Of a stretch of 64,000 nt of DNA, positions 1-64,000 are shown in pieces. The DNA comes from Rathayibacter sp. VKM Ac-2879 (GTDB lineage: Bacteria; Actinomycetota; Actinomycetes; Actinomycetales; Microbacteriaceae). The DNA lies in contig NZ_JADKSO010000001.1 in the NCBI RefSeq assembly GCF_015351245.1, positions 124,001 to 188,000 on the forward strand. Reading direction: 5' to 3'. Each line of letters starts with the position of its first letter. Positions within the stretch are counted from its first letter, which is position 1. The notes below the pieces were generated by a model, which did not search any database, was not told where the DNA came from, and saw nothing but the letters and a program-made list of their open reading frames with translations. The position numbers were made by a program, and so were the translations under genes.

Positions 1-528
1 CCCGAGGTCCGAGAGGCCTTCGACCACCACCACCGGCACCCCTCTGCGCTTCAGCACCGCGACGGAGTCGTCGACCGAGGGGCTGCAGCCCACCAGGACC
101 ATGGCGTCGACCGGAGCCGTCGCGAGCAGGCCCGAGCCCCCCTCCGTGTCGGTGAGGAGGAGGATGCCGGCGTCGACACCGCCGAGCACGTCGGCGATGC
201 CGTCGAGCATCGCGATCTTGATCGGGTCGCGGAAGGCGTGCAGGACCCGCTCGTCCACGACGACTCCGACGATGCCCGAGCGACCCCGGCGCAGCGACTG
301 CGCACGAGGATCCGGGCCCGCGTAGTCGAGCTCGGCGGCCGCACGTAGCACGCGCTCGCGCGTCTCGGGTGAGATGGGTCCCCCGCTGAAGGCGAGGGAG
401 GCGGTCGACGGCGAGACGCCGGCACGGGCGGCGACGCGCGCGAGGGTCGGTCGCAGAGCCTGGAGGGCATGCGGCGGGCGAGGGTCCGGAGCGTCCACGG
501 CCGGCACGTCGTCAGGCTCTGCGTCCAC
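1..528 (-). CDS. LacI-family transcriptional regulator (C-terminus cut off by window edge)
   Basis: A sugar- or metabolite-responsive repressor of the LacI/GalR family. The GTG start at 528 is preceded by a GAGGAG ribosome site. After about 20 non-conserved residues comes a typical LacI helix-turn-helix (TLARVAARAGVSPSTAS) and the hinge region, followed by the start of the periplasmic-binding-protein-like effector domain (SGIVGVVVDERV). About 175 codons are present; the full family length is about 340, so roughly half is missing at the left edge. It is divergent from the MFS transporter at 703, and two palindromes lie between them, so it probably controls that transporter and itself. The ligand cannot be told. 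Confidence 0.85.
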   Translation of the reverse strand, partial: MDAEPDDVPAVDAPDPRPPHALQALRPTLARVAARAGVSPSTASLAFSGGPISPETRERVLRAAAELDYAGPDPRAQSLRRGRSGIVGVVVDERVLHAFRDPIKIAMLDGIADVLGGVDAGILLLTDTEGGSGLLATAPVDAMVLVGCSPSVDDSVAVLKRRGVPVVVVEGLSDLG

Positions 529-610
529 GGTTTCTCCTCGTCGGGCGACCACGTCGGCGGCCTCGTGGCGCGCGGGCGCCTTGACCGCCTCCGGCGTTCT
601 GGATAGCTTA

Positions 611-638
611 GACCGACGTCGGTCGAATCGATTCGACC
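611..638. promoter_or_regulatory. Overlapping palindromes, probable LacI-family operator
   Basis: Two perfect palindromes share four bases: GACCGACGTCGGTC at 611-624 and GGTCGAATCGATTCGACC at 621-638. Both have the central CG typical of LacI/GalR operators. They sit midway between the divergent regulator (start 528) and transporter (start 703). Operator function is inferred from symmetry and position. Confidence 0.6.
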
Positions 639-702
639 CTCTCTTCGCCCCCGTGCCCCGAGGGAGGAGCGATTGCGTCGCGCCCATCCAGGAAGCCCCG
701 TC

Positions 703-1938
703 ATGACCTCCACCACCGCGCTGACCCGCGCCCAGCTCGTCGCCTGGCGCAATGCCGTCTTCACGATCTTCGTGCTCAGCGGGATCTCGATAGCGACCTG
801 GATCTCGCGCACCCCCGCGATCCGCGACGAGCTGCAGCTCACGACAGCGGGAGTCGGGCTGCTCATCCTCGCGATGTCGATCGGGGCGATCGTCGGCCTC
901 GCGCTCTCCACGCCGATCCTGGGAGCGCTCGGCGCGCGCCGCGGGATGGCCGCGGGGCTCGTGGTGAGCGCCTCCGGGCTCGCGATCCTCGGCCTCGCGG
1001 CCGACACGGTCGGCGTGCTGCCGCTCGCCTTCGCCGGCATGGTCCTCCTCGGCTTCGGCAATGGTGCCGTCGACGTCATGATGAACGTCGAAGGCGCCGC
1101 CAACGAGGCCGCGTTCGGCACCACCCTGCTCCCCCTCTTCCACGCCTTCTTCAGTCTCGGCACGGTCGCGGGCGCGCTGATGGGCGCGGGTGCCTCCGCC
1201 CTCGCGATCCCTGTCGCGGCACACCTCGGCGTCGTCGGAGCGATCATCGCCGTCACGGCCGTGGTCGCTATCCGTTTCGTGCCGCTGCGGGAGGAGCTCG
1301 ACACCTCGGGCGTCTCGGTGGCGCGCCCCCCGGTGCGCGAACGCGTCGCCGCCTCCCTCGGTGTCTGGCGCGACGGGCGACTCGTGCTCATCGGCATCAT
1401 CATGCTCGGGATGGCCTTCGCGGAGGGCTCGGCGAACGACTGGCTGACCCTCGCGATGGTCGACGGGCATGGCACCGACAAGACCACCGCGGCCATCGTC
1501 TTCGGCGTGTTCGTCGCCGCGATGACGATCGGCCGCGTGATCGGCGGCCCCGTGCTCGACCGGTTCGGCCGCGTGCCCGTGCTGCGGGCCTCGGCGCTGC
1601 TCGCCGTCGTCGGAATCCTGCTCTTCGTGCTCGGGCCGATCGACGCGCTCGTCATCGTCGGAGCGGTCGCCTGGGGGCTCGGCTGCTCGCTCGGCTTCCC
1701 CGTCGGCATGTCCGCCGCGGCGGAGGGACCCCACTCGGCAGCACGCGTCAGCGCGGTCGCCATGCTCGGCTACGTCGCTTTCCTCGTCGGACCTCCCGCG
1801 ATCGGCTTCCTCGGCGAGCACTTCGGCATCCTGAACGCACTGTTCCTGGTGCTCGCGCTGGTCGTGGTCGCCGGCATCGCCTCCCCGGCCGCTCGCAGCA
1901 CCCGCCTCGACGCCCGCGACGAGACTGCCGCCGCCTAG
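703..1938 (+). CDS. MFS transporter, YbjJ-like
   Basis: A twelve-helix major facilitator superfamily permease in the cytoplasmic membrane; the substrate is unknown. Hydrophobic segments run the whole length, with a polar central loop near residues 190-215 separating the two six-helix halves. The N-terminal stretch ([11 protein letters not shown], then GARRGMAAG between helices 2 and 3) resembles YbjJ-type MFS proteins. The ATG at 703 has AGGAAG seven bases upstream and was preferred. A TTG at 673 behind GGGAGG would add ten residues. It is divergent from a LacI-type regulator with palindromes between, suggesting substrate-inducible export or import. The gene ends inside a terminator hairpin. 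Confidence 0.85.
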
Positions 1939-1969
1939 ACGGCGCCCGCGCCGGAGGACGCGCCGTCTA
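1936..1969 (+). terminator. Hairpin terminator of the MFS gene
   Basis: A perfect 10-base-pair stem (TAGACGGCGC at 1936-1945, GCGCCGTCTA at 1960-1969) begins with the stop codon of the transporter and ends eleven bases before the nucS start. There is no clear T tract, which is common in high-GC actinobacteria. Confidence 0.6.
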
Positions 1970-1979
1970 TCCTCGTCGG

Positions 1980-2675
1980 GTGCGTCTCGTCATCGCGCGC
2001 TGCTCCGTCGACTACACCGGCCGTCTCAGCGCCCACCTCCCGCTCGCCACGCGTCTGCTCCTCGTGAAGGCCGATGGCAGTGTCCTCGTGCATTCCGACG
2101 GCGGCTCCTACAAGCCGCTCAACTGGATGAGCCCGCCCTGCACCCTCACCACCGCTGTGCCCGACGAAGCGGCCCTGGAGGCAGGCGTGATCGAGCAGTG
2201 GACGGTCGCGCATCGCAAGACCGGCGACGCCCTCGTCGTCTCGATCCACGAAGTGCTCCACGATTCAGCCCATGAACTCGGCGTCGATCCCGGCCTCGTG
2301 AAAGACGGCGTCGAAGCGCATCTCCAGCGACTGCTCGCCGAACAGATCGACCTTCTCGGAGACGGGCACACGCTCGTTCGTCGGGAGTACATGACCGCCA
2401 TCGGACCGGTCGACATCCTGGCACGGGATTCCTCCGGCGCCGCGGTCGCCGTCGAGATCAAACGTCGCGGAGAGATCGACGGAGTCGAGCAGCTCACCCG
2501 CTATCTGGAGCTGATGAATCGCGATCCGCACCTGTTCCCGGTCACGGGAGTGTTCGCCGCACAGGAGATCAAACCGCAGGCCAGGACGCTGGCTCAGGAT
2601 CGCGGGATCCGCTGCGTGATACTCGACTACGAGGCGATGCGCGGGGTCGACGATTCTCATACGCGGCTGTTCTGA
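1980..2675 (+). CDS. nucS: Mismatch-specific endonuclease NucS/EndoMS
   Basis: NucS cuts both strands at mismatches and provides non-canonical mismatch repair in actinobacteria that lack MutS/MutL. The 231-residue protein begins at GTG 1980 ([16 protein letters not shown]), as in characterised homologues. The N-terminal half is the DNA-binding dimerisation domain. The C-terminal half is a PD-(D/E)xK nuclease fold with D145 (GPVDILA), E159 and K161 (VEIKR) and Q171, all in place, so it should be active. Length matches the family. It stands alone between the MFS terminator and lsr2. Confidence 0.96.
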
Positions 2676-2925
2676 CGGGCCGAGTAAGGGCGCCGTCTCG
2701 TCGTCTAGGCCACGACGGGGGAATGCCCGCGACGGACGCTCGATGAGCGCCGACGCGGACGAGGGCCTCGCACCTCTCGCGGACATGCTCCGCGGGGAAC
2801 CTCGGACTGCGATGGCGGCGTGCGCCGGCATTGCCGAGGCGGGGCGGAGCCCTATCGATTCTCGACAGAGTCGATATCGACAGAGCCCCGAAGTGCGCGA
2901 GTGGCGCGAGCCCTCATTTCCCGGT

Positions 2926-2944
2926 GCGCGCCTTCTCGGCGCGC
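2926..2944 (-). terminator. Short GC hairpin downstream of lsr2
   Basis: A 7-base-pair stem (GCGCGCC / GGCGCGC) with a 5-base loop starts nine bases past the lsr2 stop codon. It is a plausible terminator for lsr2; no T run follows. The rest of 2676-2952 shows no convincing gene. Confidence 0.4.
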
Positions 2945-2952
2945 GAAGGGCC

Positions 2953-3288
2953 TTAGTGCGCGGCCTGGTACGCCGAGAGAACCTCCGACGGGATCCGACC
3001 GCGGTCGGACACCGGGTGGCCGTTGGCGTTTGCCCAGGCACGGACCGCCTTGAGGTGCTTCGGGTCGCTCTTCGGCGCGGCGGCCGAGGTAGCGGCAGCC
3101 GGACGCGAGCCGACGCGTCGTGCGCTCGAGACGAACTTCTCGAGAGCCGAGTTCAGTTCGGCGATGTTGGCCGGGCCGAGATCGATCTCGTAATTGGCAC
3201 CCTCGATGCTGAAGCGGACGGTGCCGCCCTCACTCGAGTCGATAGGCGTTCCGTCGATGTCGTCGACAAGCGTGATCTTCTGAGCCAC
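2953..3288 (-). CDS. lsr2: Lsr2 nucleoid-associated protein / xenogeneic silencer
   Basis: Lsr2 is the H-NS-like protein of actinobacteria: it bridges DNA, coats A/T-rich and horizontally acquired regions and silences them. The GTG start at 3288 has an ideal AGGAGG ribosome site. The 111-residue protein shows the N-terminal dimerisation beta-hairpin (VAQKITLVDDIDGTP), a flexible Ala/Pro linker near residues 60-75, and a C-terminal DNA-binding domain with the AT-hook-like RGR motif (SDRGRIPSEV). Length fits the family. The A/T-richer island at 46-50 kb in this window is the kind of target Lsr2 would bind. Confidence 0.97.
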   Translation of the reverse strand: MAQKITLVDDIDGTPIDSSEGGTVRFSIEGANYEIDLGPANIAELNSALEKFVSSARRVGSRPAAATSAAAPKSDPKHLKAVRAWANANGHPVSDRGRIPSEVLSAYQAAH

Positions 3289-3500
3289 TTTTCCTCCTGT
3301 AGTCATGGGGACTGCAGAAGACATTACTACCTGCGCGAGCGAAGAGGCACCATTCACGGACAGATGTGACGTATTCTTGCCGGATCTTCGGCGATCGCTC
3401 GAGCGAATGCCTCCCCGGAGACCGGGTGAATAGCGATTTCTTCGACAAGCGTTGCGTCCGAACGAGCAGAGGATGATGCCTGCCCCTGGCGCGGAAAAGG

Positions 3501-3590
3501 TCAGAACACTCGCAGAGGATTCCCTGTCGGGTGGCCGTCGAAGGCCTCCACGGCACTTCGGATCCGCTCGTTCTTCCCCGTTCCCCACAT
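3501..3590 (-). CDS. Candidate 29-residue small protein upstream of lsr2
   Basis: A short open frame starts at ATG 3590 behind a strong ribosome site (GGGGAGGAG) and encodes a charged 29-residue peptide beginning MWGTGKNERIRSAVEAF and ending PLRVF. It lies on the same strand as lsr2, about 210 bases upstream. The peptide looks like an amphipathic helix followed by a Gly/Pro tail and has no recognisable domain. The ribosome site is the main support. It could be a real small gene, a leader peptide, or chance. Confidence 0.35.
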   Translation of the reverse strand: MWGTGKNERIRSAVEAFDGHPTGNPLRVF

Positions 3591-3649
3591 CTTCTCCTCC
3601 CCCTGCGTCCCGGTGCTCGCGCCCGCTCGGCGTTGGCTAGCGTGGAGGC

Positions 3650-4135
3650 ATGGCACGACGAGGCACTCCCCCCGCACGCCCGCTGCGCCCCGGCCCGTAC
3701 CGCAACACCGCAGCGCGGGAGGCGCTCGAGGCGCTGGTCGCCGCGCCGAGCGTCGAGCGCATCGAACGCCTCCTGGCGGCGTGCCTCGAGGGCTCACTGG
3801 TCGTCGACGTCACCGGCTCTCAGCCGGGACGCGCGCCGCACGTGCGCACGGTGGCGACGACCACGGGCGAGCCCGTCCTCCCGCTCTTCACCTCGACGGA
3901 CGAGCTTCGCGCCGCGGTGCCGCGCCAGCAGCACCCGCGGGTACAGATGCTGGTGCTGCCCGGGCCCGACGCCTTCGCCCTCATCGACACGGCCGACTTC
4001 GTCGCCGTGCAGCTCGATGCGGGATCCATCGCGCAGGTCGTCACACGCCGGTTCGTCGAGGAGGCGCTCGCCCGCAGGAGCCTGCTCGGCGGGCCTCCCG
4101 CCGCAGCCGGGGCCGACGCGCCTCCGGCACCCTGA
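3650..4135 (+). CDS. SseB-family protein
   Basis: Similar to the SseB N-terminal domain found in many actinobacterial housekeeping contexts; the molecular function is not established. The 161-residue protein has the typical pattern of a helix (YRNTAAREALEALVAAP), a central beta core with the VLPLFTSTDELRAAVP signature, and VLPGPDAFALIDTAD. The ATG at 3650 follows GTGGAGGC. It lies upstream of and in the same direction as a HAD phosphatase, 88 bases away, so they may be co-transcribed. The last 15 residues are a low-complexity Ala/Pro tail. Confidence 0.75.
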   Translation: MARRGTPPARPLRPGPYRNTAAREALEALVAAPSVERIERLLAACLEGSLVVDVTGSQPGRAPHVRTVATTTGEPVLPLFTSTDELRAAVPRQQHPRVQMLVLPGPDAFALIDTADFVAVQLDAGSIAQVVTRRFVEEALARRSLLGGPPAAAGADAPPAP

Positions 4136-4223
4136 CCCGGCGGACCTCACGACCCCCGAACGCCCGTAGAGTGTCAGACCCGACCCTGTCGGGTCGCCCG
4201 CCCCACGGAGTTCAGGAGCCGCC

Positions 4224-4919
4224 ATGTCCCACACGACCCCCGCCCCCACGGGCACCGGCGAGCGCTCCCGCACGTGGTCCTGCATCCTGTTCGACCTCGA
4301 CGGCACGATCACCGACTCCGCTCCTGGCATCACCGCGACGCTCGTCGACACCTTCGTCGAGCTCGGTCGCCCCGTCCCGACGCCGGTCGAGCTGCTCGCC
4401 TACGTCGGTCCGCCACTGCTCGACGCCTTCCGCGCCCTCGGAGGCATGAGCGTCGAGGAGGCGCAGGATGCGCTGGTCGTCTACCGCCGGCGCTACAACG
4501 CGGGCGGCCTGTTCGACTCCTCCGTCTACCCCGGACTGCCCGAGGTGTTGGCGCGCATCGCCGAAGCCGGCGTGCCGCTGTCGCTCGCGACGTCGAAGCC
4601 GGAATCGGCGGCCACGCGCATCCTCGAGCACTACGGGCTCGCGCACTACTTCACGGTGATCTGCGGCGCCTCCGAGGACGAGGTGCGCAGCGCGAAGGCC
4701 GATGTCGTCGAGGAGGCTCTGCGCCGACTTCGCGAGCTCGGGGTCGATCTGTCCACGCCGGTCATGGTCGGCGATCGCGAGCACGATGTGCACGGCGCCG
4801 CAGCGCACGGAGTGCCGACGATCATGGTCGAGTGGGGCTACGGATCGCCGCTCGAGGCCGTCGGCACGATCGCGCTGGTCTCTGGGGCCGCCGAACTCGC
4901 GGATCTCCTGCTCCCCTGA
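4224..4919 (+). CDS. HAD-superfamily hydrolase, phosphoglycolate-phosphatase-like
   Basis: A phosphatase of the Gph/PGMB branch of the haloacid dehalogenase superfamily. Motif I, FDLDGTITDS, carries the nucleophile and acid Asp pair. A helical cap follows (about residues 30-100). Motif II is TSKPES, the motif III lysine lies near SAKADVV, and motif IV is VGDREHDV. All catalytic residues are present. At 231 residues it matches the family. The phosphate ester used cannot be told; phosphoglycolate or a sugar phosphate is likely. It precedes a small membrane protein by 18 bases. Confidence 0.85.
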   Translation: MSHTTPAPTGTGERSRTWSCILFDLDGTITDSAPGITATLVDTFVELGRPVPTPVELLAYVGPPLLDAFRALGGMSVEEAQDALVVYRRRYNAGGLFDSSVYPGLPEVLARIAEAGVPLSLATSKPESAATRILEHYGLAHYFTVICGASEDEVRSAKADVVEEALRRLRELGVDLSTPVMVGDREHDVHGAAAHGVPTIMVEWGYGSPLEAVGTIALVSGAAELADLLLP

Positions 4920-4937
4920 CCTGCGTACGATGAGCGC

Positions 4938-5108
4938 ATGACTGGTCTGGGCGTCGTCCTCTCGTTGGTGCTGTTTCTGGGCGGAATCCTCGTCCTCGGC
5001 AATTCGTTCCTGCTGCCCGACATCGCGGGGTTCCTCTTCTTCGGCGGCATCGTGATGATCTCGCTCTCGCTCGCCGTCGCGTTCCACCTCCTGCCGAAGT
5101 CGCAGTAG
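4938..5108 (+). CDS. Small two-helix membrane protein, 56 residues
   Basis: ATG 4938 opens a 56-residue protein with two hydrophobic segments (MTGLGVVLSLVLFLGGILVL and FLFFGGIVMISLSLAVAF) joined by a short NSFLLPDIAG loop, ending HLLPKSQ. It lies 18 bases after the HAD phosphatase stop on the same strand and may share its transcript. The regular hydrophobic pattern and position support a real gene; function is unknown. Confidence 0.6.
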   Translation: MTGLGVVLSLVLFLGGILVLGNSFLLPDIAGFLFFGGIVMISLSLAVAFHLLPKSQ

Positions 5109-5134
5109 TCACCGCGGCACTGCGCGCGACCCGG

Positions 5135-5611
5135 CTAGCCCAGGGTGCTCGCGTCGAGGTTGATCACGGCGTTGATGTAGACCGCCTCGCCCGCGCCCGC
5201 GACCGTCGGATTCATCCGTAGCAGCTGCTGGACGGGGATCCCGAAGCGCTGGGCGATGTCGAAGAACGTGTCCCCCTGCACCACCGTGTAGCTGACGATG
5301 TCACCCGCGCCGTTCAGCGTGGGAGTGCCGTTCGCTCCGGGAACGGCACCGCTGTCGCTTGCGAACGCCGTCTGCGGGATGTCCGGAGTCGCGTTCGGCG
5401 TGAAGGTCACGGTCGCCTCAGGGACGGGTGCGAAGACCGTGGCCGTGGCCTGGGGCAGCGCCGCGGTGACCGTCGGATCGGGAGTGGGCGTCGCGGGAGC
5501 CGAGGCGAAGACGGTGACCGTCACGGTCGGTGCTGGAGCGGGAGCCGCGCACGCCGACAGGCTCGACGCGAGGAGGAGCGCTGCGGCGCCTCCGATGAAC
5601 CGTGCGCGCAT
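5135..5611 (-). CDS. LysM-domain lipoprotein
   Basis: A secreted, membrane-anchored protein likely to bind cell-wall peptidoglycan. From ATG 5611 (GAGGCGGGG ribosome site) it has a basic n-region, a hydrophobic core and a lipobox ending SLSAC. A long Pro/Thr/Ala/Val-rich spacer follows (about residues 25-100). The C-terminal LysM domain has the signature YTVVQGDTFFDIAQRFGIPV...LLRMNP. Length is 158 residues. A GTG at 5629 would add six residues but fits the signal peptide less well. It is convergent with the small membrane gene to its left. Confidence 0.88.
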   Translation of the reverse strand: MRARFIGGAAALLLASSLSACAAPAPAPTVTVTVFASAPATPTPDPTVTAALPQATATVFAPVPEATVTFTPNATPDIPQTAFASDSGAVPGANGTPTLNGAGDIVSYTVVQGDTFFDIAQRFGIPVQQLLRMNPTVAGAGEAVYINAVINLDASTLG

Positions 5612-5708
5612 GTCCCCGCCTCTCTGCACCGATCCCCGGGCGTCTCGGAGAACACACTAGGAGACGCAGCAGACCCGAGTGGCCCTTGGTCCTCTCGGGC
5701 CGGCGCGC

Positions 5709-6011
5709 TCAGGCGGGCGGCTCCGACAGGACGCGCAAGCCGCCTCCACTGTTCGCAGCGTCCATCAGGAGCTCCACCCACGTCGGGTTGATCGTGGGCT
5801 GCCTGCTCCCGGCGAAGTGGAACTGCAGCGCGATGTTGGGGTTCATCCAGAAGGAATGCCGACCCCGCGCGCCCTCCGGCATCGAATCGAGGGTGAGGCT
5901 GAAGCGCTCGTCGCGCCGGAACTTCGCGTAGATCACGATCTGGAGATGGGCGAGGGTCCGGTCCTCGATCTCGATCACAGCCGGCGGCGTGCCGTAGAGG
6001 AACTGACCCAT
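5709..6011 (-). CDS. DUF7882-family protein
   Basis: A 100-residue protein of the DUF7882 type, common in Microbacteriaceae next to MarR regulators. Visible hallmarks are MGQFLYGTPPAVIEIEDRTL at the start, AHLQIVIYAKFRRDE, a central RGRHSFWMNPNIALQF and a C-terminal WVELLMDAANS. It probably forms a small beta-rich fold; no enzymatic residues are evident and the role is unknown. It lies 44 bases downstream of a MarR gene on the same strand, with an inverted repeat between them. Confidence 0.8.
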   Translation of the reverse strand: MGQFLYGTPPAVIEIEDRTLAHLQIVIYAKFRRDERFSLTLDSMPEGARGRHSFWMNPNIALQFHFAGSRQPTINPTWVELLMDAANSGGGLRVLSEPPA

Positions 6012-6037
6012 GTCTCCACCCTATCCGCGGAGGAGTC

Positions 6038-6061
6038 AATTACTAGAGAAGCTAGCTAATT
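6038..6061. promoter_or_regulatory. Inverted repeat, candidate MarR operator
   Basis: Arms AATTACTAG (6038-6046) and CTAGCTAATT (6052-6061) are separated by 5 bases and form an A/T-rich inverted repeat in GC-rich surroundings. It overlaps the marR stop codon and lies just upstream of the DUF7882 start at 6011. MarR dimers bind this kind of site; the assignment is inferred. Confidence 0.45.
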
Positions 6062-6577
6062 CTCCGGATCATCGACGTCCGCGGCGATCTCGTCGACGGC
6101 GGCGCTCATCCGGCGGAGGAAGGTGACGACGATCTCGGCCTCGGAGGCGTCCAGATCCTCGGCGATCTCGAGCATCCGACGGTGCATCGCCTGGAGTGTC
6201 TCGCGCACCTCCCGGTCGCTGTCGACCGTCGCCTCGACGACGATCCCGCGGCGGTCGGTCGGGTGGGGCTTGCGCACCAGATGGCCGCTCCGCACGAGGC
6301 GGTCGATCAGCACGGTCGTCGAGGCCGACGAGATCGAGAGGTGCGTGGCGAGGTCCTTGCCACTGACGAGAGCACCCTCGCGCTGCCGGCGGAGGAGGTA
6401 CTGGATCGCGACGAGGTCGGTCTCGCCCATCGCCATCTTCTCGCGGGTGCGTCGACGCATCGACATCTCCGAGACGCGGTAGCCGCGCATGGCGCCGAGC
6501 ACCTCGACGGCGCGCCGAGTGGAGGAGTCGTCGGGGTACCAGTAGCCCCCGCCGCGGGAGGCGGTGGTCTCGGTCAT
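6056..6577 (-). CDS. MarR-family winged-helix regulator
   Basis: A 173-residue dimeric DNA-binding regulator. After about 45 N-terminal residues (GGGYWYPDDSSTRRAVEVLG) come the winged-helix features: a DLVAIQYLLRRQ helix, LATHLSISSASTTVLIDRL as helix-turn-helix, and the wing VRKPHPTDRRGIVVEAT with the conserved DxR. The C-terminal helices form the dimer interface. The ATG at 6577 was chosen. It heads a likely operon with the DUF7882 gene. The ligand is unknown; the family usually senses phenolics or oxidants. Confidence 0.9.
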   Translation of the reverse strand: MTETTASRGGGYWYPDDSSTRRAVEVLGAMRGYRVSEMSMRRRTREKMAMGETDLVAIQYLLRRQREGALVSGKDLATHLSISSASTTVLIDRLVRSGHLVRKPHPTDRRGIVVEATVDSDREVRETLQAMHRRMLEIAEDLDASEAEIVVTFLRRMSAAVDEIAADVDDPEN

Positions 6578-6642
6578 CTCGCCATCCTAGACACTCTCGT
6601 GACAAGGCCCTCTAGCCAGGAGAGCCCGCCTACGCTGGACCG

Positions 6643-8298
6643 GTGACTGCCACCCTCGTCGCGAAGGGCCTCTCGGGAGGCTACGCGCACCGCACCCTGT
6701 TCGACAGGCTCGACCTGACGGTCGCTCCCGGAGACGTCGTCGGGGTCGTTGGAGCGAACGGCGCGGGCAAGACGACCCTCCTGCGCATCCTCGCCGGCGA
6801 CATCCCTGCGCTCGAAGGGAGCGTCGTACTCGCCCCGGGGGACGCCTTCGTGGGATGGCTGCCCCAGGAGCACGAACGCCGCGAGGGCGAGACCGTGGCG
6901 GGATACATCGCCCGCCGCAGCGGCTGCGCCGACGCCTCGTCGGAGCTCGACGCCGCCGCCTCCGCGCTCGCCGAGCCCGACCCCGACGGCTCGATCGCCG
7001 ACCGGTACGCCCTCGCACTCGACCGCTGGCTCGCGAGCGGTGCGGCAGACCTCGACGAGCGGACGCCGATCGTGCTCGCCGAGCTCGGGCTCGCGCACGG
7101 CGCAGCGGTCGCCGCCTCCTCCTCGATGACCGCGCTCTCGGGCGGCCAGGCCGCGCGGGTCGGCCTCGCCGCCCTGCTGCTCTCGCGCTTCGACGTCGTG
7201 CTGCTCGACGAGCCGACCAACGACCTCGACCTCGACGGGCTCGAACGGCTCGAGGCCTTCGTCCGCGGGCTGCGCGGAGGCGTTGTGCTGGTCAGTCACG
7301 ACCGGGAGTTCCTCGCCCGCAGCGTCACGCGCGTACTCGAACTCGACCTGGCCCAGGGCACGAACACGGTCTACGGAGGCGGGTACGAGGCATATCTGGA
7401 GGAGCGCGACACGGCCCGCCGCCAGCGCCGCGAGAAATACGAGGACTTCGCCGAGCAGAAGGCCGATCTCGTGTCGCGCGCCCGCACTCAGCGCGAATGG
7501 TCGAGCCAAGGGGTCCGCAACGCGATGAAGAAGGCGCCCGACAACGACAAGATCCGCCGCAAGGCCTCGGCGGAGTCGAGCGAGAAGCAGGCGCAGAAGG
7601 TGCGTCAGATGGAGAGCCGCATCGCACGCCTCGAGGAGGTGGAGGAGCCGCGCAAGGAGTGGCAGCTCGCCTTCACGATCGGCAGCGCGCCCCGCTCGAG
7701 CTCGGTCGTCTCGACCCTCAACGCGGCCGTCGCCCGTCGGGGCACGTTCACGCTCGGACCGGTATCGCTCCAGGTCGACGCGGGCGACCGCATCGGCATC
7801 GTCGGCCCGAACGGGGCGGGCAAGTCCACGCTGCTCTCGCTGCTCCTCGGCCGCGTCGAACCGGAGGAGGGAGGCGCCGCGCTGGGCGCAAGCGTCGCGA
7901 TCGGCGAGATCGACCAGGCCCGCGCGATGCTCGCCTCCGATGTGCCGCTCGCCGACGCCTTCGAGGCTCTCGTGCCCGAGTGGCCGACCGCGGAGGTCCG
8001 CACGCTGCTGGCGAAGTTCGGGCTGAAAGCCGAGCATGTGAGCCGCCGCGTCGGCGAGCTCTCGCCCGGCGAGCGCACGCGCGCGGCGTTGGCGCTGCTC
8101 CAGGCGCGCGGCACGAACCTCCTCGTGCTGGACGAGCCGACGAACCACCTCGACCTGGCCGCGATCGAGCAGCTCGAGCAGGCGCTCGAGGCGTACGAGG
8201 GCACGCTGCTGCTGGTCACCCACGACCGGCGGATGCTCGACACCGTGCAGCTGACGCGGCGCTGGTGCGTCGAGGGCGGCGTGGTCACGGAGGAGTAG
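6643..8298 (+). CDS. ABC-F family ATP-binding protein
   Basis: A soluble protein with two ATP-binding cassettes and no membrane segments. ABC-F proteins act on ribosomes, some as antibiotic-protection factors and others as translation factors. Cassette 1 has Walker A GANGAGKTT, signature LSGGQAARV and Walker B VVLLDEPTNDLD. Cassette 2 has GPNGAGKST, LSPGERTRA and LLVLDEPTNHLD. The charged linker between them (about residues 245-335) is rich in Arg/Lys/Glu. At 551 residues it fits the family. The GTG at 6643 is the start. The gene stands alone and ends before a hairpin. Whether it gives drug resistance or is housekeeping cannot be told. Confidence 0.92.
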   Translation: MTATLVAKGLSGGYAHRTLFDRLDLTVAPGDVVGVVGANGAGKTTLLRILAGDIPALEGSVVLAPGDAFVGWLPQEHERREGETVAGYIARRSGCADASSELDAAASALAEPDPDGSIADRYALALDRWLASGAADLDERTPIVLAELGLAHGAAVAASSSMTALSGGQAARVGLAALLLSRFDVVLLDEPTNDLDLDGLERLEAFVRGLRGGVVLVSHDREFLARSVTRVLELDLAQGTNTVYGGGYEAYLEERDTARRQRREKYEDFAEQKADLVSRARTQREWSSQGVRNAMKKAPDNDKIRRKASAESSEKQAQKVRQMESRIARLEEVEEPRKEWQLAFTIGSAPRSSSVVSTLNAAVARRGTFTLGPVSLQVDAGDRIGIVGPNGAGKSTLLSLLLGRVEPEEGGAALGASVAIGEIDQARAMLASDVPLADAFEALVPEWPTAEVRTLLAKFGLKAEHVSRRVGELSPGERTRAALALLQARGTNLLVLDEPTNHLDLAAIEQLEQALEAYEGTLLLVTHDRRMLDTVQLTRRWCVEGGVVTEE

Positions 8299-8325
8299 TT
8301 CCGGGGCTTCGACTCCGCGAGACTC

Positions 8326-8350
8326 GTCGTGCTGACAGGCCGAGCACGAC
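8326..8350. terminator. Bidirectional hairpin between convergent genes
   Basis: An 8-base-pair stem (GTCGTGCT at 8326-8333, AGCACGAC at 8343-8350) with a 9-base loop lies between the stops of the ABC-F gene and the convergent sigma-factor gene, so it could end both transcripts. Confidence 0.5.
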
Positions 8351-8386
8351 AACGCGCGGGAGTGGCGGAACGAAAACGAGCCGAGA

Positions 8387-9613
8387 TCAGAGCCCCGCGG
8401 CTTGCGCCTGCAGAAGCGCGCGCGTGCGGTCGTTGCCCGCGAGGGAGGCTGCCACAGCGAACTCGGCGCGAGCCTCCTCACCCCGCCCCAGCCGCAGCAA
8501 CAGCTCGGCGCGCACGCTCGGCAGCAGGTGCGACCCCCGCAGGGCGCCGTCGGACGACAGCCGGTCGACGATCAGAAGCGCCGAGGCGGGGCCGGTCGCC
8601 ATCGACACGGCGACCGCGCGGTTGAGCTCGACGACGGGACTCGGCGCGACCCTCCCCAGCACCTCGTAGAGCAGCACGATCCGCTCCCAGTCGGTCTCGG
8701 CGACGCTCGGAGCGACGGCGTGGCACTCGGCGATCGCGGCCTGTAATCCGTAGGCGCCACGACCTCGGCCGACGCGATCGGCGCGGAGGAGCGCCGCCCG
8801 CCCGCGCTCGATCTGCGCCCGATCCCAGCGGGTGCGGTCCTGGTCCTCCAACAGCACGGGACTGCCGTCGGGCGCCGTGCGGGCCGCGAAGCGCGAAGCC
8901 TGCACCTCCATCAGCGCGAGCAGGCCGAGCACCTCCGGCTCGCGCGGCAGAAGACCCGCCAGCACGCGGCCGAGGCGCAGCGCCTCGTTCGCGACCTCGA
9001 CACGCAGCCACCGGTCGCCCGACGTGGCGGCGTACCCCTCGGTGAAGATCAGGTAGACGACTCCGAGCACCGCGTCGAGCCGCGCCTTCCACTCCGGGGG
9101 ATCAGGTACCTCGAACGGCACTCCCGCCGCCGCGAGGGACTTCTTGGCGCGGACGATCCGCTGCTGCACCGTCGCGACGGGAACCAGGAACATCCGCGCG
9201 ATCGCTTCCGTGCCGAGCCCGCCGACCATGCGCAGCGTGAGCGCGATACTCGCCTCCCTCGACAGCACCGGATGGCATGCGGTGAACACCAGTCGCAGCA
9301 CGTCGTCGTCGATCGGCTCCCAGGCCTCGTCGATGCCCTGCTCGAGGTCGTGGGCGAGGAGGCGGTACCGCTCGTCGAGCGCGGCCCGCCGCCGCCAGCC
9401 GTCGATGGCGCGGCGCTGCGCGACCGCGGTCAGCCAGGCCCCGGGGTTGCGGGGGACCCCCGCCTCCGGCCACTGCCGAAGCGCTTCGACGAGAGCGTCC
9501 TGCGCGAGGTCCTCCGCGAGCCCGATGTCGCCCGTGACGCGGGCGAGGGTCGCCACGATGCGTGCGCTCTCGATGCGCCACACCGCGGCGACGCTCGCCC
9601 GGATGTCGTCCAT
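8387..9613 (-). CDS. ECF42-type RNA polymerase sigma factor
   Basis: An extracytoplasmic-function sigma factor of the type with a long C-terminal extension and a YCII partner gene. The N-terminal region 2 (DIGLAEDLAQDALVEALRQW) and region 4 (IARMFLVPVATVQQRIVRAK) recognise the promoter. Residues about 190-408 form a TPR-like helical domain (YLIFTEGYAATSGD, VELNRAVAVSMATGPASAL) characteristic of this group. At 408 residues it is full length. ATG 9613 shares its last base with the YCII stop (TGATG), giving translational coupling. Regulation of these pairs does not use a classical membrane anti-sigma; the C-terminal domain probably takes that role. Confidence 0.92.
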   Translation of the reverse strand: MDDIRASVAAVWRIESARIVATLARVTGDIGLAEDLAQDALVEALRQWPEAGVPRNPGAWLTAVAQRRAIDGWRRRAALDERYRLLAHDLEQGIDEAWEPIDDDVLRLVFTACHPVLSREASIALTLRMVGGLGTEAIARMFLVPVATVQQRIVRAKKSLAAAGVPFEVPDPPEWKARLDAVLGVVYLIFTEGYAATSGDRWLRVEVANEALRLGRVLAGLLPREPEVLGLLALMEVQASRFAARTAPDGSPVLLEDQDRTRWDRAQIERGRAALLRADRVGRGRGAYGLQAAIAECHAVAPSVAETDWERIVLLYEVLGRVAPSPVVELNRAVAVSMATGPASALLIVDRLSSDGALRGSHLLPSVRAELLLRLGRGEEARAEFAVAASLAGNDRTRALLQAQAAGL

Positions 9614-10044
9614 CAGTCGCGGGCGGCCTGTTCCTCGCGCCAGCCCGCCTCCTTCTGCACGAACTCGTTGTCGGCGAAGTCGGCGAAGTCGCTCTCGTCC
9701 GTGACCCGGCGCACCTCGAGCTTGCTGCCGGGGGCGAGCGGGCAGCGCAGCGCCCACTCCCTCGCCTCCTCCTTCGAGGAGACCTGGATCATCCAGAAGC
9801 CGTTGAACAGCTCGTGGGTCTCGCCGTAGGGGCCGTCGGTGACAGCCGGGGGCTCGGAGGCGAAGTCGACGACGAAGCCGGTGGTCGCGACGTCGTCGGC
9901 GAGGCCGTCGCCCGCGAGCAGGATGCCGGCCTTCATCATCGACTCGTTGTACTGGCCCATCTTCGTGATGATCTCGTCGAAGGGGATCGCGGCGTACGCC
10001 TCTTTGGCAGCGTCGGTCGCGCGCATGATCAGCATGTACTTCAT
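9613..10044 (-). CDS. YCII-related (DGPF-domain) protein
   Basis: A small 143-residue ferredoxin-like-fold protein of the YCII family that nearly always travels with ECF42 sigma factors. The N-terminus MKYMLIMRA is the usual first strand. The TDGPYGETHELFNGFWMIQV stretch carries the DGPF-like motif, followed by a helix with EEAREWALRCP. It overlaps the sigma-factor start by one base and is the first gene of the pair. No enzyme activity can be assigned from sequence; it may sense a signal for the sigma factor. Confidence 0.9.
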   Translation of the reverse strand: MKYMLIMRATDAAKEAYAAIPFDEIITKMGQYNESMMKAGILLAGDGLADDVATTGFVVDFASEPPAVTDGPYGETHELFNGFWMIQVSSKEEAREWALRCPLAPGSKLEVRRVTDESDFADFADNEFVQKEAGWREEQAARD

Positions 10045-10085
10045 GGGGTTCTCCGTCTGGTCGGTGGGGCGCTCGGTGCGCCCTC

Positions 10086-11564
10086 CTACTCTGGCGTCGA
10101 ACGGCGGAGGGCGATATCGACATCCGAGGGCACAGGGGGTGTGTCGGACACGAACGACGACCGCCGCACCTTGCCGGCGTCGTTCCGCAGCGGCTCCCGC
10201 ACGAGGCGCACCGACCGCAGCCGGCGCTCGCTGCCGAGCCGGGCGTTCACGGAGGCGAGGAGCGCGTCGGCATCGACCGTCGCCTCGCCGATGTCGACGA
10301 CCGCCTCGATGGCGCGGCCCAGCTCGATGTCGGGCACGCCGAAGGCGACCGCCTCGCGGACCCCGGGGTGAGCCTCAAGAGCGCGCTCGATCTCGACGGG
10401 CAAGACGGTGACACCGCCTCGCACGATCAGGTCATCGGCCCGGTCGAGCACCCACAGCCATCCGTCGGCGTCGACGCGGCCCCTATCGCCGAGGGTGTCC
10501 CACCCCTCTGGGGTCCGCGACGACGAGCCGCCGAGGTACCGGTACGCGGGCTCGTCGCCGCGATGCATCCAGATACGGCCGGCCTCGCCCGGCCCGGCCT
10601 GCGAGCCGTCGTCGCGCAGGATGCGGACCGCCGTGCCTCCGATCGGGCGGCCGACGCTGCCGGGCCGCTCGAGCCATTCGTCGCCGCGGATCATCGTGAG
10701 GCCGTTCGACTCGCTGCCGGCGTAGACCTCGAGGACCCGTTCTGCTCCGAGCCAGTCCATCAGCGCCCGCTTGTCTTCGGGAGCGCACGGCGCGCCCAGG
10801 TGCAGCACCGCCTCCAGCGAGGAGACATCGGTGCGGGCGCGCAGAGGCGAGCTCAGGAGGCGGCGGATCGTCGTCGGCACGAGCAGCGTCCAGGTCACCC
10901 GGTGACACTCGATCGCCTCGAGCACCCGGCTCGCCTCGAACCTCGGCAGAATCACGAGAGTCTGCCCCGTCATCAGCCCGCGAAACGCGTAGGTGAACGT
11001 GGCCGAGTGCATCAGAGGGCCGCTCACGAGCTGCACCCCCTCGCGCGGCAGAAACGCGGCGACGGGAGCCTCGGGGTCGAGCAGCGCCGGTCCGCTCGCG
11101 AGCACCACCTTCGGTCGACCAGTGCTGCCGGACGAGGTGGGCGCCTTCCACGAGGACGCCCACCGGTCCTCCACGAGAGACTCGGGCACCCGCTGGTCCG
11201 GGCGCCAGTCGCCGGCGCGCCACGGCACCCGGTCGGAGGCGGCGCCCACCACGAGCGCGGGCGCAGCGATCTGCTCGACCGCGGCCCGCTCCTCCGCGGA
11301 CAGCTGCGTCGATACCGGCTGCGGGATCGCACCGGCCTTCCAGATCGCGGCGCAGACGACGACGGCGTCGAGGGAGTTCGGCAACGAGACCGTGACGAGG
11401 TCGTCGGTGCCGACGCCGAGATCGCGGTAGGCACGGGCGAGACGGTTGCTCTCGCGGTCGAGCTCGACCGCGGTCAGTGCGCCCTCGTCGGCGAACGCCA
11501 CGACACGGTCGGGATCCGCCTCGGCGAGGCCCGTCAGAATGCGCGAGATCGAGCGCCGGGTCAC
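10086..11564 (-). CDS. AMP-binding acyl-CoA synthetase-like ligase, end of the Nit1C-like operon
   Basis: A 492-residue member of the ANL (adenylate-forming) superfamily that activates a carboxylic acid as acyl-AMP, then usually as a thioester. The P-loop-like motif is SSGSTGRPKVV. VYAGSESNGLT is the acyl-binding loop, GDRGRVDADGWLWVLDRADD holds the adenylation Asp and hinge, and the catalytic Lys lies in NDAGKVRRSSF. All key residues are present, so it should be active. The GTG start at 11564 overlaps the stop of the glycosyltransferase gene by four bases (GTGA), making it the last gene of the seven-gene leftward operon. The substrate is unknown; context suggests tailoring of a nitrogen-containing metabolite. 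Confidence 0.85.
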   Translation of the reverse strand: MTRRSISRILTGLAEADPDRVVAFADEGALTAVELDRESNRLARAYRDLGVGTDDLVTVSLPNSLDAVVVCAAIWKAGAIPQPVSTQLSAEERAAVEQIAAPALVVGAASDRVPWRAGDWRPDQRVPESLVEDRWASSWKAPTSSGSTGRPKVVLASGPALLDPEAPVAAFLPREGVQLVSGPLMHSATFTYAFRGLMTGQTLVILPRFEASRVLEAIECHRVTWTLLVPTTIRRLLSSPLRARTDVSSLEAVLHLGAPCAPEDKRALMDWLGAERVLEVYAGSESNGLTMIRGDEWLERPGSVGRPIGGTAVRILRDDGSQAGPGEAGRIWMHRGDEPAYRYLGGSSSRTPEGWDTLGDRGRVDADGWLWVLDRADDLIVRGGVTVLPVEIERALEAHPGVREAVAFGVPDIELGRAIEAVVDIGEATVDADALLASVNARLGSERRLRSVRLVREPLRNDAGKVRRSSFVSDTPPVPSDVDIALRRSTPE

Positions 11565-12667
11565 GAGTGGAGGCCGGGGTCGGCGCCGAGGAGGCGTCCA
11601 TAGAACCGCACATGCTGCGCCGCCACGTCGTCCCACGAGTGCGAGAACGCCAGCTCCCGCCCCGCCGCCGAGCCGCCCCCGCCGTCCAGCGCCGCCTCGA
11701 GCGCGTCCGCGAAAGACTCCGGATCGCTCCCGTACCGCACCGTGTCGCCGAAGACCTCCCGGATCACCGGCAGCTCGCGTGCCACGACGGGTACCCCCGC
11801 GGCGAGCGCCTCCATCGCCGCAAGGCCGAACCCCTCCTTGACCGACACGAAACCCAGGGCGGAGGCCCCCGCGACGAGTGCGGCGAGCCGCTCCTCCGGG
11901 ATCGTGCCGAGGATCAGCGGATCGGCACCGAGCGACACCGCTCGGCGGTCGAACTCGGCCCTGTAGTCGCGGTAGTCGAAGAGCGTCTCTCCCCCACCGA
12001 ACACCAGTGCGACGTCGTGCCCGCGATCGCGGAGGATCGCCCACGCCTCCAGCAGGTCGGTGCTGCCCTTGCGCGGCTCGATGCCGCCCAGCGCGAGCAC
12101 ATAGCGGCCGAGCTGCGATCGCCACTGCGAGGTCAGCGGGTCGCTTGCCGCGGCGGCGAACCGGGCCGCGTCCACGCCGTTCGGGATCACGGTGGGCAGA
12201 CGCCCCCAGCCCTCGCGCACCTCCTCGGCCACCGCCGCCGAGACGCACAGCAGCGCTCGCGGCAGGCGTACCGCCCGGTCGTGGCAGGCGCGCAGTTCGG
12301 GAGTCGTGAAGTCGTCGAGATGATGGACGGTGCGCACCGGAGACAGCCCCGCCGTGAGCGCCGCGTTGGCCGAGATGCAGTCCTGCGCGTGCACCACGTC
12401 GGCGTCGAGCCCGCGCAGGGCCGCGCCCATGACGGCGATCGAGCGCACGATCCTGGCGCCGACCGCCTCCCCCTCGCGACTCTCGAACGGCACCACCCGG
12501 ACCGTCACGGTGGGATCGACGGCCCGGAAGAAGGAGGCGTCGCCGTCACGCGCCAGCGTCCACACCTCGACGCCGTGCCCGGCGGCAGCGAGAGCGTCGG
12601 CGAGGGCGAGGGTGTGCACCACTCCTCCGCGCGGGCGCGTGGAGTAGGTCAGCAATGCGATCCGCAT
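11561..12667 (-). CDS. MSMEG_0565-family GT4 glycosyltransferase
   Basis: A GT-B-fold retaining glycosyltransferase of 368 residues. The N-terminus MRIALLTYSTRPRGGVVHTL matches the MSMEG_0565 family, which is found in Nit1C-like clusters. The C-terminal domain has the GT4 E(x7)E nucleotide-sugar motif at KEGFGLAAMEALAAGVP and the LALGGIEPRKG loop. The stop of the upstream nitrilase paralogue lies just before the ATG at 12667, and the downstream ligase overlaps its end by four bases, so it is translated from the same mRNA. It would add a sugar to the cluster product; donor and acceptor are unknown. Confidence 0.9.
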   Translation of the reverse strand: MRIALLTYSTRPRGGVVHTLALADALAAAGHGVEVWTLARDGDASFFRAVDPTVTVRVVPFESREGEAVGARIVRSIAVMGAALRGLDADVVHAQDCISANAALTAGLSPVRTVHHLDDFTTPELRACHDRAVRLPRALLCVSAAVAEEVREGWGRLPTVIPNGVDAARFAAAASDPLTSQWRSQLGRYVLALGGIEPRKGSTDLLEAWAILRDRGHDVALVFGGGETLFDYRDYRAEFDRRAVSLGADPLILGTIPEERLAALVAGASALGFVSVKEGFGLAAMEALAAGVPVVARELPVIREVFGDTVRYGSDPESFADALEAALDGGGGSAAGRELAFSHSWDDVAAQHVRFYGRLLGADPGLHS

Positions 12668-12668
12668 C

Positions 12669-13508
12669 TCAGCTCCGGTAGGCGTGGCCCGCGCGGTCGC
12701 GGAGGTGGTTCATCGTGCGCCGCGCCCGCGCCACCGAGGCGCCGATGTCGGCGGAGGCGAGCGCGAGCCCGCCCTTCGCCCAGGTCTTCGCGACGATCTC
12801 ACCGGCCGGGTCGACGACCTTGGCCTGGCCGAGGAACCTCAGTCCGCCGAGCACGCCCGTCTGGTTCGACGAGACGAGGTAGACCTGGTTCTCGGCCGCT
12901 CGGGCGCAGTCGTAGAGGTCGAACAGGTGGGCTTGGCGGTCATTGCGGATGCGATCGGAGCGGTCGGTGACGCTCGCGGGCCACGCGCTCAGACACGCGA
13001 GCACCTCGGCTCCGTCGAGGGCGAGCGAGCGCGCCGACTCGGGGAACGTCTTATCGAAGTCGATCAGCATGCCGAGCCTCCCGACCGGAGTGTCGAAGGA
13101 GGTGAAGTCGGAGCCCGGCAGATACGCCTCCGACTCGCCCAACGGGAGGTGCACCTTGCGGTGGGTGCCGATGACGGCGCCTCCGTGCACGCAGACGGCC
13201 GTGTTGTAGCGCAGTTCCCGGCCGCCCTCGTGGGCACGCTCGGCGATCCCGAAGCAGACCGTCATGTCTCCGGCCAGCTCGGCGACCCTCGCCACCTCGG
13301 GTCCGTCGAGCTCGACGCTCGGCGGCAGGTCGTCGGGACCCGGGTGGTGCATGTCGAGGAGGTAGCCGCCGAGCGTGGCGTCGGGCAGCACGAGCAGGTC
13401 GACGGAGCGATCGCGCGCCTGGGCGATGATGCCGGGGAGCTTGGCGAGGGTGCGCTCGAGATCGCGCCCGAAGTGCGCCGCGACCGCACCCATCACCGTC
13501 TCCGCCAT
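12669..13508 (-). CDS. Nitrilase-superfamily paralogue lacking catalytic Glu and Cys (pseudoenzyme)
   Basis: It has the full carbon-nitrogen hydrolase fold (279 residues) and is clearly related to the NitC nitrilase two genes upstream, which begins with a similar VAA(N/H)F motif. In NitC the Glu-Lys-Cys triad is E41, K120 and C152. Here the aligned residues are D43 (VLPDATLGG), K118 (HRKVHLP) and D150 (MLIDFDKTFPE). The nucleophilic Cys is therefore Asp, and Glu is Asp. Ordinary amidase or nitrilase chemistry should be lost. It may be a structural or regulatory partner of NitC, or do different chemistry. The gene lies nine bases after nitH in the operon. Gene calls by homology alone would label it a hydrolase. 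Confidence 0.88.
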   Translation of the reverse strand: MAETVMGAVAAHFGRDLERTLAKLPGIIAQARDRSVDLLVLPDATLGGYLLDMHHPGPDDLPPSVELDGPEVARVAELAGDMTVCFGIAERAHEGGRELRYNTAVCVHGGAVIGTHRKVHLPLGESEAYLPGSDFTSFDTPVGRLGMLIDFDKTFPESARSLALDGAEVLACLSAWPASVTDRSDRIRNDRQAHLFDLYDCARAAENQVYLVSSNQTGVLGGLRFLGQAKVVDPAGEIVAKTWAKGGLALASADIGASVARARRTMNHLRDRAGHAYRS

Positions 13509-13517
13509 GCGCCGAGG

Positions 13518-14807
13518 CTATCCGGCGAGGTCCGACTCGCGCTCCCGCGTGAAGCGATGCGCTTCCCGCACGCGACGGACCTCCTCCGCGAGATGTGCCG
13601 CGTCGCGGGCGATCGCCTCGAAACGACCGGATCCCCAGGTGTGCAGCCAGGGCAGCCCGAGGAACGAGAGCCCCGGGGTGCTCGTGACTCCGCGCTGGTG
13701 CGTCGGGTGGCCCGCCCCGTCGAAGACGCCGACCTCGACCCAGCGGTAGTCGGAGCGGAAGCCGACCGCCCAGATCACGCTGGTCACGCCCGCCTCGGCG
13801 AGGTCGAGCCGCTCGTTCTCGGCCTCGGGCCGCCAAACGGGCTCGTAGCGGGCCTCGACGGGTGCCTCGATCCCGTGAGCGGCGATGTACCGGTCGATGT
13901 CGTCCTTGATCGACTCCGCGACCGAATCGGCGTAGTCGAGCGACGCCTCCGCGGTGGGGGTGAAGCGAAGACGTGCCCCCTCCGCCTCCGCGAGCCGGCC
14001 GTAGAGGTGCATGCCCTCCCGGGCGAAGGCTCGCAGATCGATGTCGCGCCCGCCTCCTCGGCCCGTCACGTAGTGGTTCGTCGACTCCCGCTTGGTGAGA
14101 CCGCCGACCTGGGCGTGGACGGGGACGTCGTAGACGCCCATGTCCTGCAGCCAGGCGACGCAGTCGCGACCGCGGTAGAACCTTGCGACGCGGGGCGCGC
14201 TGCCGAGGGCGAGGTGCACGTCGCGGCCGGCGAGGAACAGGTCTTCGGCGATCTGCGCGCCCGACTGCCCGCTGCCCACCACGAGCACGCCACCGGGAGG
14301 GAGCGCCTCGGCCGAGCGGTAGTCGGCCGAGTGGAGCTGCACCATGTCGAGCGGGAGGCGGGAGGCGACCGCCGGCAGCACCGGCCGGTGGTAGCCGCCG
14401 GTCGCCACGACGACCTGGTCGGCCGTGATGGCACCGGCGCTGGTGACCAGCTCGAAGCCTCCGCCGGCCCTCTCGCGCAGACGGGTGACTTCCACGTGCT
14501 CGGCGACGGGAGCGTCGAAGGTGGTGGCGTAGCGCCGCACCCAGGCGTGCACCTCGTCGCGGGTCATGAACCCGTCCGGGTCGGGGCCGTCGTAGGGGTA
14601 GCCCGGCAGACGGCACTGCCAGTTGGGCGTGACGAGAGTGAAGGCGTCCCAGCGGCGGTCGATCCAGTCGTGCCCGATCGTGGTGCGCTCGAGGACGACG
14701 TGGTCGGTGCCGTCGTCGGTGAGGAGGCGGCTGAGCGAGAGCCCGGCCTGACCGCCTCCGATGATCGCGACCTCGACGTGCCGCCCGGGGCTGATCTCGG
14801 CGCTCAT
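13518..14807 (-). CDS. nitH: MSMEG_0569-family flavin-dependent oxidoreductase (NitH)
   Basis: A 429-residue FAD- and NADPH-dependent enzyme resembling flavoprotein monooxygenases. The FAD-binding Rossmann motif is at the N-terminus (VAIIGGGQAGLSLSRLL), the NAD(P)H-binding one near residue 175 (VLVVGSGQSGAQIAEDL), and a C-terminal ATG-like motif is IWAVGFRSDYRW. Length fits the family. Start ATG 14807 overlaps the nitG stop by four bases. In Nit1C clusters this is NitH, thought to carry out an oxidation, possibly at nitrogen; the substrate is not known from sequence. Confidence 0.92.
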   Translation of the reverse strand: MSAEISPGRHVEVAIIGGGQAGLSLSRLLTDDGTDHVVLERTTIGHDWIDRRWDAFTLVTPNWQCRLPGYPYDGPDPDGFMTRDEVHAWVRRYATTFDAPVAEHVEVTRLRERAGGGFELVTSAGAITADQVVVATGGYHRPVLPAVASRLPLDMVQLHSADYRSAEALPPGGVLVVGSGQSGAQIAEDLFLAGRDVHLALGSAPRVARFYRGRDCVAWLQDMGVYDVPVHAQVGGLTKRESTNHYVTGRGGGRDIDLRAFAREGMHLYGRLAEAEGARLRFTPTAEASLDYADSVAESIKDDIDRYIAAHGIEAPVEARYEPVWRPEAENERLDLAEAGVTSVIWAVGFRSDYRWVEVGVFDGAGHPTHQRGVTSTPGLSFLGLPWLHTWGSGRFEAIARDAAHLAEEVRRVREAHRFTRERESDLAG

Positions 14808-15103
14808 CGCGGCACCTCCGGCAGGGGCGGGTCCATCGCCAGCACGCGCACCAGGCCGCCGTCGAAGCGGCGCGAGGTCTCGACGATCTCGCTCTGCTGC
14901 TGCATCGCCGAGGTGCAGACGAAGCCGAACCGTTCGCGCACCCGATCGGAGGCGAGGCTCAGGGCCTCGCTCGAGCGCGAGACGAAGTCGGCGACCGGGT
15001 ACTGCGCTCCGGCCTTGAGGTAGTCGTGCATCACAAGGCTCGGCGAGTAGCAGCGCTCCTCGGAGCCGTCGGGCCAGCGCACGTGGAAGGTCATCTCAGG
15101 CAT
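14804..15103 (-). CDS. nitG: MSMEG_0570-family nitrogen starvation response protein (NitG)
   Basis: A 99-residue protein with the typical start MPEMTFHVRWPDGSEERCYS and a conserved YLKAGAQYPVADFVSRS stretch. It is probably a compact alpha/beta protein; no catalytic motif is known. It overlaps the end of nitC by eight bases and the start of nitH by four, so translation is tightly coupled. Two cysteines (C18, C63) are present. Its constant presence beside NitH in these clusters suggests a partner or carrier role, but this is inference. Confidence 0.9.
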   Translation of the reverse strand: MPEMTFHVRWPDGSEERCYSPSLVMHDYLKAGAQYPVADFVSRSSEALSLASDRVRERFGFVCTSAMQQQSEIVETSRRFDGGLVRVLAMDPPLPEVPR

Positions 15104-15974
15104 CGACCAGGCCTCCGTTCCAGATGCGGTCGATGTCGTAGGCGTCGGGTCGGCGGTCGCGGAGGTGGAACATCCCGCCGCGCATCGCCTCGAAGGTGCC
15201 ACGCACATCGATGTCGGCGACGGCCATCCCTGCTCCGAGCAGCGTCGTCGCGAGGATGTTGCCTCCCGGGTCGACCACCTTGGCGTTGCCGACGTACCGC
15301 AACGAGCCGAAGGTGCCCGACTGGTTCGACGCGAGCCAGAACACCTGATTGTCGAGGGCCCGCGCGATGTCGAACTGATTGAAGCGGTACGTCCAGCGAT
15401 CGTCCTGCAGGTTCTCGGCGGTCGCCGTGCGCGCCGCAGGCCAGGCGGAGAGCGAGGCGATGATCTCGGCGCCGTCGAGGGCCATCGAGCGCGCCGCCTC
15501 CGGAAACGCCTTGTCGTAGCAGATCTGCAGCCCGACGCGACCGACGGGGGTGTCGAAGGCGCCGTACCCGGGCCCTGCCGAGTACGACATGTGCTCGCCC
15601 AGCGGCTGATGCACCTTGCGGTAGCTGCCGTAGACCTGACCGCCATCGAGAAGGGCGGCCGCGTTGTAACGCGTCTCGCCGTCGTCGTCGAGCTCGCAAA
15701 AGCCGATGGCGACCATCAGGTCGCCGACGATCTCCTGCACTCGACGCAGCTCCGGTCCGTCGAGCCGGATGGCCGGCGGGAGCGACCGCGACGTGGTCTT
15801 GACGGTGTCACCGTGGTTGCCGAGCGAGGAGAGGTATCCGCCGATCGCGGCCTCGGGGAGCACGAGGAACTCGATTCCCCGCTCGCGAGCCTCCTGCGCC
15901 AGCGAGGCGATGAGCGCGTAGTTCTGATCGAGGTCGCGAGTGAAGTTCGCCGCGACCGATCCGACGAGGGTCAT
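15096..15974 (-). CDS. nitC: Nit1C-type nitrilase (Sll0784/MSMEG family)
   Basis: A carbon-nitrogen hydrolase of 292 residues with an intact catalytic triad: E41 (VLPEAAIGG), K120 (YRKVHQP) and C152 (LQICYDKAFPE). It begins MTLVGSVAANFTRD as in the Nit6803/Sll0784 group, whose cyanobacterial member hydrolyses nitriles. It follows nitB by nine bases and overlaps nitG by eight. In the Nit1C cluster of cyanotrophic Pseudomonas this gene is needed for growth on cyanide as nitrogen source; here it probably acts on a nitrile or amide made or scavenged by the same cluster. Confidence 0.93.
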   Translation of the reverse strand: MTLVGSVAANFTRDLDQNYALIASLAQEARERGIEFLVLPEAAIGGYLSSLGNHGDTVKTTSRSLPPAIRLDGPELRRVQEIVGDLMVAIGFCELDDDGETRYNAAALLDGGQVYGSYRKVHQPLGEHMSYSAGPGYGAFDTPVGRVGLQICYDKAFPEAARSMALDGAEIIASLSAWPAARTATAENLQDDRWTYRFNQFDIARALDNQVFWLASNQSGTFGSLRYVGNAKVVDPGGNILATTLLGAGMAVADIDVRGTFEAMRGGMFHLRDRRPDAYDIDRIWNGGLVDA

Positions 15975-15983
15975 CGACGCCCC

Positions 15984-16517
15984 CTACAGGTTGTAGGTGG
16001 AGTTGATGATGGCGCCCTTGCGGGCGTAATGGATGAGCGCGTCCTGCACGTCGAGGGGGTGGCAGGGGATGCACCCCTCGATGAGGTCCTCCTCGCGCAG
16101 GCCGTGCAGCGCCATGCCGAAGCGACAGACGAAGACGCGGTTGCCCTCGCCGATGAAGGTCTCGATGGCGTTGTTGAGGTTCTGCTCGCCCGGGAATCCG
16201 GAGTCGCCGACGGTCGGGAAGCCGCGGGTCGCCATCGCGTTGATGGTGCCGGGTCCGTAGAAGTAGAGAGCCGACTCGTAGCCCTTGCGGGCCGCCCGAG
16301 TGGCCTGCAGCACGGCGACGAAGCTGACCGAGGACTCGTGCGCGATGCCGTGGACGAGCGTGAGATAGGACTCCCCCTCCTCGGCCTGATAGTCGGGGAA
16401 CACCTTGGTCGAGCCGTAGAGATTGCTGCCCTTGGGAAGCGACGGGTGGGCGATCTCGGATCGCGACTTCTCGATGTTGGCGGTGACCTGGTCTTCGATC
16501 TCCTGCGAAACGGGCAT
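15984..16517 (-). CDS. nitB: MSMEG_0572/Sll0783-family nitrogen starvation response protein (NitB)
   Basis: The first gene of the leftward operon, with an excellent ribosome site (AGGAGGAAG) before ATG 16517. The 177-residue protein has the DsrE-like alpha/beta look, with ALYFYGPGTINAMATRGFP and a Cys-containing IEGCIPCHPLDVQDAL segment near the end (C151, C154). The homologue Sll0783 is strongly induced on nitrogen starvation in Synechocystis. Its biochemical role is not established. The order nitB-nitC-nitG-nitH downstream and nitD-nitEF divergent is a Nit1C arrangement split over two operons. Confidence 0.92.
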   Translation of the reverse strand: MPVSQEIEDQVTANIEKSRSEIAHPSLPKGSNLYGSTKVFPDYQAEEGESYLTLVHGIAHESSVSFVAVLQATRAARKGYESALYFYGPGTINAMATRGFPTVGDSGFPGEQNLNNAIETFIGEGNRVFVCRFGMALHGLREEDLIEGCIPCHPLDVQDALIHYARKGAIINSTYNL

Positions 16518-16661
16518 GTGCTTCCTCCTGGTTGCGGGTACGCCGAATGAGCTCGACGAGCGATGTGCGGAGCTTCCGGGGGCGTTGAGACGACGCGGGA
16601 TGAGGGCCGCCGGATGCAGCGGTGGTGCCGAGTGGAACGACCTCAGTCAAGCCGATGGTGT

Positions 16662-16677
16662 GTTTCGAAGTGGTTTC
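16662..16677 (-). promoter_or_regulatory. GlnR-type box facing the nitB operon
   Basis: On the minus strand the site reads GAAAC, six bases, GAAAC, which fits the actinobacterial GlnR half-site pattern (Gnn-AC, six bases, GaAAC; equally AC-n9-AC). It is about 145 bases upstream of nitB. GlnR activates nitrogen-limitation genes in actinobacteria. Binding is inferred. Confidence 0.5.
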
Positions 16678-16730
16678 GGGCGGAAGAAGCCTGTGTGACA
16701 GCCGTTCCGTAACGAGACCGCTTCGGGCTC

Positions 16731-16746
16731 GTCATCGACTCGAAAC
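16731..16746 (+). promoter_or_regulatory. GlnR-type box facing the nitD operon
   Basis: On the plus strand the site reads GTCAT, six bases, GAAAC, a one-mismatch fit to the GTnAC-n6-GaAAC GlnR consensus. It lies about 105 bases upstream of the nitD start and points towards it, mirroring the minus-strand box at 16662-16677. The arms GTGTTTCGA (16660-16668) and TCGAAACAC (16740-16748) are exact inverted copies. Confidence 0.5.
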
Positions 16747-16849
16747 ACTCGTGTCGTTGACTCGGGGGCGAGACGAACGCATCGACATCCCGGCCGCGTG
16801 CTGCGCGGCCCGTCAGGCCCGCCCTCGGCGAGCCACGAAGGAGTCATCC

Positions 16850-17923
16850 GTGACCGATCTCGGGATCCCCACGCTCCGCACTCGCGTCGACCTCGCCCTG
16901 AAGGGCATCCACGTCGAGGCTCCCGTCCACCGCGAGGCCGGTGCCGGACCGAGCGACGACGGACACGTCGTCCTCGGCGGTCTCGGCGCCGCGATCCCCG
17001 TCAACCCGACGAGCCCGTATGTCGTGCGCGGCGACCGGCTGCTCCTCGAGGGCGCCGACATCGGCCTCGACGTCACGCCGGTGCGCCGCCCTCGCTTCTA
17101 CGATCTCGAGACCGCCGACGGCGTCTCCTACGAGAAGATCGCCCGCCTGCACGGGCGTGACATCCTCGCGACCACCGTCGTGCAGACATGCATGCGCTAC
17201 GACGAGGCCGAACGCTGTCGCTTCTGCGCCATCGAGGCGTCGCTCGAGGCCGGGTCGACCATCGCGGTGAAGACCCCGGCGCAGCTCGCCGAGGTCGCGG
17301 AGGCCGCGGCGCGGCTCGACGGGATACGCCAGATGGTGATGACCACCGGTACCTCCAAGGGGCGCGACCGCGGGGCGACCCATCTCGCGCGCTGCGTCCG
17401 TGCGGTGCTCGACGCGGTGCCTGGGCTGCCGATCCAGGTGCAGTGCGAGCCTCCGTCGGACGTGTCGGCGCTGCAGGCCTTGAAGGATGCCGGTGCCGTG
17501 TCGATCGGCATCCACGTCGAGTCGATGGACGACGACGTGCGCCGCCGCTGGACCCCCGGCAAGGCGCGGGTGACACTCGACGAGTACCGCTGGGCGTGGC
17601 GGGAGGCGGTGCGGATCTTCGGCCGCAACCAGGTCTCGACCTACCTCCTCGTCGGCCTCGGTGAAGACCCGGACGAGCTCGTCGCGAGCGCGCAAGAGCT
17701 GATCGAGATGGGCGTGTACCCGTTCGTCGTTCCGTTCCGGCCGCTGCGAGGGACGCTCGCGACCGACGTCGACCATGCGCTGCCTCCGGCCGGCTCGCTG
17801 CTCGAGAGCGTCAGCGCGCAGGTCGCTTCGCTGCTCATCGCGGCGGGGATGCTCAGCAGCGGTCAGAGCGCCGGCTGTGCCGCCTGCGGCGCGTGTGGAG
17901 TGCTCAAGACGGCTGGTGCGTGA
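16850..17923 (+). CDS. nitD: MSMEG_0568-family radical SAM protein (NitD)
   Basis: A radical S-adenosylmethionine enzyme of 357 residues, started at GTG 16850 behind AAGGAG. The cluster-binding cysteines are C114, C123 and C126, a CX8CX2C spacing instead of the usual CX3CX2C. The TIM-barrel core follows (TTGTSKGRDRG, QCEPPSDVSALQALKDAG, STYLLVGLGEDPDEL). A second cysteine group near the end, C343, C346 and C349, may hold an auxiliary cluster. It is the first gene of the rightward operon, overlapping the GNAT-AIR fusion by one base. It probably catalyses the central carbon rearrangement or bond formation of the pathway; the substrate is unknown. Confidence 0.93.
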   Translation: MTDLGIPTLRTRVDLALKGIHVEAPVHREAGAGPSDDGHVVLGGLGAAIPVNPTSPYVVRGDRLLLEGADIGLDVTPVRRPRFYDLETADGVSYEKIARLHGRDILATTVVQTCMRYDEAERCRFCAIEASLEAGSTIAVKTPAQLAEVAEAAARLDGIRQMVMTTGTSKGRDRGATHLARCVRAVLDAVPGLPIQVQCEPPSDVSALQALKDAGAVSIGIHVESMDDDVRRRWTPGKARVTLDEYRWAWREAVRIFGRNQVSTYLLVGLGEDPDELVASAQELIEMGVYPFVVPFRPLRGTLATDVDHALPPAGSLLESVSAQVASLLIAAGMLSSGQSAGCAACGACGVLKTAGA

Positions 17924-19305
17924 TGCAGCTCTCGATCCTCGAGGGGACGCGACGGGCGGCACCCTTCACCGTGACGCTCGCCGGAGAGCGCGAGATCGCG
18001 GCCTACCTGGCCTTGCGGCGCGAGGTGTTCGTGGCCGAGCAGGGCTTGTTCGCGGGCAGTGACGCCGACGACTCCGACGACGACCCGCGCCGCCTCGTGC
18101 TGGTCGCGGTGACGGCCGAGGGCGACGTGCTCGGAGGCGTGCGGCTCGCGCCGGTCGAACGCGGTCGCGATCTCGGCTGGTGGACGGGCAGCCGGCTCGT
18201 CGTGTCCCGCGCGGCCCGCGGTGGCGCGGGCATCGGCGCGGCGCTGGTCCGCGCGGCGTGCGCCGAGGCGGAGACGCGTGGAGTCCTGCGCTTCGAGGCC
18301 TCGGTGCAGACGCGCAACGAAGTGCTGTTCCGGCGGCTCGGCTGGGACCGCATCGGCGAGGTGACCGTCGCCGGCGCTCCCCACGTGCGCATGCGATGGC
18401 CGATCGACCGCCTCGATCGCGCGGCCAGATCGGCCAAGGCGGCGCTCGGCTCGCTGCTTGCTCCGTTCGCCGCGCGCGGCGGTCTCGGCGGCGCGGGCTT
18501 CGTGGGTGATGACGGCGCACCCGTGCCCGGTACCCACCTCATCGCCGTGTGTGACGCGATCGTCCCGTCCATGGTCGAGCGGTATCCAGAATGGGCAGGG
18601 TGGTGCTCGGTCCTCGTCAACGTCAACGACCTCACGGCGATGGGGGCGAGCGGAGTCGGGCTGGTCGATGCGATCGGGGCGCGCGACGCCTCCTTCGCCG
18701 CCCGCGTCGTGGAGGGAATCGCCTCGGCGGCGCAGGCCTGGGGGCTACCGGTGCTCGGCGGCCATACGCAGCTCGGCGTTCCGGCCGCGCTCAGCGTGAC
18801 GGGGCTCGGACGCACGGACTCTCCCGTCCCCGGCGCCGCGACGGTCGGCGACGAGCTGTCCGTGACCGCCGATCTCTCCGGTGGCTGGCGGCCCGGCTTC
18901 GCCGGGACGCAGTGGGACTCGACCTCGAGGCGTCGCAGCGATGAGCTGCGGGCGATGGCCGACTCCGTGGGTTTCGCGCGGCCCCGGGCGGCGAAGGACG
19001 TCAGCATGGCGGGGCTCGTCGGCACGGTCGGCATGCTCGCCGAAGCGAGCGGAGGAGGCGCGGTGCTCGACCTCGCGGCCGTCCCGACTCCGAGGGCCGC
19101 AGCAACCGCCGACTGGCTGGCATGCTTCCCGGGCTTCGCGATGATCACCGCCGATCGACCGGGCGAGAGCCGCATGGGAACCCCGATGACGTCGACAGCG
19201 GCGGTCGGACGGGTCGTGGCCGAGCCGGGTGTGCGCCTCCGGTGGCCCGACGGCGTCGAGACGGTCGCGATCGCGGGCGCCGTGACAGGCCTCGGCGCGG
19301 CCTGA
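17923..19305 (+). CDS. Fused GNAT acetyltransferase and AIR-synthase-like protein (NitE-NitF fusion)
   Basis: Residues 1 to about 165 form an MSMEG_0567/Sll0786-type GNAT domain, with an acyl-CoA loop near SRAARGGAGIGAALVRAACAEAE. Residues about 170-460 form a Sll0787-type AIR-synthase/PurM-like domain (ILVNVNDLTAMGASGVGLVD is represented here by VNVNDLTAMGASGVG, then LPVLGGHTQLGVPAALSVT). PurM-like domains bind ATP and activate amides or carbonyls. In Pseudomonas Nit1C clusters these are two genes, nitE and nitF; here they are one 460-residue protein. ATG 17923 is coupled to the nitD stop (TGATG). A longer start at 17893 is open but lies inside nitD. Confidence 0.9.
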   Translation: MQLSILEGTRRAAPFTVTLAGEREIAAYLALRREVFVAEQGLFAGSDADDSDDDPRRLVLVAVTAEGDVLGGVRLAPVERGRDLGWWTGSRLVVSRAARGGAGIGAALVRAACAEAETRGVLRFEASVQTRNEVLFRRLGWDRIGEVTVAGAPHVRMRWPIDRLDRAARSAKAALGSLLAPFAARGGLGGAGFVGDDGAPVPGTHLIAVCDAIVPSMVERYPEWAGWCSVLVNVNDLTAMGASGVGLVDAIGARDASFAARVVEGIASAAQAWGLPVLGGHTQLGVPAALSVTGLGRTDSPVPGAATVGDELSVTADLSGGWRPGFAGTQWDSTSRRRSDELRAMADSVGFARPRAAKDVSMAGLVGTVGMLAEASGGGAVLDLAAVPTPRAAATADWLACFPGFAMITADRPGESRMGTPMTSTAAVGRVVAEPGVRLRWPDGVETVAIAGAVTGLGAA

Positions 19306-19482
19306 CCCGGCAGATCCGTGGGTGGTATCGAAGAGCTACTTCCCCGACCATCACAGCGGCCCAGGGCTCGTGCTCACGGTGCGCTCCTTGCTCTGTACAG
19401 GGCGACGCTGATCTCTTCGAGAGTCGCGAATAGCGGTAGCTCCTCCTTCAGGCCGCTCCCCGCCGTCCCACGTAGGGATGAA

Positions 19483-19779
19483 TCACCGGATGCCGTCGCG
19501 GCGCAGTTGGACGTCTACCTGGTCGCCCAGGCCCTTGCCGAGGACCTTTCGAAATGCTGCGCGCAGCGGCATCATGTGCACTCCGCCACCCACGGGAAGC
19601 ATTGTCGCGGCGTACGGGTGGCCGTCCACGGTTCCCTCGACCTTCACGGCCTTGCCTGTTCCGAAGTAATCAGCTGAGCCTGGCATGTGCACGCTGAGCC
19701 AGCCGCTGTTGCTGTCCGCGATGATCGGCGCCGAGAAACGGGCCTCTTTGGACTGCGAGTTCGCGTCGTCGTCGGGCAT
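19483..19779 (-). CDS. DUF1905-domain protein
   Basis: A 98-residue protein of the DUF1905 type, a small beta-barrel with the typical WLSVHMPG start of the core, GKAVKVEGTVDGHPYAATM and a C-terminal helix with FRKVLGKGLGDQVDVQLRRD. The start at ATG 19779 has GAGGAG upstream. These proteins often precede a C-terminal YdeI-like domain, absent here. Function is unknown. It is 31 bases downstream of a mycothiol-dependent isomerase-like gene on the same strand. The 177 bases between it and the NitEF stop hold nothing recognisable. Confidence 0.85.
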   Translation of the reverse strand: MPDDDANSQSKEARFSAPIIADSNSGWLSVHMPGSADYFGTGKAVKVEGTVDGHPYAATMLPVGGGVHMMPLRAAFRKVLGKGLGDQVDVQLRRDGIR

Positions 19780-19810
19780 TGTCGTTCTCCTCAGGTCGTC
19801 CGGTTGTCGG

Positions 19811-20461
19811 TCAGTCGCGCGTTGCGAGTTTTTCCATGAAGGCGGGCGCTCCAGTGCCGAGCAGCTCACCTGCCTCGAGTGAGCGGCCAGAAACCGCAAG
19901 TAGCAACGTCAGAGCGTTACCTCGGACTTCGAGTCCCGTACCAGACGAGAAGTCGGAGTCGACGGCGACCAGACAAAAGCCTTGTGCGCGCTCTCGGCCG
20001 CCCCCCATAGAGACGGATGTCTTGAGCTGGTAGCGCAGGGCCGTGACGACGTGAGCGATCGGGTACTCGCGGTGCAGACCCAGTGGCCGGCGGACGTCCT
20101 CGCCGTGCACGATGGCTTCCACGAGACGAGTCGCCGGCGGTGCTGGCGGCGTCTTCGTCTCCCCGACGACCCGATCGAACTCGGCCAGCGTCTCCTCCGG
20201 ACTCGCTCGACGCTCACGCGCGACCCCAACCGCATTGTCACGATCGAAATCGAACCGCGCCGCTATCAGACGCCGAACGAACCCCACTCGCGTCGTCTTC
20301 GCGGCGTCGATGAGGTGAGCGACGACATCATGGATGTCCCACCCCGGGCAGAGAGATTGCTCTGCCCACCGATGCGTCGGCTCCGATGCGAGGTCCGCGC
20401 TCAGGGCGCGTCGTTCCTCATGCACAGCCGACCACACCGCAGCCCATTTCTGAGAAGACAC
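19811..20461 (-). CDS. Maleylpyruvate isomerase-family mycothiol-dependent protein
   Basis: A DinB/MDMPI-fold protein of about 216 residues. The N-terminal helix bundle carries AVHEERRALSADL and LCPGWDIHDVVAHLI, where the Trp-Asx-His pattern is the metal-binding region of mycothiol-dependent enzymes. A second conserved His is in EAIVHGEDVRRPLGL. Family members catalyse mycothiol transfers or isomerisations. The GTG at 20461 suits the family N-terminus but has a poor ribosome site; an ATG at 20524 would add 21 residues. It lies upstream of the DUF1905 gene and may be co-transcribed with it. Confidence 0.8.
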   Translation of the reverse strand: MSSQKWAAVWSAVHEERRALSADLASEPTHRWAEQSLCPGWDIHDVVAHLIDAAKTTRVGFVRRLIAARFDFDRDNAVGVARERRASPEETLAEFDRVVGETKTPPAPPATRLVEAIVHGEDVRRPLGLHREYPIAHVVTALRYQLKTSVSMGGGRERAQGFCLVAVDSDFSSGTGLEVRGNALTLLLAVSGRSLEAGELLGTGAPAFMEKLATRD

Positions 20462-20832
20462 ACAGCTACAGAACCACACACGTGATCGCCGCGCCTGCCC
20501 CACTTCGCGTCGCGGCCGTAACATCCCGCTAGAGAATCTTTTTCAGGTTCGCGGAACTCCTGTCGTGACAAATCCCGCAAACGTGCGGTGGCTGCGCTCC
20601 CTCACGTCGCACCGGCAACGCCCGCCGGGTTGCACTCCACGGGTACGCCGGCTCGCGTAGCCCGAGCGTTGCGAGCGCGGTCGCTGCGGCGGTGATCGAT
20701 CCCACGTCCCCGTGCGCGGAGAATCACGGACGGATTCTTCTGCGACTCTGTCCAACGGATCTCTGGGTCCAACGGATCTCTGGGTGGCCGCGCAGGGGCC
20801 GGCGCTGAGGCTGCATCCGGTGTCCACGCCGA
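20462..20832. other. Intergenic stretch without recognisable gene
   Basis: This 370-base stretch separates the mycothiol-dependent gene from the nucleosidase gene. Apart from a short tandem repeat at 20751-20784, no coding frame with a ribosome site or normal codon use is seen. It probably contains the promoter of the mycothiol-dependent gene. Confidence 0.5.
20751..20784. repeat. Tandem duplication of a 17-base unit
   Basis: Two exact, adjacent copies of TCCAACGGATCTCTGGG lie at 20751-20767 and 20768-20784, downstream of the nucleosidase gene. It looks like a recent slippage duplication. Confidence 0.85.
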
Positions 20833-21615
20833 TCAGCGACGTCGCTGGATTTCTCCCGTTGCGGCCGTGCGGATCTTCACCGGCAAGACCTCCCGCGCAA
20901 TGGGCTCAGCGACCGGTAGCGCGTCGAGCAGCGCGCGCACCACTGCGGCGGAGCGGTCGGCGGCGTCGTCGACGTGCGCCTCGAACTCGCCCGGAGCGCA
21001 GAGGTCCGAGATGCCGCGCACCGAGACGAAGGGCAGCCCGTGCACGTGAGCGGTCTGCGCGAGCGCCACCGACTCCATGTCGGTCGCGAGTGCTCCTGGG
21101 AAGTCGCTCCGCACACGCTCGACGTGCGCGCTCGAGACGAAGGTGTCGCTCGAAACGATCAACCCGCGACGCACCGTCACCTCTGACCCGTCGGGCAGGG
21201 TCGCCACGAGCCCGTCGACGAGCGCCGGCGCGTACCCCGGGTAGCGAGGCAGCATCCCCGGCACCTGGCCGAGCGCATAGCCGAAGGCGCGAGCGTCGGC
21301 GTCGGTCTGGACGTACTCGCCACCCACCACCACGTCGCCCACACGCACCTCGGTGCCGAGACCACCGGCCGTCCCTGCGCTGACGATCAGCGGGGCCGCG
21401 TCGCCCGCACGGAGGATCGCGGCGGTCACTCCGCCGGCCGCGTTGATCAGGCCGATCCCGGTGCGCACGAGCAACACCGAACGACCGTCGAGCTCGATCT
21501 CCCACTGTCGGGCCTGCCCCACGGTGCGCTGTTCGGAGGCGACGCTCGCGGCGGCGAGGAACGGCGCCGCCTCCTCGTCCATCGCGACCAGCACGATCGC
21601 GTCGACGCCCCTCAC
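20833..21615 (-). CDS. mtnN: 5'-methylthioadenosine/S-adenosylhomocysteine nucleosidase
   Basis: Cleaves the glycosidic bond of methylthioadenosine and S-adenosylhomocysteine, giving adenine and S-ribosylhomocysteine, the substrate of LuxS. The 260-residue protein has [13 protein letters not shown] at the start (catalytic Glu region), [11 protein letters not shown], the MES motif of the active site ([17 protein letters not shown]) and the late catalytic Asp ([13 protein letters not shown]). GTG 21615 overlaps the luxS stop by four bases (GTGA), so the two genes that act in sequence are translationally coupled. Confidence 0.92.
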
Positions 21616-22109
21616 GCGGTGACCGTCTCCCACTCCGCGCGCCGCGCGAGGAACGCGCGCGCCGCCTCCTGTGCCCCCTCGAGGGAGTGGTTCGCGCCCC
21701 AGCCGCACTGGGTCTCGTTCGCGGCGGGGACCTCGTCGGCCTCCGTGATGTCCGCGAGCGTCGCCTCGATCAGATCGAGCACCTCGGCGAGCTCCGGCTC
21801 CCCCGAGAGGATCAGGTAGAAGCCGGTCTGGCAGCCCATCGGCGAGAAGTCGACCACGCGGTCGGAGTGGTTGCGCGACTTCTCGGCGAAGAGGTGCTCG
21901 AGAGAGTGCACGGTGGGCATCTCGAGGTGGGCGCGGTTGGGCTGGGTGAAGCGCACGTCGTACTTGACGAGGTGATCGCCCGCCGGGAGGGTCTTCGCGT
22001 CGGCGAGTCGCACATACGGCGCGGCGACGGTGCGGTGGTCGAGGTTGAACGACTCCACGTTCATGCGCGGCTGATCCACGGTGGTCTCCTTCGCTGAGGT
22101 CGCCTCCAT
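21612..22109 (-). CDS. luxS: S-ribosylhomocysteine lyase LuxS
   Basis: Converts S-ribosylhomocysteine to homocysteine and DPD, the precursor of autoinducer-2. The zinc ligands H68 and H72 are in HSLEHLF with catalytic E71. C135 (NETQCGWG) is the third ligand, and the catalytic Cys is C93 (MGCQTGFY). The 165-residue protein starts at ATG 22109 behind GCGGAGG. It pairs with the nucleosidase to complete the activated methyl cycle; whether the cells signal with AI-2 cannot be judged from sequence. Confidence 0.96.
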
Positions 22110-22123
22110 TGTCCTCCGCCTGG

Positions 22124-22801
22124 TCACTCCCCCGGTACGAAGCGGTACCCCATGCCCGCCTCCGTCAAGAGGTAGCGCGGGCGCGCGGGATCGGGCTCGA
22201 GCTTCTTGCGCAGCTGCGCGACGTACAGGCGGAGGTACCCCGTGTCGGTCACGTGCGCCGGCCCCCAGATCTCGGCGAGGAGCGAGCGGCGGGTGACGAG
22301 CTTGCCCGCATTGCGGATCAGGATCTCGAGCACCTGCCACTCGGTCGGCGTGAGCCGCACGGAGGCGCCGTCGCGCGTCGCGCTCTTGGCCACCAGATCG
22401 ACCGTCACCTCCCCGATCACCACGAGAGGCTCGCCGTCCGCGGGCTGCACGCGTCGCGACAAAGCACGGATCCGCGCGAGCACCTCGTCCATCGAGAACG
22501 GCTTGGTGACGTAGTCGTCGGCGCCCGCATCGAGCGCGCCCACCTTGTCGGCTGCTCCCGTGCGCCCCGACACCACGAGGATCGGCGCGCTCGTCCAGCC
22601 GCGCAGACCGTGGATCACCTCGACGCCGTCCAGGCGCGGCATGCCGAGGTCGATCATGTACAGGTCCGGCCGCTCGTCCACCGCGCGGTTGATCGCCTCC
22701 GTTCCATCTCCTGCAGTGACCACGTCGTAGCCGCGCGCGGTCAGCGTGATCCGCAGGGCGCGGAGGATCTGCGGGTCGTCGTCGGCGATCAGGATCTTCA
22801 T
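22124..22801 (-). CDS. kdpE: KdpE response regulator
   Basis: An OmpR-family response regulator that turns on kdpFABC at low potassium or high osmolarity. The receiver domain has the acidic pair at ADDDPQ, the phospho-acceptor Asp in [13 protein letters not shown] and the Lys of DYVTKPFS. The C-terminal winged helix is typical ([33 protein letters not shown]). Length is 225 residues. ATG 22801 overlaps the kdpD stop by four bases, and it is the last gene of the leftward kdp operon. Confidence 0.95.
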
Positions 22802-25320
22802 GCGTCTCCTCGGGAATCCGTGGCGCGGTCGGGTGCGATCCCCTCGGGGGCGCCGGCCAACGGCAGCGTCACCACCATGGTCAGCCCCCCGCCCGGAGTG
22901 TCCTCCGCCTCGAGGGTGCCACCCATCCCCTCCGTGAAGCCCTTCGAGAGCGCGAGGCCCAGCCCGAGCCCGGTGAGGTTGTCGTCGTCGCCGAGCCGCT
23001 GGAACGGCACGAAGATCTCGGCACGCCGCTCGGGCGCGACCCCCGGGCCGTGATCGACGATGCGGAGCTGCGCGGAGCCTCCGAAGACGCTGCTCGCCAC
23101 CCGCACCCGCGTCCCGGCAGGCGCGTAACGCACGGCATTGGCGAGAACGTTCACCACCACGCGCTGCAGCAGCACGGCGTCGGCGAGGAGGGACGGGCCG
23201 TCGAGATCGAGGTCGAGGTCGACCTCTGCGGGCCCGAGCCCGAGCTCGTCGAGCGCGGGCAGGACCACGTCCACCGCGTCGAGCGGAGCGAGCGACACGG
23301 CGAGCGCCCCCGCCTCCAGCCGTGTCACGTCGAGCAGATCGGTGACGAGCGCGGCGAGCACCGTGAGGCTCTCGTCGGCCGTGGCGAGCAGCTCGTCGCG
23401 GTCTCGGTCGCTCCACACGACGTCGGGTGAGCGCAGTCCGCTGACCGCTGCCGTCGCCGCGGCAAGCGGGCGTCGCAGATCGTGGCTCACCGCCGAGAGC
23501 AGAGCGCTGCGCACTCGATCGGTCTCGGCGAGCGGCGCCAGCGAACTCGCCGTCTCGCTCAGCGCAGCGTTCTCGAGCACCGAGCCCAGCTGCGCCGCGA
23601 CCACCTGCAACAGGCGCCGTTCGCTGCCCTCGAGCTCACGGCCGTGCAGCTCCAGCACCGCTCCCTCGCCCACCGCGATCCGCGCGGGCTCCCCGTCAGG
23701 ACCAGGCTCGCCGTCCGAGGCGATCACCTCGCCGTCGCGGAGCAGCCGCACCCCGGTCAGCCCGAACGCCTCCCGCGAACGTTCGAGGATCACCTGGAGC
23801 GCCCCCTGCCCGCGGATGACCCCGCCCGCGATCGTCGCCAACAGCTCCGACTCCGCCCCCGCGCGCTTCGCGGCCCGCGCGCGCCGGGCAGCCCGGTCCA
23901 CCACGGCGCTCACCAGTGCCGCGTTGAGCACGTACAGCACCAGGGCCAGCGCGTGCAGCGGCTCATCGACGGTGATCGTGTAGAGCGGATGGACGAAGAA
24001 GAAGTCGAGGGTGAGCCCCGAGAGCACCGCCGCGAACAGCGCGGGCCAGAGGCCGCCGACCAGCGCGACCAGCACGACGAGCAGTTGGTACGAGAGCACG
24101 TCGCTCGTGATCGACTCGTCGCTGCGGAGGCTCGCGAGCAGCACCGTGACCAGCGGGCCGCCCACCAGCGCGAGCGCCCCGCCCAGGAGGCGGCGGCGGC
24201 GCGTCAAGGCGCCGTCGCGTCGCGGCAGCACCGCAGTGCGCCCCGCGGCGGAGTGGCTGACGATGTGCACGTCGATGTTGCCGGATTCGCGGATGACGGT
24301 CGCCCCGATCCCCGGCGTCAACGCGGAGGCGAGGCGGCTGCGCCGGCTCACGCCGATCACGAGCTGGGTGGCGTTGACCGAGCGAGCGAACTCGACGAGC
24401 GTCCGCGGCACGTCTTCGCCGACGACCTGGTGGTACGTGCCGCCGAGGGTCTCGACCAGCGCGCGCTGCGTCTCGAGAACGTGCGGTCGCGGGGTGCGCA
24501 ACCCGTCCGGGGTCACCACGTGCACGGCGAGCAGCTCGCCCCCGGAGGCGCGTGCCGCGATCCGCGCACCCCGCCTCAGCAGCGTCTCGCCCTCGGGTCC
24601 GCCCGTGAGGGTCACGACCACGCGCTCGCGCGCCTCCCAGGTGCTGTCGATCCCGTGTTCGACCCGGTAGTCGCGCAGTGCGCTGTCGACCTCGTCCGCG
24701 AGCCAGAGCAGCGCCAGCTCGCGCAACGCGGTGAGGTTGCCGAGACGGAAGTAGTTCGAGAGCGCGGCGTCGATGCGCTCGGGCGGGTAGATCCGCCCGT
24801 CGGCGAGACGGTCGCGCAACGCTTGGGGGGCGAGGTCGACGACCTCGATCTGATCGGCCGCGCGGAGGACCGCGTCGGGCACGGTCTCGCGTTGGGGCGC
24901 GCCGGTGATCGCATGCACCACGTCGTTGAGCGATTCGATGTGCTGGATGTTGACGGTCGAGAAGACCGTGATCCCGGCGTCGAGGAGCGCGCGGACATCC
25001 TCCCAGCGCTTCGCGTTCCGCGAGTCGGGGGCGTTGGTGTGGGCGAGCTCATCGACCAACGCGACCTCGGGACGCCGGGCGAGGACCGCGTCGAGGTCCA
25101 TCTCTTCGAGGCGCACTCCGCGATGCTCGACAGTGCGGCGGGGGACGACCTCGAGGCTGCCGATCATGGCGGCGGTCGCCGTTCGGCCGTGCGTCTCGAC
25201 CACCGCCACCACGACGTCGCGGCCTTCCTCGGCCAGGCGGCGACCCTCCTCGAGCATCGTGTACGTCTTGCCGACGCCGGGCGCTGCCCCGAGGAGCACG
25301 CGGAGGCGGCCCTTGCTCAT
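22798..25320 (-). CDS. kdpD: KdpD sensor histidine kinase
   Basis: A membrane-bound sensor for potassium and turgor, 840 residues. The N-terminal KdpD domain has Walker [10 protein letters not shown] (residues 11-19). A universal-stress-like domain follows (to about 360). Then come four short membrane helices of the DUF4118 region ([37 protein letters not shown]), a GAF-like segment, the HisKA H-box ([11 protein letters not shown]), and HATPase N, G1 and G2 boxes ([31 protein letters not shown]). It is 100 bases downstream of kdpC and coupled to kdpE. Confidence 0.95.
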
Positions 25321-25420
25321 GCGGCGGCCCTCACCTTCGGCTCGCGGGACCCGCTCTGGCCCGCGGGAGGCTCCGGAGAGCCGATCGCGAGTCTACGAGC
25401 CGGAGGCCGTGCCGAGGCCG

Positions 25421-26011
25421 TCACAGCCGCGCCAGCGCCAGGTTGAGCTCGAGCACGTCGACCGTCGGCTCGCCCAGGTAGCCGAGCGGCCGCCCCTCGG
25501 TGTGCGCCTCGACCAGCGCCCGCACGGCGCCCTCGTCGAGTCCGCGCGCGGCGGCGACCCTCCGCACCTGCAGCAGGGCATAGGCCGGGCTGATGTCGGG
25601 GTCGAGCCCCGAGCCGGAGGCGGTGAGGGCGTCTGCGGGCACCGCGGCCGGGTCGACCCCCTCGAAGGCGGCGATCGCGGCACGGCGCTCCTGAATGGTG
25701 GCGAGGAGCGTCGGGTTGTCGGGCCCGAGGTTGCTGCCTCCCGAGGAGCCGGCGTCGTAGCCGGCACCGGCGGCGGAGGGTCGCGACTGGAACCACTGCG
25801 GGAGCGGCGCGCCGTCGGCGTCGGCGAACGACTGCCCGATGAGCGAGGACCCCACCACCTCGCCGCCGTCACGCAGGAGCGACCCGTTCGCCTGCGCCGG
25901 GAAGGCGAGCTGCCCGACTCCCAGAACGGCCAGCGGATACGCCAGGCCCAGCAACGCGGTCAGCGCGATCATCGCGCGCACAGCGACCCCGTACGGACGG
26001 ACACTCGACAT
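25421..26011 (-). CDS. kdpC: KdpC subunit of the potassium-transporting ATPase
   Basis: An accessory subunit of KdpFABC with one N-terminal membrane helix (VRAMIALTALLGLAYPLAVLG) and a soluble domain outside the membrane. Family motifs visible are GSLLRDGGEVVGSSLIGQ, WFQSRPSA, GSNLGPDNP, ALTASGSGLDPDIS and RGLDEGAVRALVEAHTEG. At 196 residues it is full length. It lies 112 bases downstream of kdpB in the same operon. Confidence 0.96.
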   Translation of the reverse strand: MSSVRPYGVAVRAMIALTALLGLAYPLAVLGVGQLAFPAQANGSLLRDGGEVVGSSLIGQSFADADGAPLPQWFQSRPSAAGAGYDAGSSGGSNLGPDNPTLLATIQERRAAIAAFEGVDPAAVPADALTASGSGLDPDISPAYALLQVRRVAAARGLDEGAVRALVEAHTEGRPLGYLGEPTVDVLELNLALARL

Positions 26012-26123
26012 GATCTTCTTCTCTCTCTGATGACTCTGACGTCTGACGGTCCTGACGCGGCCCCGGCGCCTCCGCGAGAGACCAGGGCGTGCACGACACG
26101 CCTGTGGGGTAGACCGAGGGCGG

Positions 26124-28259
26124 TCAGAACCCGGGGATGCCCGCGACCAGCAGGTCGATGAGCTTGATGCCGACGAACGGCGCGATCACGCCGCCCAGGC
26201 CGTAGACCAGCAGGTTCCGGCTGAGGATCTGAGCGGCGGCGACGGGACGGTAGGCGACTCCCCGCAGCGCGAGCGGGATGAGCACGACGATCACGAGCGC
26301 GTTGAACACGATCGCCGAGAGGATCGCCGAGGCCGGCGAGTGCAGCTGCATGACATTGAGCACCGCGAGCCCCGGGAACACGCCCGCGAACATCGCCGGG
26401 ATGATCGCGAAGTACTTCGCCACGTCGTTCGCGATCGAGAACGTGGTCAGCGCCCCGCGCGTGATGAGCAGCTGCTTGCCGATCCGCACGATGTCGATGA
26501 GCTTCGTCGGGTCGGAGTCGAGGTCGACCATGTTGCCGGCCTCCTTCGCCGCCGAGGTGCCCGTGTTCATCGCCACGCCCACGTCCGCCTGCGCGAGCGC
26601 CGGAGCGTCGTTCGTCCCGTCGCCGGTCATCGCGACGAGCGCGCCGCCCTCCTGCTCTCGGCGGATCAGCGCCAGCTTGTCCTCGGGAGTCGCCTCGGCG
26701 AGGAAGTCGTCGACGCCCGCCTCCGCCGCGATCGCCTTCGCGGTGAGCGGGTTGTCGCCGGTGATCATGACCGTGCGGATCCCCATCGCCCGCAACTCCG
26801 CGAAGCGCCCGGCCAGGCCGTCCTTCACCACGTCCTTCAGGTGCACGACGCCCAGGAGGCGCGCCCCGGCGCGGTCCTTCACCGCGACCACCAGCGGCGT
26901 CCCTCCACTGGCCGATACCGCGCCGACGATCCCCTCGAGCCGCGCGACGACCGCCGCGGGCAACGGCCCCTCCTCCTCGACCCAGGAGCGCACGGCCGAG
27001 CCGGCGCCCTTGCGGATCGAGGAGCCGTCGGGCAGGTCGAGCCCACTCATCCGGGTCTGCGCCGTGAAGGGCACGACGACCGCAGGTGCCGGCTCGGCAG
27101 CGGGGTGCCCCTGGTGCGCGGCGAGGTCGACGATCGAGCGCCCCTCCGGTGTCGGGTCGCTGAGCGAGGAGGCGGCCGCCGCGTCCACGAGGTCGCCGTC
27201 GGCCACTCCGTCCAGCGGCACGAAGGCCACCGCCCGGCGGTTGCCGTAGGTGATGGTGCCCGTCTTGTCGAGCAACAGCGTCGTCACGTCGCCCGCCGCC
27301 TCCACCGCACGGCCCGACATCGCGAGCACATTGCGCTGCACGAGTCGGTCCATTCCGGCGATGCCGATCGCCGAGAGGAGGGCACCGATGGTCGTGGGGA
27401 TGAGGCAGACCAGCAGAGCGACCAGCACCGGCACGCTCACGGAGGCGCCGACGGAGGAGGCGATCGGGTTGAGCGTCAGCACGACGATCACGAACACGAT
27501 CGACAGGCTCGCGAGGAGGATGTCGAGCGCGATCTCGTTCGGCGTCTTCTGCCGTGACGCGCCCTCGACGAGGCCGATCATCCGGTCCACGAACGTCTCG
27601 CCCGGCTTCGAGGTGATCCGCACGACGATCCGGTCCGAAAGCACCCGGGTGCCGCCGGTGACCCCGCTGCGGTCGCCTCCGCTATCACGCACCACCGGGG
27701 CCGACTCGCCGGTGATGGCCGACTCGTCGAGCGAGGCGATGCCCCAGACGATGTCGCCGTCGCCGGGCACGAGGTCGCCCGCCTCAGCGACCACCACGTC
27801 TCCGAGACGCAGATCGGACGAGGGAACCTCGACGAGCCGCGCCGACGCGGCGGAGGGGTCGGCCGCGTCGTAGTCCGCCACGCGGCGGGCAGGAGTGCTG
27901 GTGCGGGTGGCGCGGAGGCTCTCGGCCTGCGCCTTCCCGCGCCCCTCGGCCACCGCCTCCGCGAGGTTCGCGAAGACGACGGTCAGCCAGAGCCAGCCCG
28001 CGATGGCCGCGGTGAAGCTCACCGGCACCGGCGAGCCGCCAGACGGCTCTGGGCCGCCGAGGAACGGCTCCGCGATGGCGAGCACCGTCGTCAGGGCGGC
28101 GCCGACCTCGACCAGCAGCATCACGGGATTGCGCCACAGGAGGCGCGGGTCGAGCTTGCGCAGCGCCCCGGGCAGCGCGGCTGCGAGCTGGCGCGGGCCG
28201 AGCGCCGGCTTCGGTGGGCGGGCCGTCGCCGTCGGCGCCTCGGTGAGTGTCATGGTCAT
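26124..28259 (-). CDS. kdpB: KdpB catalytic ATPase subunit
   Basis: The P-type ATPase subunit, about 711 residues. It carries the actuator TGES motif ([10 protein letters not shown]), the phosphorylated Asp in [12 protein letters not shown], the hinge motif MVTGDN (here [14 protein letters not shown]) and [17 protein letters not shown]. Membrane helices lie at both ends. The N-terminus begins [12 protein letters not shown] 28259 has GGAAGGG upstream and ATG 28253 is an alternative. It starts five bases after the kdpA stop. Confidence 0.97.
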
Positions 28260-28264
28260 GGGAG

Positions 28265-29935
28265 TCACAGCCCTTCCGCCAGGGGACCCAGCGCGAGTAC
28301 GGGGAAGTAGGTCAGCGCGGTCACGACGACCGTCACGCCTACGAGGAGGCCGACGAACTGCGGCCGGGAGGTCGGGAGCGTGCCGGCGCTCACAGGCATC
28401 GGCGTCTGCGCCGCGAGCGAGCCGGCGAGCGCCAGCACGAGCACGATCGGCAAGAAACGGCCGAGCAGCATCGCGACTCCGAGGGAGGTGTTGAGCCACG
28501 GCGTGTTCGCAGCGAGCCCGGCGAAGGCCGATCCGTTGTTGTTCGCGGCGGAGGTGAAGGCGTAGAGCACCTCCGAGAGGCCGTGCAGTCCCGGGTTGGC
28601 GATCGACGTGCTCTCGACGTCCTCGCGCACCGCGGGGAGGGCGAAGCTCAGGGCGGTCCCGGCGAGCACGAGCGTCGGCGTCACCAGGATGTACAGGCTT
28701 GCGAGCTTGATCTCGCGAGGGCCGAGCTTCTTGCCCAGGTACTCCGGCGTGCGGCCGACGAGCAGCCCGCCGACGAACACCGCCAGGACCGCCAGCACGA
28801 GCATCCCGTACAGGCCCGAGCCGACACCGCCTGGGGCGACCTCGCCGAGCATCATGTTCAGCATCGGCATCATCCCGCCGAGTGGGGTGAAGGAGTCGTG
28901 CATCGCGTTCACCGCGCCGGTGGACGTGAGCGTGCTCGCCGTGGCGAACAGGGTCGAGCCAGCGATGCCGAAGCGCGTCTCCTTGCCCTCCATCGCCGCT
29001 CCCGCGGCCTGCACGGCCGAGCCTCCGCCGGCCGCCTCCAGCGCAGTGAGGGCCGCGAGCGAGACGACGAAGATCGTCGCCATCGCCGCGAGGATCGCGC
29101 GGCCCTGGCGGACATCGCCGACCATGCGCCCGAAGGTACGCGGCAGCGAGAACGGGATCGCCAGGATCAGCACGAGCTGCAGCAGATTCACCCACGCCGA
29201 GGGGTTCTCGAAAGGGTGCGCGGAGTTGGCGTTGAAGTAGCCTCCGCCGTTGGTGCCGAGCAGCTTGATCGCCTCCTGCGAGGCCACCATCCCGCCGGGG
29301 ATGCTCTGCGTGCCACCCGCGAGCGTCGTGGCGGTCGACGGGTCGTTCAGGTTCTGGATGACGCCGCCCGCGATCAACACGACCGCGGCCAGGAGCGAGA
29401 GGGGCAGGAGGAGGCGGAGCGTCCCGCGCACGAGGTCGACCCAGAAGTTGCCGATCGTGCCGGAGGAGCGCCGCGCGAAGCCGCGGATCAGCGCCACGGC
29501 GACCGCGAGACCCACGGCGGCCGAGACGAAGTTCTGCACCGCGAGCCCGCCCACCTGCACCGCGTAGCCGAGGGTGAGCTCGGGCGAGTACGACTGCCAG
29601 TTGGTGTTGGTGACGAAGGAGATCGCCGTCGTGAAGGCGAGGCCCTCTGGCACGGCGGGGAGGCCGAGCGAGCCCGGCAGGAACGCCTGGAGGCGCTGCA
29701 TCCCGTAGAGCAGGAGCACGCCGACCAGCGAGAAGGCGAGCACCGCCCGCACATACGCCCGCCAGCTCTGCTCGCCGTGCGGGTCGACTCCGATGAGGCG
29801 GTAGAGGCCGCGTTCGACGGCGAGGTCTCTCGAGGAGGAGTAGAGGCGCGCCATGTAGTCGCCCAGCGGACGGTAGAGCAGCGCGACCGCAAGACCGACG
29901 GTCGCGACCTGGAGGACGGCGAGGAGGGCGTCCAT
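28265..29935 (-). CDS. kdpA: KdpA potassium-binding channel subunit
   Basis: The channel-like subunit that selects potassium, 556 residues, like the E. coli protein. Selectivity-filter-type loops are visible: [42 protein letters not shown] and [13 protein letters not shown]. There are about ten membrane helices. ATG 29935 shares one base with the kdpF stop (TGATG), so translation is coupled. Confidence 0.97.
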
Positions 29936-30024
29936 CAGAAGCGCTCCGGCCGGATCAGCGCGACGACGAGGTAGACGACCGCGGCGACCGCGAGCGCAGC
30001 CGCGAGGGCGTCGAGGACGATCAT
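29935..30024 (-). CDS. kdpF: KdpF small stabilising subunit, 29 residues
   Basis: A single-helix peptide, [20 protein letters not shown] followed by VALIRPERF, with the ALIRPE(R/K)F ending typical of KdpF. It stabilises the KdpFABC complex in the membrane. Its ATG overlaps the stop of a 46-residue membrane ORF upstream (ATGA), and its stop overlaps the kdpA start. Confidence 0.93.
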
Positions 30025-30161
30025 CGGCCGGCCTCCTTGCTGCGGGGATCGGCGGCGGGCGGGCCGCCGAGCCGTTCCACTCCCTTGGCCGCGAGGCCGA
30101 GGAGCAGGAACAGGGCGAGCACGCCGAGGAGGTAGGCGAGGTCGAGCACGGGAGACTCCAT
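30021..30161 (-). CDS. 46-residue membrane protein heading the kdp operon
   Basis: ATG 30161 opens a 46-codon frame with one hydrophobic helix ([20 protein letters not shown]) and a polar tail ([20 protein letters not shown]). Its TGA overlaps the kdpF ATG by four bases, so it is the first cistron of the operon. It resembles the small ORFs that sit before kdpF in some actinobacteria. It is easily missed by gene callers. A role as a second small Kdp subunit is inferred only from position and topology. Confidence 0.7.
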
Positions 30162-30249
30162 CCGGAAACTGACGACGCCCGAGCCGGGCGCCTGCCGAGA
30201 AGCGGCACGAGACCCGATGCAACACCCGCCGGAGTCCTGGGACGACGGC

Positions 30250-30294
30250 CCTCACACTTCTCCTACGCCCCCCGCCCGAGTCCTCACGCTTCTC
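30250..30294 (-). promoter_or_regulatory. Direct repeats upstream of kdp, candidate KdpE sites
   Basis: CCTCACACTTCTC (30250-30262) and CCTCACGCTTCTC (30282-30294) are a 12-of-13 direct repeat with a 32-base period, about three helical turns, ending 89 bases upstream of the first kdp cistron. OmpR-family regulators bind such tandem sites. A 5-base-pair hairpin at 30176-30190 lies just before the first cistron. The region also serves the divergent gene at 30464. Confidence 0.4.
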
Positions 30295-30463
30295 TCACGG
30301 CCGCTCCGACGCGGCGCCGCGGAGGGGCCGGCGCGGCGGGTCCGGGTGGGGCTCGCGGTCGAGGCTGGAACTCGTCGGCGCCGTGGAGCTACCCTGGCGT
30401 CGCGCCCTCGCCGCCCGTGCCTGAGCTGCACACGCCACGCCTCGCATCGACGAAAGGACGACC

Positions 30464-30874
30464 ATGGCCGACTGGAACGACACGATCATCGAGGAGTTCC
30501 GCGCGAACGGCGGAACGGTGACGACGGCCGGCTTCGGGCGGAATCTCGTCCTCGTCCACCACTTCGGGGCCCGTTCGGGCGAGGAGCGCGTCACGCCTCT
30601 GATGGCGTTGCGCCCCTCCGACGACGTCTGGCTGATCGCCGCCTCGGCTGCCGGCGCTCCGAAGCACCCGGCCTGGTTCCACAACCTCGTCGCGCGTCCC
30701 GAGATCAGCATCGAGACGCCGGATGACGGCACCGTCGACGTGCGCGCCCGGGTCCTGACCGGCGACGAGCGCGACGCCGGATGGGCGCGCTTCACCGAAG
30801 CCTCCGACGGCTTCCGCGAGTACGAGAAGCGCACGACCCGCGTCATCCCCGTCGTCGAGCTCCGCCCCCGCTGA
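30464..30874 (+). CDS. Nitroreductase-family deazaflavin (F420)-dependent oxidoreductase
   Basis: A 136-residue split-beta-barrel protein of the DDN type, which uses reduced F420 to reduce quinones or nitro compounds. Family signatures are VLVHHFGARSGEERVTPLM, WLIAASAAGAPKHPAWFHNL and EISIETPDDGT. ATG 30464 follows GAAAGGACG. It is divergent from the kdp operon and followed 16 bases later by a strong inverted repeat. The substrate is unknown. Confidence 0.9.
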   Translation: MADWNDTIIEEFRANGGTVTTAGFGRNLVLVHHFGARSGEERVTPLMALRPSDDVWLIAASAAGAPKHPAWFHNLVARPEISIETPDDGTVDVRARVLTGDERDAGWARFTEASDGFREYEKRTTRVIPVVELRPR

Positions 30875-30890
30875 CCGCCCGCCCCGCCAA

Positions 30891-30961
30891 CCCCCCGCGA
30901 GATGCCACTTATGCACGCGACACGCCGAGGGAGGCGCGCATAAGTGGCATCTCGCGGGGGG
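30891..30961. repeat. Perfect 24-base inverted repeat with 23-base loop
   Basis: Arms at 30891-30914 and 30938-30961 are exact reverse complements: each contains GATGCCACTTATGC or its complement, plus a C/G run. RNA from either strand would fold a very stable stem. It lies between the deazaflavin oxidoreductase and the convergent tRNA-Leu, so it could end both transcripts. Its perfection and A/T-containing core also fit a dispersed palindromic (REP/MITE-like) element. I see no second copy in this window. Confidence 0.85.
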
Positions 30962-30978
30962 CACAGCACCAACGACGA

Positions 30979-31007
30979 AGCCCCCGACCGGGATCCGATC
31001 GGGGGCT
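30979..31007 (-). terminator. Hairpin downstream of tRNA-Leu
   Basis: A 9-base-pair stem (AGCCCCCGA / TCGGGGGCT) starts three bases after the encoded CCA end of tRNA-Leu. It is a likely terminator for the tRNA transcript. Confidence 0.6.
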
Positions 31008-31010
31008 GCC

Positions 31011-31097
31011 TGGTGCGCGAGGGGGGAGTTGAACCCCCACGCCCTTTCGGGCACACGGACCTGAACCGTGCGCGTCTGCCTATTCCGCCACTCGCGC
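31011..31097 (-). tRNA. tRNA-Leu (anticodon CAG)
   Basis: The reverse strand folds into a class II tRNA. The acceptor stem GCGCGAG pairs with CTCGCGC, the discriminator is A, and the CCA is encoded. The anticodon loop TTCAGGT reads CAG for Leu, there is a long variable arm (TGCCCGAAAGGGCG), and the T arm contains GTTCAACTC. The length of 87 bases with CCA fits tRNA-Leu. Confidence 0.96.
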
Positions 31098-31488
31098 TCA
31101 CCAACGGCACCACAGCACCGAGGAGAAAGCCTAGCACCCCGGGCCGCAGCGCAGAAACCGCCCCTCACCGGCTCACGCTGCGACAGGCCGGCGCGCGCCG
31201 CGACACCGCAGGCCGTCGAACGCGGCGACGGACGCACGCCCCGATCCGACGTGCCGCCGAGCCCCGCCCGACACGGCAAGAGCCGCCGGAAGCCGCGAAA
31301 GCCGCCCGGAGGACGACGCATCCAGACCATCCCAGTAACATGCCCGTAGCCGTGCGCGGCGCAGAGACAGGAAGCGGCGACGGACGCGCAGACACCACGA
31401 TCCGTGCTCGACCGCCGAGAGGGCCCCGACTCCACCGCCGGACGGGCCTCCACCGCCGAAAGAGGGCAGAACGGAAGATCGGAAGACT
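31098..31488. other. Promoter region of the fhaA-pknB operon
   Basis: About 390 bases between the tRNA-Leu 5' end and the fhaA start hold no convincing gene. They should contain promoters for the leftward tRNA and for the rightward seven-gene kinase and cell-wall operon. No clear operator symmetry is seen. Confidence 0.5.
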
Positions 31489-32229
31489 GTGGGCATACTG
31501 GACAACTTCGAGAGGGGACTCGAGCGCGTCGTCAACGGCGCGTTCGCGCGGACCTTCAAGTCGGGGCTGCAGCCGGTCGAGCTCGCGTCCGCCCTCAAGC
31601 GCGAACTCGACACCACGGCCGCCGTCGTGTCGCGCGAGCGCATCCTCGTGCCCAATCATCTCGTCCTGCGGATGTCCGCCTCCGACCTCGATCGCATGGA
31701 GCGTCTCGGCACCACCCTGATCGACGAGCTGACCACCGTCGCGACCGAGCACGCCACCAAGCAGGGCTTCCGCTTCCCCGGACCGGTCGAGATCACCCTC
31801 GCCCTCGACGAGTCGCTCGGCGACGGGATGGTCGAGGTCGACTCCCGCAGCGTGAAGGGCACGGTCGTCTCCACCCCCGTCCTCGACATCGACGGCAAGC
31901 GCTACCCCCTCACCGCGTCGCGAACCGTCATCGGCCGCGGGAGCGACGCAGACATCACGGTCGACGACTCCGGTACCTCTCGCAAGCACGTCGAGATCCT
32001 CTGGGACGGCACGCGTGCCCAGGTGCGCGACCTCGGGTCGACCAACGGTTCGAAGCTCGACGGCAAGCGCGTGACGCAGGCGCCGCTCGCGCCGGAGCAG
32101 ACCATCACCATCGGTCGCACGTCGATCGTGTATCGCGTCGTCCAGGGCGCAGCCCCGGCGCGAAACGACCGCCCGTCCGGCAGAGCCGCCGGGCGCTCCT
32201 CCGAGGGATTCTGGGACGACCGGCTATGA
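31489..32229 (+). CDS. fhaA: FhaA, DUF3662 and FHA-domain protein
   Basis: A phosphothreonine-binding scaffold that in mycobacteria interacts with the MurJ flippase system and kinase PknB. It has an N-terminal DUF3662 domain (MGILDNFERGLERVVNGAFA to about residue 115) and a C-terminal FHA domain (about 145-220) with IGRGSDADITVDD, SRKHVEI and LGSTNGSKL, which carry the phosphate-binding Arg and Ser. Total length is 246 residues; mycobacterial FhaA has a longer linker. GTG 31489 starts the operon, and its stop overlaps fhaB by four bases. Confidence 0.95.
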   Translation: MGILDNFERGLERVVNGAFARTFKSGLQPVELASALKRELDTTAAVVSRERILVPNHLVLRMSASDLDRMERLGTTLIDELTTVATEHATKQGFRFPGPVEITLALDESLGDGMVEVDSRSVKGTVVSTPVLDIDGKRYPLTASRTVIGRGSDADITVDDSGTSRKHVEILWDGTRAQVRDLGSTNGSKLDGKRVTQAPLAPEQTITIGRTSIVYRVVQGAAPARNDRPSGRAAGRSSEGFWDDRL

Positions 32230-32795
32230 GCGAGCTCACTCTCTTCCTCCTGCGCATCGCGTTCCTCGCGCTGCTGTGGTTCTTCGTGTTCGGCATCGTC
32301 TACGCGCTCCGCACCGATCTGTTCGGCCAGCGGGTGCGCAAGCTGCCCTCGGGTGCGCAGGCCGCCCCCGAGGCACCGTTCGTCACGGCGGCCCAACCCG
32401 TCGTTGCGCCGCCGCAGGCCCCCGCGCCCGCCGTAGCCCCCTCTGCCCGCAAGGCGAGGGAGGCACGGGAGGAGCACGCCGGCGCCGGGGCGACCGTCCA
32501 CACCGCGCAGCGCCTCGTCATCACCTCGGGGCCCAAGCGCGGGACCGAGCTCGAGCTCTCGGGCGAGCCCCTGACGATCGGCCGCTCTTCGGAGTCGACT
32601 CTCGTCATCCGCGACGACTACACCTCCACCCATCACGCGCGTCTGCTGCTCTGGAACGACGAGTGGATGGTCCAGGACCTCGACTCCACGAACGGCACGT
32701 TCCTCGACGGCAGGCGCGTCGGGGCACCGACCAAGGTCCCGCTCGACACCCCGGTCAAGGTCGGCACGACCACGTTCGAACTGCGGCGGTCGTAG
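32226..32795 (+). CDS. fhaB: FhaB/FipA, membrane-anchored FHA protein
   Basis: A 189-residue protein with one N-terminal membrane helix (LTLFLLRIAFLALLWFFVFG), a Pro/Ala linker (about 45-85) and a C-terminal FHA domain (LTIGRSSESTLVI, STHHARLLL, LDSTNGTFLDG). In mycobacteria FhaB/FipA is a PknA/PknB substrate that links kinases to the divisome. It is coupled to fhaA by an ATGA overlap and followed three bases later by pstP. Confidence 0.95.
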   Translation: MSELTLFLLRIAFLALLWFFVFGIVYALRTDLFGQRVRKLPSGAQAAPEAPFVTAAQPVVAPPQAPAPAVAPSARKAREAREEHAGAGATVHTAQRLVITSGPKRGTELELSGEPLTIGRSSESTLVIRDDYTSTHHARLLLWNDEWMVQDLDSTNGTFLDGRRVGAPTKVPLDTPVKVGTTTFELRRS

Positions 32796-32798
32796 CGC

Positions 32799-34088
32799 GT
32801 GGCCCCCACCCGGGAGAGCGCCCCCGGCACCGGCGCTGCGCGTGAGAGCGCCGCCGTCTCGCACGTCGGCCGCATCCGCTCCAACAACCAGGACTCCGGC
32901 TACGCGGGCCGGCAGCTGTTCGTGGTCGCCGACGGCATGGGCGGCCACGCGGGCGGTGACGTCGCCTCCTCCATCGCCATCAAGCGGATCGCCGAGGCCG
33001 ACCGGGATTACGCGTCCACGTACGAGGCCGAGGAGGAGCTCAAGCGCACGCTCCTCGAGGCGAACGCCCTGCTCGCCGAGGCGGTCGTCGACCACCCCGA
33101 GTTGACGGGCATGGGTACCACCGTGAGCGCCATCGCGCGGGTCGGCCAGTCGGTGGCGATCGCACACATCGGCGATTCCCGGATCTACGTGCTCCGCGAT
33201 GGCAAGCTCGAGCAGGTCACCACCGACCACACCTTCGTGCAGCGCCTCGTCGAGTCGGGCCGCATCACCGAGGAGGAGGCGATGACGCACCCGCGCCGTT
33301 CCGTCCTCATGCGGGTGCTCGGCGACGTGCACGCGAATCCCGAGATCGACACGTTGACGCTCGAGACGGAGCCGAACGACCGCTGGCTGATCTGCTCAGA
33401 CGGGCTGTCCGGGGTGGTCCCGCACGACGAGATCCTCCGTGAGCTCAGCCGCGACGAGTCTGCTCAGCAGGTGGCCGATCGGCTGATCCGCGACAGCCTC
33501 GCGCACGGAGCGCCCGACAACGTCACCGTCGTCATCCTCGACGTGCCCGGCGAGGGCGACACCGCACAGATACTGGCTCCCGTGGCGGAGCCGGTGATCG
33601 TCGGGTCCGCGGCAGCCGACTCCACGATGGGCGACGACCCGCAGAGCCGCACGCGCATTCCCGGGCTGCGGCTGCATTCGCGCGCGCCCGCCGCGCAGGG
33701 GCCCACCCACTTCGAGCCCGCCTCGGAGGACTACCTCGACGAGCTGATCGAGGAGGACCGTCGCCGCCACCTGCGCCGGCGGATCACCTGGCTGGTGGGC
33801 CTCTCGCTCGTGCTCATCGTCGGATTCCTCGGGGTGCTGTTCGCGTACGACTGGACCCAGTCCCGCTATTACGTCGGCACCGACGGCAAGACGGTCATCA
33901 TCTACCAGGGCATCCAGCAGTCGGTCGGCCCCCTCTCGCTCTCGGAGGTGAAGGAGAACACGGGCATCCCCATCGACTCCCTCCGCGAGTATGACGTCGA
34001 GCAGCTCGAGCAGACGATCAACGCCGACTCCTATCCCGCCGCCGTCGACATTGTCGAGCGCCTCACCGACGCACAGGGAGCACCGTGA
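32799..34088 (+). CDS. pstP: PstP PP2C-type Ser/Thr phosphatase
   Basis: A membrane phosphatase that reverses the action of PknA/PknB. The PP2C metal-binding motifs are VADGMGGHAGGD, HIGDSRIYVLRDG, SDGLSGVV and PDNVTVVILD, all intact. A juxtamembrane region precedes one membrane helix (ITWLVGLSLVLIVGFLGVL, about residue 330), and an extracellular tail of about 75 residues follows. It is 429 residues long, starting at GTG 32799. Its stop overlaps rodA (GTGA). Confidence 0.96.
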   Translation: MAPTRESAPGTGAARESAAVSHVGRIRSNNQDSGYAGRQLFVVADGMGGHAGGDVASSIAIKRIAEADRDYASTYEAEEELKRTLLEANALLAEAVVDHPELTGMGTTVSAIARVGQSVAIAHIGDSRIYVLRDGKLEQVTTDHTFVQRLVESGRITEEEAMTHPRRSVLMRVLGDVHANPEIDTLTLETEPNDRWLICSDGLSGVVPHDEILRELSRDESAQQVADRLIRDSLAHGAPDNVTVVILDVPGEGDTAQILAPVAEPVIVGSAAADSTMGDDPQSRTRIPGLRLHSRAPAAQGPTHFEPASEDYLDELIEEDRRRHLRRRITWLVGLSLVLIVGFLGVLFAYDWTQSRYYVGTDGKTVIIYQGIQQSVGPLSLSEVKENTGIPIDSLREYDVEQLEQTINADSYPAAVDIVERLTDAQGAP

Positions 34089-35467
34089 CCGACACCGCAC
34101 GCACCTCCACCCGTCCGGCCGCCGAACGTCCCCGCTTCTTCCGGCAGAAGCTCCGCAACCTCGAGCTCCTGCTGCTGATCGGCGCGTGCCTCATCGACGC
34201 CTCGGCGATCGTGCTGGTGCAGCTGGGCGCGCTCGGCGCCGTCGACACGACCCTCGTCTCCCTGGGCGCCGGCCTGTCGGGGCTCGTGCTCGCCGTCCAC
34301 GTGGTGTTGCGTTTCGTCGCGGCCGAAGCCGACCCCTTCCTCCTCCCGATCGCCACGGTCCTCAACGGGCTCGGCGTGGCCGAGATCTACCGCATCGACA
34401 TCGCCGACGGCGCGACCGGCTGGGACTCGGTCGCCGTTCGGCAGATCTTCTGGAGCGGTCTCGCCGTCGTGGCGGCGATCGTCGTGCTGCTCGTGATCCG
34501 CAACCACCGGGTGCTGTTCCGATACACCTACGTCGCCGGCTTCGCGGCCATCGTCCTCCTTCTCCTTCCCCTGCTGCCCTTCATCGGGAGAGAGGTCAGC
34601 GGCGCGCGAGTCTGGATCGGCATCGGCGATGTCGCCAGCTTCCAACCGGGCGAGATCGCCAAGATCGCCCTCGCGGTGTTCTTCGCCGGCTATCTGGTGC
34701 GCAACCGCGACTCCCTCTCGATGGTCGGGCGCACCGTGCTCGGGATGCGCTTCCCGCGGCTGCGCGATCTCGGCCCGATCCTCGTGGTCTGGCTCGTCAC
34801 GATGGGTGTCATCGTGTTCCAGCGCGATCTGGGCACCGCACTGCTCTACTTCGGCCTGTTCCTCGTGATGCTCTACGTCGCGACCGGGCGCACCGGCTGG
34901 GTGCTCATCGGCGTCGGTCTCTTCCTCGGCGGTGCGCTCGTCGCCAGTCAGACCCTCGACTACGTCGGCAACCGTTTCGCGAACTGGCTCGATGCGTTCA
35001 GTTCCGCCCGCTTCACCGCCGACCCCGGAGGCAGCTATCAGCTCGTGCAGGGCATCTTCGGCCTCGCGCACGGCGGCCTGTTGGGCACGGGGTTCGGCCA
35101 GGGGATGCCGGACGTCACGCCGGTCCCGCAGTCCGACTACATCATCGCCAGCCTGGGCGAGGAGCTCGGGCTTGCGGGGCTGTTCGCGATCTTCGGGCTC
35201 TACCTCCTGCTCGTGTCGCGCGGCTTCCGCATCGGCTTCGCGGGGCAGGACGACTTCGGGCGTCTGCTGGGCGTCGGTCTCTCGTTCGTCATCGCTCTGC
35301 AGTGCTTCATCGTCATCGGAGGCGTCACTCGCGTGATCCCGCTCACGGGCCTCACGACGCCGTTCCTCGCCGCCGGTGGCTCCTCTCTCGTGGCCAACTG
35401 GATGATCGTGGCGGTGCTCCTGCGCCTGTCCGACACAGTCCGCAATCAGCCTCGTCTGGTGGTGTGA
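34085..35467 (+). CDS. rodA: RodA/FtsW-family SEDS peptidoglycan glycosyltransferase
   Basis: A polytopic SEDS protein that polymerises lipid II, working with the PbpA transpeptidase next to it. It has about twelve membrane helices. Family motifs are REVSGARVWIGIGDVASFQP, the LVFQRDLGTALLYF-like MGVIVFQRDLGTAL with the catalytic Asp, and the C-terminal PLTGLTTPFLAAGGSSLVA. At 460 residues it fits the actinobacterial family. GTG 34085 is coupled to pstP. Confidence 0.95.
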   Translation: MTDTARTSTRPAAERPRFFRQKLRNLELLLLIGACLIDASAIVLVQLGALGAVDTTLVSLGAGLSGLVLAVHVVLRFVAAEADPFLLPIATVLNGLGVAEIYRIDIADGATGWDSVAVRQIFWSGLAVVAAIVVLLVIRNHRVLFRYTYVAGFAAIVLLLLPLLPFIGREVSGARVWIGIGDVASFQPGEIAKIALAVFFAGYLVRNRDSLSMVGRTVLGMRFPRLRDLGPILVVWLVTMGVIVFQRDLGTALLYFGLFLVMLYVATGRTGWVLIGVGLFLGGALVASQTLDYVGNRFANWLDAFSSARFTADPGGSYQLVQGIFGLAHGGLLGTGFGQGMPDVTPVPQSDYIIASLGEELGLAGLFAIFGLYLLLVSRGFRIGFAGQDDFGRLLGVGLSFVIALQCFIVIGGVTRVIPLTGLTTPFLAAGGSSLVANWMIVAVLLRLSDTVRNQPRLVV

Positions 35468-35474
35468 TCCGTCG

Positions 35475-36929
35475 ATGAACCGAGAACTCAAACGCGTGAG
35501 CTTCGTCGTCCTGACGATGTTCGTGGCGCTCTTCCTGTCCACGACCACGATCCAGGTGCTTCAAGCCGATGCACTGTCGGACGACTCCCGCAACACCCGT
35601 ACCCTCTACGAGAGCTTCTCGACCGAGCGCGGAGCGATCCTGGTCGGCGGGCAGCCGATCGCCTCCTCGACGCCGTCGAACGATCTCTACAAGTTCCAGC
35701 GGCAGTACGCCGACGGCCCGCTCTACTCGGCCGTCACCGGATACTTCACGCTCAACCAGGGCACGACCGGCATCGAGCGCTCGCTCAACGACTACCTTTC
35801 GGGCACGTCCAACTCGCAGTTCTTCAACGAGATCGACAACCTCGTCACGGGTCAAGACCCGAAGGGCGCCTCCGTCGAGCTCTCGATCGACCCGGTGGCG
35901 CAGAAGGCCGCATACGACGCGCTCGGCAGCTACACGGGAGCGGTCGTCGTCACGGAGCCGGCGACCGGCCGCATCCTCGCGATGGTCTCGAAGCCCGCCT
36001 TCGACCCGAGTTCGCTCGCCTCCCACAACAGCGACGACGTGTTGGCCGCCTACCGGTCCCTCGATGCCGACCCGGCGCAGCCGCTCGTCAACCGCGCCAT
36101 CGGCGGGACTCTGAACCCTCCGGGCTCTGTCTTCAAGCTCGTGGTGGCCTCGGCGGCGATCGAGTCCGGCCGGTTCACCCCCGACTCGAGCTTCCCCAAC
36201 GTCGAGGCGTTCACGCTCCCGGGGTCGACGTCGCAGGTCATCAACTCCGGAGGCGGCCTGTGCGGCAGCGGCGACACCGTCACGCTCGCGACCGCGGTCG
36301 CCCTCTCGTGCAACGTGCCGATGGCCGAGATGGGTGTGCAGCTGGGCGCCGATGCGATCCGTTCGCAGGCCGAGAAGTTCGGCTTCGACACCGAGATCGA
36401 CGTCCCGATGTCGGTCGAGGCCAGTACCTACCCCAAGACCCTCGACGATGCCGAGACCGCGCTCACCGCCTTCGGGCAGTTCGAGGTCCGTGCGACGCCG
36501 CTGCAGATCGCCATGGTCTCCGCGGCCATCGCCAACGGCGGCGAGGTCATGCAGCCCAACCTGGTCGACGCGATCCGCTCACAAGACCTGAGCGTGCTGC
36601 AGCAGTTCCAGAAGAAGTCGCTCGGCCGGGCCATCAGCGCACAGACCGCGGATGCCGTGAAGGCCATGATGGTCGCCAGCGTCCAGAGCGGCGCGGCGAC
36701 GAATGCAACAATAGGTGGCGTCACAGTGGCCGGTAAGACCGGTACGGCCGAGAACGACGGCGACAACCCTTACACCCTCTGGTTCACCGGATTCGCGCCT
36801 GCGCAGGATCCGCAATACGCCATCACCGTGCTCGTGGAGAACGGTGGAGGACTCGGTCAGACCGGGTACGGCAACCTGATTGCCGCACCCATCGGAAAAC
36901 AGGTACTAGAGGCGGTGCTGAACAAATGA
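35475..36929 (+). CDS. pbpA: PbpA class B penicillin-binding protein
   Basis: A transpeptidase that cross-links peptidoglycan, anchored by an N-terminal helix (VSFVVLTMFVALFLSTTTIQ). A short pedestal region follows, then the transpeptidase domain (about 150-480) with the SxxK nucleophile in PPGSVFKLV, SxN as SCN in ALSCNVPM, and KTG in VAGKTGTAE. All three motifs are present. Length is 484 residues. It follows rodA by seven bases and overlaps pknA by four (ATGA). Confidence 0.96.
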   Translation: MNRELKRVSFVVLTMFVALFLSTTTIQVLQADALSDDSRNTRTLYESFSTERGAILVGGQPIASSTPSNDLYKFQRQYADGPLYSAVTGYFTLNQGTTGIERSLNDYLSGTSNSQFFNEIDNLVTGQDPKGASVELSIDPVAQKAAYDALGSYTGAVVVTEPATGRILAMVSKPAFDPSSLASHNSDDVLAAYRSLDADPAQPLVNRAIGGTLNPPGSVFKLVVASAAIESGRFTPDSSFPNVEAFTLPGSTSQVINSGGGLCGSGDTVTLATAVALSCNVPMAEMGVQLGADAIRSQAEKFGFDTEIDVPMSVEASTYPKTLDDAETALTAFGQFEVRATPLQIAMVSAAIANGGEVMQPNLVDAIRSQDLSVLQQFQKKSLGRAISAQTADAVKAMMVASVQSGAATNATIGGVTVAGKTGTAENDGDNPYTLWFTGFAPAQDPQYAITVLVENGGGLGQTGYGNLIAAPIGKQVLEAVLNK

Positions 36930-38698
36930 GACCCACGACAGGCCTCACCTTCGGGGGACGCTACGAACTGCAGTCCCGGATCGCCATCGGCGGCATGGGA
37001 GAGGTGTGGCAGGCGACGGACCTCGTCATCGGCCGCACGATCGCGATCAAGATCCTGAAGGACGAGTACCTCGGCGACCCGGGCTTCCTCGAGCGCTTCC
37101 GCGCCGAGGCCCGCCATGCTGCCCTCGTCAACCACGAGGGGATCGCCAACGTCTACGACTACGGCGAGGAGGATGGCTCCGCGTACCTCGTCATGGAGCT
37201 GGTGCCCGGCGAGGCGCTCTCGACCGTGCTCGAGCGTGAGCGCGTGCTCTCGACCGACAAGGTCCTCGACATCGTCGCGCAGACCGCTCTGGCGCTGCAC
37301 GCCGCACACGCCGCGGGTCTCGTGCATCGCGATGTGAAGCCCGGCAACCTGCTCATCACTCCTGACGGCCGCGTCAAGATCACCGATTTCGGCATCGCGC
37401 GCATCGCCGACCAGGTCCCGCTGACGGCGACCGGGCAGGTCATGGGCACGGTCCAGTATCTCTCGCCCGAGCAGGCGAGCGGCCAGCCGGCCTCGCCCGC
37501 GACCGACATCTACTCGCTGGGCATCGTCGCGTACGAGTGCCTCGCGGGGCGCCGCCCGTTCACGGGTGAGTCGCAGGTCGCCATCGCGATGGCGCAGATC
37601 AACGACACTCCGCCGGAGCTTCCCGTCACCGTCGCGGAGCCGGTGCGCAACCTCGTCTTCTCCTGCATCGCCAAGAAGCCGATCGACCGGCCCGCCACGG
37701 CCGCGCACCTCGCTCGCGCCGCGCAAGCGCTACGGGCAGGAGACGTGCGCGGCGCGGCGATCGCGGTCCCCGCCGTCGCGGGAGATCTCGCAGCGACGCA
37801 GGCCACGACGGTCCTCCCCTCCCCGGGGGGAGCGACGCAGGCCACGACTCTGCTGCCGTCGAGCACGGCTGTGGCCGCCGCGCCGATCCTCGGCGAGGAG
37901 CCGGCGGTCGCCGACGAGCCTCCGCGACGTCGCAGCCCGTGGACGTGGCCGCTGATCGCGCTCATCGTGATCCTCGCGGTCGTCATCGCGGGCACGATCT
38001 TCGCGCTCACGACGGGAGGCGAGAGGCAGCCGATCTCGCCCCCGAACACCTCGCAGTCTCCTCGGCCCAGCACCCCCACGCCGGTTCCCACGACGCCTAC
38101 GCCCACGCCCACGTCGAACACCGTGGTGATCACGGAGTCCGACTACGTCGGGCGGCCCTTCGACGAGGTCGAGGCAGAGCTCAAGGACCTCGGTATGGCG
38201 GTGCGCCGCAGCGACGGACCGAGCGCCGCGTCCGGGGACAAGGTCGGCACCGTCGCGGGAGTGAACCCCACGGCGAACGTCGCCAAGGGCACCACCATCG
38301 ACGTCTCGGTGTACACCGCCGTCGCGACTCCTGATGCGCCCACTGCCGTTCCTACCGTGACCCCTGCCGCCTCCAGCGTTCCTGCGGGAAGCACCTTCAC
38401 GGTCACGTGGAGCAACTACAACCAGTGCCCGAGCGGCACCTCGGTGACCGGCTATCGGGTGACCGCGTCGGGCGACGGCGCCTCCGTCACGAGCACCAAC
38501 CCCTCGACCTCGACGACCGCGTCGATCCAGGCGGGCTCCTCGGCCGGCACGATCGAGGTGACCTATACGGTGCTGTGCGGAGAGACGGAGTCGGCGGCCT
38601 CGCCGACGCTGTCCGTGACCGTCGCGACCCCGACGCCGACCCCGACGCCGACGCGCTCGAACGGTGCGCCCAGCTCGAGCGGCACGCCGGCGCAATAG
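36926..38698 (+). CDS. pknA: PknA-position Ser/Thr kinase with extracellular PASTA and Fn3-like domains
   Basis: A Hanks-type membrane kinase, 590 residues. The kinase domain (about 10-270) has GGMGEVW in the glycine loop, Lys in IAIKILK, HRDVKPGNL, DFGIA and the activation segment TATGQVMGTVQYLSPEQ. One membrane helix lies at about 340-360 (WPLIALIVILAVVIAGTIF). Outside are a single PASTA-like domain (VVITESDYVGRPFDEVEAEL) and an Ig/Fn3-like domain (STFTVTWSNYNQCP), with Thr/Pro-rich linkers. Mycobacterial PknA lacks such an ectodomain. It is coupled to pbpA and separated from pknB by a hairpin. Confidence 0.92.
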   Translation: MRPTTGLTFGGRYELQSRIAIGGMGEVWQATDLVIGRTIAIKILKDEYLGDPGFLERFRAEARHAALVNHEGIANVYDYGEEDGSAYLVMELVPGEALSTVLERERVLSTDKVLDIVAQTALALHAAHAAGLVHRDVKPGNLLITPDGRVKITDFGIARIADQVPLTATGQVMGTVQYLSPEQASGQPASPATDIYSLGIVAYECLAGRRPFTGESQVAIAMAQINDTPPELPVTVAEPVRNLVFSCIAKKPIDRPATAAHLARAAQALRAGDVRGAAIAVPAVAGDLAATQATTVLPSPGGATQATTLLPSSTAVAAAPILGEEPAVADEPPRRRSPWTWPLIALIVILAVVIAGTIFALTTGGERQPISPPNTSQSPRPSTPTPVPTTPTPTPTSNTVVITESDYVGRPFDEVEAELKDLGMAVRRSDGPSAASGDKVGTVAGVNPTANVAKGTTIDVSVYTAVATPDAPTAVPTVTPAASSVPAGSTFTVTWSNYNQCPSGTSVTGYRVTASGDGASVTSTNPSTSTTASIQAGSSAGTIEVTYTVLCGETESAASPTLSVTVATPTPTPTPTRSNGAPSSSGTPAQ

Positions 38699-38703
38699 AG
38701 GCC

Positions 38704-38736
38704 GCGCATCCCGGTCTGCGGTGTCCCGGGATGCGC
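38704..38736 (+). terminator. Hairpin between pknA and pknB
   Basis: A 10-base-pair stem (GCGCATCCCG at 38704-38713, CGGGATGCGC at 38727-38736) starts five bases after the pknA stop. No T run follows. It may reduce read-through into pknB, or act as a processing site. Confidence 0.5.
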
Positions 38737-38845
38737 CGTGCCCGCCCTCGCGCGCTCCGCGCCGGGAACGCGGGAGGCCCGAAGGTACACTTGCTGTGGC
38801 TCTTTGCGGGCCGTGCCACACGAACTACAGGGCGGGAGCGTGCGC

Positions 38846-40549
38846 GTGACGGAAGAGGGTCGCCTGATCGCGGGACGGTACCAGGTCGGCCCCCGACTCG
38901 GTCGCGGCGGGATGTCCGAGGTCTATCTCGGCACCGACACTCGGCTGGGCCGCACGGTCGCGATCAAGGAGCTCAAGCTCTCCCTCTCTTCCGACTCGGC
39001 GTTCCGCCTGCGATTCCGACAGGAGGCGCAGGCTGCGTCTCGGATGTCGCACCCGACGATCGTCCGCGTGTTCGACGCCGGCGAAGAGGTCACGGTCGAC
39101 GACAACGGAGCCGAGTCGCGGCGTCCGTTCATCATCATGGAGCACATCGAGGGTCGTCTCCTCAAGGACATCATCGCGGACGGTCCCGTCGACGTCGACG
39201 AGGCCGTCCGCATCACCGAGGGCATCCTCACCGCCCTCGAGTACTCGCACCGGGCGGGAGTCGTGCATCGCGACATCAAACCCGGCAACATCATGCTGAC
39301 TCCCTCCGGCCAGGTGAAGGTGATGGACTTCGGCATCGCCCGGGCCGTCTCCGACTCTGCCGCGACGGTCGCGCAGACCACGGCGATCCTCGGCACCGCC
39401 GCCTACTTCTCGCCCGAGCAGGCCAAGGGCGAGCAGGTCGATGCCAGGAGCGACCTCTACTCGGCCGGGGTCGTGCTCTTCGAACTGCTCACGGGTCGTG
39501 CGCCGTTTCGCGGAGACACTCCCGTCGCGGTCGCGTACCAGCACGTCAGCGAGACCCCGCCCGCACCGAGCTCGATTACCCCGGCGGTCTCGCCCGCGCT
39601 CGACGCGGTGGTGGCCCGCGCTCTCTCGAAGGACCGTTACGAGCGGTTTCAGGGCGCGGCCGAGTTCCGCGACGATCTGCGCGATGCGGCCGCGGGTCGC
39701 CTGCCGGATCATCGGGAGATCGACGAACTGACGACCTCACTGTTCGGCGCGCGCAGCGGCGGGGGCATGAACGACTCCGAGCTCGCGCTGCGGCAGCTCG
39801 CCGAGGACAACTCGATCGTGCGGACCCAGCGGCGTCCCCCGATCCTGTGGATCTGGTCGTCGATCGTGGTACTCGCGGTGATCGTAGCCGCCCTGGTGAT
39901 CTGGGTGCTCACGCTGCAGCCCTCGACCACGCTGCCCACGCAGTCGCGCGAGGTGCCCACGCTGACGTCCGAGAGCTACGAGGCAGCGGAGGCGACGCTC
40001 ACCGGCCTCGATCTCATCGTGAGCAAGCAAAGCGAGTTCAGCGACTCGGTGCCCGCGGGGCAGGTGACCCGCACCGATCCTGGTCCCGGCACGATCGTGG
40101 CGCGCCAGACGACGATTCGCGTCTACGTCTCGCAGGGTATGCAGCCCGTCGCTGTGCCCAAGACGGCCGGCACCCCCCTCGCGGACGCGATCGCGGCGAT
40201 CACCGGCGCCGGCCTTGTCGAGGGTTCGCAGACCCGACAGAACTCCCCGACGCTGCCGGCCGACGTCGTGATCTCGTCTTCACCCGACGGAGGCGCGCAG
40301 GCCGAGCCGCGCAGCTCGGTCGACCTCGTCGTCTCGTCGGGCAAGGTCACGCTGCCCGACCTCGTCGGCCAGTCGCTGAGCACTGCGCTGGCGACCCTCG
40401 CCTCCGACAGCCTTCAACTCAAGGGCGTCGAAGCCCCCGATACCCGCTGCGATTCGGTGCGCGCGAACCCGCCGATCACGACGCAGTCGCTGCCCCCGGG
40501 AGACGTTCCTCAGGGGTCGACCGTCCAGCTCGGCTACTGCGCGGGCTGA
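38846..40549 (+). CDS. pknB: PknB Ser/Thr kinase with three PASTA domains
   Basis: The essential actinobacterial growth kinase, 567 residues from GTG 38846 (GTG 38840 is an alternative; the second has better spacing to GGGAG). The kinase domain has GRGGMSEVYLG, the Lys in VAIKELK, HRDIKPGNI, DFGIARAV and a TTAILGTAAYFSPEQAKG activation segment. One membrane helix lies near residue 345 (WIWSSIVVLAVIVAALVIWV). Three PASTA repeats follow (starting near VPTLTSESY, AVPKTAGTP and TLPDLVGQS), one fewer than in M. tuberculosis. PASTA domains bind muropeptides or lipid II. It is the last gene of the operon. Confidence 0.96.
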   Translation: MTEEGRLIAGRYQVGPRLGRGGMSEVYLGTDTRLGRTVAIKELKLSLSSDSAFRLRFRQEAQAASRMSHPTIVRVFDAGEEVTVDDNGAESRRPFIIMEHIEGRLLKDIIADGPVDVDEAVRITEGILTALEYSHRAGVVHRDIKPGNIMLTPSGQVKVMDFGIARAVSDSAATVAQTTAILGTAAYFSPEQAKGEQVDARSDLYSAGVVLFELLTGRAPFRGDTPVAVAYQHVSETPPAPSSITPAVSPALDAVVARALSKDRYERFQGAAEFRDDLRDAAAGRLPDHREIDELTTSLFGARSGGGMNDSELALRQLAEDNSIVRTQRRPPILWIWSSIVVLAVIVAALVIWVLTLQPSTTLPTQSREVPTLTSESYEAAEATLTGLDLIVSKQSEFSDSVPAGQVTRTDPGPGTIVARQTTIRVYVSQGMQPVAVPKTAGTPLADAIAAITGAGLVEGSQTRQNSPTLPADVVISSSPDGGAQAEPRSSVDLVVSSGKVTLPDLVGQSLSTALATLASDSLQLKGVEAPDTRCDSVRANPPITTQSLPPGDVPQGSTVQLGYCAG

Positions 40550-40602
40550 TCCTCGTCCTGCGCTTTTCCCGGCAACGAGCGTGAGGCCGGCGCCGTGCGT
40601 CT

Positions 40603-41589
40603 TCAGGCGCGGCGCGCCTGCGCGAGGGCGAAATCGGCGCGCGGAAGAGCCTCGACCACGTGGTCGGGGTGCGCGCCGATGCGTCCACGGATATCGCTGG
40701 GCGTGAGTCCTTCGCGGCGCTTCAAGGCACGGCGGAGGTGGTCGGCGGAGGAGAATCCTGAGGCTGCGGCGATCGTGTCGAGCGGCACTTCGCGCGGTCG
40801 GCGCCGCAGCAGCTCCACGGCAGTGGCGACCCGAGCCCGCTCGATCTCGCTCGCGACCGTCGTCCCGGCGTCTTCGAAGAGCCGCTGAAGCGACCGGGTC
40901 GAGACGTTGACCGCGTCGGCGACGGCCTCGGGAGTGCAGCGCGGTGTGCGGTGTGTGCGGTCGATCACCGTGCGAGCCCTGCCGAGGGCGGCCGCCCGCC
41001 CTCCGGTACCGCCCGGCCGGACACTCGCCGCCGCCAGGAAGGCGCTCGTGAGCAGCTGTTTCACGACGTGCGCGAAGTTCGCCACCTCCCACTCGCCCGG
41101 GAGCCCCGTTCCCGATTCCGCCGCGAGGGCGAAGGCCGTCGTGAACGCGTAGGCGGCCCGCGTCGAGCGGGCGTCGGGGTCGAGCGCGTAGGCCGGCGCC
41201 GTGATGTCGAAGCCGTAGCGACGCATCTCCTCGAGGGACACCGAGACGTGCAGCAGGGTGACCGGGGTCGTCGACTCCGTCGTGAAACTCGTCGTTCCCT
41301 GCTGATAGGAGATCGATCCCGGACGCAGGAGGACGGTGCGGTCCGGGGCGACGAGGCGTACGAAGCCATCGATGAGGAAGGTGAAGTTGAGCGCCGACAT
41401 GTCGTCGGCACCCCATGTCCCACGGACCACGCGGAGCGGGCTGATCGTCATCACGACGGCGCTGAGGTCGCTCGAGCGGAAGCCCGATCCCGTCACCTGC
41501 GGCTGCGTACCCGGCTTGACGATGATCCTCGGGCCGAGGGCCTCGAGCTCCCGTATCCCCGAATACTGCCAGCTAACCGACTCAACCAC
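40603..41589 (-). CDS. AraC-family transcriptional regulator
   Basis: A 328-residue regulator. The N-terminal half is an AraC-binding-like (AraC_binding_2) sensor (about 1-190) with SGFRSSDLSAVVMTISPLRV and VLLRPGSISYQQGTTSF. The C-terminal double helix-turn-helix includes AVADAVNVSTRSLQRLFEDAG and ASGFSSADHLRRALKRREG. GTG 41589 with GGGGGGA upstream was preferred; a TTG at 41613 would add eight residues. It is convergent with pknB. The effector is unknown. Confidence 0.88.
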   Translation of the reverse strand: MVESVSWQYSGIRELEALGPRIIVKPGTQPQVTGSGFRSSDLSAVVMTISPLRVVRGTWGADDMSALNFTFLIDGFVRLVAPDRTVLLRPGSISYQQGTTSFTTESTTPVTLLHVSVSLEEMRRYGFDITAPAYALDPDARSTRAAYAFTTAFALAAESGTGLPGEWEVANFAHVVKQLLTSAFLAAASVRPGGTGGRAAALGRARTVIDRTHRTPRCTPEAVADAVNVSTRSLQRLFEDAGTTVASEIERARVATAVELLRRRPREVPLDTIAAASGFSSADHLRRALKRREGLTPSDIRGRIGAHPDHVVEALPRADFALAQARRA

Positions 41590-42103
41590 GCGATTCCCCC
41601 CGAATGTCGGCAATGCCTCAGCAGGAGCCTCGCTGATGCCCTCCGATTATGCATGGAAAGGTTGCCGCATTCTCCGCCAAAGCTCCGTCAAAACGCGCCA
41701 CCCGGTCGGGGGGTGTGGAGGAGGTGGGCGTCATGGATGCCCGAAACGGCGGCGATTCCCCCCTTCGGCCGTGAGGGCGGCATCGTATCGATGGCAGGTA
41801 TCGCGTCCTGTCTGGCACAAAGAAAAGTAACCCGTTTGGGGGTATCTTCTGAGGTGCAGTCCTCACTATCACGAATATGAGTCTCGGCATAACTGCATGA
41901 ATAGCCGGCCGATATCATCGGCTAATCCGGTGCGTAACTAGAGTGACAATCGCGCCACTCCCTGCTGCACGACAATCGACACCCTTTGTGCTTTTCGACA
42001 GTGCTGCATGAGAGCAATCGAGATCCCTTGTGCCTTTCGCACAGTACGGCCCGCCACCCCGGGGCATCGCCGCTGCGTCACCCGCGTGCCGACGCCCGAG
42101 CGG
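41590..42103. other. Long A/T-richer regulatory stretch upstream of the AraC gene
   Basis: These 514 bases separate the AraC start from the glutamine amidotransferase stop and contain no convincing gene. They hold an inverted repeat (GCCGAT / ATCGGC, 41908-41922) and an imperfect tandem repeat at 41974-42046. The stretch is less GC-rich than its surroundings, as long regulatory regions often are. Confidence 0.5.
41974..42046. repeat. Imperfect direct repeat, 42-base period
   Basis: Two related segments, 41974-42003 and 42016-42046, share CAATCGA, then CC, TTGTGC, TTTCG and ACAGT in the same order, with few differences. A 42-base spacing is four helical turns, so a protein could bind both on one face. 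Role unknown. Confidence 0.5.
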
Positions 42104-42691
42104 TCAGGCTCCGGCCTGTTCGAGCCAGTTCGAGAGGAGGAGGCCGCCTCCCTCGGTCAGCACGGACTCGGGATGGAACTGGACGCCCACGACGGGCGCG
42201 CGGCGGTGCCGGAGGCCCATCACCACACCCTCGGAGGTGCGGGCGATGACCTCCAGCTCGTCCGGCAGACTTGCCCGCTCCACCGCGAGGGAGTGGTACC
42301 GCATTGCCGCGAAACCCGAGCTGAGTCCGGCGAACAGCGGATCTCCGTCGTGCAGGATCTCGGAGGTGCGACCGTGCATCAGCTCGGGTGCCTGCTCCAC
42401 CCGCCCACCGAGGGCGTGCGCGATGACCTGATGGCCGAGGCACACCCCGAGCAACGGTCGACCCTCGTCCACGGCGAGCGCGACGAGGGCGAGCGACGTC
42501 GCCACCTCCTCCGGACGGCCCGGTCCGGGCGAGAGCAGGATCGCATCGCTCGACCGAGCCGCGGTCACTGCCTCCTCGGCAGAGAGCTCTGCACTCTCGA
42601 CGACCTCGACCTCTGCGCCTCCGGCACGCAGGAGGGCGACGAGCGAGAAGACGAAACTGTCGTAGTTGTCGACCACCAGAACCCGGGTCAC
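42104..42691 (-). CDS. pabA: Glutamine amidotransferase, PabA/TrpG type
   Basis: A class I glutaminase subunit that feeds ammonia to aminodeoxychorismate or anthranilate synthase. The triad is C84 (GVCLGHQ), H173 and E175 (QFHPES). The oxyanion motif is SPGPGRP. At 195 residues it is a stand-alone subunit. GTG 42691 has a GAGGG site upstream. The place next to the pknB operon and crgA is the usual actinobacterial one, where it is named pabA or trpG; no partner synthase gene is in the window. Confidence 0.92.
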   Translation of the reverse strand: MTRVLVVDNYDSFVFSLVALLRAGGAEVEVVESAELSAEEAVTAARSSDAILLSPGPGRPEEVATSLALVALAVDEGRPLLGVCLGHQVIAHALGGRVEQAPELMHGRTSEILHDGDPLFAGLSSGFAAMRYHSLAVERASLPDELEVIARTSEGVVMGLRHRRAPVVGVQFHPESVLTEGGGLLLSNWLEQAGA

Positions 42692-42716
42692 GGCACCCTC
42701 AGCCCCTCCCCCACTC

Positions 42717-42875
42717 TCATGGAGCGACGGTGACGTCCCTGTCGAGCACGAGCGACTGCACCCAGGGGAACACCCATTCTGCGAGCGCGGCGAGCACAGC
42801 GGCCACGAGCACCAGCACGATCAGCAACCGCACCCACCAGGGTCCGGGAAGGACCCTCCACAACGCTGCATACAC
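42717..42875 (-). CDS. 52-residue single-helix membrane protein downstream of sortase
   Basis: GTG 42875, two bases after the sortase stop, opens a 52-codon frame with a strong hydrophobic helix (VRLLIVLVLVAAVLAALAEW) followed by FPWVQSLVLDRD. The compact spacing between the sortase and pabA genes and the clean topology support a real gene. Function is unknown. Confidence 0.7.
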   Translation of the reverse strand: MYAALWRVLPGPWWVRLLIVLVLVAAVLAALAEWVFPWVQSLVLDRDVTVAP

Positions 42876-42877
42876 GG

Positions 42878-43660
42878 TCAGCCCTCCTGCGCGAGTGACG
42901 AGGCGATCTCGGCCGGCGGGCCGGCCGAGCGGGGCTGCCACGAGTCGAACACTCCGTACGCGATGATGCGCTCGGCCGTCGAGTAGAGCGGATTGCAGCT
43001 CGTGAGCGTGATCAGACGATCCCCGGGCGTCGTGTCCGGGCTCCAGGGCACCGGATCGATGACCTGCACGTCGGTCGGTTGCACGTACTCGAGATTGCGG
43101 AACCGGTAGGTGTACCAGCCGTCGGCGGTCTCGACGTAGATCGCGTCGCCTAGCTGCAGCTGATCGATGAGGTGCATCCCCCCGCCGTAGGCGCTGCGGT
43201 GTGCGGCGAGAGCGAAGTTGCCCACCTGTCCCGGCATCTGAGTGCCCGGGTAGTGACCGATGCTGCCCTCGTCGAGGACATGGGCCGCGTCCGTCCCCTC
43301 GGCGATCGTGCGCACCCAGCCTTCGCCGTAGCGCGGGATGTAGAGGTTGCCGAAGGACGTGTCGAGCGCCGACACCGTCGCCACGACCGGATCGCCAGGG
43401 GGTGTCGCGGAAGCGGTCGAGGTGGGAGCGGAGAGCTCGGGAGGGCCCCAGCTCTCCCGCAACTCGGACGCCTGCGTGGTCTGTCGACCGGCGATGACCG
43501 CATCGTTCCACCACAGCTGCCAGCCGAGAAAGAGCAGCACCAGAACGCCCGCCGTGATGAGCAGCTCGCCCAGAATGCCGAAGAACGAGACTCGTCGGCG
43601 GGGTCGACGGCGCCTCGGTCGAGGCCTCAGCGCAGTCTCGGCGCGGGTCTCTTCGGGCAT
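42878..43660 (-). CDS. srtE: Class E sortase
   Basis: A membrane transpeptidase that anchors surface proteins, recognising LAxTG-like signals in actinobacteria. It has a basic cytoplasmic N-terminus, a membrane helix (LLITAGVLVLLFLGWQLWW, about 33-51) and a sortase domain with H154 (LAAHRSAYGG), C222 (TLTSC) and R231 (ERIIAYG). Total length is 260 residues. All catalytic residues are present. It begins a leftward operon with the 52-residue protein and pabA. Confidence 0.94.
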   Translation of the reverse strand: MPEETRAETALRPRPRRRRPRRRVSFFGILGELLITAGVLVLLFLGWQLWWNDAVIAGRQTTQASELRESWGPPELSAPTSTASATPPGDPVVATVSALDTSFGNLYIPRYGEGWVRTIAEGTDAAHVLDEGSIGHYPGTQMPGQVGNFALAAHRSAYGGGMHLIDQLQLGDAIYVETADGWYTYRFRNLEYVQPTDVQVIDPVPWSPDTTPGDRLITLTSCNPLYSTAERIIAYGVFDSWQPRSAGPPAEIASSLAQEG

Positions 43661-43832
43661 GCGATGAGTCTAAAGGGGGCGTGTGATCCGGAGGCGGTCC
43701 TCTGTCGGAGCTGTGGAGAACCTGTCATCCGCGCCGCAGCGAATCCCGAGCTGGCGTTAAAGCCCTTCTCGTGCGGCCGACGCAGCCCCCGGCGCACCCG
43801 ACCGGAGCCCACGGCCCGCTACAGTGGTCGGC

Positions 43833-44075
43833 ATGGCACGAGCGACGAAGAGCCCGAAGCCCGAGCGCGACGAAGCCCGGGCAGGCGAGAACGCACCGAA
43901 TCCGGTCTGGTTCAAGCCGGTGATGTTCGGCTTCATGCTGCTCGGCCTGGCCTGGATCATCGTCTTTTACGTCAGTCAGGGCACCCTCCCGGTGCCCGAC
44001 CTCGGCAACCTCAACATCCTGATCGGCTTCGGCATCGCCTTCATCGGATTCCTGATGACGACGCGCTGGCGCTGA
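43833..44075 (+). CDS. crgA: CrgA cell-division regulator
   Basis: A small divisome protein of 80 residues with a charged N-terminus and two membrane helices (KPVMFGFMLLGLAWIIVFYV and LNILIGFGIAFIGFLMTTRW). The NPVWFKPVM and TTRWR signatures are typical of CrgA. In mycobacteria it recruits FtsZ, FtsQ and PBPs to the septum. ATG 43833 is the start. It is divergent from the sortase and precedes a methyltransferase-like gene by eight bases. Confidence 0.95.
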   Translation: MARATKSPKPERDEARAGENAPNPVWFKPVMFGFMLLGLAWIIVFYVSQGTLPVPDLGNLNILIGFGIAFIGFLMTTRWR

Positions 44076-44083
44076 CTCCTCTC

Positions 44084-44902
44084 GTGAACGACGCTCCGTC
44101 CGGCTCGCCGGCGGGGCGTTCGTCGTCGGTGGCGCGCTTGCGTGCCGCCGGGTGCGTCTTCGCCGAGGAGGAGGCAGAGCTTCTCGAGGAGGCCAACAGC
44201 GACCCGGCTGCTCTCGAGCGCGCGTTGCACCGACGGGAGGCGGGCGAGCCGCTCGAGCAGATCCTCGGCTGGGTCGCCTTCCGCGGCTTGCGCGTGCCTG
44301 TCACCCCCGGCGTTTTCGTCCCCCGGGTGCGCACCGGCTTCGTGGTCGACACCGCCCTCTCTCTCCTCTCTGCGCCACCCTTGTCTGCCCGGAGCACGGT
44401 GACGGTCCTCGACCTCTGCTGCGGAACCGGCGCGATCGCCTGTGCGCTCGCCCACGAAGCCCCGCATCTGCGACTCCTCGCAGCCGACCTCTCCCCCACA
44501 GCCGTCGCGAGCGCCCGGATCGCTCTCTCCGAACTCGCGACGGTCTTCGAAGGCGATCTCTTCTCCGCTCTGCCCCCGCAGGAAAGGGGCCGCCTCGACC
44601 TCATCGTCGTGAACGCGCCCTACGTGCCGACCTCAGCGATCGCGCTGATGCCCCCCGAGGCGCGATTGCACGAGCCGATGCTCACTCTCGACGGAGGTGT
44701 CGACGGGCTGGATCTGCATCGCCGCATCGCCCTCGAGGCCGCGGCGTGGCTCGCACCCGGCGGCAGCGTGGTGATCGAGACGAGCGATGACCAGGCAGAG
44801 GCCAGCGCCTCCGCGTTCGCCGCGTCTGGTTTCTCAACCCATGTGCGTCGCGACGAGGACCTCGACGCGACGGTGGTCGTCGCCGGAACTACACGCCTGT
44901 AA
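44084..44902 (+). CDS. Putative protein N5-glutamine methyltransferase (PrmC/HemK-like)
   Basis: A SAM-dependent methyltransferase of 272 residues. It has an N-terminal helical domain (AALERALHRREAGEPLEQIL), then a Rossmann fold with motif I VLDLCCGTGAIACALA. The substrate motif is NAPY (VVNAPYVPT) instead of the NPPY of PrmC. That substitution is seen in a separate actinobacterial subgroup, so its target may not be release factors. GTG 44084 is the start, eight bases after crgA. Confidence 0.85.
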   Translation: MNDAPSGSPAGRSSSVARLRAAGCVFAEEEAELLEEANSDPAALERALHRREAGEPLEQILGWVAFRGLRVPVTPGVFVPRVRTGFVVDTALSLLSAPPLSARSTVTVLDLCCGTGAIACALAHEAPHLRLLAADLSPTAVASARIALSELATVFEGDLFSALPPQERGRLDLIVVNAPYVPTSAIALMPPEARLHEPMLTLDGGVDGLDLHRRIALEAAAWLAPGGSVVIETSDDQAEASASAFAASGFSTHVRRDEDLDATVVVAGTTRL

Positions 44903-44934
44903 TTATCCCCACCTGTGGAAACTCCTGTGGAAAG
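44903..44934. promoter_or_regulatory. DnaA-box-like cluster at the left island edge
   Basis: Three near matches to the DnaA box lie here: TTATCCCCA at 44903-44911 (8 of 9), TGTGGAAAC at 44914-44922 and TGTGGAAAG at 44926-44934 (7 of 9 each, reverse orientation). They follow directly on the methyltransferase stop. Function is inferred. Confidence 0.35.
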
Positions 44935-44947
44935 TGGGCACTTGAGA

Positions 44948-45865
44948 ATGTCAACCCGATCTAGGACCACCAGGACGGCTTGGTTCGAGTCCACGTGGTC
45001 TGAGGCGGACGAGTCAGGCTTCCCGTTGGCGAAGCGTGGCGGGAAGAATCGGTTCGTGACGAAAGCGGTCGATGTGTTCCCCGAGGTGCCGGCGCGATCG
45101 CCGGACGTGGATGATGATTTCGCGTCGGATGTGCTTCGTGATGACGCGTGGGTGAGTGACTATCTTCCTCACTGGACGACTCCAGAACGGTCGCGGGCGC
45201 GTTATGAGCTGACGGGTGCGTCGGGTGTTCGCCTGCTGATCGAGGAGGACCAGCGAGACTGGAGGGAGGAAGACGCGCCGGTGCGCGTGTCCAACCTTCA
45301 AACAGGTGTGTTCTCGGGGCCGGTCGGCTCGGCGCGCGGAACTCACCGCCATCGTCCTGATGGCCCGCTGGTCCGAACCGAGACTCCGGAGCGACTGTTG
45401 TGGGCGCCGACGTCGGGTCGGGTCGATGTGACAGTTAGCGCAAGCACGGACGAGGGCTGCATGCTCGCGGCATGGCTCGTCGGTGCCGAGAACCTTTCAC
45501 CGGATCACAGCGGAGAGATCTGCATCTTTGAGATCGACGCGACCGCAATCGCGGTCGACCAGTCGCGGGTCCGGTGCGGAGTGAAAGCGCACGGAGATGT
45601 GTCGCTTGTCACGGATATGTCCGAGGTCATCATCCCGCTAGACGCGTCCCTTCCTCATACGTGGTCAGTCGTCCGGGGGCCAGAGGGAACGGTGATCGGC
45701 TGCGACGGAAAAGTCGTTAAGCGTTCGCGGTTCGCGCCGGACTACCCGGCGCTTTTGATGCTGGACCTGTTCGAGATCGGACCGCGCTCGCTATCCGCGG
45801 GCTATCCGAAATCTGCGACCATCCATGCCGTCCGCGGTTGGGGCGATCCGCAGCCTCAGCGCTAG
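44948..45865 (+). CDS. Hypothetical protein with GH16-like beta-sandwich features
   Basis: A 305-residue protein with no signal peptide. The middle part (GRVDVTVSASTDEGCMLAAW, then HSGEICIFEIDA) resembles family 16 glycoside hydrolases and related concanavalin-A-like folds, where the catalytic motif is ExDxxE. Here the aligned motif is E-I-C-I-F-E, with Cys in place of the middle Asp, so normal catalysis is doubtful. ATG 44948 was chosen; GTG 44915 would add 11 residues inside the DnaA-box-like stretch. It lies between the core genes and an IS21 remnant and may belong to the island or to the backbone. Confidence 0.6.
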   Translation: MSTRSRTTRTAWFESTWSEADESGFPLAKRGGKNRFVTKAVDVFPEVPARSPDVDDDFASDVLRDDAWVSDYLPHWTTPERSRARYELTGASGVRLLIEEDQRDWREEDAPVRVSNLQTGVFSGPVGSARGTHRHRPDGPLVRTETPERLLWAPTSGRVDVTVSASTDEGCMLAAWLVGAENLSPDHSGEICIFEIDATAIAVDQSRVRCGVKAHGDVSLVTDMSEVIIPLDASLPHTWSVVRGPEGTVIGCDGKVVKRSRFAPDYPALLMLDLFEIGPRSLSAGYPKSATIHAVRGWGDPQPQR

Positions 45866-46129
45866 TAACGATGGGGCGGTCGCGAGTTGCTGTTTCGTGT
45901 GGGCGAGGCGGTAGGAGTCGGTGCCGGTTTCGATGATGGTGCCGTTGAAGGTGAGCCGGTCAACAATCGCGGCGCAGAGCCTGGGGTCGGTGAAGGTGCG
46001 GGTCCAGCCGGAGACGGACTCGTTCGAGGCGATCGTGCGCCGCCGATGCCGGGTTGGCAGTAGAACGCGTCGAACCCGTAGTGCGAGCGGAATAGCACCC
46101 AACGCTCGTTCTCGGTCCGGCATCGGTGC
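45866..46129 (-). pseudogene. IS21-family remnant: istB C-terminus joined to an istA fragment
   Basis: On the minus strand the bases up to about 46034 encode the C-terminal part of an IstB ATPase helper (IASNESVSGWTRTFTDP, AAIVDRLTFNGTIIETGTDS, YRLAHTKQQ). Bases 46035-46129 match part of an istA transposase (ENERWVLFRSHYGFDAFY) also present at 51554-51648. The end of istA and the start of istB are missing, so the element suffered an internal deletion and cannot move. It marks the left side of the island. Confidence 0.85.
46035..46129 (-). repeat. 95-base istA fragment, left copy of a direct repeat
   Basis: These bases match 51554-51648 at 90 of 95 positions, in the same orientation. The two copies bracket about 5.4 kb of cargo and mobilisation remnants. 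Homologous recombination between them could delete the region, and an earlier recombination may have placed it. Confidence 0.9.
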
Positions 46130-46356
46130 TTACAGTGCAGGCCAACCGCGGCCGCGTACCGAGCCCACCCTCGCGCCTCGTAGACATATGCGCGCCCTCG
46201 CCGCTTAAAAGTAGTCCTCATGCCTGCTCATCGGCCCAAATGGAACGATCCGGGGATCGTCACGCCTTGCGCCCGGGCGGGAGCTGACCGCCTGCCACGA
46301 AATGATTTACGCCGCCGCCGGCGCAAACTGACCTACCGTTGCTAGAGTCCTACATC

Positions 46357-46755
46357 ATGAATCAGTCCCAAAGTCACGGGCGACGGCGAGCGAACATCAT
46401 CATTTTGGCGCTACTGCTCGTCATCATCACGGGGTACGCTGTTCGTCTCATCGGCTTAGCCATATTCGCAATCGAAGGTGACGTTCCGGCGGCCTCGTCG
46501 CTCCACCTGCCTGACGGAAGCACCGTCGTAAGCCAGACAACTGATTGTGCATCTGGAGGATGTTGGGCAAACATTTCAGTACGGCCTCCGGAGGGAATGA
46601 ATCCCGACGAGCTGTCTCGCGAAATTGGTACGACACCGCGGGCCCAAATCTCCGGAAACCTATGGGACCCGCGGACGATCAACCTAACATCCGAGTCACG
46701 TGGACAACTGCTTCATATCTCAGCGGACTTTTGGATGGTGGAACCAAGTCCGTGA
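46357..46755 (+). CDS. Hypothetical membrane-anchored protein of the island cargo
   Basis: A 132-residue protein with a basic N-terminus (QSHGRRRAN), one membrane helix (IIILALLLVIITGYAVRLIG) and an outside domain with two nearby cysteines (TDCASGGCWANISV). ATG 46357 is preceded by a TTG at 46339 that is also open. Base composition is clearly less GC-rich than the core. It resembles nothing I recognise. As the first of three same-strand cargo genes ahead of a cell-wall hydrolase it might be an immunity or accessory protein, but this is only inferred from position. Confidence 0.6.
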   Translation: MNQSQSHGRRRANIIILALLLVIITGYAVRLIGLAIFAIEGDVPAASSLHLPDGSTVVSQTTDCASGGCWANISVRPPEGMNPDELSREIGTTPRAQISGNLWDPRTINLTSESRGQLLHISADFWMVEPSP

Positions 46756-46863
46756 AACACGGCCTGACGATTGCGGTCATTTAGGACGGCGGTGCGCCAT
46801 CGCCAGCGCATGACTACTACGAGTACATAAAAAACAAACAAACAAAGGATTACTGGGGGAGCT

Positions 46864-47937
46864 TTGAAAAATTTGGGTAAAGCGGTAGCTACGCGTCGCG
46901 TAGTTCTTATAGGCGCTTCATTATCAGCCGCAACTCTTTTTGCGCCGTATAGTCTCTCAGAAGAGTTGCTGAAGGTGCCTACCAACCCTGACGTAGCCAA
47001 ACTACCCACAGAGTCTATCCCGACTACCACTAATCGATATTTTGGGTCTGATTGGAATCAGGAATACGTAGCTGCTTTCCCGAAATCACTACCTCTCGAC
47101 ACCCAGGTACCCAACAAAGTTCTCGAGTTGAGGTGGGATCCTCGACTCTTCGATCTCCGTAATCCCGCTCTTGTCCGGATTGAAGATGACGTTGTAGACC
47201 TTCGATTCGAAACGAATTTGGACGGCTCAGCATCTTTTGTCTTGCCCGACGACGCATCGGAAGTAATCTTTCGAGCGCTTCCGATTAGCCTCTATCCGAA
47301 TGAAAACCTCGATTCCGTCCAAGCTACAGAACTTACACTCCGAAACAACGAAGGAAGCTACGTGCGGACCTGGGCTGACAGTGCAGTCGGTGTCGACTGT
47401 TCCGCTTGGGGTGTAGAGGCTTCTGTAAGCTGGATCAGTCACCTCGGCCAAGTTGTTCCCGCGCTTATAAATCTCGTCAGCATCGGTCCCAATCCCGCGC
47501 CTTCCGAGATTGTAATGACGCTCAAGTACTCGGACGTTGGAGGCGAACTAGCGCTCCTGGATACCAGCAAAGGTGAACTTTCATCAGCGGAAAGTTCTCT
47601 CGAAGCTGATGCGTCCCAGCCAAGTTCGAATGCCGACGACTCGCCACAACAAAGCCTGCCTGAGCTGGTCAACATCGAGACCAGCACTGGTGAAGGTACC
47701 CGCGACGTGACCATACGAACGCTCACAGCACTTGAGCCTGACGCCCGACTCGACCTCGTAAGCCCGGTTCAGCTTTCTGACTCAATGCCCGTAGCGTTCT
47801 CCACGTTCGTGCCTCGTCTGGTCGTACAACCCACTCCAAACGCAGTTGGAAGACGGCAGTCAGGACGCGACTCTGTCTACCCCGTGACTAGAGCCGGCTC
47901 CCAGGAGAGCACGTACGTCGCCGCACCAAGTGCATAA
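46864..47937 (+). CDS. Hypothetical secreted protein of the island cargo
   Basis: A 357-residue protein started at TTG 46864 behind GGGGGAG. The N-terminus has Arg-Arg followed by a hydrophobic stretch (RRVVLIGASLSAATLFAPYS), consistent with a signal peptide. The body is rich in beta-strand-like segments with acidic and Ser-rich linkers (SSAESSLEADASQPSSNADD). No domain is recognised. The first 60 bases contain only 28 G/C, unlike the backbone. It lies 42 bases before the DUF1906 gene and is probably co-transcribed with it. Confidence 0.65.
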   Translation: MKNLGKAVATRRVVLIGASLSAATLFAPYSLSEELLKVPTNPDVAKLPTESIPTTTNRYFGSDWNQEYVAAFPKSLPLDTQVPNKVLELRWDPRLFDLRNPALVRIEDDVVDLRFETNLDGSASFVLPDDASEVIFRALPISLYPNENLDSVQATELTLRNNEGSYVRTWADSAVGVDCSAWGVEASVSWISHLGQVVPALINLVSIGPNPAPSEIVMTLKYSDVGGELALLDTSKGELSSAESSLEADASQPSSNADDSPQQSLPELVNIETSTGEGTRDVTIRTLTALEPDARLDLVSPVQLSDSMPVAFSTFVPRLVVQPTPNAVGRRQSGRDSVYPVTRAGSQESTYVAAPSA

Positions 47938-47979
47938 CCAACTTTTCATAAAACTAAATGAAACACCAAAGGAGCTGTA

Positions 47980-50199
47980 ATGGGTGATCCGTGGATTGAA
48001 GCAACGCAGCAGTGGTATAAAGACACCTACGAATCGAAGCCTGGTTTCGCCTCGCTGGCGGTCGACGGGCGCACGGGCTGGGACACCATCTATGCTCTTA
48101 CTCGCGCCCTCCAGCACGAACTCGGCCTTTCAAACCTGTCAGACAACTTTGGGGATAGCACTCTCGCCGCGTTGACCGCCTTCGGCACGATATCCGCCTC
48201 GAAGCCGACGCCTGGAACACCTTCCAATATTGTCAAAATTGCTCAGGGGGCGCTGTACTGCAAAGGATATAACTCCGATAATGGCAGTCTCTCCGGCCTA
48301 TGGGGTACCACAACACGGTCCGCAATGAGTGCCCTGCGAAATGACTTGGGCCTCGGGTCGACGTCGTCGGACCTTCCTCCGAAGCTCTTCAAGTTCCTTC
48401 TTACAATGGAGGCAACTACTCTGTTGTCCAACGGGAATACGGTAGTTCGTGACGGACAGCGGGCCATGAACGGCCGATACCAGTTGCGAAGAGACTTCTT
48501 TTTTGTTGGCGCAGACGGAGTCTTCCTTCGCGACACACACAAAGCTGTCCTCTTCGCCATTCAATATGAACTGGACATGGTCGACGGAGTCGCGAATGGG
48601 AATTTCGGGCCTGGAACTCGCTCGGGTCTCCAGACGAAGGCGAATCTGACAGTTGGGTCCGTCGATTCTACGAAAATATTTGTTCGCCTCTTCCACTTGA
48701 TGCTCAAGGTAAATGGTTATAACTCAACGTGGTCGGGTACCTACAGTTCTGCGACGGCCACGATGGTCAACTCCTTCCAAGCATTCGTTGGTCTTAGCGT
48801 TACGGGAACCGCGAACCTTCAAACCTGGTCGGCGTTACTCGTAAGTACCGGAGACCCGGATCGGCCGGGAACAGGATCGGACTGCGTCACAGCTCTTGAT
48901 GCTGGAAAACTGTCTACTCTCAGGGCGGCTGGTTATCAGTACTTTGGTCGCTATCTCACGAATACGCCTGACCGCGAACCGGATAAAGCATTACGATACG
49001 GCGAACCGGCTGCAATTATTGCCGCCGGCGGCAAATTGTTCCCCATCTTTCAGACCGGGGGAGCAGTACCGTCTCACTTCACTTCCATTCGGGGTGCACA
49101 AGTTGCGGAGGAGGCCGCCGCAGCTGCTATTGCTTACAGGATCCCGGCAAACACGATCATCTACTTCACGGTTGACTACGATGCGTACGACTGGGAAGTC
49201 ACGGATAATATCATCCCTTATTTCCAAGCTGTGAAGACATACTTGAGCACCTTCGGTCGAGCCTTCCGCATCGGAGTATACGGGCCGCGCAACGTGTGCA
49301 AGCGGGTCAGTGATGCCGGAATCGCCGTCGCAAGTTTTGTATCAGATATGTCGACTGGCTATAGCGGAAACCTTGGCCAAACGATGCCCACAAACTGGTT
49401 CTTCGATCAAGTGCAGACCTTGACCGTGGGCACCTCACCGAACGCGATTGAAATCGACAAAAACATTGTCTCATCTCGCGCGTCTGGCGTGAGTGTCCTA
49501 GCAGCGGAAACGAATCTCGGCAATGATCCGCTAGTTCCTTCAGCAAAAATGGATGCCTTCGCCGAGTCGTGCTACCAGCACTGCCTCACATGGGCGGATG
49601 AGCCGCCGCAGCGAATCATTATGGCCTCGAATAGGGCGGCACTGAAAGCCAGGATAGCGAACCACGACGCACTGATCACCGCACTAGCGTCGTCACACAA
49701 GGTCTACAAAGCGCTGATCTTGACCCCGATGATCTGGGAGGGATCTGTAATCAACCCGGCCGACCCTGTGGCCGACACCGCAGTTCGCGCTTATTATGCG
49801 TGGAAGGAAGGGAGAGCACCACAACCCCCAGCTCTCAAGGACGATTCCTCCACTGGAGCCTGCCAAATCTTCGCACGCACAGCGATCTCCGCGAGGAACT
49901 GGGCTCGATCGAAGAGTCTCCTGTTAGATCGGGCTTACGACGCAACGAAGTGGCAAGACCTGTGGGAAATATGGCAAAAACTCGCTTCGGATGAGGCCTT
50001 CAATATTACGACTGCTCTATACGTGATGATGCAAGAGGCCACAAATCGAACGTCGCTTGCTCACACTGAGTTGCGGAAGCTTACGCCGAGTCAAGTCATG
50101 AATACTTTGACTGGCTACAACGGGGCGGATGTGTACGGACGAGATAGAAGCTTTCTTTACTACCATGTCCAGCGCGCCCACCAGGGGTTCCGCGTGTAA
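47980..50199 (+). CDS. Multi-domain cell-wall hydrolase-like protein: PG-binding repeats, DUF1906, lytic-transglycosylase-like C-terminus
   Basis: A 739-residue protein with an ideal ribosome site (AAGGAG) before ATG 47980. Residues about 10-290 hold around four peptidoglycan-binding-like helical repeats (FGDSTLAALTAFG, LWGTTTRSAMSALRNDLGLG, FGPGTRSGLQ, YSSATATMVNSFQAFVGL). Residues about 300-505 are a DUF1906/Rv2525c-like glycosidase-type barrel (YQYFGRYLTNTPDREPDKAL, IIYFTVDYDAYDWEV). The C-terminus looks like a lytic transglycosylase: E587 in MIWEGSVINP, then SSTGACQIFARTA (624-636), then a late YNGADVYGRD. No signal peptide is visible, so export may need another route. The order suggests wall binding plus cleavage. 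It may be bacteriolytic or a remodelling enzyme. Confidence 0.8.
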   Translation: MGDPWIEATQQWYKDTYESKPGFASLAVDGRTGWDTIYALTRALQHELGLSNLSDNFGDSTLAALTAFGTISASKPTPGTPSNIVKIAQGALYCKGYNSDNGSLSGLWGTTTRSAMSALRNDLGLGSTSSDLPPKLFKFLLTMEATTLLSNGNTVVRDGQRAMNGRYQLRRDFFFVGADGVFLRDTHKAVLFAIQYELDMVDGVANGNFGPGTRSGLQTKANLTVGSVDSTKIFVRLFHLMLKVNGYNSTWSGTYSSATATMVNSFQAFVGLSVTGTANLQTWSALLVSTGDPDRPGTGSDCVTALDAGKLSTLRAAGYQYFGRYLTNTPDREPDKALRYGEPAAIIAAGGKLFPIFQTGGAVPSHFTSIRGAQVAEEAAAAAIAYRIPANTIIYFTVDYDAYDWEVTDNIIPYFQAVKTYLSTFGRAFRIGVYGPRNVCKRVSDAGIAVASFVSDMSTGYSGNLGQTMPTNWFFDQVQTLTVGTSPNAIEIDKNIVSSRASGVSVLAAETNLGNDPLVPSAKMDAFAESCYQHCLTWADEPPQRIIMASNRAALKARIANHDALITALASSHKVYKALILTPMIWEGSVINPADPVADTAVRAYYAWKEGRAPQPPALKDDSSTGACQIFARTAISARNWARSKSLLLDRAYDATKWQDLWEIWQKLASDEAFNITTALYVMMQEATNRTSLAHTELRKLTPSQVMNTLTGYNGADVYGRDRSFLYYHVQRAHQGFRV

Positions 50200-50388
50200 A
50201 CCGCCGATTACTCCACTCGCTCGTGCAGCGCTGCGCTCGGCGTCGAACCGAGCCGACAGCTCGCGCGCCTGCGCATCGCGAGCCATCTCCGCGCGCAGTC
50301 GAGCGAACTTCTCCCCCATCTGCATCGCGATCGTCAACGCGATCCGAACGTTCTGACCGACCTGCTGGCCGACCTCATCGTCACTCAT
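50017..50388 (-). pseudogene. Truncated mobilisation-module small protein
   Basis: ATG 50388 with a strong GAGGAAG site begins MSDDEVGQQVGQNVRIALTI, a helical protein typical of short genes downstream of actinobacterial relaxases. After about 60 residues the frame runs into the antisense of the hydrolase gene at about 50199, so the natural 3' end is lost. The junction marks where the cargo abuts the mobilisation remnant. Confidence 0.6.
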
Positions 50389-50418
50389 GACTTCCTCCCC
50401 CTGTGCTTCGTGAATCGT

Positions 50419-51420
50419 CTAGCGGCCGCGGTCGCCGCGGTCCTGACCGGGCCCATCGCGCAGCTCTCGAGCACGCTTCGCGAGCGTTGCTTCCTCGCTC
50501 TCCTTCTCCCGCGGAGTGAGCGTGTTCGGGACGGGGCTACCCATTCCGAAGTTGGCCTCGGAGAGCCGGCGGATGTCTTTCAGCTCCTCGGGGAGCGCCT
50601 GCCACTTCTGCTCGTTCTCCGCCGCCCGCTGCATCCCGAAGACTCCTTGGTAGCCGTCGCGAACCTGCGACAGCTGTCGGGTGAGCGTCGACGCGAGCTC
50701 GGCCGATCGTCGTGCATCTCCAGCAGCCTTGTGAGGGCGCATGATCGCCCGGCTCGTGACAGCGAGCTGACGAAACAGCAGCAGCTCAGCGGCGGCGGTG
50801 TTCCTCATCCCAGCCATCGCGAGGATCAGCGCGGTGGACGATGCGCTGGAGGGCATCCCCCCGCGGGCCGGGGCCGGGACTCGTCCGCGCGCAGGTGCGC
50901 CGACCGGGCGAGCGATCGCGCGGCATCCGCGAGCGGCCCGGGCGTCGGTTCCATCCGCCGCGACCATGCCGCATAGGCGCCCGCGGTTTCACGGGCGACG
51001 TGCGCCCACGTCGCCCGATCGGAGGGGTCCACCGAGTTGATGTAGTCGTGCAGCCGGCTCATGTCCGCCGCATACGACTCGAACAGCTCCGGCGAGGGCG
51101 CGGTGACCTCACGGCCCGGCTTGACGGGCTCGTACCGCCACGGATTCTTGGACGTCGCACGCCACTCCCCCGCAGCCTCCGACGCCTTCGCGGGATCATC
51201 CGACCAGCCCTCGCGCAGCCGCGGGAGGGTGAGGTCGCGGGCGAGAGTGCCGCCGCCGTGCCAGCGCACGGGCTCGTCCTTCTCGGGACGCAGCGCCACA
51301 CTGTAGCCCTGCACGACGTCGTTACGTCCGACCGCGAACCGCGGGCGCACCAGCAGCCCTTCTTGGCGCATCCGGCGCACGAACTCGCCCTCGTTCACGC
51401 TGCGTAGCCGGGAACCGATC
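50419..51420 (-). pseudogene. Relaxase/mobilisation nuclease remnant (5' end missing, frameshifted)
   Basis: The minus strand encodes the C-terminal part of an actinobacterial relaxase in two frames. The first frame (to about 50870) has VRRMRQEGLLVRPRFAVGR, VQGYSVALRPEKDEPV and GGGTLARDLTLPRLREGW. The second frame has LILAMAGMRNTAAAELLLF to the stop at 50419. The N-terminal nuclease domain with its catalytic Tyr and His triad is absent. Upstream it is fused to an IstA fragment near 51410. It shows that a mobilisable plasmid or integrative element was once here. Confidence 0.75.
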
Positions 51421-52348
51421 CGTCGGCTTTCATCCGCGATGTCCCACTTCTTCACCCGCTCGTTCAACTCCGCGAGCGAATCGGCGACCGGCATCGGAAG
51501 CAGATGCTGACGGCGGAAACGGCCGATATCGCCCTCGATGCCGCCCTTCTCGTGTGCGCCGTCGATGCCGGGTTGGCGGTAGAACGCGTCAAACCCGTAG
51601 TGCGAGCGGAATAGCACCCAACGCTCGTTCTCGGTTCGGCGTCGGTGCGTGCCGTAGAGGACCTCGGTGACCGCGGACGTCAGATTGTCGTAACGGATGT
51701 GCCGTGTCGGGATCCCGCCGATCTCCTCGAACACGTCAACGTGCCCTCCAGGAACGCTTCTTGCGCCTGCGTCGGATAGATCCGGTGAACGGCCCGCCCG
51801 GAGCTGGAGAGGCGTAGCGCGAACATGTAGCACTTCGTTTTCACCCCGGCGAGGACGACATAGACCTCCCCGAAATCGACCTCCGCCTCCGTGCCCGGAG
51901 CGTGTTCCTGCGGCACGAACACGTGCGCTCGGCGGCGCTGATCGATCTCCGGCCGGCGCAACCGCACGTAGTCCCAGACCGTGGAATACGACAGGGCGTC
52001 AACACCGTGCTCATCGACAAGACGGGCGAGAACCCGACGAGCCGTGTGCCGCTGCTTCACCGGCGCGTCCACGTCCTCCAGCAGCATCGCATCGATCGCA
52101 GCCTTGAACTCCTCCAGCCGCGGCGACACCCGCACCGGGGTTTTCCGCGGCGGCGGTTCCGCCTGCGACAACGCCGTCCGAACCACGCCATACCGGGCAG
52201 CCAATGCCCGAATCGATGCGCCCTCCACCCGCGCATCCCGCCGGATCTGTGCGAACAACTCCACCCGAGCCCTCAGCCCTGTGCCCTCCGCCGCTGGCTC
52301 CAGGCCAGGTGAGGACAACGGTGAAATGGGCTCGAATGAAACCGTCAC
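51421..52348 (-). pseudogene. IS21-family istA transposase remnant, frameshifted and fused to the relaxase
   Basis: From the minus strand at 52348 it begins with an IstA N-terminal helix-turn-helix (ASIRALAARYGVVRTALSQA) and the start of the DDE core (TEAEVDFGEVYVVLAGVKTK). Near 51743 one base appears to be missing, shifting the frame. The next frame continues HVDVFEEIGGIPTRHIRYDN and GGIEGDIGRFRRQHLLP. The C-terminus and the whole istB are replaced by relaxase sequence at about 51410. It cannot encode an active transposase. Confidence 0.85.
51554..51648 (-). repeat. 95-base istA fragment, right copy of a direct repeat
   Basis: Matches 46035-46129 at 90 of 95 positions in the same orientation; here it is embedded in the longer istA remnant. 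Confidence 0.9.
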
Positions 52349-52417
52349 ACCTACCCGGCGAGTCGCCAGGTGGGCTCAGATCAAGCCGTCACAACGGTCT
52401 CGAATCAAGCTGTCACA
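52328..52417. repeat. Three 22-base terminal repeats of the IS21-family element
   Basis: Related copies at 52328-52349, 52372-52393 and 52396-52417 share GG(G/T)CTC, then GA, then a (G/C)AA block and end in GTCACA. Multiple terminal repeats just upstream of istA, ending in CA, are typical of the outer end of IS21-family elements, so the right IS boundary is close to 52417. Confidence 0.7.
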
Positions 52418-52564
52418 GACAGGCACTCGAGGCCGCTGAGCCCGGTGGTCTCGGCGGTCCGCCTCCGAGTGACGACAGGACGCGGTCCACAGAGATACCG
52501 TCCGCGGCAGGGCGGGGCCCCAGGAGAATCACACGGACGTAGTTCTCCCCAGTGTTAACAACTC

Positions 52565-52573
52565 TGTGGATAA
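52565..52573 (-). promoter_or_regulatory. Perfect DnaA box at the right island edge
   Basis: TGTGGATAA is the exact reverse complement of the consensus TTATCCACA. It lies between the IS end and the rhomboid stop. A single box is not an origin; together with the near matches at 44903-44934 it suggests that a DnaA-box stretch was split by the island. Confidence 0.5.
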
Positions 52574-52640
52574 CTTCCTCCCCAGACGGCGGGAGGACCG
52601 CTGGGAGCGCCCCGCACGACGCCTGCACGGCTTCCGCGGG

Positions 52641-53519
52641 TCAGCCCAGGACGTATGCCCCGGCCGTGAGAGCGACAAGACCCACCCCGACCAGACCAAT
52701 GAGGAGGTTCTGCGTCCTCCGCTGCGAGAGCTGGCGCGTCTTGGTGTAGACGAAGCCGATGAGGGCTCCCGCCACGAGACCGCCGACGTGCGCCTGCCAG
52801 GCGACGTTCATCCCTGGGAGGAAGCCGATCACCAGGTTCAAGCCCACCAGGACCAGCAGTTGCGAGGCCTGTCCACCCAAGTGGCGGATGATCACGAGGT
52901 ACGCACCCATCAGACCGAAGATCGCACCGGAGGCGCCGATCACGGAGGTCAGCGGGTCAGCGAGCAGCAGCACGCCGACCGAGCCCGCGAAGCCGCTGAG
53001 CAGGAAGAGCGCCAGGTAGCGTCCCCGCCCGAGCATCCGCTCGAGCACCATCCCGAACACCCACAGCGTGTACATGTTGAGCGCGAGATGGAACGGGATC
53101 ACGACGAAGAGAGAGGTGCTGTGGAGGAACACCGAGGTGAGCATCCGCCACGGCTCGAATCCCGCACCGAAACCGGGGAGAGTGTAGGCCGGTGCGTACA
53201 AGAGCTCGGACAGCACGATGTTCCCGACCACGGGCAGGATCTCGAGCACCCACATGAAGACGCAGAGCGCAATGATCGCGTACGTCACTGTCGGCTGGTC
53301 GGCGCGCGTCATCGCGCGCACGCGACTAACGAGCGGGCTGCGCGTCCTCGGGGCGGTGGCCCGCTGCTGTGCCATGTCGTCGGGGCAGATCACGCCGACC
53401 GGAGCCTGCGTTTGACACTCGCCGCAGATGGTGCGTCCGCACCGCTGGCAGCGCACGAAACTCTGCCGATCGGGGTGGCGATAGCAGGAGTACGCGCTGC
53501 TGGGCGGGACCTGGGTCAC
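52641..53519 (-). CDS. Rhomboid-family intramembrane serine protease with N-terminal zinc-ribbon/B-box
   Basis: A 292-residue membrane protease with the Ser-His dyad S197 (GASGAIFG) and H244 (WQAHVGGL). Six to seven helices follow a soluble N-terminus that has C12, C24, C27, C32, C35 and C45, consistent with a small zinc-binding B-box-like domain. The first helix starts near residue 79. GTG 53519 is the start. The position next to ppiA is conserved in Microbacteriaceae. The substrate is unknown. Confidence 0.93.
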   Translation of the reverse strand: MTQVPPSSAYSCYRHPDRQSFVRCQRCGRTICGECQTQAPVGVICPDDMAQQRATAPRTRSPLVSRVRAMTRADQPTVTYAIIALCVFMWVLEILPVVGNIVLSELLYAPAYTLPGFGAGFEPWRMLTSVFLHSTSLFVVIPFHLALNMYTLWVFGMVLERMLGRGRYLALFLLSGFAGSVGVLLLADPLTSVIGASGAIFGLMGAYLVIIRHLGGQASQLLVLVGLNLVIGFLPGMNVAWQAHVGGLVAGALIGFVYTKTRQLSQRRTQNLLIGLVGVGLVALTAGAYVLG

Positions 53520-53540
53520 GGGCGTGCCTCCGGTGAGAAC

Positions 53541-53570
53541 GAGGGCCGGGCCCTCACGGACCCGGCCCTC
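53541..53570 (-). terminator. Strong hairpin between ppiA and the rhomboid gene
   Basis: A perfect 10-base-pair stem (GAGGGCCGGG / CCCGGCCCTC) with a 10-base loop begins 22 bases after the ppiA stop. It likely ends ppiA transcription before the rhomboid gene. Confidence 0.65.
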
Positions 53571-53592
53571 GAGTGAGTGGTGGACGAGGCGA

Positions 53593-54132
53593 TCAGGCCT
53601 CGGTGATCTCGACGCTCTCGATCACGACGTCATCGAGCGGCTTGTCGCGCCCATCGGTCGGGACCGTCGAGAGCGTCTGCACGAGCTTCTTGGACTCGTC
53701 GTCGGCGACCGCGCCGAAGATGGTGTGCTTGCCCTGAAGCCAGGTGGTCGGCGCGACGGTGATGAAGAACTGCGAGCCGTTCGTCCCCCGACCGGCCTGC
53801 TTGCCGGCGTTGGCCATCGCGAGGATGTAGGGCTGCGTGAAGTCGAGCTCGGGGTTGATCTCGTCGTCGAACTGGTAGCCCGGTCCCCCGATGCCCTGAC
53901 CGAGCGGGTCGCCGCCCTGGAGCATGAAGTCCGGGATGACACGGTGGAAGACCGTGCCGTCGTAGAGCGGCTCCGTGGTCTTCGCACCGGTGGCCGGATG
54001 CGTCCACTCGATCTCGCCGGTCGCGAGACCGACGAAGTTGCGGACCGTCTTGGGAGCGTGGTTCCCGTAGAGGTTGACGACGATGTCGCCCTTGTTGGTA
54101 TGGAACGTCGCGACTGCGGTGTGCAAAGGCAT
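53593..54132 (-). CDS. ppiA: Cyclophilin-type peptidyl-prolyl cis-trans isomerase
   Basis: A cytoplasmic protein-folding enzyme of 179 residues with no signal peptide. Cyclophilin signatures are APKTVRNFVGLATG, the catalytic-Arg segment GTVFHRVIPDFMLQGGDP, GTNGSQFFIT and KHTIFGAV. All active-site residues are present. ATG 54132 (MPLHTAVATF) was chosen; the frame is open to 54174 but the added residues are not conserved. Confidence 0.95.
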   Translation of the reverse strand: MPLHTAVATFHTNKGDIVVNLYGNHAPKTVRNFVGLATGEIEWTHPATGAKTTEPLYDGTVFHRVIPDFMLQGGDPLGQGIGGPGYQFDDEINPELDFTQPYILAMANAGKQAGRGTNGSQFFITVAPTTWLQGKHTIFGAVADDESKKLVQTLSTVPTDGRDKPLDDVVIESVEITEA

Positions 54133-54265
54133 GCGGGGATTCTCGCACAGCGCGCATGGTGGGCTCCGCAACACCGCGTGTCAATGCGCTGGGTGCGCGA
54201 TGCGGACCCCGATCGATGAGTGGCAGTATTGAGGAGTTCGCTGCTCGTAGCCGATGGAGGACCAA

Positions 54266-54826
54266 GTGGGTCTGTCACGTAAGCACAAGAAGGATCTCAA
54301 GCGTCTCCGCAAGAACGCCGAGGCGGTCTGGAGCGAGCAGCAGGAGGTTCTGGCGCATGCCGCCTCCGTTCTCGAGAAGAGCCGCCGCCACGCGACGAAG
54401 TACGCCAAGAAAGAGGTCGTGCCGCTCGTCAAGGACACGTATCGCTCGCGCGTGAAGCCGGTGTACGACAGCGGCGTGTCCGCGGTCGAGGGTGGCTACT
54501 CCTCCGCCCGCGACGCCTACGCCAAGAAGGTGTTGCCGACGGTGCTCGCGCTGGGCGGCACGGCGGCTGCCGCGTTCGAGGCCGCGAAGGACTCGAAGAA
54601 CCGCGCCAAGCTCGCCGAGATATCGAAGGCACGCTGGGAGGAACTCACCACTCCCCCGAAAAAGAAGAACACGGCGGGCACCGTTTTCGCGATCGGCGCC
54701 GCGCTCGTGGCCGTCGGCGGCATCGGCTACGCCGTATGGCAGACGTTCCGCGCCGACGACGAGCTGTGGGTCGCCGAGGATGAGCCGGAGAGCGCCGCGC
54801 AGAACGCGGCATCGACCGCCTCCTGA
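54266..54826 (+). CDS. Hypothetical charged coiled-coil-like protein with one C-terminal membrane helix
   Basis: A 186-residue protein starting at GTG 54266 behind GGAGGACC (ATG 54254 is also open). It has a Lys/Arg-rich N-terminus (LSRKHKKDLKRLRKNAEAVW), a long helical Ala/Lys region and a single membrane helix near residue 145 (VFAIGAALVAVGGIGYAVW) with an acidic tail (ADDELWVAEDEPES). Similar proteins sit next to ppiA in related genomes; function is unknown. It is divergent from ppiA and followed by a clear terminator. Confidence 0.75.
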   Translation: MGLSRKHKKDLKRLRKNAEAVWSEQQEVLAHAASVLEKSRRHATKYAKKEVVPLVKDTYRSRVKPVYDSGVSAVEGGYSSARDAYAKKVLPTVLALGGTAAAAFEAAKDSKNRAKLAEISKARWEELTTPPKKKNTAGTVFAIGAALVAVGGIGYAVWQTFRADDELWVAEDEPESAAQNAASTAS

Positions 54827-54852
54827 CGCACTCGCCTCCTGACGCTCTGATC

Positions 54853-54885
54853 GAAGGGTCGGGCCCTTACCGGGTCCGGCCCTTC
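54853..54885 (+). terminator. Terminator hairpin after the hypothetical gene
   Basis: Arms GAAGGGTCGGGCCC (54853-54866) and GGGTCCGGCCCTTC (54872-54885) pair over 14 positions with two G-T wobbles and a 5-base loop. Confidence 0.65.
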
Positions 54886-54924
54886 GGCGTGTCCCCGCGA
54901 CACCGGGCCAGCTAGGCTGCTGCG

Positions 54925-55353
54925 GTGGACATCCGGGTCGCCGCCTACGGCGTCATCATCGACGGCGACCGCGTGCTGCTTGCGCACTGGAGTCAAGGAC
55001 CGTGGGCCGCGTGGACCCTCCCCGGTGGGGGCATCGATCGGGGCGAGGCGCCCGCCGATGCAGCGATTCGCGAGATCTTCGAGGAGACGGGTTACGACGC
55101 CGAGCTCGATGCCCTCATCGGAGTCGACTCCCACGTGATTCCGGCGCATCGGCGGAGCGATCCCGACGCGGGTCCGCTTCACGCGATCCGCGTCGTCTAC
55201 CGCGCGCACGTGGTCGGTGGTCAGCTCACTCACGAGCTCGACGGATCCACCGATGCTGCCGCGTGGTTTCCGCTCGCCGAGGTGGAGGAGCTCGAGCGCG
55301 TCGAGCTCGTCGACGCGGCGCTCACGATGAACGAGGCATGGCTCCTCCGATGA
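54925..55353 (+). CDS. NUDIX hydrolase
   Basis: A 142-residue pyrophosphohydrolase with a complete Nudix box (GGIDRGEAPADAAIREIFEE then TGYD), where the REIFEE glutamates bind metal. The N-terminal strand region is VAAYGVIIDGDRVLLAHW. The substrate is not evident; candidates include oxidised or damaged nucleotides and nucleotide sugars. GTG 54925 is the start. The stop overlaps the next gene by four bases (ATGA). Confidence 0.9.
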   Translation: MDIRVAAYGVIIDGDRVLLAHWSQGPWAAWTLPGGGIDRGEAPADAAIREIFEETGYDAELDALIGVDSHVIPAHRRSDPDAGPLHAIRVVYRAHVVGGQLTHELDGSTDAAAWFPLAEVEELERVELVDAALTMNEAWLLR

Positions 55354-55670
55354 CACTTCAGCGCGAGTCCGCTCCTCGTCCGGACGGTGACTCCGCTGTG
55401 ATCGTCGAGCTCTACACCTCCGCCTTCTGCGGCGCCTGCCACGCGGCGCGATCCGTACTCGAGCGGGTGGCCGAACTCGTGCCGTCCGTCGAGATCCGCG
55501 AACTCGATGTCGCATTCCGACCGGTCGACGCGGAGGCTGCGGGCATCCGCATGACGCCGACTGTCGTGGTTCGCCGAGGGAACGGGGATGTCGTGTTCCG
55601 CGCGGAGGGGGCTCCGTCCCTCCCCCAGGCCCTCGCCGCCCTCGCGCTGGCCATGCCGCCCGTGCCGTAG
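55350..55670 (+). CDS. Thioredoxin-fold protein
   Basis: A 106-residue thiol-disulfide oxidoreductase-like protein. The CxxC active site is in SAFCGACHAARSVLERV, the cis-proline in GIRMTPTVVV. It is slightly short but full for the fold, without signal peptide, so cytoplasmic. It is translationally coupled to the NUDIX gene and followed one base later by a lipoprotein gene, making a three-gene operon. The partner is unknown. Confidence 0.85.
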   Translation: MTLQRESAPRPDGDSAVIVELYTSAFCGACHAARSVLERVAELVPSVEIRELDVAFRPVDAEAAGIRMTPTVVVRRGNGDVVFRAEGAPSLPQALAALALAMPPVP

Positions 55671-55671
55671 C

Positions 55672-56214
55672 GTGACCGGAGACGGCCGGGCGCGGAATCG
55701 CTTCGTCATCGCGAGCGGTGGGATCGTGATCGCCTCGCTCTCCGCGCTGATCCTCTCGGGCTGCGCCGCCGACGCCGTGACGGAGGCCACTGTCGGGATC
55801 GGGCGCGGCGGTCAGCGGGCCGAGGTCATGGGCGTGGTTGCGGTGTGCTCGGGAGTCGTGGACGGGCTCGACCTCTCGGCCGCCGATACGGCTCCGCTGC
55901 CGATCGGTGACCGCCTGCGGCATATCACCCGGTGGGTCTCACCCGATCCGGTGACCGATCTCGGGGAGACTGATCTCGCCGGCCCCACGCGGTGGCCCGC
56001 CGACACCGAGATCGAGCAGTTCGGCCTGGGCGTGGACTACTCGCTCGCCCCCTATACGACGAATCGCTCGGTGCTCTCGCGGCCCGTCGTCTTCCGAGCC
56101 GAACAGTTCGACACGCTCTCGGTTGGCGAGGTCATCGTCGGAGGCATCCGCGATGGCACGTCCGAGACCCTGTCGATCCGGGAGTTCCTCGGCCGTGCCT
56201 GCGAGCCCCGGTGA
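55672..56214 (+). CDS. Hypothetical lipoprotein
   Basis: A 180-residue protein started at GTG 55672. It has a basic n-region (RARNRF), a hydrophobic core (VIASGGIVIASLSALI) and a lipobox LSGC, so it should be lipid-anchored outside the membrane. The mature part has two cysteines near its ends (AVCSGVVDGL, RACEPR) that could form a disulfide, and a YSLAPYTTNRSVLS segment. No domain is recognised. It ends the NUDIX-thioredoxin operon. Confidence 0.8.
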   Translation: MTGDGRARNRFVIASGGIVIASLSALILSGCAADAVTEATVGIGRGGQRAEVMGVVAVCSGVVDGLDLSAADTAPLPIGDRLRHITRWVSPDPVTDLGETDLAGPTRWPADTEIEQFGLGVDYSLAPYTTNRSVLSRPVVFRAEQFDTLSVGEVIVGGIRDGTSETLSIREFLGRACEPR

Positions 56215-56285
56215 ACGGCGACGCCTTCGAGACGCTGCGAGCCACAAAGCGCGCGTTGAGGGATCGGCGGCTGTCGAGTGATGTG

Positions 56286-56358
56286 TGGAGCCTAGGAGAT
56301 TCGAACTCCTGACATCCTGCTTGCAAAGCAGGCGCTCTACCAACTGAGCTAAGGCCCC
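56286..56358 (-). tRNA. tRNA-Ala (anticodon TGC)
   Basis: The reverse strand gives an acceptor stem GGGGCCT paired to AGGCTCC with discriminator A, a D arm TAGCTCAGTTGGTAGAGC, an anticodon arm with TTTGCAA (anticodon TGC) and a T arm containing GTTCGAATC. No CCA is encoded; length is 73 bases. Confidence 0.97.
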
Positions 56359-56434
56359 GGGCCGGCGCCGGACGGATCCTGCGCGAAGAGTCGGACGGCC
56401 CGCCACCGCGAGGTGTCGGGCCGTTCGGCACGGG

Positions 56435-56508
56435 TGGGGGTACCAGGACTTGAACCTGGGACCTCTTCATTATCAGTGAAGCGCTCTAACCGCCTGAGCT
56501 ATACCCCC
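56435..56508 (-). tRNA. tRNA-Ile (anticodon GAT)
   Basis: The reverse strand gives an acceptor stem GGGGGTA paired to TACCCCC with discriminator A, a D arm TAGCTCAGGCGGTTAGAGC, an anticodon loop CTGATAA (anticodon GAT) and a T arm containing GTTCAAGTC. Length is 74 bases. It is 76 bases upstream of tRNA-Ala; the pair is transcribed after gyrA, as in many actinobacteria. Confidence 0.97.
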
Positions 56509-56569
56509 GAAATGGCCAGATGAGACTCTACCCGACGTCGCGTCAGAAACCCAATCGGCCGAGACGCGG

Positions 56570-56980
56570 CTACTGATTGGTGAAGCCGACCAGCAGACCA
56601 CCGGTGATCTTGACGCTGAGGTTGTACAGCAGCGCCACGATCGCCCCGAGCGCCGTGGTCACGATCGTGTTGAGCACGGCCACGACGATCGCGAAGCCCA
56701 TCACCTGGGGGAGGGAGATGACCGTGTTGAGATCGAACGCCTCCGCACCCGCGATCTCCTGCACCAGACCGTTCACCTGGTTGAACACGCCGGTCTGCGC
56801 GAGCACCGTGTAGACGAGGTAGGTGACCACGATCGTGATGATCGCGAGCGTCAGCCCCAGGAGGAACGAGAGCTTCACCGCCGACCAGAAGTCGACGTAG
56901 ACCAGCTTCAGACGGACCTGCTTCGCCGCCGGGCTCTTCGCGGACTTCTTGGCGAGCTTCTCGGCGACGGTGCTACTCAT
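56570..56980 (-). CDS. DUF3566 membrane protein
   Basis: A 136-residue protein found directly after gyrA across actinobacteria. It has a Lys/Ala-rich N-terminus, then [20 protein letters not shown], a first membrane helix ([18 protein letters not shown]) and a second ([20 protein letters not shown]) ending [14 protein letters not shown]. It overlaps the end of gyrA by eight bases, so it is co-translated. Function is not established. Confidence 0.93.
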
Positions 56981-59573
56981 CTACTGACCCATCCTCCTCC
57001 GACACCGGAGTGGACTCGGCCGGCGCCGCGGCGTCGGGATCCTCGTCCTGGGCGTCGAGATTGCGTTCGGTGTTCTTGGCGAGTGCGATGATGCGATCAT
57101 CCTCGGCGAATCGTGCGAAGACGACCCCCATCGTGTCGCGACCCTTGGCCGGTACCTCGGCCACGGCAGAGCGTACCACCTTGCCGCTGGCCAGGACCAC
57201 GAGGACCTCGTCGTCCTCTCCGGTGATGATCGCACCCACCAGGTCGCCCCGCTTCTCTTCGAGCTTGGCGACCTTGATGCCCAGACCGCCGCGCCCTTGC
57301 AGGCGGTACTGGTCGACGGCCGTGCGCTTGGCGTATCCGCCCTCGGTGACCACGAAGACGAAGCCCTCGTCGGTGACGACGTTGGCGTCGAGGAGGCGAT
57401 CCTCGCCGCGGAACGACATGCCCATCACCCCCGACGTCGAGCGGCCCATGGGCCGTAGCGCCTGGTCGGTCGCGGTGAACCTGATCGACATGCCTTTGCG
57501 CGAGACGAGCAGCACATCGCTGTCCTCCTCGACGAGGAGCGCCGAGACCAGCTCATCGCCCTCGCGAAGCTTGATCGCGATGATGCCCCCGGAGCGGTTG
57601 GTGTCGTACTCGGCCAGGGCCGTCTTCTTCACCAGTCCGTCGCGCGTCGCGAGCACGAGATAACGCGCCGCCTCGTAGTCGCGGATGTCGAGGATCTGCG
57701 CGATCTGCTCGCCCGGCTCCAACGCGAGCAGGTTGGCGATGTGCTGCCCCTTGGCATCGCGACTCGCCTCTTGGAGCTCGTAGGTCTTCGCACGGTAGAC
57801 GCGGCCGGTGTTCGTGAAGAAGAGGAGCCAGTGGTGGGTGGTCGTCACGAAGAAGTGCTCAACGATGTCGTCGGCCTTCAGCTGGGCGCCGCGCACTCCG
57901 CGACCGCCGCGGTGTTGTGCCCGGTAGGAGTCGCTGCGGGTGCGCTTGAGATAGCCGCCGCGGGTGACCGTGACCACCATCTCCTCCTCGGGGATGAGGT
58001 CCTCGACGCTCATGTCGCCGTCGAAGCCGAAGAGGATCTCGGTGCGCCGGTCGTCGCCGAAGCGATCGACGATCTCGTCGAGCTCCTCCGAGATGATCGT
58101 GCGCTGACGAGCGGGGCTCGCGAGGATCGACTTGTAGTCCTCGATCTCGGCCTGGATGCGGTCGTGCTCGTCGATGATCTTCTGACGCTCGAGGGCCGCG
58201 AGTCGACGCAGCTGCATGTCGAGGATCGCGCGGGACTGCACCTCGTCGATGTCGAGGAGTTCCATGAGGCCGTCGCGCGCCTCCTCCACGGTCGGGGAGC
58301 GGCGAATGAGGGCGATGACCTCGTCGAGCGCGTCGAGCGCCTTGAGGTAGCCGCGCAGGATGTGGATCCGCGCCTCCGCCTCGTCGAGCAGGAACTGGGT
58401 GCGGCGGACGATGACCTCGACCTGGTGGTCGACCCACGCGCGGATGAAGCCGTCGAGCGAGAGGGTGCGCGGGATGCCGTCGACGATCGCGAGCATGTTC
58501 GCGCCGAAGTTCTCTTGCAGGGGGGTGTGCTTGTAGAGGTTGTTGAGCACGACCTTGGCAACGGCGTCGCGCTTGAGGACGATCACGAGGCGCTGGCCGG
58601 TACGACCGGAGGTCTCGTCGCGGATGTCGGCGATGCCCGATACCCGGCCGTCCTTGACCAGCTCCGCGATCTTGATCGCGAGGTTGTCGGGGTTCACCTG
58701 GTACGGAAGCTCGGTAACGACAAGGCAGGTACGGCCCTGGATCTCTTCGATCGAGACCACCGCACGCATGGTGATCGAGCCACGCCCCGTGCGGTACGCA
58801 TCCTGGATGCCGCGGACACCGAGGATCTGCGCGCCGGTCGGGAAATCGGGGCCTTTGATGCGCTGGAGCAAAGCCTCGAGAAGCTCCTCGCGCGTCGCCT
58901 CCGGGTTCTCGAGCGCCCACTTGGCGCCGGCCGCGACCTCGCGCAGATTGTGCGGAGGGATGTTCGTGGCCATGCCGACCGCGATGCCGACCGAGCCGTT
59001 GACCAGCAGATTGGGGAAGCGGGCCGGAAGGATGGCCGGCTCGCGGGTGCGGCCGTCGTAGTTGTCCTGGAAGTCGACGGTGTTCTTGTCGATGTCGCGG
59101 ACCATCTCGAGGGCGAGCGGAGCCATCTTGGTCTCGGTGTACCGGGGGGCCGCCGCGCCATCGTTGCCGGGCGAGCCGAAATTGCCCTGCCCGAGCGCGA
59201 GCGGGTAGCGGAGGCTCCACGGCTGCACGAGGCGCACGAGCGCGTCGTAGATGGCGGAGTCGCCGTGCGGGTGGAACTGGCCCATCACGTCGCCGACAAC
59301 ACGCGAGCACTTCGAGAAAGCCTTGTCGGGGCGGTATCCGCCGTCGTACATGGCGTAGATCACGCGTCGGTGCACGGGCTTCAAGCCGTCGCGGACCTCG
59401 GGGAGCGCGCGCCCGACGATGACGCTCATGGCGTAGTCGAGATACGAACGCTGCATCTCGAGCTGCAGATCGACGGGCTCGATCTTGTCGTGGCCGTGGA
59501 TCACGACGCCGGTCTCGGTGATGATCTCGTCGCCGTCGGCCGGTCCGGTGGGGGTGTCTGCTTCGTCTGCCAT
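56973..59573 (-). CDS. gyrA: DNA gyrase subunit A
   Basis: The DNA-cleaving subunit of gyrase, 866 residues. The catalytic Tyr is Y145 ([10 protein letters not shown]). The quinolone-determining region reads [10 protein letters not shown] with S106 and D110, the unmutated residues. The C-terminal beta-pinwheel contains the GyrA-box-like motif [10 protein letters not shown] and ends with an acidic tail ([12 protein letters not shown]). It follows gyrB by 62 bases and is coupled to the DUF3566 gene. Confidence 0.98.
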
Positions 59574-59635
59574 GTCTCTGTCTTCTCAGCTCGTCGCGCG
59601 CGGACGCGATCCTTCTCGTCGGGTCATCCGGAGGG

Positions 59636-61873
<2,238 letters not shown>

Positions 61874-62389
61874 TCAGCCGTAGGTATCGCGCGGACCACG
61901 CCCTGGAATCGACCTGGGGCCCTTTTTCCAGTTCGGGACGTCCGGGCCTTGGAAACGGATCGACGCGATGCCCGCCTGGGGGAAGTTGACGGCGATGTGG
62001 TTCATGATCTCGACCCGCATCAGTCGCAGCTGGGTCGTCCACGCCGTCGATTCGCAAGCGACCGTGAGCACGCCGTCCGTCACGCCGACTGGAGTGGAGT
62101 GCCTCGCGGTCTCCTCGCCGGCGATCGCGGTCCATGACGCCATCAGATCGCCCTGCGCCAGCGGCGCCGTCCACCCGAGCTTCACGGTGAGGGAGTCGAG
62201 GACATCGCCGAGGTCGTGCGGGTCGCGACCCGAGCCGAACGGAGCCGCATCACCCTTCGGCTCGGCGCGCTCGACGGTCTTGCGCACACGGCGCGGACCG
62301 TCGGCGCCGAACACCTCCTTGAGGTGACGGTACACACGCGCGGCCTCGGACTCGGGGACGGGGGAGCCGCGGCGCCCGGGGTCAGTCAT
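61874..62389 (-). CDS. DUF721 (DciA-like) protein
   Basis: A 171-residue protein related to DUF721/DciA, a proposed replicative-helicase loader or operator in bacteria lacking DnaC. The conserved core is LGWTAPLAQGDLMASWTAIA, followed by VGVTDGVLTVACESTAWTTQ with the Trp and LRLMRVEIMNHI. ATG 62389 overlaps recF by eight bases. The order recF-DUF721-gyrB is the usual actinobacterial one. Confidence 0.9.
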   Translation of the reverse strand: MTDPGRRGSPVPESEAARVYRHLKEVFGADGPRRVRKTVERAEPKGDAAPFGSGRDPHDLGDVLDSLTVKLGWTAPLAQGDLMASWTAIAGEETARHSTPVGVTDGVLTVACESTAWTTQLRLMRVEIMNHIAVNFPQAGIASIRFQGPDVPNWKKGPRSIPGRGPRDTYG

Positions 62390-63569
62390 CGCCCTGCCCC
62401 GGCGGATCGTCGCCGTCCACGATCCGACCCGCCTCGATCCGCACGGTGTGCGCCGCGAGCGCCTCGGGAACGTCGTCGAACACGGCCGCGGTGATGAGCA
62501 CCTGCTCGTAGTCGGCGACGACGGAGGCGAGGCGCTCACGCCTCCGCGCATCGAGCTCCGCAAACACGTCGTCGAGGATGAGCACCGGATCGCCCATGGG
62601 GGAGTCTCGACGGAGCAGTTCGGCCGCTCCGAGCTTGAGGGCGAGCGCGAACGACCAGCTCTCGCCGTGACTCGCGTAGCCCTTGGCCGGGAGCTCGTTC
62701 AGTTCGAACTGCACGTCGTCGCGATGCGGGCCGACCAGGGAGAGCCCGCGATCGAGCTCCCGGCGACGTACGCCCTCCAAGGCGGAGGCGAAGGCCTCGG
62801 CCAGACCTTCTCCGGCCGTCGGCGAGGGGGAGGAGACCTCCACAGGCTCGCCCTCGTCGTCGACCGCGCCCTCGATGCTCAGCCGCGAACGCAGGACCGG
62901 TCGCTGGTCGGCTCCCGCCACCGCCTCGTACGCCGAGCGAACGGGACCGCTCAGCTCGCCGATCAGCGACAGACGCGACTGGACGATCTCGGTGCCGAGC
63001 GCGATCAGCCGCTCGTCCCAGATGTCGAGCGTGCCGAACTTCGCGGGATCGCGGAGACCGCTGGCCCGGGCCGACTTGAGCAGCGACGTGCGCTGACGCA
63101 GCACCCGCTCGTAGTCGGCCTGCACGGCACTCATTCGGGGCGAGCGGAGGACCACGAGCTGGTCGAGGAAACGACGCCTCACCGAGGGGTCGCCTCGGAT
63201 CAGGAGGAGATCCTCCGGCGCGAAGAGAACGCTCGAGAAGAAGCGGGGCAGCTCGCGCGGCTTGATGCCGCCCCGGTTGATCTGCGCCCGGTTGGGGGAG
63301 GAGCGGTTGATCTGCACCTCCGCGAGCAGCTCGCGCTCGCCGTTGCGGAGGCGGGCCCGGACCACTGCGCTGTCCCGGCCGGACCGGATCAGCGCCTGGT
63401 CGCTGGAGACGCGGTGCGAGCCGAGGGTCGAGAGGTAGCCGAGCGACTCCACCAGGTTGGTCTTGCCCTGCCCGTTGCGCCCGACGAAGAGGTTGGGCCC
63501 CGGGACGAGCTCGACGTCGACCGACTCGTAGTTCCGGAAGTCGCTGAGCGCCAGCTGCGTCACCCGCAC
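62382..63569 (-). CDS. recF: DNA replication and repair protein RecF
   Basis: An SMC-like ATPase that loads RecA at gaps. The N-terminus MRVTQLALSDFRNYESVDVE leads into Walker A at residues 30-37 (GRNGQGKT). The signature-like region is LVGPHRDDV, and Walker B is VLILDDVFAELD. At 395 residues it is full length. GTG 63569 is the start. It is upstream of the DUF721 gene with an eight-base overlap. Confidence 0.97.
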   Translation of the reverse strand: MRVTQLALSDFRNYESVDVELVPGPNLFVGRNGQGKTNLVESLGYLSTLGSHRVSSDQALIRSGRDSAVVRARLRNGERELLAEVQINRSSPNRAQINRGGIKPRELPRFFSSVLFAPEDLLLIRGDPSVRRRFLDQLVVLRSPRMSAVQADYERVLRQRTSLLKSARASGLRDPAKFGTLDIWDERLIALGTEIVQSRLSLIGELSGPVRSAYEAVAGADQRPVLRSRLSIEGAVDDEGEPVEVSSPSPTAGEGLAEAFASALEGVRRRELDRGLSLVGPHRDDVQFELNELPAKGYASHGESWSFALALKLGAAELLRRDSPMGDPVLILDDVFAELDARRRERLASVVADYEQVLITAAVFDDVPEALAAHTVRIEAGRIVDGDDPPGQGDD

Positions 63570-63736
63570 GTCGCCACCTCCGTCCCTCTCTCAGCCACGA
63601 CAGTCCGGTGCGGCCGGAAGCCCGCCACCCCGTGAGAGCATTCCCGCTTCACGGCGGCGACGGGTCGCAGTCCATTCCCGATTCTGCGGAACGCTGCCGC
63701 CGTGAGGGCTCCCGACGGCAATCCGAGCCGGAGGAC

Positions 63737-64000
63737 TCAGTCGACCGCTTTGACGGAGTGCCCGCCGAACTGGTTGCGCAGCGCCGCGACCGCCTTCATC
63801 GCGGGGGAGTCCTCTTGGCGCGAGACGAAGCGCGCGAAGATGGAGGCGCTGATCGTGGGCACCGGGACGGCGTTGTTGATCGCCTCCTCGATGGTCCAGC
63901 GGCCTTCACCCGAGTCCTGCACGTAGCCCTCGATGTTCTTGAAGTCCGGGTCCTGCTCGAGCGCACGGACGAGGAGCTCGAGCAGCCAGGAGCGTACGAC
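63737..64000 (-). CDS. gnd: 6-phosphogluconate dehydrogenase, 3' end only
   Basis: The last 87 or so codons of a decarboxylating 6-phosphogluconate dehydrogenase, which makes ribulose 5-phosphate in the oxidative pentose phosphate pathway. The conserved SGEGRWTIEEAINNAVPVP motif and a short C-terminus ending GGHSVKAVD point to the short (about 300-residue) type, usually called YqeC/GndA. The start lies beyond the right edge. Its place upstream of recF is usual in Microbacteriaceae. The 167 bases between it and recF show no gene. Confidence 0.92.
   Translation of the reverse strand, partial: VVRSWLLELLVRALEQDPDFKNIEGYVQDSGEGRWTIEEAINNAVPVPTISASIFARFVSRQEDSPAMKAVAALRNQFGGHSVKAVD

Follow-up and report, generated by a model that had tools for sequence, protein, structure and literature searches.

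The nit cluster of Rathayibacter sp. VKM Ac-2879 is, on balance, somewhat probably an actinobacterial relative of Nit1C of the type described as gpr in M. smegmatis. It would encode a GlnR-controlled pathway for nitrogen starvation that is biosynthetic in type, tailors its product with glycosyl and acyl groups and includes a hetero-oligomer of two carbon-nitrogen (CN) hydrolases, CNH1 and CNH2. Judging from sequence, the nitrilase that defines Nit1C is replaced here by these two enzymes, of which CNH2 has lost its catalytic Cys.

All nine genes of the cluster are real, their strands and near-continuous packing being confirmed in the sequence of the window, the 64,000-nucleotide stretch of DNA analysed here (Table 1). 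They form two divergent arms with a 332-bp gap between them, the leftward one made of seven abutting genes (nitB, CNH1, nitG, nitH, CNH2, a GT4 glycosyltransferase (GT) and an ANL ligase) and the rightward one of nitD and a fused nitEF. The coordinates thus confirm the two divergent operons of the preliminary description, in which the leftward operon was said to continue, by overlap or abutment, into a CN hydrolase paralogue, a GT4 and an ANL gene. The nitG start overlaps the CNH1 stop, nitH and nitG overlap (14807 vs 14804), nitD starts with GTG after a Shine-Dalgarno-like stretch, and nitEF starts at 17893 or, alternatively, at 17923 (ATG). No terminator was found between the ANL gene and the next leftward gene. 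The YCII-like gene at 9613-10044, left of the ANL gene, was considered as a cluster member and rejected, having a match in one of 85 loci and a second in L152.

Table 1. Genes and GlnR-type boxes of the nit cluster (positions within the window)
Feature	Position	Strand	Evidence
ANL (acyl-CoA/AMP) ligase	10086..11564	-	PF00501 163.3 bits, PF13193 31.7 bits; GTG start overlaps GT stop
GT4 glycosyltransferase, MSMEG_0565 family	11561..12667	-	TIGR04047 426.5 bits vs cut-off 259.85
CNH2, CN-hydrolase paralogue, putative pseudo-hydrolase, MSMEG_0566 position	12669..13508	-	Asp at catalytic Cys and Glu sites
nitH, MSMEG_0569 family flavin-dependent oxidoreductase	13518..14807	-	TIGR04046 646 bits vs cut-off 498.35
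nitG, MSMEG_0570 family	14804..15103	-	TIGR04042 125 bits vs cut-off 79.85
CNH1, carbon-nitrogen hydrolase, MSMEG_0571 position, not NitC	15096..15974	-	PF00795
nitB, MSMEG_0572/Sll0783 family, weakly DsrE-like	15984..16517	-	TIGR04044 240.8 bits vs cut-off 109.85
GlnR-type box facing nitB	16661..16677	-	8/8 fixed bases of published motif; TTGAC then starts at 16650
Second GlnR-type box facing nitD	16731..16747	+	7/8 bases; TTGAC then at 16757
nitD, MSMEG_0568 family radical SAM protein, Cx8CxxC motif	16850..17923	+	TIGR04043 501.5 bits vs cut-off 303.7
nitEF fusion, GNAT + PurM/AIR-synthase-like domains, MSMEG_0567	17893..19305	+	TIGR04045, TIGR04050 both over cut-off

The identities of NitB to NitH and of the GT were judged by NCBIfam (TIGR) cut-offs. 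Like the Nit1C cluster of Pseudomonas (nitBCDEFGH), the window holds the NitB, NitD, NitE, NitF, NitG and NitH families, all over cut-off, with NitB also scoring 20.7 bits against Pfam DsrE, slightly under the cut-off of 22.7. NitE (TIGR04045, 108.2 bits vs cut-off 68.45) and NitF (TIGR04050, 433.4 bits vs cut-off 312.2) lie in one protein, a fusion that had been recognized earlier and that sets the window apart from Nit1C. The claim that all seven Nit1C functions are encoded holds for these six families but fails for NitC. No NitC/Nit6803 nitrilase (TIGR04048) was found in the window, where CNH1 reaches 36.6 bits against a cut-off of 502.6 and CNH2 is not listed, and none was over the cut-off in the 22 nitB-bearing actinobacterial genomes. 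According to Podar et al. (2005, PMC1199592), who called the role of the gene set unknown, Nit1C is confined to subfamily 1 nitrilases, whereas the window contains no subfamily 1 (Nit6803/NitC) nitrilase and has instead two other CN hydrolases, one without a nucleophile.

The two CN hydrolases differ sharply in their active sites. The Glu-Lys-Glu-Cys site of CNH1 is intact in 82 of 82 rows, and the site is retained in 15 of 15 comparison CN hydrolases. In CNH2 the catalytic Cys is missing in all 81 rows (Asp in 80, Ser in one) and the catalytic Glu has become Asp in 76 of 81, so that the triad in the window reads Asp-Lys-Asp instead of Glu-Lys-Cys; the CNH2 row of L008 was left out, its sole match being CNH1 at the point where the contig ends, and CNH2 is missing on contig L154. 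The second nitrilase of the preliminary description is therefore better described as a putative, conserved pseudo-hydrolase. In the tree, CNH1, CNH2 and two proteins of genome G129 form one group (100/98), within which the CNH2 sequences form one group of their own (100/99), and in the 11 genomes searched the group members score at least 228 bits against CNH1, with other CN hydrolases at no more than 95 bits.

It is also conceivable, although we think it unlikely, that CNH2 is re-tooled and not dead, with Asp for Cys and Asp for Glu catalysing another reaction on the same substrate, such as hydration, dehydration or acyl transfer. The conservation of the new Asp (80/81) and of Lys and the second Glu (both retained in 81/81), above the mean column identity (68% in a 36-row alignment), would fit such an enzyme. 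Nevertheless, some rows carry Ser at the nucleophile (3/107) or His or Tyr at the Glu position (5/107) in a larger, redundant set that takes in several loci of one genome. We know of no nitrilase-superfamily member with an Asp nucleophile.

The eight-gene unit has been published, a fact that the preliminary description overlooked, as gpr (GlnR-dependent peroxide resistance, MSMEG_0565-0572) of M. smegmatis, where it is under nitrogen control. Its knockout has a phenotype: deletion of the operon led to peroxide sensitivity under nitrogen starvation, and the responsible enzymes were left open in that account (Yang et al. 2018, PMC6039565). Compared with gpr as described there, eight of the nine window genes belong to the same eight families (five single-gene families, the nitEF fusion and two CN hydrolases), and Mycolicibacterium loci L050 and L061 run in the order 0572 to 0565. 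Among 80 loci (L001-L080) fetched by NitH similarity, the counts on which are conditional on NitH, nitG occurs in 70 and each of the other seven gpr genes in 79 or 80. In contrast to the single co-directional operon described for gpr, the window has two divergent operons, each faced by a GlnR-type box of its own, and an ANL ligase in addition to the eight genes. The divergent layout is common to the window, L001-L006 and L008; in L007 and L009, which are divergent too, nitB lies on the opposite arm. MSMEG_0566 was called a putative aliphatic amidase with a possible role in nitrogen assimilation (PMC6039565), a label against which stands the loss of the catalytic Cys of CNH2 in the window and in six of six Mycolicibacterium loci, a sample that does not include M. 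smegmatis itself.

Yang et al. suggested that the flavoprotein and its partners raise NADPH directly, with a selenoprotein made by read-through of the MSMEG_0571 stop into 0569. We consider such a redox system proper very improbable as the function of the locus. What was reported for the M. smegmatis operon, its NADPH/NADP ratio and peroxide phenotype (PMC6039565), agrees with it, as do the CNH1 stop, which is TGA in 81 of 81 cases, and the frame after it, which stays open as far as nitH in 54 of 81 loci. However, this frame does not extend to nitH in the other 27, including three of six Mycolicibacterium loci, TGA is the usual stop here anyway (NitG 74/75, NitD 82/84), and where nitG is present the CNH1 stop falls inside its Met-Pro-Glu start, which is invariant (56/56). 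Moreover, a plain NADPH source would need no GT, GNAT, radical SAM or PurM-like genes.

Nitrogen control of the gpr type is suggested by the intergenic gap, in which GlnR-type boxes, seen as motifs, face both operons. As in gpr, one such box, known here as a motif only, lies upstream of nitB; both of its half-sites and TTGACTG are invariant in seven aligned sequences (the window and six loci), and when the window region was shuffled 500 times, 8/8 motif bases were reached five times. Motifs with at least 7/8 bases occur upstream of nitB in 56 of 79 regions (shuffled mean 14.3, maximum 23) and motifs with 8/8 in 23 of 79 (mean 0.47, maximum 2), the control being 30 rounds of dinucleotide shuffles, which is less favourable than random locus stretches (mean 9.6/79). 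A sigma-70-like promoter was not found in the 332-bp gap.

The distribution of the tailoring genes indicates that both the GT and the second CN hydrolase belong to the ordinary gene set of the cluster in this phylum and that only the ANL ligase is an extension. The GT is present in 79 of the 80 NitH-fetched loci and in all 22 Microbacteriaceae genomes having this cluster type, and is thus not missing from most relatives. The ANL ligase is present in 35 of the 80 loci, absent from 41 and undecidable in four (35/76 informative), but it occurs in every one of the 22 Microbacteriaceae genomes that have this cluster type, one copy being partial at a contig end. Since it is absent in 41 of 76 informative loci, the core does not depend on it. 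The proposal of a biosynthetic-type extended pathway is thereby supported for the GT and, in part of the relatives, for the ANL ligase, and is not supported for NitC or for two working nitrilases.

The ANL family itself is, by sequence comparison, bound to the cluster. Its gene sits in three places among the 35 loci, always adjoining a core gene, and in a fourth place in L159. In nine ANL-bearing genomes the best match (306-831 bits) is the cluster's own copy, and no match above 117 bits was found in nine of nine Microbacteriaceae genomes without nitB; in genome G716 an ANL protein (41% identical, 319 bits) lies outside the fetched cluster stretch. The ANL protein matches 93 NCBIfam families, none over cut-off among the 25 listed, and its best solved relative is a bile acid-CoA ligase (4lgc). 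The adenylation motif [ST][ST]G[ST]TGxPK is found in 56 of 57 ANL matches, a set that takes in weak matches and redundant loci. Identity tracking with NitD is weak for the ANL ligase (Spearman 0.18) and reaches 0.51 for the GT.

Similar additions are seen in proteobacteria; the Nit1C clusters of Burkholderia and Rubrivivax had earlier been reported to carry a GT between ORFs 5 and 6 (PMC1199592). Four proteobacterial plasmid loci (Klebsiella L082, Pantoea L083, Burkholderia L084 and Acidisoma L085) resemble the window in their core genes (4/4) and, in two of four, in the GT, and three of four have an AMP-binding gene after nitH. Unlike the window, they possess a Nit6803-type nitrilase, and their nitE and nitF are separate genes. 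Two of the AMP-binding proteins, those of Klebsiella and Acidisoma, were compared with the window ANL ligase and are only distantly similar to it; the AMP-binding genes appear to have entered the proteobacterial clusters separately from it.

The homologous cluster of Pseudomonas is required for cyanide assimilation (PMC11049912), which raises the possibility that the locus is catabolic, using cyanide, nitriles or amides as a nitrogen source, with the GT and ANL ligase hitch-hiking or detoxifying intermediates. We regard this as rather unlikely. Nitrogen-starvation control, from the gpr literature (PMC6039565) and the GlnR motifs, would suit it. Among solved proteins, those that score best against CNH1 and CNH2 come from archaea and were deposited as 'Nitrilase' or 'CN hydrolase', with N-carbamoyl amidohydrolases ranking beside or behind them, so that CNH1 may act on nitriles. 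Nitrile hydratase genes also adjoin the distant relative cluster L140. Nevertheless, the nitrilase credited with activity was over cut-off in none of the 22 nitB-bearing actinobacterial genomes, CNH2 has no nucleophile, and presence in 79 of 80 loci is hardly expected of a hitch-hiking GT.

For the biosynthetic pathway that we favour, NitD (radical SAM), NitF (PurM-like, ATP-using), NitE (GNAT) and NitH (flavin) would assemble and oxidise a small molecule that contains nitrogen. CNH1 would cleave a C-N bond by hydrolysis, an amide or carbamoyl group being likelier than a free nitrile, and would act as a hetero-oligomer with CNH2, which keeps the fold and presumably much of the pocket and should be unable to form the usual thio-acyl intermediate. 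The GT would attach a sugar to the product, and the ANL ligase, in Microbacteriaceae and some other families, would activate a carboxylate that acylates it. The product probably serves redox or nitrogen homeostasis, because deletion of the M. smegmatis operon causes peroxide sensitivity under nitrogen starvation (PMC6039565).

Compared with what has been published on gpr and Nit1C, the nitrilase replacement, the loss of catalytic residues in one CN hydrolase and the dedicated ANL ligase joined to the cluster are new. A bolder and, in our view, doubtful reading makes CNH1 and CNH2 an obligate hetero-oligomer: by exchange of both Cys and Glu for Asp, one of its nitrilase-fold subunits would have become a ligand-binding or newly catalytic one, and the complex would serve a GlnR-controlled route to a glycosylated and, in Microbacteriaceae, acylated redox-active metabolite. 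If so, NitB, NitD, NitE, NitF and mostly the GT would be what is constant in Nit1C from phylum to phylum, and the C-N hydrolase would be exchangeable, with proteobacteria using NitC, the present cluster the CNH pair and a third actinobacterial type neither of them. In 16 of the 80 loci the gene immediately upstream of nitB encodes an amidohydrolase (PF04909). The amidohydrolase of the third type was considered as a stand-in for the CN hydrolase, an idea that was dropped because such an enzyme and the CNH pair occur together in those 16 loci. Additional samples were fetched by the NitB family and are less biased than the NitH-fetched loci.

An exchangeable nitrilase and a pair with one inactivated subunit would move the question from cyanide hydrolysis to a pathway with a product, and the loss of the CNH2 Cys casts doubt on nitrogen assimilation by MSMEG_0566-type proteins as amidases. 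The ANL ligase may provide a handle on that product, since its presence or absence in a strain should show as a difference of one acyl group.

All nine tightly packed genes of the cluster were confirmed as real. The leftward arm comprises seven genes, namely nitB, the carbon-nitrogen hydrolase gene CNH1 (MSMEG_0571 position), nitG, nitH, the second hydrolase gene CNH2 (MSMEG_0566 position), a GT4 glycosyltransferase gene of the MSMEG_0565 family (GT) and an acyl-CoA/AMP ligase gene (ANL), with neighbors overlapping or 1–9 bases apart; the rightward arm consists of nitD and a nitE–nitF fusion (nitEF). Five proteins exceeded the curated NCBIfam cut-offs of their own models, nitEF matched two models over cut-off (TIGR04045 and TIGR04050), and NitH was 90% identical to that of Rathayibacter sp. 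VKM Ac-2754, the nearest named relative found. The Cx8CxxC radical SAM spacing of NitD recurs in 133 of 144 NitD rows (a redundant set), and the protein also passed the cut-off of the "variant_rSAM" model NF045502 (149 vs. 125 bits). Ten Nocardia loci (L012–L014, L016, L023, L024, L026–L028, L076) yielded the other seven genes and no nitG. Near the radical SAM cluster, a nucleoside-phosphorylase-superfamily gene (PF01048) adjoins a LuxS gene (PF02664) and, judged by eye, encodes a methylthioadenosine/SAH nucleosidase.

Features of the cluster and its surroundings (window coordinates unless a locus is named)
Feature	Position	Strand	Remark
Nine-gene cluster	10086–19305		two divergent arms
CNH1/nitG junction	15096–15103		counterpart of the site of the proposed read-through
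nitB start	16517		first gene of leftward arm
Putative GlnR-type box GAAACCACTTCGAAACA	16661–16677	minus	10 nt before TTGAC
Putative GlnR-type box GTCATCGACTCGAAACA	16731–16747	plus	9 nt before TTGAC
nitD	16850–17923		GTG start
PF01048 gene and LuxS gene	20833–22340	minus	adjoining
Nitrile hydratase beta and alpha subunits	L140:15062–16365		adjoin third-type GT

The same gene set makes up MSMEG_0565–0572 of M. smegmatis, the GlnR-dependent peroxide resistance operon gpr, whose deletion renders nitrogen-starved cells sensitive to peroxide and which, when expressed, increases NADPH relative to NADP (PMC6039565); induction, and GlnR binding upstream of MSMEG_0572, are also documented (PMC4222082, PMC3662644). 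The gpr gene order was seen in Mycolicibacterium loci L050 and L061, and Podar et al. had already described a GT in the Nit1C clusters of two betaproteobacteria (PMC1199592). The GT and the second nitrilase-like gene, presented in the preliminary description as an extension of Nit1C, are thus indeed there, but they represent the normal state in the phylum, since gpr has the same set.

Across 81 CNH2 rows (the window and 80 of 85 loci), the nucleophile position is occupied by Asp in 80 and Ser in one, and the catalytic Glu position by Asp in 76, His in three and Tyr in two, while the Lys and the second Glu are retained in all. In a wider, partly redundant set of 107 rows (Asp 103, Ser 3, Cys 1), the sole Cys belongs to L137, a cluster with a single CN hydrolase. 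Judged by these residues, CNH2 is a conserved putative pseudo-hydrolase, and the idea of a second working nitrilase was not borne out, the catalytic Cys being missing from 81/81 rows. Window CNH1 and CNH2 share 47% identity, and a search of 11 genomes with window CNH1 returned CNH1, CNH2 and two proteins of genome G129 at 228 bits or more, all others reaching at most 95. A tree was built from 57 rows, drawn from 20 loci, the window and 15 other CN hydrolases, all 15 with the catalytic site kept. In it, CNH1, CNH2 and the two G129 proteins formed one group (100/98) and the CNH2 rows a group of their own (100/99), with the root among CNH1 rows not resolved and several outside rows long-branched; a single duplication and a single loss of the nucleophile are consistent with this pattern. 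The dead paralogue persists in Microbacteriaceae, Mycobacteriaceae, Gordoniaceae, Nocardiaceae and Nocardioidaceae, and no report of it was found among the open-licence papers listed for MSMEG_0566, nitrilases and related families. In G129 (loci L137 and L187), the lone CN hydrolase of the L137 cluster keeps its catalytic residues, GT gave no match in that cluster, and another intact relative is encoded elsewhere in the genome, a state that may resemble the condition before duplication.

CNH1 keeps all four catalytic residues in 82/82 rows, and in 123/123 of a wider, partly redundant set. Its catalytic Cys lies in ICYDKAF, as against ACWEHYN in four proteobacterial Nit6803 proteins; CWE is a mark of true nitrilases. 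Against TIGR04048, the NitC/Nit6803 model, CNH1 scored 36.6 bits where 502.6 are required, CNH2 was not listed at E 0.001, and none of 22 actinobacterial genomes with nitB exceeded the cut-off. The nine genes of the preliminary description stood and its NitC did not. According to Podar et al., Nit1C occurs only with nitrilases of subfamily 1 (PMC1199592). The best-scoring solved relatives of CNH1 and CNH2 come from archaea and carry the deposited names hypothetical protein, "Nitrilase" or "CN hydrolase"; N-carbamoylputrescine and N-carbamoyl-D-amino acid amidohydrolases come next. Given the Cys context, the weak NitC score and these relatives, we favor amide or carbamoyl hydrolysis for CNH1, as a preference rather than a result. 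That the cluster as a whole serves nitrile, cyanide or amide use seems rather unlikely.

ANL (at least 250 bits) was present in 35 of 80 loci fetched by NitH similarity, absent from 41 and cut in four, lying after GT in 24, between nitH and nitD in eight (Gordonia, Mycolicibacterium) and between nitH and nitB in three (Williamsia). Among 299 sampled Microbacteriaceae genomes, 23 carried nitB and 22 of these the gpr-type cluster (the other, G690, has a different type, cut); all 22 had GT and an ANL match (355–723 bits in 21; 106 bits at a contig end in G575), and 21 had CNH2, the exception being L154. Nineteen of 396 sampled Actinomycetota genomes carried nitB; five of their clusters were of the CNH1 plus CNH2 type (ANL in two), one had just a single CN hydrolase, 12 belonged to a third type and one was undecided. 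A search of 35 genomes with the ANL protein, locus L042 left out, gave 306–831 bits in nine ANL-bearing cluster genomes, next-best matches of at most 222 bits except 319 in G716, and at most 117 bits in nine Microbacteriaceae genomes without nitB. On these scores and positions, ANL is a dedicated cluster member whose place varies. An AMP-binding gene also follows nitH in Klebsiella, Pantoea and Acidisoma; the Klebsiella and Acidisoma proteins match window ANL weakly (E 3e-6 and 8e-8), and therefore such ligases were recruited more than once. The Burkholderia Nit1C locus differs in having a Pnap_2097 gene and a methylmalonyl-CoA mutase gene after nitH, and repeated recruitment of acyl-group enzymes would fit a tailoring step.

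The third cluster type (L132, L133, L135, L136, L138, L140, L142–L145; other Actinomycetota) contains NitB, NitD and NitE-like proteins in 10/10 loci, NitF-like in 9/10, an orphan 222-aa protein in 9/10, a CoA-disulfide-reductase-like flavoprotein in 8/10, an MSMEG_0565-type GT and an amidohydrolase (PF04909) in 7/10 each and an XRE regulator in 6/10, whereas CN-hydrolase, Nit6803 and NitH matches of at least 50 bits were absent from the stretch examined. Matches to oxamate carbamoyltransferase AllG or AllH occur nearby in 9/10. Nitrile hydratase genes (PF02211, PF21006; PF02979) occur in L140; the remaining loci of this type that were examined gave no match. An amidohydrolase (PF04909 in L080), 47–52% identical to the third-type one, also lies directly upstream of nitB on the same strand in 16 of 80 gpr-type loci, all 16 with a CNH pair (L010, L011, L029, L040, L042, L044, L046, L062–L064, L067, L071, L073, L074, L078, L080), and in seven of the 22 gpr-type Microbacteriaceae genomes (L146, L148, L149, L153–L155, L161). 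In the window none precedes nitB, its place being taken by the gap and nitD. The amidohydrolase is one more optional member, and it offers a clue to the chemistry.

Within the nitB–nitD gap, neither half-site of the GAAACCACTTCGAAACA box nor TTGACTG varies among seven aligned sequences, and no full sigma-70 promoter was found. When the 79 regions upstream of nitB were scored with the eight-base M. smegmatis GlnR motif (PMC3662644), 56 matched at least seven bases (shuffles: mean 14.3, maximum 23) and 23 matched all eight (mean 0.47, maximum 2); another 23 had no match at seven, and L032 and L040, for instance, none even at six.

The CNH1/nitG junction corresponds to the site of a published proposal, UGA-selenocysteine read-through of MSMEG_0571 into 0569. 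Among 81 loci, the frame extends into nitH in 54 and fails to do so in 27, including three of six Mycolicibacterium, so read-through is not a conserved feature; species with an open frame may still use it.

Taking the composition, the control motif, the loss of the CNH2 nucleophile and the absence of NitC as established from sequence, the radical SAM, PurM-like, GNAT and flavin enzymes would assemble a small molecule, CNH1 together with CNH2 would cleave a C–N bond, and GT and ANL would decorate the product, with a redox role suggested by the peroxide phenotype of the gpr deletion. We lean modestly toward this biosynthetic reading, and the preliminary interpretation is supported in part. The cluster as such was already known; what is unexpected is a conserved dead partner alongside an exchangeable hydrolase.
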